Below, one piece after another: positions 1 through 37,999 of a stretch of DNA of 37,999 bases. Below the pieces are notes generated by a model. It did not search any database and was not told the DNA's origin. It saw only the letters and a program-made list of their open reading frames with translations. Source of the stretch: Proteiniphilum sp. GTDB lineage: Bacteria; Bacteroidota; Bacteroidia; Bacteroidales; Dysgonomonadaceae. The stretch is from contig WOYT01000045.1 of NCBI GenBank assembly GCA_011620695.1, forward strand, positions 1 to 37,999, written 5' to 3'. Each line of letters starts with the position of its first letter. Positions within the stretch are counted from its first letter, which is position 1. The position numbers and the translations under genes were made by a program.

Positions 1-474
1 GATACCCATGGCTACTGGGACGACAAGTACGAGACCTACTTCGCCCCCTGCGATGAAATATGGCATGCCGGCGATATCGGCTCGATGGAGCTGGCCGACC
101 GCTTTGAGGCGTTGAAACCGTTCCGTGCCGTGTATGGCAATATCGACGACTACAAGACCCGGGCCGCCTATCCGCAGACGCTGCGATTCACGCTCGAGAA
201 TGTGGATGTGCTGATGACTCATATCGGTGGCTACCCGGGCCGCTACGACCCCTCCATCCGCGCACAGCTGTATGCCCATCCCCCCAAACTGTTTATCGCG
301 GGACACTCGCATATTCTGAAGGTGATGTACGATAAAAAGCTGGAATGCCTGCATATGAACCCGGGTGCAGCGGGGAAGTATGGCTTCCACCGTGTGCGCA
401 CCCTGCTGCGTTTTGTGCTGGATGAGGGCGATATCAGAGAGCTGGAAGTGATTGAAATCGGCCAGCAGGTGTAA
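1..474 (+). CDS. YfcE/MJ0936-type metallophosphoesterase, 5' end missing
   Basis: The reading frame is already open at base 1 and begins with D-T-H-G, the first metal-binding motif of calcineurin-like phosphoesterases, so only a few N-terminal residues lie outside the window. Further motifs follow in order: HAGDIG, YGNID, THIGG and GHSH (bases 301-312). Together these give the dimetal site of the small YfcE/MJ0936 branch, which hydrolyses phosphodiesters in vitro; the physiological substrate is usually unknown. The protein is soluble, with no signal peptide in the visible part. It is convergent with the LysE-type gene, with 43 bases between the stops, and has no visible functional partner here. 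The family call is firm; the substrate is not known. Confidence 0.88.
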   Translation, partial: DTHGYWDDKYETYFAPCDEIWHAGDIGSMELADRFEALKPFRAVYGNIDDYKTRAAYPQTLRFTLENVDVLMTHIGGYPGRYDPSIRAQLYAHPPKLFIAGHSHILKVMYDKKLECLHMNPGAAGKYGFHRVRTLLRFVLDEGDIRELEVIEIGQQV

Positions 475-517
475 ACGAAATCATCCCTGCAGATACAACA
501 AATCATCTGTCATCCGA

Positions 518-1159
518 TCACCGGGGAAGCAAACCCGGGAAAACGGAGAGCACGATCCCCGCTACACCCACCAACATCAGCACGGAACCGACGCTCCTGT
601 TGAGCAGCACCAGCCCCTTCCGGTTGAAATGTTTCCGCAGACGGGACACAAACAGGGAGAGGAGGAACCACCAGGACAGTGCCGCGATGATAAGAGCACC
701 CATCCCGGCAAGAAGCGATCCCCAGCCATGCGGTAAAGGGTTGAACGAAAAGCGGGCATAGAGACCCACATAGACCAGGATGATGGCGGCATTGGAGAAG
801 GTGAGCAGAAACGCCGAAACAAAATCTTTCACATAACGTGTTTCTCCCGTTATCCTGTCGGGCCTCCATCCTTTCAACGGATTGGTGCGATACACACCGA
901 TCCCGAAAAGGATCAGGATGATGCTTCCCAGCCACTGCAGCTCGCTTTCATGTACGGTGAGGAAATCGGACATAAAACTCAGCCCCACCAGTGTGATGAG
1001 AGCATAGATGATGTCAGAGAGCAACGCGCCCAAACCGGTGACAAAGCCATGCCACCGTCCCCGGTTGAGCGTGCGTTGAATGGTGAGCATGTTGAGCGGC
1101 CCCATGGGTAAGGAGACCAATAATCCGATGATAAAGCCCCGGGCAATTGTTTCGAGCAT
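518..1159 (-). CDS. LysE/RhtB-family amino-acid exporter-like membrane protein
   Basis: This is a hydrophobic protein of about 213 residues with roughly six membrane segments. The N-terminal stretch GLLVSLPMGPLNMLTIQRTL matches the conserved P-x-GP region of LysE-family translocators, which export amino acids or similar small molecules across the inner membrane. The frame extends upstream to a GTG at 1201, but that GTG lies inside a good -7 promoter box (1201-1208). The ATG at 1159 is therefore the better start and gives the usual family length. The gene is monocistronic, convergent with the phosphoesterase and divergent from purL. The substrate cannot be read from the sequence. Confidence 0.85.
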   Translation of the reverse strand: MLETIARGFIIGLLVSLPMGPLNMLTIQRTLNRGRWHGFVTGLGALLSDIIYALITLVGLSFMSDFLTVHESELQWLGSIILILFGIGVYRTNPLKGWRPDRITGETRYVKDFVSAFLLTFSNAAIILVYVGLYARFSFNPLPHGWGSLLAGMGALIIAALSWWFLLSLFVSRLRKHFNRKGLVLLNRSVGSVLMLVGVAGIVLSVFPGLLPR

Positions 1160-1200
1160 AACTAGGAATACAGGGGAGAGGATCGAAGATTCTTTCGGCA

Positions 1201-1231
1201 CAAAGATACATTCATTCTCAAAAGGAACAAA
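1201..1231 (-). promoter_or_regulatory. Bacteroidota-type promoter for the LysE-family gene
   Basis: Read on the minus strand, this is TTTG (1231-1228), 19 bases, then TATCTTTG (1208-1201). It matches the Bacteroidota primary-sigma consensus TTTG-N19-21-TAnnTTTG in both boxes. Transcription would start near 1195, which rules out the GTG at 1201 as a start codon. Confidence 0.75.
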
Positions 1232-1271
1232 ATGAGTTTTTCACGTCAAGGCATAGTTCAAAAAAGTTCCT

Positions 1272-1279
1272 TAACTTTG
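1272..1279 (+). promoter_or_regulatory. Probable -7 box of the purL promoter
   Basis: TAACTTTG fits TAnnTTTG and sits about 90 bases before the purL ATG. No TTTG is visible 19-21 bases upstream, so only the -7 half is supported. It would leave a leader of roughly 80-85 bases that contains the hairpin at 1292-1320. Confidence 0.45.
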
Positions 1280-1291
1280 TACATCCATTCA

Positions 1292-1320
1292 GACAGGCGG
1301 AAACCGCCGGGTAAACTGTC
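1292..1320 (+). other. Hairpin in the purL leader
   Basis: GGCGG (1296-1300) and CCGCC (1304-1308) pair around a three-base loop. The flanking GACA (1292-1295) can pair with TGTC (1317-1320), with GGGTAAAC bulged on one side. There is no T-run after it, so it does not look like a simple terminator. It lies in the putative purL 5' leader. I do not recognise it as a known riboswitch class. Confidence 0.4.
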
Positions 1321-1368
1321 CCGCTATTTCCTGCAACATTCATCTGGGTCAATCAAAAAACGAACGTT

Positions 1369-4300
1369 ATGATTTCATTTTTCCATACACCTTCCCGTAG
1401 CGTGATTGCCGTACAATCGGAATTTACTTTTCCCGCTGAAACAGTCGAAAAGCTGACCTGGCTCTTCGGAAAAGCTGCGCTGCTTGAAGCAACGACCATC
1501 AACACCCCCTTTATCGGGCCCCGCCGCGAGATGATCACACCCTGGAGCACCTGCGCGGTGGAGATCACCCAGAACATGGGTATCGAAGGCATCACCCGCA
1601 TGGAGGAGTATATACCCATACCGGAAAATGTTCCTTTCGATTTCGACCCGATGCTGCAGCGCAGGTACGAGCAGCTGGATCAGGCACTCTTTACCATCGA
1701 CAAGCAACCGGAAGAGATCCGCTATATCGATGACATCGCGGCGTATAACAGCGCGGAGGGTCTCGCCCTGAGTGAAGATGAGATCGACTATCTCAACGAC
1801 GTGAGTAAAAAGATGGGACGCCGCCTCACCGACAGCGAGGTGTTCGGCTTCTCACAGGTCAACTCGGAACATTGCCGCCACAAGATATTCAACGGGAAAT
1901 TTATCATCGACGGTGAAGAAAAAGAACTCTCCCTCTTTCAACTGATCAAACGCACGTCGCAGGTCAACCCGAACAGCCTCATCTCCGCCTACAAAGACAA
2001 TGTGGCCTTCGTGCAGGGGCCTGTCATTGAACAGTTTGCCCCTGCCAGCGGCGACAAGCCCGATTTTTTCCGGACAAAAGAGGTGGAGAGCGTGCTCTCG
2101 CTCAAAGCTGAAACACATAACTTCCCCACCACGGTGGAACCCTTCAACGGCGCCTCCACCGGCACCGGGGGGGAGATCCGCGACCGGCTCGCCGGCGGAA
2201 AAGGATCCCTTCCTGTGGCCGGAACGGCCGTCTATATGACCTCCTACCCGCGCCTGGAAGAGGGGCGCCCCTGGGAGCAGGTGATGCCGCCACGCCCCTG
2301 GCTCTACCAGACACCGGAACAAATACTGATCAAAGCCTCCAACGGCGCCTCCGACTTTGGCAACAAATTTGGTCAGCCGCTGATCTGCGGTTCCGTGCTC
2401 ACCTTTGAACATGCCGAGAACCAGAAGAAGTTCGGTTACGACAAGGTGATCATGTTAGCCGGGGGAGTGGGTTACGCCAACAAGCGCGACGCGAGGAAAG
2501 GCGATCCGCAGAGCGGCGAGAAGGTGGTGTTGCTGGGCGGCGACAACTACCGCATCGGCATGGGTGGTGGTGCCGTCTCATCGGTCAACACCGGCGAATA
2601 CTCCACGGGGATTGAGCTGAACGCGGTACAGCGTGCCAACCCCGAGATGCAAAAACGGGTGGCCAACGTGATCCGCTCTTTGGCAGAGTCGGACGAGAAT
2701 CCCATCGTCTCCATCCACGACCATGGTGCGGGCGGGCACCTGAACTGCTTCTCCGAGCTGGTTGAGCAGACCGGCGGGGTGATCGACATCGACAAGCTGC
2801 CGGTGGGCGACAAGACCCTCTCCGCGAAGGAGATCATCGGCAACGAGAGCCAGGAACGCATGGGGCTGCTGGCGAAAAAAGAGGATATTGACCGGATTGA
2901 ACGGATCGCCTCACGCGAACGCTCCCCCATGTACGTGGTGGGCGAAACCACCGGCGACATGCGGTTTACCTTCCGCGGCAACGAGGGTGTCAACCCCATC
3001 GACATGGAGCTGGACGATTTCTTCGGCAAACCGCCGGTGACCGTGATGGAGGACAGCACCGTGGAGGAGGCCTACGAGGCTCCGGCCTACAGCATTGCAG
3101 AACTCGGCACCTACATCGAGAACGTACTCAAGCTGGAGGCGGTGGCCTGCAAAGACTGGCTCACCAACAAGGTGGACCGGTCGGTGACCGGGAAGATCGC
3201 CCGACAGCAGTGCCAGGGAGAGATACAGCTGCCGCTGAGCGACTGCGGCGCCATCGCCCTCGACTACCGGGGCTATGCCGGCATGGCCACCTCACTGGGA
3301 CATGCACCTCAGGTGGCGATGACCGACCCGGCTGCCGGGTCGGTGATGGCCATTTCCGAAGCACTGACCAATATTGTCTTCGCACCGCTGGTAAATGGGT
3401 TGCAGAGTGTATCGCTCAGCGCCAACTGGATGTGGCCCTGCCGCAACCCGGGCGAGGATGCCCGCCTCTACAGGGCAGTGGAAGCCTGCTCCGGGTTCGC
3501 CGCTGAGCTGGGCATCAACATCCCCACCGGGAAGGACTCCCTTTCCATGACGCAGAAGTATGGCGACGACAAGGTATTCGCTCCCGGTACTGTGATCATC
3601 TCCGCGGCCGCCGAGGTGAAGAATATCCGCCGCATCGTATCACCCGTGCTGGCATACATCAAAGGCACCTACCTCTATTACATCGATTTCTCGTTCGACA
3701 CCTTCAAACTGGGCGGATCGGCATTTGCCCAGACCATGGGCAGGGTGGGCGACGAAGCGCCAACAGTGACCGATGCCGAATATTTCAAGAATGCCTTTGC
3801 TGCCGTGCAGGAGCTCACCAGCCGTGGTCTCATTCTGGCGGGACATGATATCTCCGCCGGCGGTCTGGTCACCACGCTGCTGGAGATGTGCTTCGCCAAC
3901 CCGCGGGGAGGAGTGGAAGCGCATCTCGACAAGATCCGGCATACCGACCTGATCAAGATCCTCTTCTCAGAAAACCCGGGCGTGGTGATCCAGGTGAAGC
4001 ACCACCAGCTGGTGGAGAAGATACTGGACGACTATGGCGTGGGATATGCCATCGTGGCACGCCCCACCGAGGAGCGCAAGCTGGTGATCGCCCGGGAGGA
4101 GTTCCGGCAGGAGTTCGATATCGATCATCTGCGTGACGTCTGGTACAGGAGCTCCTACCTGCTCGACCGCGAGCAGAGCGGTGAGAAGTGTGCAGCCGAT
4201 CGTTTCGCCAACTACAAGCAGCAGCCGCTGCAGTTCAGCTTCAACCCCTCTTTCACCGGGAAGATGGCCGATCTGGGCCTCGACCCCGACCGCGAGGAGC

Positions 4301-5061
4301 GCGGCGGCCTCACCGCGGCGATCATCCGCGAAAAAGGAACCAACGGAGAACGTGAAATGGCTTATGCCCTTTACCTGGCGGGCTTTGATGTGAAGGATGT
4401 CCACATGACCGACCTCACCTCGGGTCGCGAGACGCTGGAGGATGTGCAGTTTGCCGTCTTCTGCGGCGGCTTCTCCAACTCCGACGTGCTGGGCTCCGCC
4501 AAGGGATGGGCCGGCGGCTTCCGCTATAACGGGAAGGCAAAAACGGCGCTCGAAAACTATTTTGCCCGCGAAGATACCCTGAGCCTGGGCATCTGCAACG
4601 GCTGCCAGCTGCTGATGGAGCTGGGACTGATCTACCCTGAGATGGGTGAAAAACATCCCAGGATGGCGCATAATCTGTCCCATAAGTTTGAGTCGGCATT
4701 CGTGAGTGTGGAGATCCCAAAGAATGAATCGGTGCTGTTTCGCTCGCTCGGGGGCACCAAACTGGGCATCTGGGTGGCACACGGCGAGGGGCGCTTCGTG
4801 TTGCCGGAGGAGGAATCCACCTACCATATTGCAGCGAAATATGTGTATGACGCGTACCCCGGCAACCCCAACGGCTCCGACCATGCCACTGCCGCCGTCT
4901 GCTCGCGCGACGGCCGCCACCTGGCCATGATGCCCCACCTGGAGCGCACCATCTTCCCCTGGCAGAATGCTTACTATCCGTTTGCCCACAGGAAGCATGA
5001 GGTGACCCCCTGGATGGAAGCATTCGCCAATGCCCGGGAATGGCTGAAAGAGCGGAAATAA
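1369..5061 (+). CDS. purL: Phosphoribosylformylglycinamidine synthase (large single-chain PurL)
   Basis: The enzyme converts FGAR, glutamine and ATP to FGAM in step four of de novo purine synthesis. At 1230 residues it is the large fused form, comparable to the roughly 1,295-residue E. coli enzyme, with PurS-like, synthetase and glutaminase parts in one chain. An N-terminal PurS-like region is followed by the duplicated AIRS-type synthetase core (for example SETHNFPT-like [14 protein letters not shown] and [10 protein letters not shown]). A class I glutaminase domain occupies about residues 970-1230. Its nucleophile is Cys1076 in GICNGCQ, and His1190 and Glu1192 in PHLER complete the triad; HGEGRF is at about 1138. 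It starts at an ATG and is followed after 12 bases by the thioesterase gene, so the two are probably cotranscribed. The product is cytosolic. Confidence 0.97.
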
Positions 5062-5073
5062 GATTTTAATTGA

Positions 5074-5487
5074 GTGAAAGTGACACAACCGATTTTTGAA
5101 CACACGCTAAAAGTGCGTGATTATGAGTGCGATACACAGGGGCATGTGAACAATGCCAACTATCAGCACTACTTCGAGGTAACGAGACACGAGTTTCTGG
5201 AGAAGGTGGGACTCAAATTTCATGAGTTGCACCTGCAAGGCATCAACGCAGTGGTCTCCCGCGTGGAGATCCGCTACAAGGTACCCCTTATCGGGATGGA
5301 TCTCTTCCGCTGCACCGTCACCCGGTTGGAGCGGATTGGGGTGAAGTACATCTTCCATCAGGAGATCATTCGTGCAAAGGATGGAGTTGTCTGCGCCAGG
5401 GCGAAGATCGAGGTGGTCAATCTGGTGAACGGCAAGCTGTCGAAACCGGAACTGTTTGACCGCGCTTTCAGGGATTACATCGGTTAA
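5074..5487 (+). CDS. Hotdog-fold (4HBT) acyl-CoA thioesterase
   Basis: This 137-residue protein carries the YbgC/FadM-type motif Y-E-C-D-T-Q-G-H-V-N-N-A-N-Y at residues 17-30. Asp20 is in the position of the catalytic carboxylate of 4-hydroxybenzoyl-CoA-type thioesterases. The length is normal for the family. An in-frame stop directly precedes the GTG at 5074, so this GTG is the earliest possible start; the next in-frame candidate is another GTG at 5080. The gene lies 12 bases after purL and 29 bases before dprA, which suggests one transcript. It hydrolyses an acyl-CoA thioester; which acyl group is unknown. Confidence 0.88.
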   Translation: MKVTQPIFEHTLKVRDYECDTQGHVNNANYQHYFEVTRHEFLEKVGLKFHELHLQGINAVVSRVEIRYKVPLIGMDLFRCTVTRLERIGVKYIFHQEIIRAKDGVVCARAKIEVVNLVNGKLSKPELFDRAFRDYIG

Positions 5488-5516
5488 GGTTCCTTTTCAG
5501 CTTATAGCTTATTCTC

Positions 5517-6623
5517 ATGAACAACAAAACCCTATACCGGATCGCGCTCACGCTGATCAAAGGCGTGGGGGTGATGCATGCCCGCAACCTGATGGAGATC
5601 GTGGGTGATGAGGAGGCGATCTTCCGGGAGAGCAGGCAGCGGCTCAAAGCGATCCCCCGGCTCCCGGAGAAGGTGATCGATGAGATCCGCAACCCTGAGG
5701 TGCTCCGGCGGGCAGAAAAAGAGCTTTCCTTTATCACAAAAAACAACCTGCAAGCCCTTTTCTTTACCGATCCCTCCTACCCACAGCGGCTTACCCAATG
5801 CATCGATGCACCGATACTGCTCTACGTCAGGGGACAGACTGATCTGAACCGCAGCAAGGTGGTCAGCGTGGTGGGTACCCGCGATGCCACGCGCCAGGGA
5901 ACGCAGTTTTGTGAGACATTTATCCGTGAGTTGTCGGAGCATGATCCCGACATCCTGATTGTAAGCGGACTGGCCTACGGCATCGATATCTGCGCCCATC
6001 GGTCAGCACTCAGAGAGGGACTCTCCACCGTGGCGGTGCTGGCCCACGGCCTGGACCGTATCTACCCCTCCCTGCACCGGCAGACCGCTATTGAGATGCT
6101 GAAAACGGGGGCGCTGCTCACCGAGTTCCCCAGCGAGACCAACCCCGACCGGCACAACTTCGTGAAACGCAACCGCATCGTAGCCGGGATAGCCGACGCA
6201 GTGGTGGTGGTCGAGTCGGGCGAGAAAGGTGGTTCGCTCACCACAGCTGATATTGCAAACTCATACTATCGTGAGGTGTTTGCCCTCCCAGGGCGGGTGA
6301 AAGACCCAATGTCGGCAGGCTGCAACCATCTCATCGCCAACAACCAGGCTGTCCTGCTGCACAGCACCGGCCAGTTCCTGGCACACATGGGATGGGAGAA
6401 ACAGGCAAAAGCTGAAAACCCGGTACAGAAAACGTTATTCACGGAGCTGACAGCGGAGGAGGAGCAGATCTGCCAATTGCTCAGACAACAGGAGACGATG
6501 CAGGTCAATAACCTCTCCATTGAGCTTAACATCCCTGTGACAGAGTTATTCCTCACACTGCTGGAGTTAGAGGTGAAAAATGTGGTGAAAGCGTTGCCAG
6601 GAGGGGTTTATCGACTGGCATAA
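5517..6623 (+). CDS. dprA: DNA-processing protein DprA
   Basis: DprA binds incoming single-stranded DNA during natural transformation and loads RecA onto it. The protein has 368 residues. An N-terminal helix-hairpin-helix-like segment (about 10-60) is followed by a Rossmann-like DprA core (about 80-295) with VVGTRDATRQG, GLAYGIDICAHRSAL, FPSETNPDRHNF and ESGEKGGSLTTA. A C-terminal winged-helix domain (about 300-368) is the usual DprA_WH. It starts at an ATG, 29 bases after the thioesterase. recA, its known functional partner, is the next gene, about 90 bases downstream. A hairpin overlapping the stop codon may separate the two transcripts. Confidence 0.96.
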   Translation: MNNKTLYRIALTLIKGVGVMHARNLMEIVGDEEAIFRESRQRLKAIPRLPEKVIDEIRNPEVLRRAEKELSFITKNNLQALFFTDPSYPQRLTQCIDAPILLYVRGQTDLNRSKVVSVVGTRDATRQGTQFCETFIRELSEHDPDILIVSGLAYGIDICAHRSALREGLSTVAVLAHGLDRIYPSLHRQTAIEMLKTGALLTEFPSETNPDRHNFVKRNRIVAGIADAVVVVESGEKGGSLTTADIANSYYREVFALPGRVKDPMSAGCNHLIANNQAVLLHSTGQFLAHMGWEKQAKAENPVQKTLFTELTAEEEQICQLLRQQETMQVNNLSIELNIPVTELFLTLLELEVKNVVKALPGGVYRLA

Positions 6624-6636
6624 AAATGTGCCAGTC
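6613..6636 (+). terminator. Hairpin over the dprA stop codon
   Basis: GACTGGCA (6613-6620) and TGCCAGTC (6629-6636) form a perfect 8-bp stem around an 8-base loop that begins with the dprA stop codon. No U-run follows directly; the nearest T-run is at 6658-6664 after the recA palindrome. It may attenuate read-through from dprA into recA or protect the 3' end. A strict intrinsic terminator is not established. Confidence 0.45.
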
Positions 6637-6645
6637 ATCCAGTCG

Positions 6646-6657
6646 GTTCATATGAAC
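6646..6657. promoter_or_regulatory. 12-bp perfect palindrome upstream of recA, operator candidate
   Basis: GTTCATATGAAC is its own reverse complement. It ends 8 bases before the recA -7 box, in the -33/-7 spacer, where a bound repressor would block sigma. A T-run follows it, so a weak dprA terminator is the alternative reading. recA is commonly SOS-regulated, but I know no established Bacteroidota SOS box of this form. Confidence 0.45.
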
Positions 6658-6665
6658 TTTTTTTA

Positions 6666-6673
6666 TACCTTTG
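6666..6673 (+). promoter_or_regulatory. -7 box of the recA promoter
   Basis: TACCTTTG fits TAnnTTTG and lies 42 bases before the recA ATG. No good TTTG is seen 19-21 bases upstream; the palindrome occupies part of that spacer. Confidence 0.5.
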
Positions 6674-6715
6674 AGGGTTACAGGGCTTAAAAAAGAAACA
6701 AACCAACAATACATT

Positions 6716-7729
6716 ATGGAACAGGAAAAAGAGAACAAGAACAGTGAGAAGCTAAAAGCACTGCGGTCAGCGATGGATAAGATAGAGAAGACCTACGGCA
6801 AAGGATCGATCATGATGATGGGCGATGAGAAGGTCGAGGAGGTGCCGGTCATCTCCACCGGGTCCATCGGTCTGAACGTGGCTCTGGGCGTGGGAGGATA
6901 CCCGCGTGGCAGGGTGATTGAGATCTATGGTCCGGAATCGTCAGGCAAGACCACGCTGGCCATACATGCCATTGCCGAAGCGCAGAAAGCAGGAGGAGTG
7001 GCTGCTTTTATCGATGCGGAGCATGCATTTGATCGTTTCTACGCGGAGAAGCTGGGTGTCAACACCGATGAACTGCTGATCTCACAACCGGGCAGCGGTG
7101 AGGAGGCACTTGAGATAGCAGAGCAGCTGATCCGCTCTTCGGCTGTCGATATCATCGTCATCGACTCGGTGGCAGCACTCACTCCCAAGAAAGAGATTGA
7201 AGGGGATATGGGCGACTCCAATGTGGGGTTGCAGGCACGGCTGATGTCACAGGCACTGCGTAAGCTCACCTCTGCCATCAGCAAGACCAACACCACCTGC
7301 ATCTTCATCAACCAGCTGCGTGAGAAGATTGGGGTGATGTTCGGCAACCCGGAGACCACCACTGGTGGGAATGCCCTGAAGTTCTACGCCTCGGTGCGGC
7401 TTGATATCCGTTCCAACGGATCGCCCCTCAAGGATGGCGAGGAGCAGATCGGTCGCCCCACCCGTGTCAGAGTGGTGAAGAACAAATTGGCTCCTCCTTT
7501 CCGCAAGGCCGAGTTCGACATCATGTATGGCGAGGGGATCTCCCGCACCGGTGAGATCATAGACCTGGGATCGGAGCTCAACATCATCAAGAAGAGCGGC
7601 TCCTGGTATAGCTATAACGACACCAGGCTGGGACAGGGGCGCGATGCAGCCAAGCTGGCCATACGGGACAACCCGGAGCTGGCCGAGGAGCTGGAGAAGC
7701 TTATTTTTGAAGCGTTGAAAAGCAAGTAA
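6716..7729 (+). CDS. recA: Recombinase RecA
   Basis: RecA forms ATP-dependent filaments on single-stranded DNA, drives strand exchange and activates the SOS response. Walker A (GPESSGKTT) is at residues 72-80. The core also contains DAEHAFD, the Walker B region [10 protein letters not shown] and the L2-loop segment [23 protein letters not shown]. The product of 337 residues starting at the ATG at 6716 is within the usual range of 330-355. The frame is open upstream to a TTG at 6671, but that TTG lies in the -7 box and must be non-coding. The DUF4954 gene follows after 9 bases, so the two are almost certainly cotranscribed. Confidence 0.98.
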
Positions 7730-7738
7730 AAACAGAGG

Positions 7739-9727
7739 ATGCCATCATACCGATCATTGACCGAAGCAGAGATCCTGGCACTCCAACAGAATGGGTGCAG
7801 CAGCACCAATTGGGATGCCGTCAGGGTAAAGGAGGGATTTCTTCCCGACCATATCAGACATACCCAGTTTTCAGGACAAATTGAGTTGGGGCTCTTTGAG
7901 AAAGAGTTTGCCCTTGCAGGGGGATTGAAAAAACATGCAGGCATCAACCATGCTGTGCTCCACAACTGCACGGTTGGCGACGATGTGGTTATCGAGAACG
8001 TTCAGAACTATATTGCCAACTACAGCATCGGTGACGACTGTTTCATCCAGAATGTAGATGTGATCATGGTGGATGGCTTCACCAAGTTCGGGAACGGTGT
8101 GGAGGTCTGCGTGCTGAATGAAACCGGAGGCCGTGAAGTACATATCAACGACAAGTTGTCAGCCCACTTCGCCTACATCTACTCGCTCTACCGTCACCGG
8201 CCGGTGCTGATTGAGAAGATGAAAGCCATTATCGATTTCTATTGTGACAAGCATGCCTCCGACCGGGGGAGCATAGGCGACTGCTGCAAGATCGTCAATG
8301 TGGGATATATCAAGAACGTGCGCATCGGTCCCCACACCAAGATCACCGGCACGATGAAACTGAAAAACGGCAGCATCAACAGCAACGAGCATGACCCGGT
8401 ATATATTGGTCGGAATGTGATTGCTGAGGACTTCATCATCTCCTCCGGGACCACGATCGACGGTGGATCGTTCATCACCCGCTGCTTCGTGGGTCAAGCC
8501 TGCCATATTGATCATGGTTACTCCGCCTCCGATTCGCTCTTCTTCAGCAACTGCCAGGGAGAGAACGGGGAAGCCTGTGCGCTCTTTGCAGGCCCCTATA
8601 CAGTGACGCATCACAAGTCAACACTCCTGATCGCCGGCATGTTCTCCTTCATGAATGCCGGTTCGGGGTCGAACCAGAGCAACCACATGTACAAGCTGGG
8701 ACCCATTCACCAGGGGATCGTGGAGAGAGGCGCCAAGACCACCAGTAACTCCTACGTGATGTGGCCTGCAAAGGTTGGAGCGTTCTCCCTCATCCTGGGA
8801 CGGCACATTCAACATGCCGACACATCCAACCTGCCTTTCTCCTATCTGGTGGAGAAAGACAACAGCACCTACATCGCGCCGGCAGTCAATCTGCGCAGCG
8901 TAGGCACCATCCGCGATGCCAAGAAATGGCCCGAAAGGGACAGACGCAAGGATCCCGACAAGCTGGACTGCATCAACTTCAACCTGCTCAGTCCCTACAC
9001 CATCCAGAAGGTGTTCGCCGGCGTAGAGATCCTCCGCAATCTACAGGCCACCGCCGGTGAGACCTCTGAGATCTATACCTTTCAGAGCTGTATCATCACC
9101 AATCGGGCACTGAAAAGAGGATTGGATCTCTACGAGATCATCATCCACAAGTTTCTGGGTAACTCCCTCATCAAACGGCTGGAAGGAACACGCTTCAACA
9201 GCAACGAGGAGATACGGGAGCGGCTCGATCCCGGCTCCACAGTGGGTCTGGGCGAGTGGGTAGATCTCTCCGGGCTGATTGCCCCCAAGACGGAGATCGA
9301 CAACCTGTTGAACCGTATTGAATCGGGTGAAATCACAAGACTGCAAGAGATCAACGAGGTGTTCGCGGAGCTGCACGCCAACTACTACGTGAACGAATGG
9401 ACCTGGGCGTGGGACAAGATCCTCTCCTTCTACCAGCTCACACCCGATACCATCACCGCAGCCGATGTGATCCGCATCGTAAAGAAATGGGAGGAGAGCG
9501 TTGTGAGCCTCGATGAGATGATCTATAGCGATGCCCGCAAGGAGTTCTCACTCTCCTTTAAGACCGGCTTCGGTGCCGATGGCAATATTCAGGAGAAAGC
9601 GCTCGACTTTGAATATGTACGCGGCGCCTTCGATAAAAATCCCTTTGTCATCACCACCCTCAAGCATATTGAAGTAAAAAAGGCACTGGGAGCTGAGCTC
9701 ATTGAACGGATCAGTCACCTCCGTTGA
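7739..9727 (+). CDS. DUF4954 family protein, hexapeptide/left-handed beta-helix-like
   Basis: This 662-residue protein has no signal peptide or membrane segment. It resembles the DUF4954 family, which is conserved in Bacteroidota and has no assigned function. The central half (about residues 80-370) has the rhythm of left-handed beta-helix rungs: isoleucine, valine or glycine every six residues with polar turns, as in IGDDCFIQNVDVIMVDGF, VRIGPHTKITGTMKL and IGRNVIAEDFIISSGTTI. Such folds are common in acyl- and nucleotidyltransferases. HHKS and GPIHQG motifs could be active-site histidines, which is inference. The C-terminal part is helical. It sits 9 bases after recA and 33 bases before cysE, itself a beta-helix acetyltransferase. 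The biochemical role is unknown. Confidence 0.85.
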   Translation: MPSYRSLTEAEILALQQNGCSSTNWDAVRVKEGFLPDHIRHTQFSGQIELGLFEKEFALAGGLKKHAGINHAVLHNCTVGDDVVIENVQNYIANYSIGDDCFIQNVDVIMVDGFTKFGNGVEVCVLNETGGREVHINDKLSAHFAYIYSLYRHRPVLIEKMKAIIDFYCDKHASDRGSIGDCCKIVNVGYIKNVRIGPHTKITGTMKLKNGSINSNEHDPVYIGRNVIAEDFIISSGTTIDGGSFITRCFVGQACHIDHGYSASDSLFFSNCQGENGEACALFAGPYTVTHHKSTLLIAGMFSFMNAGSGSNQSNHMYKLGPIHQGIVERGAKTTSNSYVMWPAKVGAFSLILGRHIQHADTSNLPFSYLVEKDNSTYIAPAVNLRSVGTIRDAKKWPERDRRKDPDKLDCINFNLLSPYTIQKVFAGVEILRNLQATAGETSEIYTFQSCIITNRALKRGLDLYEIIIHKFLGNSLIKRLEGTRFNSNEEIRERLDPGSTVGLGEWVDLSGLIAPKTEIDNLLNRIESGEITRLQEINEVFAELHANYYVNEWTWAWDKILSFYQLTPDTITAADVIRIVKKWEESVVSLDEMIYSDARKEFSLSFKTGFGADGNIQEKALDFEYVRGAFDKNPFVITTLKHIEVKKALGAELIERISHLR

Positions 9728-9760
9728 ACAGGCTGATAATCGCAGAAAACCAAACCACCT

Positions 9761-10582
9761 ATGACCGACAAGACCCGACAACTAATAGAGCAATTCAGTC
9801 CCCAGCCCATCAACATCCCTGTCAACAAGTGCGAACTGGAGGAGGTGATCGACACGCTGATCAACCTGATGTTTCCCATCTGCGACTGTCCCGAGGGGAT
9901 GTATGTGCAGGAGGGACTCAAGACGGCAGCCGAGAAGCTACATGCCAACATCACCATGCTCCACAACCAGCAGGCGGCAGATGAGAAGACAGAAGCCTTT
10001 TTCGCATGCTATCCTGCTTTGCAGGAACGGCTCTACAAGGATGCCGCCTGCTACCTGCAGTATGACCCCGCGGCCAAGAGCCTGGAGGAGGTGGTCATCA
10101 CCTACCCCGGCTTCTATGCACTCTGTGCCTACCGGATCGCACACGCGTTGTATGAGCTGGGGCTCCCGCTCATCTCCCGTCTCTTTTCTGAGCATGCCCA
10201 TGCCCGTGTGGGTATCGATATCCACCCGGCGGCACGCATCGGGAAAAATTTCTTCATGGACCACGGCACCGGCATCGTGATCGGTGAGACGACCGAGATC
10301 GGTGACAATGTAAAGATCTACCAGGGAGTAACGCTGGGTGCGCTCTACGTGGAGAAGAAACTCTCCAATGTGAAACGCCACCCCACCGTGGAGGACAATG
10401 TGGTGATCTACGCCAATGCCACCATCCTGGGGGGGGCCACGGTCATCGGTCACGACTCCACCATCGGGGGGGGTGCATGGCTCACACGGAGTGTGATCCC
10501 ATACTCCCTGGTAACCAATTCTGTGGATGTAAAGATCAGATCCGGTAAAGATTTCAGCGGTCCATTTGATTATGTGATATAA
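9761..10582 (+). CDS. cysE: Serine O-acetyltransferase
   Basis: The enzyme makes O-acetylserine from serine and acetyl-CoA, the committed step of cysteine synthesis. It has 273 residues. An alpha-helical N-terminal half is followed by a hexapeptide-repeat beta-helix from about residue 145, with IDIHPAARIGKNFFMDHGTGIVIGE carrying the catalytic Asp-His pair, then TTEIGDNVKIYQGVTLGA and TVEDNVVIYANATILGGATVIG. The spacing between DHGTG and the substrate-site residues fits the EpsC/CysE type of Bacteroidota. It starts at an ATG, 33 bases after the DUF4954 gene. Its last 29 bases overlap the 3' end of mfd on the opposite strand. Confidence 0.95.
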   Translation: MTDKTRQLIEQFSPQPINIPVNKCELEEVIDTLINLMFPICDCPEGMYVQEGLKTAAEKLHANITMLHNQQAADEKTEAFFACYPALQERLYKDAACYLQYDPAAKSLEEVVITYPGFYALCAYRIAHALYELGLPLISRLFSEHAHARVGIDIHPAARIGKNFFMDHGTGIVIGETTEIGDNVKIYQGVTLGALYVEKKLSNVKRHPTVEDNVVIYANATILGGATVIGHDSTIGGGAWLTRSVIPYSLVTNSVDVKIRSGKDFSGPFDYVI

Positions 10583-13500
10583 GCATCTCCTCCAGCGCAG
10601 CCACCGCTGTTTCCACGGTACCGATGTTACGTATCACCACGGAACGTTTTTTGCCATTCTCCCGCAGCTGGCACTGGCTGGAGTGATGCTGCACGAAGAG
10701 CATCAACTTGTCGAAAGCAGCAGACCGGTAATAGGGTGAGTCGGGATCGCTGATCAGGTTGAGGCTCATCTGTCCATTCTTCAGCACCACCTTTTCCATG
10801 CCGAGCGCTTTGGCCAGTCGCCGCAACCGCACGATGCGGATCAGCTCCCTGCCCTGTGGCGGTATCTTGCCGAAGCGGTCCTCGAGGCGTGCGGTGAATT
10901 CGAGCATCTCGGTTTCGGTCTCTATGTTGTCCAGCTCCCGGTAGATAGCCACCCGCTCAGCATCATTGGGGATATACATCACCGGGAACATCAGCTCCAG
11001 ATCACTTTCCACCAGCACATCCTCCACAAATCCCTGCTCCTCAGCCTTTGCCTCCTGCGCCTCGCGGTAGAGGTCTGAGAACTCCTCCTTGCGCAGCTCC
11101 TGTACCGCCTCAGTGAGGATCTTGCGGTAGGTCTCGTATCCCAGGTCGGCAATGAAACCGCTCTGCTCGGCACCCAGCAGGTTACCTGCACCGCGGATAT
11201 CCAGATCCTGCATGGCGATATGGATGCCGCTGCCCAGCTCGGAGAAGTTTTCGATGGCCTGCAGGCGGCGGCGCGAATCGACGCTCAACGTGTAGAGGGG
11301 AGGCGCAAGCAGGTAGCAGAACGCCTTGCGGTTGCTGCGCCCCACCCTGCCACGCAGCTGGTGGAGGTCGCTCAGTCCGAAGTTCTGGGCATCGATCACG
11401 AGGATGGTATTCACGTTGGGCATGTCGATGCCCGACTCGATGATGGTGGTGGCGATCAGCACGTCCTGTTCCTGATCGATGAAATCGGCGATCACTCTCT
11501 CCAGCTTCTTCGGATCCATCTGCCCATGACCCACGGCGATCCGCACATCCGGGATCTCACGCTTGATGAGTGCCTCCAGTTCGTAGATGTTCTGTATGCG
11601 GTTATTCACGATAAAGACCTGGCCGTTGCGGCTCATCTCGAAGTTGATGGCATCGCGGATGACCTCGATGTCGAAGGTGTGCACTTCGGTCTGCACCGGG
11701 TAACGGTTAGGCGGTGGTGTGTTGATGGTGGAGAGGTCACGCGACCCCATCAGCGAGAACTGGAGGGTGCGGGGGATGGGTGTAGCGGTCATGGTGAGCG
11801 TATCGACGTTCACCTTGAGTTGTTTCAGCTTCTCTTTTACCGATACGCCGAACTTCTGCTCCTCGTCGATGATGAGCAGGCCCAGGTCATGGAACTGCAC
11901 ATCCTTACCCACCAGGCGATGGGTACCGATCAGGATGTCGATCTTGCCCTCCTTCAGGTTGTTCAGGATCTCTTTCTGTTCCTTGCTGCTGCGTGCGCGG
12001 CTCAGGTAATCCACTGTCACCGGGAAGTTGGCCAGGCGGTCGCGGAAGGTGTGGTAGTGCTGTGTAGCCAGCACGGTGGTAGGCACCAGCACGGCGGTCT
12101 GCTTGCCGTCGGTAGCCGCCTTGAAGGCAGCCCGCACGGCGATCTCGGTCTTGCCGAAGCCCACGTCGCCGCAGATCAGGCGATCCATGGGCTGTTCACT
12201 CTGCATATCGGCTTTCACATCACGCGTAGCCTTGAGCTGGTCGGGCGTATCCTCATACATGAAAGAAGCCTCCAGCTCGGTCTGCAGGTAGGAGTCACGC
12301 GAAAAGGCATATCCTTTCTCCTCCAGCCGGCGGGCATAGAGCTTAATCAGATCGCGGGCGATGTCCTTGATCTTCTTCTTGGTTCGCTCCTTCACTTTCT
12401 CCCAGGCGCCGGAGCCCAGCTTATTGAGCTGGGGCGACTCACCCTCTTTGCCCTTGTACTTGGAAACCTTGTGCAGCGCGTGAATGGAGACGAACACCGC
12501 GTCGTTGTTCAGGTAGGTGAGCTTGATCACCTCCTGCACCTTGTCGCCGATGCGCAGGCGCACCAACCCCGCAAAACGGCCGATGCCATGGTCCATGTGC
12601 ACCACGTAATCGCCCTGCTGCAGCTGGTTGATCTCCTTTAGTGTGAGGGCGAGCTTACCGGTGCGAGCCTTTTCCGACTTGAGGCTGTACTTATGAAAAC
12701 GGTCGAAGATCTGGTGGTCGGTGAAACAACATATCTTCAGCGTCTCACATGAGAAGCCCTCGTGTAACGTCTTGTTTACCGGCACGAAAGGGATGGGATC
12801 GTTTCGGTCCTCGAAGATATGGAAGAGTCGCTTCTGCTGCTTCTCGCTGTCACTCAGGATATAGAGACTGTATCCATTGTCAATAAAATGATGGAGCGAC
12901 TCGCTCAGGAGGTCGAAGTTCTTGTGGTAGAGCGGCTGCAGGGAGGTCTGAAAGCGCAGGGTCGCATCGGGTGTCTCCTGCATCGTCACATCAAACCGCA
13001 GTTGACGGAAAGGAGCGATGTGCGACAGGAACTCCTCCCTGGTCAGCAGGTCAGCTTTGACAAACTCCACATCTTTGGGGTCGATGTGCAGCTCATCCTG
13101 ATTGAGCGACTCCACGCGGCTGGCGATCCAACGCATATCCTCCACCCCGATCACGCATCTTCCAGGCAACGAGTCGAACAGAGAGGCATGCAGTCCGCCA
13201 CTGCGACTGAACTCGGGCACGATACGTACCTCGTTGAGCTTCTCTTTCGAGAGCTGTGTCTCCAGGTCGAATGTACGGATGGTCTCCACCTCATCGCCAA
13301 AGAAATCGATCCGGTAGGGCAGCTCGCCGGAGAAAGAGAAGACATCGAGGATGCTCCCTCTCACTGCATACTGTCCCGGCTCATATACATAATCAACGTA
13401 CTGAAACCCGTAGCTGTCAAGCAGCTCGCTTACAAAGGAAGCATCGACCTGCTCACCTGCCGACAGCTTCAGCGTCTTCTCCGCCAGCTGATCGCGGGAG

Positions 13501-13907
13501 ACGGTCTTCTCCGCCAGTGCATCGGGGTAGCTGACAATGATCAACGGACCGGGATCATCCTGCAATCGACTCAGTGTTTCGGTGCGGAGCACCTCGTTAG
13601 CGGCATCGAGCTGCCCGTAACGGGCCGCCCGCTTGTAAGCCGAGGGGAAGAAGAGCACCTCATGAGAGCCGATCAGTTGCGTCAGATCGTGATAGAAGTA
13701 ACCAGCCGTTTCGGCATCGTTGAGGATATAGAGATAGGTTTGTGGAGCCCTGTGAAAGAGGGAAACGGCAAAAAGCGCACGCGACGACCCCTGCAAACCG
13801 GATACCGATATCAAGTGCACCTTATCGAGTAACGAGCCTGCCGCTGCAATATTGGGATGGAGATCCATCCGCTGTTGAAGTTGCGTAATCTCTATTGTTT
13901 CAACCAT
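10554..13907 (-). CDS. mfd: Transcription-repair coupling factor Mfd
   Basis: Mfd displaces RNA polymerase stalled at DNA lesions and recruits UvrA for nucleotide excision repair. With 1117 residues it is close to the 1148 of E. coli. An N-terminal UvrB-like region (about 1-350) is followed by a CarD-like RNA-polymerase-interaction domain at about 425-500 (GDYVVHMDHGIGRF). The SF2 motor has Walker A GDVGFGKTE at 580-588 with Lys586, DEEQ at 681-684, ATPIPRTL and GRVGRS. The TRCF domain closes the protein. It starts at the ATG at 13907 and diverges from the glycogen synthase gene across a shared inverted repeat. Its 3' end overlaps cysE tail to tail. Confidence 0.97.
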   Translation of the reverse strand: MVETIEITQLQQRMDLHPNIAAAGSLLDKVHLISVSGLQGSSRALFAVSLFHRAPQTYLYILNDAETAGYFYHDLTQLIGSHEVLFFPSAYKRAARYGQLDAANEVLRTETLSRLQDDPGPLIIVSYPDALAEKTVSRDQLAEKTLKLSAGEQVDASFVSELLDSYGFQYVDYVYEPGQYAVRGSILDVFSFSGELPYRIDFFGDEVETIRTFDLETQLSKEKLNEVRIVPEFSRSGGLHASLFDSLPGRCVIGVEDMRWIASRVESLNQDELHIDPKDVEFVKADLLTREEFLSHIAPFRQLRFDVTMQETPDATLRFQTSLQPLYHKNFDLLSESLHHFIDNGYSLYILSDSEKQQKRLFHIFEDRNDPIPFVPVNKTLHEGFSCETLKICCFTDHQIFDRFHKYSLKSEKARTGKLALTLKEINQLQQGDYVVHMDHGIGRFAGLVRLRIGDKVQEVIKLTYLNNDAVFVSIHALHKVSKYKGKEGESPQLNKLGSGAWEKVKERTKKKIKDIARDLIKLYARRLEEKGYAFSRDSYLQTELEASFMYEDTPDQLKATRDVKADMQSEQPMDRLICGDVGFGKTEIAVRAAFKAATDGKQTAVLVPTTVLATQHYHTFRDRLANFPVTVDYLSRARSSKEQKEILNNLKEGKIDILIGTHRLVGKDVQFHDLGLLIIDEEQKFGVSVKEKLKQLKVNVDTLTMTATPIPRTLQFSLMGSRDLSTINTPPPNRYPVQTEVHTFDIEVIRDAINFEMSRNGQVFIVNNRIQNIYELEALIKREIPDVRIAVGHGQMDPKKLERVIADFIDQEQDVLIATTIIESGIDMPNVNTILVIDAQNFGLSDLHQLRGRVGRSNRKAFCYLLAPPLYTLSVDSRRRLQAIENFSELGSGIHIAMQDLDIRGAGNLLGAEQSGFIADLGYETYRKILTEAVQELRKEEFSDLYREAQEAKAEEQGFVEDVLVESDLELMFPVMYIPNDAERVAIYRELDNIETETEMLEFTARLEDRFGKIPPQGRELIRIVRLRRLAKALGMEKVVLKNGQMSLNLISDPDSPYYRSAAFDKLMLFVQHHSSQCQLRENGKKRSVVIRNIGTVETAVAALEEMLISHNQMDR

Positions 13908-13916
13908 TCAAATGAA

Positions 13917-13954
13917 AGTACAAAGGTAATCCTTTTTTTTATTACCTTTGTACT
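13917..13954. promoter_or_regulatory. Divergent mfd / glycogen synthase promoter built on a perfect inverted repeat
   Basis: AGTACAAAGGTAAT (13917-13930) is the exact reverse complement of ATTACCTTTGTACT (13941-13954), with a 10-base spacer. Each arm holds a TACCTTTG -7 box: 13928-13921 pointing to mfd and 13943-13950 pointing to the glycogen synthase gene. Neither has a TTTG at the usual -33 distance, where the opposite arm lies. Polymerases could not occupy both sides at once, so the two genes may compete or share a regulator; that part is inference. Confidence 0.65.
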
Positions 13955-13977
13955 CGTTCCAACAAGAAATTGATGTT

Positions 13978-15672
13978 ATGCAGATTGATACCCGTCATAC
14001 GCCCGACTACATCTTCGAAACCAGCTGGGAGGTATGCAACAAGGTAGGCGGTATTTATACCGTACTCTCCACCCGAGCCAACTCCCTCCAAAAACTATAT
14101 AAAGACCGCATTTTTTTTATCGGACCCGATCTCTGGCAGGAACGGGAGAATCCCTGGTTCAGGGAAGATCGCACCCTCTACGCGGAGTGGTGCGACTTCG
14201 CGAAGAGCAACCAAAACCTGGAGATACGTGCCGGACGATGGGATGTGCCGGGAGAGCCGATTGTCTTCCTGGTGAAGTTCGATGCTTTCTTCGCGAAGCA
14301 GAACGATATCTACACCTCCATGTGGATTGATTTCGGAGTGGATTCGCTCCATGCCTATGGCGACTATCATGAGTCGGTGATGTTTGCCTATGCCACAGGC
14401 CTGGTGATCGAGAGTTTTTATCGTTATCACAAGCTGGAGGCTGACAACGTGGTTGCCCACTTCAACGAGTGGATGGCGGGAGCGGGCGCGCTCTATATCC
14501 GCAAGCATCTGCCCAAGATCGCCACCCTCTTCACCACCCACGCCACCTCCATCGGCCGCTCCATTGCCAGCAACAACCTACCGCTCTACGATCGCCTGAA
14601 AGAGTACAACGGCGACCAGATGGCGCGTCAGCTCAACATGTCGTCCAAACACTCCATCGAGAAGAAAGCGGCTCAAAACGTGGACTGCTTCACCACCGTG
14701 AGCGATATCACCGCCCGCGAGTGTGCGCAGCTGTTGCAACGTCAACCCGACGTGGTGACACCCAACGGTTTCGAGAAAGATTTCATTCCAAAAGGGGAAG
14801 CATACGGTGAAGCACGTGAACGTGCCCGCGGGGTACTGCTGCAGGTGGCGGAGAAGATGCTGGGTCACGCTGTCGATCCCGATGCACTGTTGATAGGCAC
14901 CAGTGGGCGCTATGAATACAGGAACAAGGGGCTTGATCTGTTCGTGGAGTCGATGAACCGGCTGCATAAGATGCCGGGGCTGACAAAAGATGTGATCGCT
15001 TTTATCATGGTACCCGGCTGGATCAGGGGGCCCCGTACCGATTTACAGGCACTGCTGAGGGGTGAGTCACTGCCCGGGGGTAGTGTCAATGGAAAAGAGT
15101 GTCCCTTTGTGACCCACGAGCTGATGGAACCGGAGCATGACAGCATCCTCAACCAGGTGCAACATTCCGGATTCTGCAACAGCGAGCATGAGCGGGTGAA
15201 GATCATCTTCGTACCCTCCTACCTGAATGGTGACGACGGCATCTTCAACCTGCCCTACTACGATCTATTAATCGGACTGGATCTCTCGATCTTCCCCTCC
15301 TATTACGAGCCATGGGGCTACACGCCGCACGAGAGCGTCGCTTTTTCAATCCCCACCATTACCACGTCGCTTGCCGGCTTTGGCGTATGGGCACAAAAGC
15401 AGGGTGACCAGAAAGGGATGGATGATGGCATCGAGGTGATCCACCGGGATGACAGCAACCACGCTGAGGTTGCCGATGAGATTGCACTTCTGGTGCTGGA
15501 CTTCTCACAGAAAAGTGAAGAGCAGGTGAAACTGTTGAAAGAGCGTGCCGCCGCCCTGTCGGACAAGGCGGACTGGGCTCACTTTGTTGCACATTACCAG
15601 GAGGCATACTGCAAAGCTTTGCATAACTCCTTCGTCAGATTATCCAAACCCTGCAAACTTAAAGCAGAATAA
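13978..15672 (+). CDS. GT3-like (eukaryote-type) glycogen synthase
   Basis: The product has 564 residues and transfers glucose from a nucleotide sugar to growing glycogen. The N-terminal SWEVCNKVGGIYTVLSTRA holds the sugar-nucleotide binding glycine loop. A central HFNEWMAGAGALYIRKHLP is typical of glycogen synthases, and the C-terminal domain has GTSGRYEYRNKGLDLF. The E-x7-E motif of retaining glycosyltransferases is Glu444 and Glu452 in YYEPWGYTPHE. This organisation resembles the GT3 glycogen synthases of animals and fungi, which also occur in Bacteroidota, rather than bacterial GlgA. The frame is open to a TTG at 13948, but that TTG lies in the -7 box, so the ATG at 13978 is chosen. The phosphorylase gene follows after a hairpin. 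Confidence 0.92.
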   Translation: MQIDTRHTPDYIFETSWEVCNKVGGIYTVLSTRANSLQKLYKDRIFFIGPDLWQERENPWFREDRTLYAEWCDFAKSNQNLEIRAGRWDVPGEPIVFLVKFDAFFAKQNDIYTSMWIDFGVDSLHAYGDYHESVMFAYATGLVIESFYRYHKLEADNVVAHFNEWMAGAGALYIRKHLPKIATLFTTHATSIGRSIASNNLPLYDRLKEYNGDQMARQLNMSSKHSIEKKAAQNVDCFTTVSDITARECAQLLQRQPDVVTPNGFEKDFIPKGEAYGEARERARGVLLQVAEKMLGHAVDPDALLIGTSGRYEYRNKGLDLFVESMNRLHKMPGLTKDVIAFIMVPGWIRGPRTDLQALLRGESLPGGSVNGKECPFVTHELMEPEHDSILNQVQHSGFCNSEHERVKIIFVPSYLNGDDGIFNLPYYDLLIGLDLSIFPSYYEPWGYTPHESVAFSIPTITTSLAGFGVWAQKQGDQKGMDDGIEVIHRDDSNHAEVADEIALLVLDFSQKSEEQVKLLKERAAALSDKADWAHFVAHYQEAYCKALHNSFVRLSKPCKLKAE

Positions 15673-15698
15673 AGTGTTATATTTATCTATGAAAGTCT

Positions 15699-15725
15699 GA
15701 TGCCGCTATCTCGACAAGCGGCATC
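15699..15725 (+). terminator. Hairpin terminator after the glycogen synthase gene
   Basis: GATGCCGCT (15699-15707) and AGCGGCATC (15717-15725) form a perfect 9-bp GC-rich stem with a 9-base loop. It is followed by CTGTTTG, a weak U-tract. It lies 27 bases after the stop codon, so the phosphorylase gene may have its own promoter; none fitting the consensus is visible in 15726-15805, which is AT-rich. Confidence 0.6.
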
Positions 15726-15805
15726 CTGTTTGTATGATTCAGCTATCATTCAGGTTGTTATTAAAATAAAATAAATATTAAGTAGGAAATAAAACAGAAC
15801 CAACA

Positions 15806-18370
15806 ATGATCATAAAATCGAGTTATTCCAATGCTCCGGTCTGGAGAGATATCCATGTGCATGCCGAGCTACCCGCGGAGCTGCGTCCCCTTGAAGAGAT
15901 CGCGCACAACCTCTGGTGGGTCTGGAACGAAGAGGCGAAAGCAATTTTCGAGACGATGGATCCACAGGAGTGGGAGGAGAGTGGCAAGAACCCGGTGGTT
16001 CTACTGCTGAACCTGAAGTCAGACACCGCGGAGCGGATCATCCACGACAGTGAGATGATGGCACGCATCGAGCGTGTTTACCGCAAATTCCGTGATTACA
16101 TGGCAGTTCCCATGAACAGTAATCGACCCAGTGTGGCTTACTTCAGCATGGAGTATGGCTTGTCACATGTGCTGAAGATCTATTCGGGCGGTCTGGGTAT
16201 CCTGGCAGGTGACTACCTCAAGGAGGCAAGCGACAGCAATGTAAACATGACCGCTGTAGGTTTTCTCTACCGCTACGGTTACTTCACCCAATCCCTCTCA
16301 ATAGATGGTCAGCAGATTGCGAACTACGAAGCGCAGCATTTCGGTAACCTGCCCATCACGCAGGTGATGAACGATGATGGCACACCAATGATCCTGGAGG
16401 TACCCTTTCACGATCGCATCATCTACTCGCATATCTGGAAAGTAGCAGTGGGCAGGGTCAACCTCTACCTGATGGATACCGATTTCGATTCGAACAGCGA
16501 ATTCGACCGTTCCATCACCCATCATCTCTACGGGGGTGACTGGGAGAACCGCATGAAGCAGGAATTCATGCTCGGCATCGGTGGCATCCTGCTGCTCAAC
16601 AAGCTGGGCATCAAGAAAGATGTCTATCACATGAACGAAGGTCATGCCGCCCTGATCAGTGTACAGCGCTTGCTGGACTATATCAGGGAAGAGGGACTCA
16701 CATTCCATGAAGCACTGGAAGTAGTACGTGCCTCCTCGCTCTACACCGTTCATACCCCCGTACCGGCCGGCCATGACTATTTCGATGAGGCGCTGATCGG
16801 CAAGTACATGTCTCCAATCGTACTAGAGCTGGGAATCACCTGGCAGCAGTTCATGGACATGGGACGTGCCAACCCCGGCACCCAGGAGAAGTTCTCCATG
16901 AGCGTCTTCGCGCTGAACACGGCACAGGAGAGCAACGGCGTGAGCAAGCTGCATGGTACCGTGTCACAGAAGATGTTCCAGCCGGTGTGGAAAGGCTATT
17001 TCCCCGAGGAACTACATGTAGGTTACGTGACCAACGGGGTACATCTCCCCAGTTGGGCCACCTCGTCGGTGAAGGCACTTTACGAGAAACATTTTGGAGA
17101 CTCTTTCTACGCGGATCAGTCCAATCCTGAGAGCTGGAAGAAGATCTGGGATGTGAATGACGAAGAGCTGTGGGAGCTGCGGATGCATCTGAAGAAGAAG
17201 CTGGTGGACTACATCCAGGTGGAATTCAAGGAGGGATGGCTCAAGAACCAGGCCGATCCGTCGCGGATCATGAGCATGCTGGAGGAGGTGAACCCCAATG
17301 CGCTGCTGATAGGGTTTGCACGCCGTTTTGCCACCTACAAGCGGGCGCATCTGCTCTTCACCGACCTGGATCGACTGTCACGCATCGTGAACAATCCGAA
17401 GTATCCGGTGCAATTCATCTTTGCCGGGAAGGCGCATCCCGCCGATGGCGGCGGACAGGGGCTGATCAAGCAGATTGTGGAGATCTCCCGTCGTCCCGAG
17501 TTCCTGGGCAAGATCATCTTCCTGGAGAACTATGACATGCGACTGGCGAAGCGATTGGTATCGGGTGTGGACATCTGGCTCAACACCCCCACCCGGGCGC
17601 AGGAAGCCTCCGGCACCTCGGGAGAGAAAGCCGAAATGAACGGGGTACTGAACCTCTCGGTGCTGGATGGATGGTGGTATGAAGGTTATCGCGAGGGTGC
17701 CGGCTGGGCACTGACCGACAAGCGTAACTACGACAATCAATCGTTCCAGGATGAGCTGGATGCCTCCACCATCTACTCGATGCTCGAGAATGAGATCATC
17801 CCGCTCTATTATGCCCATAACAGCCAGGGTTACTCTCCCGAGTGGATCCAGTATATCAAGAAGTCGATGGCCGAAATCGCGCCACACTACACCACCAAGC
17901 GGATGATGGACGATTATTATGACCGTTTCTACAACAAGCTGAGCGTTCGCTCAAAGCTGCTTCATGCAGACAACTATGCCAAGGCAAAAGAGATTGTTCG
18001 CTGGAAAGAGGATACCGCCTCCAAATGGGACAGCCTTGAGGTGGTGAAGCTGGAGTTCAACCCGAACCAGCAGAAGGATGGCTCAAAAGGAAAGAACGAA
18101 GTGTTCGGCAGGGTGGTGATCGACCGTAAGGAGCTCACCTGCGATCTGGGTGTGGAGGGTGTGGTTGTGGACCAGGATCCCAGGAGCAACGAACAGCAGT
18201 ACATCGAATCCTGCCCGTTTGAGCTGGTGAAGCAGGAAGGCAACCTGCTCTATTTCGAGACGCGCTGCGGTCTGAAAGATCCGGGTGCCCATCAGTTTGG
18301 TTTGCGGATCTATCCGAAGCATCCCGACCTGCCACACCGGATGGATTTTGCCTACATGCGCTGGATCTGA
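15806..18370 (+). CDS. glgP: Alpha-glucan (glycogen/maltodextrin) phosphorylase
   Basis: This PLP enzyme releases glucose-1-phosphate from alpha-1,4-glucans. The product has 854 residues, normal for the DUF3417-containing GT35 type of phosphorylase found in many bacteria and archaea. The N-terminal part (about 1-110) is the DUF3417-like region with [19 protein letters not shown]. The catalytic core includes [26 protein letters not shown] and HMNEGHAAL. The PLP-binding lysine is Lys608 in [14 protein letters not shown], followed by [10 protein letters not shown]. It starts at an ATG after an A-rich stretch and is cytosolic. Being next to the glycogen synthase gene, it supplies the breakdown half of storage-glucan turnover. 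A strong terminator follows. Confidence 0.94.
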
Positions 18371-18398
18371 TGATCCCACCAACGGCAAATAAATTTAA

Positions 18399-18427
18399 AA
18401 AAGCGTCTCCATAACGGGGGCGCTTTT
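18399..18427. terminator. Bidirectional hairpin terminator between glgP and the AraC-type gene
   Basis: AAGCGTCTCC (18401-18410) pairs with GGGGGCGCTT (18416-18425), with two G-U pairs, on the + strand and is followed by TTTT. On the minus strand the same bases give a somewhat weaker stem followed by six Ts. It serves glgP and probably also the end of the convergent AraC-type transcript. It marks the edge of the GC-rich core block. Confidence 0.75.
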
Positions 18428-18509
18428 CACTTTCACCAGTCAGATCATACAAGATTGTCCGGATATAAAACCAAGATTGTGTCCAAAGTTCAATGAATAA
18501 AAGGGAGAG

Positions 18510-18992
18510 TCAAATTGCGTTGGACAACCTGCATCTTTGCGGTGAAATACCAAATCGTTTGCTGAAGACGTTCACCAGGTGAGAAACGCTTTTGAACTCA
18601 TACATCCGCGCGATCTCAGTAATGGTGAGGTCGGAGCTGAGCACCATCGAGTGAATCTCCTCCATCTTCCGTTCCAACAGCCACTGATAGGGAGTCTGGT
18701 TGAAACATTTCTTGAAGTGACGGGTGAATGTACGAAGGCAGTCATATCCGCATAACGTGGCCAGTTCTGTAATATTCTTCACCGAACCGTAATTGGCGAG
18801 CACCTTGTCTTCAAAGCTCTTCAACTTGGATGTGTGGGGGATCAGTTTCACCAGCACGATATCATTGTTGGGTGACGGTATAACCTTGCTTTTGAGCCCG
18901 TCGGAGAAGGTGAATGTGCATGATTCCACGTCTGTGAGCAGGTACTTGCGTACGCTCTCATCGTTACTGTTTTTTAATTTAGCGGCGTCCAT
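18510..18992 (-). CDS. Short AraC-type transcriptional regulator
   Basis: The C-terminal about 100 residues form the two helix-turn-helix units of the AraC DNA-binding domain: ITELATLCGYDCLRTFTRHFKK, then TPYQWLLERKMEEI, then LTITEIARMYEFKSVSHLVNVF. The N-terminal about 60 residues are too short for a usual AraC sensor domain and show no recognised fold. Two ATG starts are possible. The one at 18992 (160 residues) follows AAAGGACAGC and overlaps the preceding gene by 14 bases; the one at 19025 (171 residues) overlaps it by 47. I chose the shorter. It is cotranscribed with the DUF3244 gene. The target genes are unknown; the adjacent protease and SusCD loci are candidates by position only. Confidence 0.82.
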   Translation of the reverse strand: MDAAKLKNSNDESVRKYLLTDVESCTFTFSDGLKSKVIPSPNNDIVLVKLIPHTSKLKSFEDKVLANYGSVKNITELATLCGYDCLRTFTRHFKKCFNQTPYQWLLERKMEEIHSMVLSSDLTITEIARMYEFKSVSHLVNVFSKRFGISPQRCRLSNAI

Positions 18993-19413
18993 GCTGTCCT
19001 TTATTAAATGTTCCTGTAAATACATCTGAACCGAGAGTAATACGAATGGTATATTCTCCTGCGGGGAGACCGTTCAGATTGACTGCTTCAAACCCCATGT
19101 CATACACTTCAAAAAAGGTTTGTTTAGCTCCTTTGTTACCGATAATTTCCACCAATGCACTACCCCTGTAATTCTGCACCGAGATAGTCACCACGTTGCG
19201 GTAGTTGTATGCTTCCACTTCCGGTTCCACAGACACGGCCTGCATGCTAAACATCCTGTCGGCGCTTGCAATACGGGTGGTGCCGCCTTCACGTCCTAAC
19301 GCTATACGATCCGACAGATCGTCTTTCACTACATTTTTGATGGTAGAAGGGAACACAAGTGTACTGCAGACTGTAATCAGTAAAAATGAGAAAATTGTTC
19401 GTTTCATATTCAT
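18979..19413 (-). CDS. Small secreted DUF3244-like protein
   Basis: The product has 144 residues with a Sec signal peptide (MNMKRTIFSFLLITVCSTLVFPS). The mature part ends in a single beta-sandwich-like module with VTISVQNYRGSALVEI, EVYDMGFEAVNLNGLPAGEYTIRITLG and DVFTGTF. This matches the DUF3244 pattern, related in shape to T9SS and Ig-like C-terminal modules. Such proteins are usually periplasmic or surface-associated and have no known activity. An alternative ATG lies two codons in, at 19407. Its 3' end overlaps the AraC-type gene, and a promoter lies about 85 bases upstream. The family call is moderate. Confidence 0.8.
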   Translation of the reverse strand: MNMKRTIFSFLLITVCSTLVFPSTIKNVVKDDLSDRIALGREGGTTRIASADRMFSMQAVSVEPEVEAYNYRNVVTISVQNYRGSALVEIIGNKGAKQTFFEVYDMGFEAVNLNGLPAGEYTIRITLGSDVFTGTFNKGQHGRR

Positions 19414-19496
19414 TTATTTTACTAGTTGTGATTTTGAATAAATACCAATATTTAAACTTATCATTTAAACATCTGATTGTTTATAGATTTCTGACA

Positions 19497-19528
19497 CAAA
19501 GATAACATATAAAGGAACCAAAAATCAA
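19497..19528 (-). promoter_or_regulatory. Promoter of the DUF3244-AraC pair
   Basis: On the minus strand ATTG ends at 19526, then 21 bases, then TATCTTTG (19504-19497). The -7 box is exact and the -33 box has three of four bases. The leader would be roughly 75-80 bases. Confidence 0.55.
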
Positions 19529-19609
19529 TACCCCGGATGCAATTTAACGCCCATGAACGGTATTAAACTCTCATTATCAATATTTTACGGAAGTCAATTT
19601 TAACGGCAC

Positions 19610-21283
19610 TTACTCCCGGAAAATGGTGATCTCAAGTCCATTTTCCAACATTTTCTTCTTCAGTTGCGATTTTCTCACCCTGATACTTTCCACGGTCGTA
19701 TTCATAAAAGTGGCCAGTTGGCGGTTGTCTGCATCACATGCCAGCAACATGAGCAACATTTTTTCATTGGTATTGAAAATTCCATCCTTATCGTTCAGAT
19801 GCGTATAAGCGTAAAATGTTTCATCATCGGTAGCCAGGGTTTTCGTGATATCGCGCAAATCGGTATCGGTATGTTTTAAGATCTGTTGCATCTCGTTATA
19901 TACTTTCGGGTGTGTGGAGATATACCGTTGGGTAAGCGCTTCAATTTCTCCATGCAAAAAAGTAAGCCGGTCTGAAATATTGCTGTAAAGTTGCAGCAAC
20001 CATTTGCGTTTGTTAGCCTCCTCTTTCAGGATGCTTGCCTGCAGCTCCTGCTGCTGCATCCTGTTTTCAGCCTGCAGCAATCTCATTTTTGCTTTTCTTC
20101 TTACCCTGAGCGCAGACATGGAAATCATAATCAGGATGATCACCAGCATTAAAGCACCGATAATAATCCGCATACTCTGTTGCCGCGTTCTGAGTATCTC
20201 GTTCTCCGCTTCGGTGAGATCATATTTCTTTTCCAGCTCAGCAATTTGGGTATTCAACCGGTCATTGATAGAATTTTTGTATAATTCTGCAGCTTTTTTT
20301 CTATAACTATTTGCTGTGGCAAAATCACCCTGTTGTTCAGCAATATTAGCCACATTTTGAAAATATAAATGATTTTGTCTGTAAGTACTATCCTCAATGC
20401 AATCGATGGCCATCTGAGCAAATAACATTGCACTATCCAGTTTTTCAAGACTTACATATCTATCAGATAAGCTAAAATAAATTCGGGACAATTGAATCTT
20501 TTCTTCTTGTCCACTATATAATCTTAACTTTTCTTTTTCTTTCTCCAACGCTTTTTCCGGTTCATCCACAATATCAAAATAGATGGACTGTGCATTTAAT
20601 ATAAAGTAGTCTTTACCGGGAAGTTTATTATAATAGGCTGAGAGCGAATCGAGATATATTTTCCCTTTCACAAAATCTTTTTGCTGCATTTCATTCCAGT
20701 AGAGTGCCAGATAGGTATCAAATACATGCATAGAATCATTTTCCTGGCGTGCAAATCCAAGGGTACGTTGAAAGTAATCGTTGGCAGTAGCGTAATTCCT
20801 GTTATTGTAGTGAATATTTCCCAAAAAATAATTTATGAGATATCCAAGGGAAGGATCCGGAGGTGCCAATGATTGAAATAATCTATCCGCTTCTTTCAGG
20901 GGTTCAAATACCGTACTGTCTTTCACTCCCATTCGGGTACGCACAATACCCTGGTAGGCCAGTGAGCGAATGAAATTTTTTCCGTCAGGTTCGCGGTTAC
21001 GATAATAATCCGTTACAGAGTTGATCAGTGAGTCACTGGTGAAGTTGACATAAGTTTTGTCATCGGAGATAACCTTCAGCAGGTCGTAATAAGCTCTGCC
21101 TCCACGTGAGAGCTCCTCGCGGTCGATGCTCCTCAGACTGTCTGAAACCCGTTGTGGAAATTCGTCAAGCATACTGTCCCATGAGGAAAGACGAGTCACA
21201 ATCCCATTGTCGTTCCTGTTATCACAGGAATGAAAAAACAGCAGGAAAAACAAAATTCCCATAACAATGAAACAGCAACGCAT
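19610..21283 (-). CDS. TPR-transmembrane-HTH regulator
   Basis: This 557-residue protein is probably a membrane-spanning transcription regulator. An N-terminal hydrophobic signal ends in FFHSC (Cys20), a weak lipobox. Residues of about 45-345 are helical repeats of TPR type, for example YLINYFLGNIHYNNRNYATANDYF and AMLFAQMAIDCIED. A coiled coil leads to one membrane segment at about 372-391 (IIIGALMLVIILIMISMSAL) and then a second coiled coil. The C-terminal HTH at about 513-545 (NRQLATFMNTTVESIRVRKSQLKKKM) resembles LuxR-type helices. The TPRs would thus face the periplasm and the HTH the cytoplasm. The frame opens with a TTG at 21289; the ATG at 21283 is preferred. It lies about 60 bases downstream of the PorV-like gene. 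Confidence 0.82.
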   Translation of the reverse strand: MRCCFIVMGILFFLLFFHSCDNRNDNGIVTRLSSWDSMLDEFPQRVSDSLRSIDREELSRGGRAYYDLLKVISDDKTYVNFTSDSLINSVTDYYRNREPDGKNFIRSLAYQGIVRTRMGVKDSTVFEPLKEADRLFQSLAPPDPSLGYLINYFLGNIHYNNRNYATANDYFQRTLGFARQENDSMHVFDTYLALYWNEMQQKDFVKGKIYLDSLSAYYNKLPGKDYFILNAQSIYFDIVDEPEKALEKEKEKLRLYSGQEEKIQLSRIYFSLSDRYVSLEKLDSAMLFAQMAIDCIEDSTYRQNHLYFQNVANIAEQQGDFATANSYRKKAAELYKNSINDRLNTQIAELEKKYDLTEAENEILRTRQQSMRIIIGALMLVIILIMISMSALRVRRKAKMRLLQAENRMQQQELQASILKEEANKRKWLLQLYSNISDRLTFLHGEIEALTQRYISTHPKVYNEMQQILKHTDTDLRDITKTLATDDETFYAYTHLNDKDGIFNTNEKMLLMLLACDADNRQLATFMNTTVESIRVRKSQLKKKMLENGLEITIFRE

Positions 21284-21308
21284 ATCCAAATCCCTCTTTA
21301 ACCAAGGA

Positions 21309-21316
21309 CAAAGATA
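21309..21316 (-). promoter_or_regulatory. -7 box upstream of the TPR regulator gene
   Basis: The minus strand reads TATCTTTG, an exact TAnnTTTG, 25 bases before the ATG. No TTTG is seen at the usual distance, so the regulator may have its own weak promoter besides read-through from the protease operon. Confidence 0.4.
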
Positions 21317-21341
21317 ACAGATAATTTGATTAAAGGGGAAA

Positions 21342-22262
21342 CTATTTCTCCCACTTTAATGAAAAAAGGAGCGTCTGCCTCATTGGGTTGGTGTCCGGAG
21401 CAATTAAATATGCCAGATCGAGTGATAGTCCGGAAAATTTAGTTCCAAGACCGATTGTTGTGTATGAAGCACCCACATCTTTGCTTTCGTAATGATAACC
21501 GGTTCTCAACGCAAAGACACTCTTGTAGTTGTACTCTGCTCCCAAGCCGCTGGCAATACCGCTGTAATTAGGTGTAAACTGGTAGAAGAGATCCGCTACA
21601 GTCAAGAGAGAGTGATCCTCGTTTAATGAAAAATGATAGGCGATCCCCGACTTTATACGTGCTGGCAACTGGTAGCTGTCATTACCATAATCAATCTTGG
21701 ATCCCAAATTGGAAGCACCCAGTCCCAAACGCAGATTCCCTCGATCATAGAGCATCGAGATATCAGAGGAGAAGGCGGATGATTTTGTATCCTGATCCAT
21801 TTTAGAAGAGAGATAACGCAAGGAAACGCCAAAAGATATATTACTGCTCAGCCTGTAGCCAGCACCAAGGTCGAGTGCATATTCGGAAGGAGCATATGTC
21901 CCGACAATATTCCCATTATCATCTGTAGCGGTGAATTCCCCCATTTTATTGGAACGAAATCCTGCCAGCAGGGCAAATTTGTTCAACCTGTGATAACCAG
22001 ACACGTTGAAAAGGGTTGCATCAGTTACTTGTGGCTGCCAAAGCAGCATAGAAGCTCCTACAGCCGTAGAAGACTCATTTTCAGGCATTACAGAAGCACT
22101 GTTGTGCTGCACTGCGAATGGAGAGGTGAGAATGTAACCCGCGTTGCCCATTGCTGCTGCTCGTGCATCGGAGGGTGTATTCAGAAATGAAACACTCTGG
22201 CTGTAGGAAACAACAACGAAGAATGTTGAGAGAATAAAGGTGAAGAGATATCGTTTTTTCAT
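21342..22262 (-). CDS. PorV/PorQ-like outer-membrane protein, short
   Basis: The product has 306 residues, a signal peptide ending near SYSQS, and a mature chain of alternating beta-strands like an outer-membrane barrel. The start FLNTPSDARAAAMGNAGYIL, followed by VQHNSASV and later APSEYALDLGAGYRLSSNISFGVSLRYLSSKM, follows the pattern of PorV (LptO), the barrel that binds T9SS cargo and hands it to the sortase PorU. PorV is usually near 390 residues, so this is shorter and nearer PorQ-like proteins. Its ATG overlaps the TGA of the protease gene (22259-22262), so the two are translationally coupled. A cargo-specific shuttle role is inference. Confidence 0.8.
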   Translation of the reverse strand: MKKRYLFTFILSTFFVVVSYSQSVSFLNTPSDARAAAMGNAGYILTSPFAVQHNSASVMPENESSTAVGASMLLWQPQVTDATLFNVSGYHRLNKFALLAGFRSNKMGEFTATDDNGNIVGTYAPSEYALDLGAGYRLSSNISFGVSLRYLSSKMDQDTKSSAFSSDISMLYDRGNLRLGLGASNLGSKIDYGNDSYQLPARIKSGIAYHFSLNEDHSLLTVADLFYQFTPNYSGIASGLGAEYNYKSVFALRTGYHYESKDVGASYTTIGLGTKFSGLSLDLAYLIAPDTNPMRQTLLFSLKWEK

Positions 22263-24979
22263 AATTTAATGATCTGCCTTTGTATAACTTTGTCAGAAAG
22301 TTTCACGTTAACGTTGTAAACACCGCCGCTGAATGTCGACATGTCAATCTTCGCAGGGGCAAAAGGCGAAATATCAATTTCATCTTCATAGACCTTCACT
22401 CCCGCACTATTGAAAATAGTTACCAACGAACGGTGATCTTCTCCTGTTCTTAACCAGACAAAGTCCTTGACAGGATTCGGATAAATATCAATTTCCTGTT
22501 GTTCATCCCTGATCAGGATACTGAACTGTTGTGAGACAGACAATCCCAAAACATCCGTTGCTGTTATGGTTACATTCGCCATGCCGTATGCAAGCGATAC
22601 GATATATAACTGACCCCTGTTCTCATTCACATTCACCACATTGGGCGCTGAATTATTGAATGTATATTTGAGAGGCTCATTGTCCTGATCAAAGAAATAG
22701 TCCGCTAGAGAGAAAGAAGTTTCTTTGTTCAAAGACCCAATGGTTACATTCTCTAGCGCTGTCACTGTTTCAGGGGCATGATTTTCCAAAATCTCATAAT
22801 TGATTTTCTGGCTAGTAATCGCACCAAAGGCATCTTCGAGAATAAGATTCACACTATATTCTCCAGGAGTTGGTACGGATCCGGTGATGGTGATCTGTAC
22901 CTGTCCCCCTCCCAAATCAACAAGCGTAACGCCTGCAATTGTTCCTGGCTCCATACTCCACCACACTTCATGATTATCAGGATCAACACCTGAAAAACGG
23001 AGCACAGCAGATTGGTACGCTCTTAGAGAGACATCCGTACTGTCCAGAACAGTTATTACAGGGGGTTGATTGAACAATGTTGTTCGGGAAATCTGTGGGG
23101 AAAGAGAAGAACTATTCCCGGAAAAGTCAAAAGCTGTTACAGCAAAATAATATTGCGTGTCAAAATCGAGTCCATCAATCTTTGCTTCAAACAGATCTCC
23201 AGCATTGAGTTGACCGGTAGGGAAACTACGCACTTCCACATCAGAAGGGGGTGTTTTAACGTTGATTCCGGCAAGCGATGATTTTCGGATAAAGACATTA
23301 AATCCCGAAGGTTTGCCATCGTCAGGGTCAGCAGGAATAGTCCAGCTTAGATTGACCACATTCGATTGAACAGATCCGTCAACAGTTCCAATGGCACCTG
23401 GAGGTATGGTACTTCCACTGGCAAGGGATGCGTGAGCGTTTACAAGTTTACCCAATTTACTTTTGTAACTCGAGTTATAACTATCGATATTGGTTGCAGC
23501 GTTCTCCAATCGTGCACGCAGCATATCGGGGTTGAAACCACTACCCTTGTAGTAAGACAATACCAAAGCAGCCACACCTGATACATGCGGACAAGCCATC
23601 GAAGTACCCTGCATATAGCCATATCCGCCTACTACGGTACTAAGCACTGTACCCTTATTCCCAAAGCTCTGTATATCCCCACCAGGAGCAGCAAGATCGA
23701 CCCAACTTCCAAAATTGGAATAATAAGCTTTCCTGAAATCAGGAGCAATTGATGAGACAGCTACCACCTCCTCATAGTTAGCCGGTGCAGCGGCTTCCCG
23801 GTCTTCGTTACCAGCGGCAAAGATTACAATACCGCCACGCATGGCACCGGTCTGCCTCCCGTTCTCATCAATACCTGCATATTGTATAAAATAGTCAATT
23901 GCAGCCTTATCGGAAGCCGGAATTTCAGTAAGCGTTGGGTAACCCCAGCTGTTCTGGCAGATTACTGCTCCATTATCGGCAGCATATTTAATGGCAGGTG
24001 CTCCATTTTGACCGGCATTGCCGGCGTAGGGATCATTTTCGTCTACGAATATTTGGCAGGACATCAGACGGACGCCATTGCCAGAGGATCCATTCCCCCC
24101 TGCAATTCCGGAAACACCTTTGCTATTGTTGTTGACCGCAGAGATGATACCGGCTACGTGCGTAGCATGATTGTTTGGCACAAGCTTGCCAACATTGGCT
24201 ACAAAGTTATAGCCATGAATATCATCCTTGTACCCGTTTTTATCATCATCCACAGAAGAGGTGCCATTTATTTCGGCACTGTTAACCCACATATTGGCTG
24301 CAAGATCCTCGTGGGTATAATCAATGCCTCCATCAATCACGGCGACCACGACGTCGGGTGAGCCTTTTGTGTAACTCCAGGCATTGAACAGGTTGATATC
24401 GGCTCCTGAAACATAATTATCACCAAGAGAACCGTCATTATAGAAGTGCCATTGGTTCGGTAGCATCGGATCATTGAAAGGCATGGCGGCAGAGGGTTTA
24501 GCTACATTCTGAGCCATTTGAATAGCCACTTTCATGACGTCTCCGGTTTCATACCTGGCAACTACTGGACGGAATTCAACTTTTCTCACACCTTTTATTC
24601 CGGAAAGGTTGTTCCGGGCATCATTCAAGGGCACCGTGGTGTCGAACTCTACGTCATACCACAGGTGCAATCCAGCTTTGCGGCTGCGCTCCTCGAACCG
24701 ACCCGCATGAGGGAAAGTGCGCTTTACAGAACGAACCTTTATCTCTGACAGGGCTTCATCGGCCGCCATCGCCCTTGTCCGTTGTTCACCAACAAGTGCC
24801 GCAGCTTCCATTTGATCCGAAAGGTTCTCCGTCACCATGATGCGGACGTAACCATTTTCGAAATCTCTTTTTAAAAGTTCTGTTGTGGCCTCTTTGGGAG
24901 TATTATCTGTTTGTAATAAATCCTCAGTGCTACAAGCTACCAACGCAATAAATGCAAACAACCAATAGATTCTTTTCAT
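22259..24979 (-). CDS. S8 subtilase-family protease with T9SS sorting domain
   Basis: The product has 906 residues. An N-terminal signal ends in LVAC (Cys16), a good lipobox. After a propeptide-like region (to about 165) comes the subtilisin domain with Asp216 (VIDGGIDY), His271 (NNHATHVAG, where most subtilases have HGTH), oxyanion Asn391 (AAGNED) and Ser460 (GTSMACPHVSG). The full catalytic set is present. A fibronectin III domain (about 535-645) and two cadherin/Ig-like repeats (about 650-820) follow. The last about 80 residues (IDIYPNPVKDF to the end) match the T9SS type A sorting domain, implying export across the outer membrane and surface attachment. The gene is second in a three-gene operon. 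Confidence 0.93.
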   Translation of the reverse strand: MKRIYWLFAFIALVACSTEDLLQTDNTPKEATTELLKRDFENGYVRIMVTENLSDQMEAAALVGEQRTRAMAADEALSEIKVRSVKRTFPHAGRFEERSRKAGLHLWYDVEFDTTVPLNDARNNLSGIKGVRKVEFRPVVARYETGDVMKVAIQMAQNVAKPSAAMPFNDPMLPNQWHFYNDGSLGDNYVSGADINLFNAWSYTKGSPDVVVAVIDGGIDYTHEDLAANMWVNSAEINGTSSVDDDKNGYKDDIHGYNFVANVGKLVPNNHATHVAGIISAVNNNSKGVSGIAGGNGSSGNGVRLMSCQIFVDENDPYAGNAGQNGAPAIKYAADNGAVICQNSWGYPTLTEIPASDKAAIDYFIQYAGIDENGRQTGAMRGGIVIFAAGNEDREAAAPANYEEVVAVSSIAPDFRKAYYSNFGSWVDLAAPGGDIQSFGNKGTVLSTVVGGYGYMQGTSMACPHVSGVAALVLSYYKGSGFNPDMLRARLENAATNIDSYNSSYKSKLGKLVNAHASLASGSTIPPGAIGTVDGSVQSNVVNLSWTIPADPDDGKPSGFNVFIRKSSLAGINVKTPPSDVEVRSFPTGQLNAGDLFEAKIDGLDFDTQYYFAVTAFDFSGNSSSLSPQISRTTLFNQPPVITVLDSTDVSLRAYQSAVLRFSGVDPDNHEVWWSMEPGTIAGVTLVDLGGGQVQITITGSVPTPGEYSVNLILEDAFGAITSQKINYEILENHAPETVTALENVTIGSLNKETSFSLADYFFDQDNEPLKYTFNNSAPNVVNVNENRGQLYIVSLAYGMANVTITATDVLGLSVSQQFSILIRDEQQEIDIYPNPVKDFVWLRTGEDHRSLVTIFNSAGVKVYEDEIDISPFAPAKIDMSTFSGGVYNVNVKLSDKVIQRQIIKL

Positions 24980-24987
24980 GTGCCAAT

Positions 24988-25650
24988 TTATTCATTAAAA
25001 AAGTCTAAAAGGACCTGTAGGGTTTCAGGACGTCTCCAGTTCACTTTATTTTTTTTCAGGAAGCGATTAAACGCATCTTTTTTGTCGTCTGAAAGCTGAG
25101 AGCTGATACCTCGTTTAGTTGCAGGGTAAACAGCATCGGGTGTCACGATAAAATATTTCGTGTCCAAAGGCAACAATGAACCACTGTCCTTGTTGCTTTT
25201 CAGCTCCATATGATTGGTAATATTGATCCCACCTATTTCTAATGAAGATAGCTTACGAGTAGCCTGCACGTTCGACGAGGAGCCATACGCCCCCCCGCTT
25301 TCGGTCAATGCATCAAAATCGGCCAACACCAGTTCTGCGACAAAACCGGTGCTGTCACCGCTCAGTACGCGCATCAGCTGGTTGTTACGCATATAGTATT
25401 GATCCTCATCAATCCGAACCAAAACGATATCTGAAGTAGTAACCTCTCTAATCTGTCCGTTATCCAGGTAATGTAACGAACTTTTCAATAGGTGCACATT
25501 AACAGGTGCCGATAGCGTCCTCTTGTTTGCAAAATAGACCGTACCATCGCGGAAATCAGAATACTTATAAGGCCACATTGTGGTAATATCCTGTGCTTGC
25601 AAAGCGGAGGAAAGGCACAAAACCAATAGATAGAGTGCTGATTTTTTCAT
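24988..25650 (-). CDS. Secreted protein of unknown function, first gene of the protease operon
   Basis: The product has 220 residues with a clear Sec signal peptide (MKKSALYLLVLCLSSALQAQ). I do not recognise the family. The mature chain has a strand-rich N-terminal half (TMWPYKYSDFRDGTVYF, VNVHLLKSSLHYLDNGQI) that resembles secreted beta-rich modules, a serine/glycine-rich middle (GGAYGSSSNV) and a helical, lysine-rich C-terminus (KKDAFNRFLKKNKVNW). There is no lipobox and no T9SS domain. The stop is 8 bases before the protease ATG. Periplasmic chaperone, inhibitor or assembly factor for the protease are possible; none is shown by the sequence. Confidence 0.8.
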   Translation of the reverse strand: MKKSALYLLVLCLSSALQAQDITTMWPYKYSDFRDGTVYFANKRTLSAPVNVHLLKSSLHYLDNGQIREVTTSDIVLVRIDEDQYYMRNNQLMRVLSGDSTGFVAELVLADFDALTESGGAYGSSSNVQATRKLSSLEIGGINITNHMELKSNKDSGSLLPLDTKYFIVTPDAVYPATKRGISSQLSDDKKDAFNRFLKKNKVNWRRPETLQVLLDFFNE

Positions 25651-25672
25651 ATCCCATGATTTTTTCTTTTGA

Positions 25673-25704
25673 CAAATATAGCATAATTCCCTCTTTCAAG
25701 CAAA
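25673..25704 (-). promoter_or_regulatory. Promoter of the three-gene protease/PorV-like operon
   Basis: On the minus strand TTTG (25704-25701), 20 bases, then TATATTTG (25680-25673), matching both boxes and the spacing of the Bacteroidota consensus. Transcription would start near 25666, about 16 bases before the ATG. Confidence 0.75.
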
Positions 25705-25712
25705 TTTACGAT

Positions 25713-25743
25713 AAAAAGGCGTCCAAATAATGAACGCCCTTTT
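25713..25743 (-). terminator. Intrinsic terminator of the first SusCD operon
   Basis: On the minus strand AAAAGGGCGT pairs with ACGCCTTTTT (one G-U) around an 11-base loop, ending in a T-run. It lies about 30 bases after the FN3 lipoprotein stop and just before the next promoter, so the two operons are transcribed separately. Confidence 0.78.
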
Positions 25744-25772
25744 GATTTGAATATGAAAGTTCTGAAGAGAAT

Positions 25773-27461
25773 TTATTTATTCAACTTCCTACCTGTTTTA
25801 TACAAAGGGATAAAATCACTCTTTGCCGCTGAACTGGCAACGGCCGAAACAGTCGTATCAGTAGAGGTCCGTGTCCAGGTCGTAGAGGTATCATACCATC
25901 TCAAAGCTCCATAATAATCTCCACCTTTTGCTAAATAATAACCCCATATGTCATTTGAAGATGTAATTTTTCCGGGTGAAGTCACAGCAAACACAATTTG
26001 AGATGTTTGATATGTAGAGAAAAACACATCAGCTGTAATACCGGCGGATGGGTGTGTCCAATCAACAATTAATTTTTGCCAGTCAGGAACAGTCAACGTT
26101 CCCATAACAGGATCGAAAACAGCATAAACATTGGCAGTCAAGCCCACTATATTCGCAGCCAATCCAATTATGATCACATCATTTTCATCATCTGAATCAG
26201 GATCATCAGCAATCACAACGATTTCAGGAGTTATCGCTGCACCAGTAGAAGCACTGATTCCATTGATCTGCCAGGTACCCAATAAATCATTCAATGAATA
26301 TCCATAGCTGTAGATATAATTGTTCTGAACCGTCAACGCATCATTCGTGTTGCCATAAACATCTTCAAAAGCACCGGCAGGGACGTTCAAATCAACTGTA
26401 GCACCGAAAGCCGGTTCCTCGGGAAGGAGAAAAGCGGGAGTACCATCCATCAGCCCCCAAGTTGTCACATCCAATGTGGAGGTTTTACCCGGTTGTTTAT
26501 AGATAACCGTTGGGACTTTGGATGAAACCTTTTTGGCAACTTTCGTTCCTTCATCGGGAAGTGCGGAAATCACAAATTCATCCCATACGGAAAAAGAAAC
26601 CAACGTGTCAGGATTCAGTGCATCGAATTCGCCATGCAGCTTCCAGATTTGATTCGCAAGGTGAACAGTGATTCCGCGGCTTGGAGCACCATTGATCAGC
26701 GTGTCGGCTTTTTGGGTATATGCATTTGCCGGATTACCCTCCAGGTCTAGCACCGCACCTGCATCGTAGGTCACGCTGGCATAGGCACCTGCAGGAGCAT
26801 TGGGAAGCTTCACTATCAGCTCCATTCCGCTTACAGATACATCATTCGCATCTACCTCGATATCCTGCGGGTTATAGCTCTCATAACCGGGAGCTACAAT
26901 CAAGGGCTTGTCCCCCGACAGGGTATTCTTGGCGAAATAGGAGACGTACACTTTACCCGTACCCTTTTGCAGTGGTTCGTGAAATGTGATGGTAACGGTT
27001 TCCTCAGACAAAGCAACATTCATCGGAGAAGGTGTTCCCCCATCATCAAGTGTGCGGAAGCTGGTATTCGTAACCTCACTTACCACGCCATCACTGCTGG
27101 ATGCAACGGCATAGATCTGATATACGGTAAAAGGAGTCAAACCGGACACCTCAACTGTGGTCTGAGGAGTTTCCGCGTACTCAATGATCCCCTTGGCCAC
27201 ACCGGTGGCAGTCTGTTTAAGGATATTGATAGCCTGAAGTGTGGAATCAGCTGACGCAGATTCAACAAGTAACCATGCGTAATATCCGGCAGCCCCGGAG
27301 GGCGCCAGATTGAAAGTCACAGCATCGCTGGCCGGCGTAACGGCCGTAATTTCCGCTGTTGGTGCAGGTGGGAGCGTGAGCTGATTCTCTTCCCCGAAAT
27401 CGGTACAACCTGCGACAAAAATAATCGCAACGATTGATAAATATAATAAAAATCTTTTCAT
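25773..27461 (-). CDS. FN3/Ig-like surface lipoprotein
   Basis: This 562-residue lipoprotein has its lipobox at FVAGC (Cys19). A fibronectin III domain (about 35-138) is followed by two bacterial Ig-like (Big_5-type) domains, about 142-255 and 265-385; the second has the family signature VPAGAFEDVYGN. A C-terminal module from about 394 (LLGTWQINGIS) shares its pattern with the C-terminus of the neighbouring Calx-beta lipoprotein. It is the last gene of the SusCD operon, 26 bases after its neighbour. By position it is probably a surface accessory binding protein for the SusCD substrate, with no enzyme motif. The substrate is unknown. Confidence 0.82.
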   Translation of the reverse strand: MKRFLLYLSIVAIIFVAGCTDFGEENQLTLPPAPTAEITAVTPASDAVTFNLAPSGAAGYYAWLLVESASADSTLQAINILKQTATGVAKGIIEYAETPQTTVEVSGLTPFTVYQIYAVASSSDGVVSEVTNTSFRTLDDGGTPSPMNVALSEETVTITFHEPLQKGTGKVYVSYFAKNTLSGDKPLIVAPGYESYNPQDIEVDANDVSVSGMELIVKLPNAPAGAYASVTYDAGAVLDLEGNPANAYTQKADTLINGAPSRGITVHLANQIWKLHGEFDALNPDTLVSFSVWDEFVISALPDEGTKVAKKVSSKVPTVIYKQPGKTSTLDVTTWGLMDGTPAFLLPEEPAFGATVDLNVPAGAFEDVYGNTNDALTVQNNYIYSYGYSLNDLLGTWQINGISASTGAAITPEIVVIADDPDSDDENDVIIIGLAANIVGLTANVYAVFDPVMGTLTVPDWQKLIVDWTHPSAGITADVFFSTYQTSQIVFAVTSPGKITSSNDIWGYYLAKGGDYYGALRWYDTSTTWTRTSTDTTVSAVASSAAKSDFIPLYKTGRKLNK

Positions 27462-27487
27462 AATTTCATCTGGTTTAAGTTTTCAAA

Positions 27488-28360
27488 CTAATTTTTGGTT
27501 AAAACTACATCAGCCTGGAAAATATTGTACCAACCAGCAGAAGCGTTGGAAGCATTATACACATGGCTGCCGATTTCATCCAGAATAACGATCTTGCCAT
27601 CTTGTATTAAGCCGGTAACGCTACCACCATCCGGGATTTCAGTTGCCCCGTCAGGTCCGTAAAACCCTTCAAATAAGATTGACGGATAGCTTGACGACAC
27701 AGCAATTGTCTGCTTAACAGGAATCTTCAGCTCAGTCTTCTCTTCATTCACGACACCATAGAGCGGGGTCGAGGCACTGGATCCTCCAGGAACAAGATTG
27801 GTAATCCATACCTTGGTTACATCTCCTTCCGGATCTTTTGCAATAGTAACTGTCCATGACTCCGTTCCGTTGAAATAACTTGTCCCAACCGCAGTATAGG
27901 TACCAAGTATGGCCGACAACGGGTGGTCAAGGTCGAGAATTGTCACGTAAGTAGTATCATTGCTCCCTAAGTTGACATCCCCGGCATTTTTCAATGCAAT
28001 CCCAAACACACGGTCACCGGTAAACTCACCTTCGTGGGGGAGGATGTTAAATTCAATGTATTGTACAGGATCATTGCCATCAAAATTCAACACAGAAGCC
28101 CCTCCACTCAGTTCAAAATCCCTTCCGGCAACAGCAGTGCTGTCAATTACCTCAAAGGTAACAGTTGTTGTGAGAGAACCAAGGGATGTTAGTCTAACAG
28201 GCACCTTCAAAACGCCGGAGGTCTCTTCTGCCGAAAAGCGGTTTTCGCCAAAAGCTACAAACGCATCATCATCATTGAATTCTGGAGATTCGTTGAGGTT
28301 ACAAGCAGCGAACAATGCAACGCTTCCCAGAATTGTAAGATATAATATTATTTTATTCAT
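27488..28360 (-). CDS. Calx-beta domain surface lipoprotein
   Basis: This 290-residue lipoprotein has its lipobox at LFAAC (Cys20). A Calx-beta domain follows at about 33-135: VPVRLTSLGSLTTTVTFEVIDSTAVAGRDFEL, YIEFNILPHEGEFTGDRVFGIALKNAG and YVTILD, including the conserved A-x-x-G-x-D-F turn. The C-terminal module from about 152 (ILGTYTAVG) begins with GT-Y/W, has a DP..D...VWI strand and ends before NASNASAGWYNIF; the FN3 lipoprotein ends in a similar module. It lies between SusD and the FN3 lipoprotein in one operon. Probably a surface-exposed ligand-binding accessory; the ligand is unknown. Confidence 0.83.
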   Translation of the reverse strand: MNKIILYLTILGSVALFAACNLNESPEFNDDDAFVAFGENRFSAEETSGVLKVPVRLTSLGSLTTTVTFEVIDSTAVAGRDFELSGGASVLNFDGNDPVQYIEFNILPHEGEFTGDRVFGIALKNAGDVNLGSNDTTYVTILDLDHPLSAILGTYTAVGTSYFNGTESWTVTIAKDPEGDVTKVWITNLVPGGSSASTPLYGVVNEEKTELKIPVKQTIAVSSSYPSILFEGFYGPDGATEIPDGGSVTGLIQDGKIVILDEIGSHVYNASNASAGWYNIFQADVVLTKN

Positions 28361-28427
28361 ATTCTTCTTTATTAGAAATTGGAAAAATGCTATGTCAATT
28401 AAATTTCAAATTGAACCTTTTTTCAAT

Positions 28428-29858
28428 TTAACTACCATAACCGGGATTTTGAACCAGATTCTCGTTCACATCCAGTTCTCTTTTGTTTATAGGCAAAGCC
28501 CAAAACTTACTGTCAGCAGGAATGTTACGGTTAACCTCTGCTCCACTGTAGTGGGTGCGGGTAACGCTGCCTTTCGTGCGGGCGAGATCATACCAGAAAT
28601 GGCCCTCCCATGCAAGTTCCAGCCTGCGTTCGTTAAGCACATCGTTTACACCGGCGCTGGTGATTTCAGATGCACCCCGATTTGTGCGGATTGCATTGAT
28701 ATCAGATACGGCGGTAGTTCCCGCAACAGTAGCACCGCGTGTAATGGCTTCAGCTCTGTTGAGATACATCTCACTCAGTCGCAAAACGATGGTATTGCTT
28801 ACATCAGGAGTGCCTTTATCTTTACCGGCATACTTGGTTGTCCAAAATGTACCGGGAGCTTTCTCAGGGTTACCAATAAACATATCCCCTCTGACATCAC
28901 CTTCCTCATAAAGAGAAATGAGATCGTTGCTGGAAGCACAGTCTGAATAGCCATCAGGATTGGTGAGCCAGGTAATGGCATCCCAATAGCCATCATAGGA
29001 ATTAGACTTTAAGCCATAAACATCAAAAATTACTTCACCTCCGGTTTGTACGTCAGCTTTGAATGCATCAGCATATTCATCGGCACCCCATAATGAGTAC
29101 TTCCCACTATTGATGACTGTAGTAGCATAATCAGCCGATTTCTGCCATTCTCCCATATATAGGTAAACTCTGGAAAGCAGCGCCTGTATAGCCAGCTTGC
29201 TGGCCACAGAGGTGGCACTTGCAACACCTTCGCGTGAGTAAGAATCGTCAATTAGTTGTTCTGCCGTTGTAAGATCAGCCAAGATATTTGTATAAACTGT
29301 ATCAACTGCATCTCTAGCTGGTTTGCCAGCAGGGTCGGTAATCTTCACATAAGGAACACCAGGAGCCGTTTTATCGACAGTATACTGCTTGGCATAAGTA
29401 CGTACCAGGTCAAAATGGGAAAGAGCTCTCAAGAAAAGTGCCTCAGCATGCAGGTTATCCACATCCTGCTGTGTAACTCCCTCCACTCCTGCCTTGCCAT
29501 CCAAATTGGCAATCACGTTGTTTACAGCAGAGATCACATAATAGGCCGTACCCCATAATGCAGGCGTTGCAGTGGAGGTATAGCTGAAATCATAGGGAAC
29601 AGTATAGCGACCTGAATTCTTATTCACATCACGGTAACCATTCCCACTGCGCATTTCAGCATCAAGAACGAATGATGCTCCGTACCAGTTTGTGGAAACT
29701 AAGGGGGCATATGCACCAAACATGGCATTGTCCAATCCATCAAAAGTAGCTAGAGTAAGCTCTGTACTCTGCTGCAGTATCGGCTCCTCGGTAAGGAACT
29801 CCTCGCAGGAGACAAATATGAGAGCTGCTACAAGAACTAATAAATATATTTTTTTCAT
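28428..29858 (-). CDS. SusD/RagB-family nutrient-binding lipoprotein
   Basis: This 476-residue protein is the substrate-capturing lid of a SusCD importer at the outer membrane. The lipobox is at IFVSC (Cys18), followed by acidic residues (EEFLTEEP) that fit the Bacteroidota surface-export signal. The typical N-terminal phrase FDGLDNAMFGAYAPL, the TPR-like segment AEALFLRALSHFDLVRTYAKQY and the C-terminal region VLRLSEMYLNRAEAITRG and NERRLELAWEGHFWYDLARTK are all hallmarks of the family. The paired SusC is immediately upstream, with a gap of 71 bases. Confidence 0.96.
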   Translation of the reverse strand: MKKIYLLVLVAALIFVSCEEFLTEEPILQQSTELTLATFDGLDNAMFGAYAPLVSTNWYGASFVLDAEMRSGNGYRDVNKNSGRYTVPYDFSYTSTATPALWGTAYYVISAVNNVIANLDGKAGVEGVTQQDVDNLHAEALFLRALSHFDLVRTYAKQYTVDKTAPGVPYVKITDPAGKPARDAVDTVYTNILADLTTAEQLIDDSYSREGVASATSVASKLAIQALLSRVYLYMGEWQKSADYATTVINSGKYSLWGADEYADAFKADVQTGGEVIFDVYGLKSNSYDGYWDAITWLTNPDGYSDCASSNDLISLYEEGDVRGDMFIGNPEKAPGTFWTTKYAGKDKGTPDVSNTIVLRLSEMYLNRAEAITRGATVAGTTAVSDINAIRTNRGASEITSAGVNDVLNERRLELAWEGHFWYDLARTKGSVTRTHYSGAEVNRNIPADSKFWALPINKRELDVNENLVQNPGYGS

Positions 29859-29929
29859 CTTTATCTTTTTTGTTGAGTGATTAAATACTGAAAAATTATA
29901 TATAATCTTTTCAATACTTCCTATGTCAT

Positions 29930-32893
29930 TTAGAATGAAAGTTCTATGCCACCAATCAGAGATTTGGTCATCGGGTAAATACCATAACCGATGCCATCTA
30001 CTCCTCTTTCAGGATCCCACCAATCTACATCGTGGAAAGTGTAAATATTCTGTGCGCTGAGGTAGAGTTTCAACCCAGCGATACTTACTTTACTCAATAA
30101 CTCCGTTGGGAGTGTATAAGAAAGTGTCACATCCTTCACGCGAAGATAATCACCTTTCTGCAAGAATCTGGAAGTGCTGAAACTATAACTGTTTGTTGAG
30201 TTTCCAGCCAATGGCTTGGGATTTACACCGGTATCCCCGGGTTGCTTCCAGTAGTTCAGTGCAGTCTTAATCTGGTTGTTGCTCATCTGGTTACCATCCG
30301 ATTCCAAATAACGACGTTCGATCAGCAACACCTTGTTTCCCCCTTTGAATTCAAAGAAAGCACCCAGTTGGAAATTCTTCCACGCCAGGCTGGTATTGAA
30401 TCCACCGATAAATTTCGGTTCAGGAGAACCGGGATAGATATATCTTGCCTGGGTATAATCATTGGTCAAATTACCGGCTTCATCACGGAACAGGGCATCC
30501 CCGTTAGTGGGATCCACACCGTAATAATCGAGCAATCTGAATGAGTAAAGAGATTTACCGACAGTGTGCCTCAATCTGCCATCTTCGGAATATGCAATTT
30601 CCTCATTATCTCCCAGTTCAAGAATCTTGGTTCGGTTGAAAGCTATATTGGCACCCATATCCCAGCGAAATTCATTGTTGTTGATGATGTCGTAATTCAG
30701 CTGAAACTCTACACCACGATTTTGAAGTGAACCAATATTCAGGAAGTTTGATGAAAACCCGGTTGTCTGGGGAACATTCTTGTCCAGCAACATATCAGTA
30801 GTCTTTCGGTTGTAAACATCAATGATACCATCCAGTCTGTTGAACAGTGTGAAGTCAAGTCCGAGGTTCCATGTTCCATTCTTTTCCCAAGAGAGATAGG
30901 GATTTGACGGACGTGAGGGACGCATTCCTGTAATACCGTTGTACTGGGTCGATGCATACACACCATAGGCACGGTAGGGTTCAATGTTATTGTTACCGTT
31001 CAAACCGTAACTCGCGCGAAATTTTAAGAGATTCACGAAAGAGAGATCGTTCATGAAATCTTCTTTGTGAATGTTCCAGGATGCACCCACCGAGTAGAAG
31101 GTACCCCACCTGTTCTCATTACCGAACAATGAACTGCCGTCAAAACGAAGCGACGCCTGCAAATAGTACTTTTCGGCAAAATTGTAATCAAGCATTCCGA
31201 AAAACGACAACAGCGTCTCATTGCTGAATCCCTGCTCTCCTTCAACACCCGTTTGAGGTGCAGTCTGGACGTATGGTATGTCAGGGTTCACATCAGGAGC
31301 GTAAATGAATTGGTAGGAGCTGCTATATTTCATTGCTTCCTGTCCAAGGAGAACGCGCACACTGTGATCCTCAAAAAGTAAATCGTTGTATGTTGCAGTA
31401 TTGGAAGTGGTGAGCTGCACATATTTGTTCATAGTTGTCTGTAAAGTGGCAGAACCTTCGTTTGTTTCCGGAGCCCAGTACCTGCGACCGTCCCCATGAA
31501 CAGTTTCAATAGCGTTCGTCGTTTTCAGCGTTATCTGACGAATTGGCTTATATTGCAGATAAATATTCCCCAGCAACTGATAGGACTTCCCGAACTGATC
31601 ATCATATTCAGCAGTAGCACGAGGGTTTGTATTACTGTTTTCAATGATTTTCACATTATGCTTACCCTCTTCGTCATATGCCGGTGTCCAGGGTAAAATC
31701 ATCATACCGGCAAACACCGGGTTTGAATAGTAGAGAGACTGCATGGGAACATCATTTCCTTCAGAATATGAGAGATTGACACGTCCTCCCGTTTCAAGCT
31801 TATTGGTTAGCTTGTAGTCAGCATTGAGGCGTCCAGTAATCTTGTTCAAATCAACTCCGTAAAAAACACCCTCAGTCTTGTTGTATGAAAGCGAACTGTA
31901 ATATTTTGCTTTCGCATTGCTTCCGGTTGCGTTGATCTCATATTCCTGAATATTTCCCATTCGGCTTAGATGATCCATCCAGTTGGTAAGCGGACGACTC
32001 AAAAGCTCTTTCGGACGATAATAAGGATCAGTGGGATCATCAGGATTGAATCCAGCGTTCACAGCAGCATCCCGTTGATAAGTCAAAAGCTGTTCAGCGC
32101 TCATGATCCCGAAATCATTATCGTTTGCCAGCCATGAAGCACCATATTTAGCTCGTGCTGAAAAACTGGTTCTGCCATCTTTGCCGCTCTTGGTAGTAAC
32201 CAGGATCACTCCATTTGCAGCCCTGCTACCATAGATAGATGCTGCAGCAGCATCTTTCAGAACGGTGATGCTTTCAATATCATTGGGACTGATTGAAGCG
32301 AGTGTATTTCCCGTATTGAGGAAGTCATTGGTGTTTCCGGACAAGACAGGAATGCCATCTACAACCCATAACGGATTATTGCCGGCGTTGATTGATGAGG
32401 TACCGCGAATACGAATCGATGATCCGGATCCCGGTTGTCCGGAAGAGGAGGTAATAGACACACCAGCAATTTTACCACCCAGTGCTTTATCCATAGAAAC
32501 AACAGGGGCATCGGATATATCGGCACCGCTTACCGTACTTACTGATCCTGTCTTGGCTTCACGTGTCACGGTACCATATGCAACAACAACAACTTCTTCC
32601 AGTAATCTTGAATCATTCTGAAGAATGACCCTTACATTTGCTCTCACAGGCACTTCCTGTGTTTCATATCCAACATATGAAATAATGAGCGTACCTCCTG
32701 CAGGAGCAGAGAGTGTAAAATTACCATCAATATCGGTAACCGTACCTTGTGAGGTTCCTTTAATTTGAATGGTTGCACCAATTACTGGTTCACCTGCTTC
32801 ATCCACCACGGTACCGCGTACCTGTGTCTGAGCAGATATAATCCCTATTCCAAAAAAGAAAAGGGATAAAAACATCATTAGTTTTCTTTTCAT
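29930..32893 (-). CDS. SusC/RagA-family TonB-linked outer-membrane transporter
   Basis: This 987-residue TonB-dependent barrel imports the SusD-captured substrate. The ATG at 32893 gives a clean signal peptide (MKRKLMMFLSLFFFGIGIISAQ); the open frame extends eight codons further to a GTG at 32917, which is less likely. A carboxypeptidase-regulatory-like domain (GTVVDEAGEPVIGATIQIKG, to about 100) is followed by the TonB-box region LEEVVVVAYGT, the plug (NPLWVVDGIPV, IESITVLKDAAAASIYGSRAANG) and a 22-strand-type barrel ending in GGIELSF with a terminal Phe. No STN domain is present, so it does not look like a sigma-signalling receptor. First gene of its operon. Confidence 0.96.
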   Translation of the reverse strand: MKRKLMMFLSLFFFGIGIISAQTQVRGTVVDEAGEPVIGATIQIKGTSQGTVTDIDGNFTLSAPAGGTLIISYVGYETQEVPVRANVRVILQNDSRLLEEVVVVAYGTVTREAKTGSVSTVSGADISDAPVVSMDKALGGKIAGVSITSSSGQPGSGSSIRIRGTSSINAGNNPLWVVDGIPVLSGNTNDFLNTGNTLASISPNDIESITVLKDAAAASIYGSRAANGVILVTTKSGKDGRTSFSARAKYGASWLANDNDFGIMSAEQLLTYQRDAAVNAGFNPDDPTDPYYRPKELLSRPLTNWMDHLSRMGNIQEYEINATGSNAKAKYYSSLSYNKTEGVFYGVDLNKITGRLNADYKLTNKLETGGRVNLSYSEGNDVPMQSLYYSNPVFAGMMILPWTPAYDEEGKHNVKIIENSNTNPRATAEYDDQFGKSYQLLGNIYLQYKPIRQITLKTTNAIETVHGDGRRYWAPETNEGSATLQTTMNKYVQLTTSNTATYNDLLFEDHSVRVLLGQEAMKYSSSYQFIYAPDVNPDIPYVQTAPQTGVEGEQGFSNETLLSFFGMLDYNFAEKYYLQASLRFDGSSLFGNENRWGTFYSVGASWNIHKEDFMNDLSFVNLLKFRASYGLNGNNNIEPYRAYGVYASTQYNGITGMRPSRPSNPYLSWEKNGTWNLGLDFTLFNRLDGIIDVYNRKTTDMLLDKNVPQTTGFSSNFLNIGSLQNRGVEFQLNYDIINNNEFRWDMGANIAFNRTKILELGDNEEIAYSEDGRLRHTVGKSLYSFRLLDYYGVDPTNGDALFRDEAGNLTNDYTQARYIYPGSPEPKFIGGFNTSLAWKNFQLGAFFEFKGGNKVLLIERRYLESDGNQMSNNQIKTALNYWKQPGDTGVNPKPLAGNSTNSYSFSTSRFLQKGDYLRVKDVTLSYTLPTELLSKVSIAGLKLYLSAQNIYTFHDVDWWDPERGVDGIGYGIYPMTKSLIGGIELSF

Positions 32894-33381
32894 AAACTCT
32901 ACTTTTAAATTATTCACAATTCAATTTTCTCATCTACACTATAAAATCTATAGTATGATTAAGGAACTGATGGTTTAAATCAATAGAAAAAAATGCCGTT
33001 AAGGTTTTGTGGGCAGTTTCTTTTAATAGCTTTGTTCCAATATTAACATACTTATAGCGTACCGACTAATTTACAAATATATTACAATTATTTTAATCGG
33101 ATAATTTTTCGCGTATTTATTTAAATAAAATGTCACATTGTTTCACACTTATCCCATTATTATCACTCGTGATTCTCACTATCATCAAACAATTTTTGAC
33201 AACGAAATAGGTGGGAACTGCATTGGTCTCTATCTATGTGAAGGGTACACGAATAAATATGTATCCTATGGACGTTTTGACCCTAATTGTAAAACATGCA
33301 CGGTACACTATGAAAGAGACCGACTAAAAAATTGTAGCCGGTCTTTTCTGTTTCGAATCAAAAGGTTGTTCTCTTAATTAA
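32894..33381. other. Intergenic region between the two SusCD loci
   Basis: This AT-rich stretch of about 490 bases separates the second SusD stop (33382) from the first SusC start (32893). It holds a hairpin terminator at 33317-33344 and a TATATTTG -7-like box on the minus strand at 33081-33074. The latter would be about 180 bases before SusC, with no TTTG at the usual distance. The only open frame (33138-33377, + strand, TTG start) has no recognisable protein and is not called. The rest shows nothing I can assign. Confidence 0.6.
33317..33344 (-). terminator. Hairpin terminator after the second SusCD pair
   Basis: On the minus strand AGACCGGCTA and TAGTCGGTCT form a 10-bp stem with one G-U pair and an 8-base loop. 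Only a short U-tract (CTTTC) follows; the + strand side has TTTT. It lies about 40 bases after the SusD_2 stop, as expected for the end of that transcript. Confidence 0.6.
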
Positions 33382-34962
33382 CTATCTTGTACCTCCTGCC
33401 CACCAAACATTTTCGGAATAGACATATTGCCCATCACCATATGCTTCTTCAACAAACGGATTTGTTGTTACGTCATCTGCACCGTAGGGCGTACGCAGCG
33501 GGAACAAATTTTGCGCATTCTTCGGATTCTTTAACTCAATAAAGTCCTCACCTAAAGCTTTCATTCTTCTGAAATCATTGTAGGCTTCCTGAGATTCACC
33601 GGATGCACCAAAAAATGCAAGATATTTTTGGATCATAGTTTCCTTTAGTGGATTTAACGTAAATAACGGCAAAACCTCTGAAACGAAATATGAATCTGCT
33701 TCTTCGGAAGTAATTGCATCTGTAGTTTCACCAAGCCCGCCATATCCGTTAACAGTAGGTGCGTTCATTGCAGCTGACACACTTTTTTCAGTATTAGCTA
33801 TAGCAGCGATGATAGCACTCTTTAATACCGGTATAGCTTCCGGAACTCTATTCAAGCGAACTAAAGCCTCAGCCTTTAAAAATAAAATTTCATGATAACT
33901 TAATAATTGAGTAGAAGCTATTTGTGAATACACAAAAATAGATGTATTATAATAATATTGCCTTTCAATATTCTCTCCGTTAGGAGCCATAAAGAAATTT
34001 TCATCATCTACACCTGTAACCTGCATCCAATCAGCTCCAACAAATACTCTTCGTAATCGCGGATCATTCCGTGCAATTAATTTCTCAGACAGGCTTTTAC
34101 TTGCTGCTAACCCATCCCTACTCCATTGAAAATCAAAGAGAGGATTGTAATTTGAGGCATCATAGATGTTGAACGCCGCTTCTTCATCAGCTGATGTAAA
34201 AGACTGATCTACATATTCAATTACTTTCTGTAAATCACCTGTTACGTTGGAGGAGCGATTTAACAATCTCATTGTGTAACGCGCTTTTAAACCATAAGCT
34301 AATTTAATCCATTTGGACTTATTCCCGCCAAATAGCAAGTCATAATCGCCTACAGAGCCAGAAGCATGAGCATCTGTTCCCTGAAGATCTGTAATAGCCT
34401 GATCAAGAGTTGAAATAATGCTACTATATATATCTTCCTGTTTATCTATCTTTGGATTCAAATTTTCAGGAATTTTGGTAGGAGCTGCTGCTTCAGACCA
34501 TGGAACGTCACCATACATATCAGTTAAAATCGCAGAATTCAGTGCAACCATTACTTCACCCATACCTTTAGTCACATTGTTACCTTCCTGAGGTCCACCA
34601 GCTGAAGTTTTATCAACAACCATTCTGGCATTCTTCAAAGAATTATAAAGATTGAACCAAACATTATTAAAAGTAGATGATACCGAAGGCTCGCCTTCTC
34701 TATGCTCAGCTCTAAATAACTGATTGTGTGTACCAACTTCATGTTCAATATAGGCTGAAGTGTATGTACTTAAATCACCTCCTACGTTATAAAAAGCTGT
34801 AGATGTAATCACATCTGCTAAAATAAATTTTGCAGGAACGTCCTTCGTGTGATTGATATCCTCGTTGATATCATCCATAATATCTTCTGAACATCCATAA
34901 AGGGCAAAAGATATGATGAAAACACCAAATAATACTTTATATAAATTAAATATCTTTTTCAT
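33382..34962 (-). CDS. SusD_2-type (SusD/RagB) nutrient-binding lipoprotein
   Basis: This 526-residue lipoprotein has its lipobox at ALYGC (Cys24), followed by SEDIMDD, a typical surface-export acidic patch. Its features differ from the first SusD and fit the SusD_2 branch: ILADVITSTAFYNVGGDLSTYTSAYIEH near the N-terminus, NSAILTDMYGDVPWSEA, LAYGLKARYTMRLLNRS in the TPR part and YNDFRRMKALGEDF near the C-terminus. The stop of the partner SusC lies only 14 bases upstream, so the pair is cotranscribed. The substrate is unknown. The gene is clearly AT-richer than the core genes. Confidence 0.93.
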   Translation of the reverse strand: MKKIFNLYKVLFGVFIISFALYGCSEDIMDDINEDINHTKDVPAKFILADVITSTAFYNVGGDLSTYTSAYIEHEVGTHNQLFRAEHREGEPSVSSTFNNVWFNLYNSLKNARMVVDKTSAGGPQEGNNVTKGMGEVMVALNSAILTDMYGDVPWSEAAAPTKIPENLNPKIDKQEDIYSSIISTLDQAITDLQGTDAHASGSVGDYDLLFGGNKSKWIKLAYGLKARYTMRLLNRSSNVTGDLQKVIEYVDQSFTSADEEAAFNIYDASNYNPLFDFQWSRDGLAASKSLSEKLIARNDPRLRRVFVGADWMQVTGVDDENFFMAPNGENIERQYYYNTSIFVYSQIASTQLLSYHEILFLKAEALVRLNRVPEAIPVLKSAIIAAIANTEKSVSAAMNAPTVNGYGGLGETTDAITSEEADSYFVSEVLPLFTLNPLKETMIQKYLAFFGASGESQEAYNDFRRMKALGEDFIELKNPKNAQNLFPLRTPYGADDVTTNPFVEEAYGDGQYVYSENVWWAGGTR

Positions 34963-34976
34963 ATTTTATTTCTTAA

Positions 34977-37900
34977 TTAAAATTTCACATTTAAACCAAT
35001 CCCATAGCTAGAAGTACTCGGAAGCGAGAATCTTTCAAATGCACCAGACATATTGTTATTACCTTGTGATGCTTCGGGATCAAATCCTTTTATTGCAGAC
35101 CATAAAATTAGATTTCTTGCAAATACGTTCGCAGATAGTCTAACTTTCTCTTTATCTAAGATAGGATAACTTAAAGCAATTTCGCGTAATTTAACATAAG
35201 AATTATCAATAACAAAAGATTCTGAAATATTATTCATTGCATTTAAATATGCAAATGCATTCGTAGATTCTATTTCGATATCATTTGGTGCGTACGTAAG
35301 ATTGCCTTCTGAATCTGTGCCTGTAACCTTAACAGCATCTTCAATAAACATAAACGTATCGGAATTTCTCAGATCTGCAGAATACTGACTCACTCCATAA
35401 TAATCAAGCATGGTTGCTGTACCTGCATACATTTTACCGCCATGCCTCCAATCCAAAACAGCAGATAACCGGAATTTATATAAATCAAAAGTTGTATTGA
35501 ACCCAAGTTGGAAATCAGGAGATACAGTTCCAATCACATCCAGTGGACCTGCTTGAGGAAATCCATTCTCATCTACCACAATTTGACCTTCTTCATTTCT
35601 TAAATAACTAACTCCATAGATTACAGGAAATTTGTATCCGATGCCAGCTCTTACCTGGGGTTCAACAAAACCACCCAAGAAAATATTATTTACACCGGGT
35701 GCCAATTCATCTACATAGTTATCAATTTTAGAAAAGTTAAAAGCAAAGTCCCAATTGAAATTCGTTTGTTTTACAGGATTCATTCCTAATGTAAATTCAT
35801 GAACATTCGTATGTATTGAACCACCATTTGTCACTAATGATCCAGATCCGGTGGATCCTGCCAAAGGAACTTCGAATATCTGATCTTTTACATTCTGCCT
35901 AGAGAACGTGTAATTCAATGACAATAATCCATTCAAAAATGTCAAGTCAGAACCAATTTCATACGATTTCGTATTTTGTGGTTTTAAATTAGGATCATAT
36001 ACAGTTGAATTTAGTGTATAGGCAACCACAGAACCAACTGGATAAGATATTGGGGTGCCGCTAGAAAAACCTCCTCCGTAAACAGGAGTCAAATAATATG
36101 AATCATAATAAGTACCTGCCTGTCCAACCTCAGCATATGATGCACGGATTTTACCAAAAGTAAGAACCTCGTTTTTTAAACTCTCAAGTTCAGTGAAGAT
36201 GAATCCCAAAGAAACCGATGGGTAGAAGAAAGACCTATTTCCCCGTGGCATAGTTGAGACAACATCATAACGACCTGTACCGTTTAAGAATAGGTAGTTT
36301 CTGTACGAAAATCCAACATTAGCAAATGTACCCACCGTCCTTGTTCTCCTATATGTATCTGTTGCCTGATAAACAGAAGCGTTATCAATATGATTCCATC
36401 CGGGAAAATTAAAATTCAAACCATAAGCTTCAGTAAATTTTCTTGTGGTGTGAATCGCTTCATTGCCAGCCAGAGCATCAAAAATCAAATCTTCATTTAT
36501 GTCCCATCTGAAATTAGCAGTGAAAAGCGAGTTGAATTGATTAACTGTAACCGCATAATGATCAGCCTCTCCTCTCCCATTTGAATGTCCATATCCCCAG
36601 ACATCATCATAATTTGTAGTATATGAATCATCGCCAAACTGATATTTTAAATCAAGTGTTTTGTTGGAACTATTCAGTTTTGTACTGTACTGAACATATG
36701 TATTCCCGAAAAAGCGATGCGTAGCTTCGGTAAATTTATTATGTTCCACAGCCCAATATGCACCATCAAACCCCCCAGTACCTCTGTAAGTATTTTGTCT
36801 GTATGGATCACCTTCATAATGATTTGGAATTCCGGCCAAATCGTAACTTGGGGGAGCAGGAAAAACCGTAGCAACTATGCCATTATTCGCACCTGTTTGT
36901 TTGGACAATTCTGAGGCTATGTAATTCCCACTAAAGCCTGTCTTCCAATTTTCATGTAATTTTGCTTCTGCAGAAAACTTAGCGTTATATCTGTCCATCC
37001 CTGTCGACGGTACAATACCTTCAGCTGTTGAGTTACCAAATGAAAATGAATAATTCCCATTTTCAAAACCCTGAGCAATATTTAATGAGTTATTCCACAC
37101 ATAGCCAGTTTGAAAAAATTCTCCGACATTGTCGTAAACCTGAGGTTTAACCCAAGGGTCGAGACCTGCAATAGCACGTTGTCTAACGTAATACATCCCT
37201 TCTTTTTTACCATCTCTTTCCGTATTTGCATTGTCGGTATTTCCACCATAAGTAGGGTCATTAGGTAGTTCTGAAATTTTTGGCCCCCACGACATCGAAG
37301 AATTCCATCCATACCTACCACCTGTACCTTGAGCATATTCAGTTTGAAGATCAGGCGTTGCAGACAGCACATCAAAAGAAAAGCTGGTATTATATGTAAC
37401 TTCAGGCTTACCTTTTCTGGCGCCTTTACCACTCTTTGTTGTTATTACTACAACACCATTTGATGCCCTCATACCGTAGAGTGCAGAAGCAGCCTGACCC
37501 TTAAGAATATTTACACTCTCAATATCATTCGGATCAATATCAATAGACCGAGTTGCAAAGTCTGAACCGGTTACAGAATTTCCTGTACTCATATCTGAGG
37601 TTGAAGCAACAGGCATTCCATCAACAACATATAATGGTGTATTATCACCGGTAAAAGAACGTGATCCACGTATAGTTAACTTTGCTGAAGCCCCAGGCAT
37701 ACCAGAAGAGGGTGTAACTTCTATACCAGAAACTTTTCCCTGCAAAGCCGTTGTCAAATTATTGTTAGCAGCCTGAACCAATTCATCAGCCCGTAGTTCC
37801 TGCACTGCATAACCCAACGCTTTTTTCTCACGGGTTATACCCAGAGCAGTCACAACAAGCTCTTCCAGGACTTCGGAATCTTCTCTCAAAACTACCCTTA

Positions 37901-37999
37901 CATTTGCACTAACCGGCACTTCCTGTGTTTGAAATCCCACATAAGAAATAACCAGTGTTCCATTGGTAGGAGCTGACAAAGAAAAGTTTCCATCATAAT
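34977..37999 (-). CDS. SusC/RagA-family TonB-linked transporter, N-terminus beyond the window
   Basis: About 1007 residues are visible. The frame stays open to the right edge, where YDGNFSLSAPTNG belongs to the carboxypeptidase-regulatory-like domain, so the signal peptide and perhaps 50-80 residues are missing. The TonB-box region is LEELVVTALGI. The plug has ITREKKALGYAVQEL, NTPLYVVDGMPV and IESVNILKGQAASALYGMRASNG, the wording of the SusC branch that pairs with SusD_2 proteins. The barrel ends in GIGLNVKF with the terminal Phe expected for BAM recognition. It is cotranscribed with the downstream SusD_2 gene. Whether an STN domain precedes it cannot be seen. The substrate is unknown. Confidence 0.93.
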   Translation of the reverse strand, partial: YDGNFSLSAPTNGTLVISYVGFQTQEVPVSANVRVVLREDSEVLEELVVTALGITREKKALGYAVQELRADELVQAANNNLTTALQGKVSGIEVTPSSGMPGASAKLTIRGSRSFTGDNTPLYVVDGMPVASTSDMSTGNSVTGSDFATRSIDIDPNDIESVNILKGQAASALYGMRASNGVVVITTKSGKGARKGKPEVTYNTSFSFDVLSATPDLQTEYAQGTGGRYGWNSSMSWGPKISELPNDPTYGGNTDNANTERDGKKEGMYYVRQRAIAGLDPWVKPQVYDNVGEFFQTGYVWNNSLNIAQGFENGNYSFSFGNSTAEGIVPSTGMDRYNAKFSAEAKLHENWKTGFSGNYIASELSKQTGANNGIVATVFPAPPSYDLAGIPNHYEGDPYRQNTYRGTGGFDGAYWAVEHNKFTEATHRFFGNTYVQYSTKLNSSNKTLDLKYQFGDDSYTTNYDDVWGYGHSNGRGEADHYAVTVNQFNSLFTANFRWDINEDLIFDALAGNEAIHTTRKFTEAYGLNFNFPGWNHIDNASVYQATDTYRRTRTVGTFANVGFSYRNYLFLNGTGRYDVVSTMPRGNRSFFYPSVSLGFIFTELESLKNEVLTFGKIRASYAEVGQAGTYYDSYYLTPVYGGGFSSGTPISYPVGSVVAYTLNSTVYDPNLKPQNTKSYEIGSDLTFLNGLLSLNYTFSRQNVKDQIFEVPLAGSTGSGSLVTNGGSIHTNVHEFTLGMNPVKQTNFNWDFAFNFSKIDNYVDELAPGVNNIFLGGFVEPQVRAGIGYKFPVIYGVSYLRNEEGQIVVDENGFPQAGPLDVIGTVSPDFQLGFNTTFDLYKFRLSAVLDWRHGGKMYAGTATMLDYYGVSQYSADLRNSDTFMFIEDAVKVTGTDSEGNLTYAPNDIEIESTNAFAYLNAMNNISESFVIDNSYVKLREIALSYPILDKEKVRLSANVFARNLILWSAIKGFDPEASQGNNNMSGAFERFSLPSTSSYGIGLNVKF

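Follow-up and report, generated by a model that had tools for sequence, protein, structure and literature searches.

The window, a 37,999-nt stretch of a Proteiniphilum sp. genome (contig WOYT01000045.1), carries one short unit of three genes on its minus strand (21342–25650). The unit consists, in order, of a terminator-like hairpin followed by a T run (25713–25743), a Bacteroidota-type promoter (25673–25704), and genes for a 220-aa protein hereafter referred to as U220 (24988–25650), a 906-aa S8 subtilase (22259–24979), and a 306-aa PorV-like barrel hereafter referred to as PVL (21342–22262), all on the minus strand. The predicted hairpin separates the unit from an upstream lipoprotein gene. 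The original prediction of three genes behind one promoter is borne out by the ORFs and an exact promoter motif, as is the overlap it described between the start ATG of the barrel and the TGA of the protease, which together read ATGA. A SusC/SusD operon adjoins the unit in the window.

The promoter of the unit, TTTG-N20-TATATTTG, is an exact match to TTTG-N20-TANNTTTG, which we take to be the Bacteroidota-type promoter motif. This motif occurs twice in the window compared to 0.37 matches expected, and at least two matches arose in 6 of 100 shuffles. A promoter with the same 20-base spacing is present at three of the five additional U220 loci inspected. Upstream of U220, minimum-energy folds, which have no shuffle baseline, predict a hairpin at all six loci. 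A sigma-70 scan of the region returned 15 sites against 11.7 expected, which is near chance, and none at the promoter of the unit.

Features of the subtilase and PVL

The subtilase is built from a lipobox, an S8_N propeptide (Peptidase_S8_N, 133 bits), a catalytic domain (Peptidase_S8, 139.8 bits), an Ig/fn3-like linker, and a C-terminal T9SS type A-like CTD. The catalytic residues D216, H271, and S460 are identical in all 35 subtilases compared from subtilase–PVL cassettes. The CTD (22268–22486, minus strand), which has a near-terminal lysine and ends in IIKL, exceeds the cut-offs of both Por_Secre_tail (PF18962, 35.6 bits against 27) and TIGR04183 (27.8 against 23), confirming the predicted T9SS sorting domain. 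A lysine is the last or next-to-last residue in 35/35 cassette subtilases. Of the 11 cassette or G261 subtilases scanned with Pfam, eight exceed the Por_Secre_tail cut-off of 27; one from P. histicola (24.1) and two from G261, a genome discussed below (25.6 and 25.9), fall slightly short.

The original prediction overlooked the N-terminus of this protein, a lipoprotein signal peptide (24932–24979, minus strand) with the sequence MKRIYWLFAFIALVA ahead of CSTED. It ends at the lipobox cysteine C16, preceded by LVA and followed by STED. Lipobox calls were made throughout with pattern rules, without SignalP. By a looser rule, 35 of the 36 cassettes have the lipobox (the exception is frame-broken), and by a stricter rule 33 of 36 do, compared to 1 of 12 when other CTD proteins from the genus are scored. 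At positions +2 to +6 behind the cysteine, every one of 35 proteins has at least one acidic residue and 27 have two, counts that have no control set. Type A cargo of the T9SS carries an ordinary type I Sec signal peptide, whereas the window subtilase has a lipobox by these pattern rules. T9SS cargo is described only as Sec-dependent in the passages of one report on the system (PMC12618676), and the surface-export consensus given for Capnocytophaga lipoproteins is K-(D/E)2 or Q-A-(D/E)2 (PMC5080379, in the text on that signal). Judged from its sequence, the subtilase is probably a lipid-anchored surface protease.

PVL scores 55.3 bits against Pfam PorV (cut-off 27) and 211.8 bits against the NCBIfam PorV/PorQ family NF033709 (cut-off 90). 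It passes this family cut-off and fails the equivalog cut-offs for PorV (NF033710, 164.4 of 250), PorQ (NF033711, 74.9 of 220), and PorV2 (24.3 of 325), and is therefore a paralogue. Six other PVLs also fall under the canonical PorV cut-off of 250 (56.9–223.9 bits). The AF2 model (pLDDT 81.1, pTM 0.77) is a FadL-like barrel of 14 long strands whose best PDB match is PorV in the translocon (8gl6_F, E 3.1e-17, TM 0.81), so the predicted PorV relationship holds and an unrelated barrel does not. A profile built from 18 PVLs gives a match to F. johnsoniae PorV (E 2.8e-32), and about 60 residues of PorV between strands 9 and 10 are missing from PVL. In a tree of 87 proteins, a branch (97/90) separates all PVLs from PorV and PorQ, and the ten PorQ rows form their own group (100/100). 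The genome of the window also encodes SprA and the second, canonical PorV that the original prediction had raised for checking (G000:C80, which scores 391.7 bits against the PorV family).

Pairing across genomes

Within the genus, 4 of 39 genomes have the subtilase, and the same four have PVL. With PVL alone as the query, a subtilase lies directly upstream at 19 of 27 loci. We surveyed 18 chosen genomes with a PVL threshold of >138 bits and found 25 PVLs in 13 genomes, 24 of which sit directly behind a lipobox-CTD-type subtilase. Twelve of the 25 were already known as pairs, and 12 of the 13 new ones are paired. One Porphyromonas genome holds six cassettes. Across 33 cassettes, distances between PVLs track those between CTDs (r 0.71; p = 0.005 when PVLs were shuffled only within multi-cassette genomes), a correlated divergence that also follows from co-inheritance of the gene pair, an effect that the within-genome shuffle lessens and does not remove.

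These sequence comparisons point to the subtilase–PVL pair as the conserved unit, with one barrel behind one protease at most loci and far beyond the genus. In titles and the beginnings of abstracts of open-access papers, we found no description of the pairing, of a PorV paralogue with lipidated cargo, or of PorV without a T9SS. The broader idea that PorV-family paralogues generally sit beside CTD cargo found no support among the class's highest-scoring paralogues. In 20 neighborhoods drawn from the paralogues in the best 150 rows, a CTD-like direct neighbor was clear by eye at only two (L107 and L115), and eight of the 20 are PorQ by the 87-protein tree.

U220 has an ordinary-looking signal peptide and no match in Pfam or NCBIfam at E 0.01, in agreement with its prediction as an unrecognized secreted protein. 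Its AF2 model is poor (pLDDT 62), of too low quality for a fold search, and the best hit of a PDB search was a histone at E 0.26. U220 could be aligned from six loci (the window clade and Symbiothrix), and no match was found in the other cassette loci scanned. The more distant relatives have neither subtilase nor PVL nearby; one belongs to another family and matches at 32%, another is a short match at 36%, and the rest match at 22–28% across most of the protein. The other cassettes, where examined, instead have lipoprotein-like genes upstream, recognized by BACON (Pfam) for three proteins of two loci and by eye for the rest. Because close relatives of U220 are confined to the Proteiniphilum/Petrimonas/Symbiothrix clade, the trio is ruled out as the unit. 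What survives of the suggested trio is the subtilase–PVL pair, with U220 as a lineage-specific accessory. For the pair, no outcome that the original prediction had named as contrary to it arose.

Possible dependence on the T9SS

PVL might be a dedicated T9SS shuttle that replaces PorV on SprA and extracts a single cargo, as PorP/SprF barrels do for type B cargo. In the passages of PMC12618676 on type B cargo, the barrel gene likewise lies directly downstream of the gene for a CTD protein, a pairing that suggests specificity. PVL is homologous to PorV and shares its fold, with translocon PorV as the best match. The CTD of its partner is type A-like, has a near-terminal lysine, and scores above curated cut-offs. 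SprA was found in 10 of the 13 survey genomes with PVL, as well as SprA and canonical PorV in the genome of the window, so T9SS use may still occur there.

However, three genomes that are 99% complete and belong to three families (G254, G261, and G273) encode PVL and lipobox CTD subtilases, yet gave no SprA match at E 1e-10 and no profile match to canonical PorV. The same profile recovered a canonical-size PorV in 13 of 14 SprA-bearing survey genomes; the absence test covers SprA and PorV only. In the survey, none of 19 S8_N proteins without a lipobox has PVL adjoining (downstream neighbor visible for 16), and PVL is absent from four genomes whose S8_N proteins are all of this kind and which encode SprA and canonical PorV. 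Compared to PorV with its type A cargo, PVL stands behind one protease gene at most loci, is shorter, with no counterpart of the long strand 9–10 insertion, and has a partner with a lipobox. Compared to PorP/SprF (PMC12618676), it belongs to the PorV family, its partner carries a lipobox and a type A-like CTD, and any dependence on the T9SS is putative. The original prediction had offered a dedicated export partner or a surface receptor. We regard the T9SS shuttle as doubtful because of the lipobox with its acidic residues and because the pair is present in the three genomes that gave no match to SprA or canonical PorV; the receptor fits better.

A candidate surface complex

Better supported than the shuttle, in our view, is a complex of a barrel and a surface lipoprotein with the CTD as a retained docking domain, and we lean slightly toward it. 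In this model, PVL resides in the outer membrane and is dedicated to the lipid-anchored subtilase of the preceding gene, which it probably keeps on the cell surface rather than exports. The subtilase is predicted to be lipidated, taken to the outer membrane, and flipped outward by the Bacteroidota surface-lipoprotein route, as SusD is. Its Ig-like CTD, an export signal in ordinary T9SS cargo, would serve here as a permanent dock seated on the loops that PVL exposes outside the cell, so that the protease complex is anchored at two points. We hypothesize that the complex serves feeding on protein.

There are precedents for the parts of this arrangement. The CTD of PorU stays bound to PorV and that of PorZ to PorQ, each kept as a dock on a PorV-family barrel as proposed for PVL; PorU and PorZ are themselves T9SS-exported parts of the T9SS, whereas the partner of PVL is probably a lipid-anchored protease (PMC10202324, in the passages on these pairs). 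Similarly, the FadL-type barrel BamG binds the surface lipoprotein BamH through its loops, although the authors do not credit BamG with a PorV-like function and the text on BamG mentions no CTD (PMC12578637).

Could PVL instead act as the exporter, a two-partner lipoprotein flippase whose barrel reads the CTD and moves the lipidated protease across the outer membrane? The placement of one barrel directly behind one lipoprotein gene at most loci and the occurrence without a SprA match would suit such a role. We find it improbable, as a 14-strand FadL-type barrel seems too narrow for a folded protease and lipoprotein genes close by, SusD among them, stand without a barrel of this kind. G261 further argues against it, with a single PVL for eight subtilases. 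This PVL adjoins none of the eight, which also speaks against the docked complex. In favor of T9SS independence, the 1.60 of 2.24 Mb (72%) of this genome covered by a profile we built from 33 cassette and 8 other CTDs holds eight CTD-like C-termini, all on these lipobox subtilases.

The 14 lipobox S8_N proteins of the survey comprise five in PVL cassettes, these eight, and one in the PVL-free genome G044, indicating that the lipobox does not predict an adjoining PVL, a further point against the docked complex. The G044 protein (same family as G273) lacks a CTD, and neither PVL nor SprA was found in that genome, a combination that favors the docked complex. Least likely of all is a FadL-like channel that takes up small molecules or peptides released by the co-expressed protease and leaves the CTD unbound, which would fit FadL, TodX, and TbuX among the fold matches and the adjoining SusC/SusD operon but leaves unexplained both the retention of the CTD where SprA was not found and the CTD-less subtilase without PVL in G044.

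A bolder version of the docked complex, which we put forward only tentatively, dispenses with the type IX translocon: a barrel descended from PorV would work with a CTD as an autonomous apparatus that delivers lipid-anchored proteases to the surface and keeps them there, and in some genomes it would have multiplied into cassettes that give each protease its own barrel. The CTD code would then have a second role apart from the T9SS, perhaps extending to export.

PorV is described as the one common shuttle for type A CTD cargo (PMC12618676, in its passages on type A cargo), and type A CTDs are taken as signs of T9SS export. If the pair does work without SprA, a CTD annotation alone does not prove T9SS secretion. 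Poribacteria are reported to have CTD domains, with no structural T9SS genes found and a pathway that "remains to be revealed" (PMC3909097, in the text on these domains); this puzzle would then gain a testable idea, namely to search for a barrel of the PorV family. The Porphyromonas and Prevotella genomes that hold several cassettes would be suitable natural material for studying how barrels and CTDs recognize each other.

Gene unit and subtilase

On the minus strand, an exact match to the Bacteroidota-type promoter motif (25673-25704) precedes ORFs for a 220-aa protein, U220 (24988-25650), an S8 subtilase (22259-24979), and a 306-aa PorV-like barrel, PVL (21342-22262), which has a Pfam PorV match. 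The subtilase comprises Peptidase_S8_N, Peptidase_S8, and a C-terminal T9SS-type sorting domain (CTD; Por_Secre_tail) above the Pfam cut-off, and an ATGA overlap joins its end to the start of PVL. These ORFs, domains, and motif confirm the arrangement in the original prediction, namely a promoter, U220, a CTD subtilase, and an overlapping PorV-like barrel. The promoter and, ahead of it, a predicted hairpin (25713-25743, minus strand) set the unit apart from the lipoprotein gene upstream; the upstream region holds two lipoprotein-like genes (lipobox judged by eye) and a SusD/SusC pair. The same promoter is found at three of five other U220 loci examined, and a hairpin is predicted at 6/6 U220 loci, a count without a shuffle control. 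U220 is a clade-specific addition to the unit.

The subtilase begins with MKRIYWLFAFIALVAC-STED, a lipobox pattern overlooked in the original prediction. Among 36 cassettes of a subtilase gene and a PVL gene, a strict pattern rule finds the lipobox in 33, missing L081, L088, and L090, and a looser rule in 35; the sole miss, L090, has a subtilase gene split in a draft genome. As a control, one of 12 further CTD proteins from the genus scores (L159), probably through an ordinary signal peptide. At least one acidic residue lies at +2 to +6 after the cysteine in 35/35 subtilases and two in 27, without a control set for comparison. All 35 cassette subtilases compared keep the catalytic D, H, and S; the next asparagine tested is kept in 31, and a lysine is last or next-to-last in 35/35. 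Across 11 subtilases from cassettes or from genome G261, Por_Secre_tail passes the Pfam cut-off of 27 in 8 and falls just below it in 3 (24.1 in L082; 25.6 and 25.9 in two from G261). M16-peptidase-like genes (named by eye) adjoin a distant U220 relative (L030:8343-11261) and lie directly behind the cassette in another genome (L080:10951-13839).

Family and fold of the barrel

PVL scores 211.8 bits against the NCBIfam PorV/PorQ family (cut-off 90) and does not reach the equivalog cut-offs for PorV, PorQ, or PorV2. Together with the Pfam match, this bears out its earlier description as a PorV-like paralogue, one that is not a PorV equivalog. An AF2 model built from 18 PVLs (pLDDT 81) has 14 long strands, and its top two PDB matches are PorV chains, the first being 8gl6_F, PorV from a CTD-bound translocon (TM 0.81, E 3.1e-17). 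A search with the PVL profile hits F. johnsoniae PorV with E 2.8e-32. PorV residues ~254-317 have only ~7 counterparts in PVL; in the model, the missing stretch corresponds to the turn joining strands 9 and 10, which would face outward were the N-terminus periplasmic. In a midpoint-rooted tree of 87 proteins, which left out two of the 36 cassette PVLs as too short and contains some long PVL branches, 34 cassette PVLs and the solo G261 PVL all fall to the same side of one branch (97/90). Their neighbors are canonical PorV and its paralogues, with PorQ set apart.

Pairing of barrel and lipobox subtilase

PVL and the subtilase are present in the same 4/39 genomes of the genus. A query for PVL only, using two peptide patterns and one genome per species across 84,980 species, returned 27 loci. 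The subtilase lies directly upstream in 19, spanning Proteiniphilum, Petrimonas, two Bacteroidales or Bacteroidia, Symbiothrix, Prevotella, Hoylesella, Alloprevotella, and Porphyromonas; among the other eight, L094 is a canonical PorV, L095 is a further relative, and six are distant members of the family. A search of 18 chosen genomes followed, 8 of them drawn from these loci and 10 from a Peptidase_S8_N survey. Thirteen carry 25 PVLs above 138 bits (next match 89), with the subtilase directly upstream of 24; among the 13 PVLs not known beforehand, 12 are paired, the exception being that of G261. Three, two, five, and six cassettes, mostly with an additional lipoprotein-like gene upstream, occur in the Porphyromonas and Prevotella genomes G308, G309, G310, and G311 (L215-L224, L226, L227). 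Over 33 cassettes, PVL distances correlate with those of the CTD (r 0.71) and of the catalytic domain (r 0.66); permuting partners solely inside genomes with several cassettes gives p = 0.005 and 0.007, respectively.

The survey covered 148 Bacteroidales genomes and yielded 35 Peptidase_S8_N matches in 19. Leaving aside the window's protein and a fragment, we read 33 proteins, of which 14 carry a lipobox and 19 do not. The 14 comprise five in PVL cassettes (G254, G238, G268, and two in tandem in G273), eight in G261, and one in G044. None of the 19 non-lipobox proteins has a PVL neighbor (downstream gene visible for 16; 3 at a contig end), and four genomes bearing such proteins (G046, G298, G301, G304) have canonical PorV and SprA, with PVL not found. 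G268 carries one protein of each kind, and PVL accompanies only the lipobox one. At L136, whose genome gave no SprA match, a tandem pair of lipobox CTD subtilases precedes one PVL.

By eye, PorV paralogues adjoin large CTD-like proteins (1341 and 869 aa; L107, L115) in other Bacteroidia, and PorV-family genes lie beside CTD-like-tailed genes on KSB1, Neomarinimicrobiota, and Elusimicrobia contigs (L099-L103).

T9SS markers and the proposed role of the barrel

The original prediction proposed a dedicated export shuttle or surface receptor. SprA matches occur in 37/39 genus genomes and a PorV match of some kind in 33/39. With a T9SS in the window's own genome, PVL could act as a shuttle there, which we consider the less likely reading. 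The T9SS of the genus is cargo-poor, with 1-6 type A CTD matches per genome (39 genomes; G000:C46, G000:C74). Two CTD proteins, in which NCBIfam names only the CTD, reappear at similar lengths (about 750-800 and 108-120 aa), by which they could be PorZ- and PorA-like.

Judged from SprA and PorV only, three 99% complete genomes of three families (G254, G261, G273) have no match to SprA or canonical PorV, and nevertheless carry PVL and lipobox CTD subtilases. The same PVL profile finds a canonical-size PorV in 13/14 SprA-bearing genomes; the exception, G305 (the L080 genome), has a SprA fragment, and no canonical PorV match was found there, perhaps through incompleteness. G044 shares its family with G273; its lipobox subtilase lacks a CTD, and neither PVL nor SprA was found. 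In G261, a CTD profile leaning to the cassette type (seeded with 33 cassette and 8 other CTDs) finds eight C-termini, exactly those of its eight lipobox subtilases, in 1.60 of 2.24 Mb, a scan that could miss genes truncated at the ends of pieces. Therefore, in these few genomes the CTD accompanies PVL, not SprA. The single G261 PVL is unlinked to the eight subtilases and is possibly their shared dock (L128-L131, L200).

According to PMC12618676, PorV takes every type A CTD, whereas a PorP/SprF barrel of its own often serves type B cargo. The review PMC10202324 describes CTDs that stay in place as docking domains, that of PorU on PorV and that of PorZ on PorQ; it also suggests that cognate PorV-like barrels may shield CTDs from cleavage. 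In BamG-BamH (PMC12578637), a FadL-type barrel holds a surface lipoprotein. Taken together, we consider it most likely that PVL holds the CTD of a subtilase whose lipidation, surface exposure, and binding are predictions: the barrel would retain a lipid-anchored surface protease, and export of the latter would proceed by a surface-lipoprotein route.
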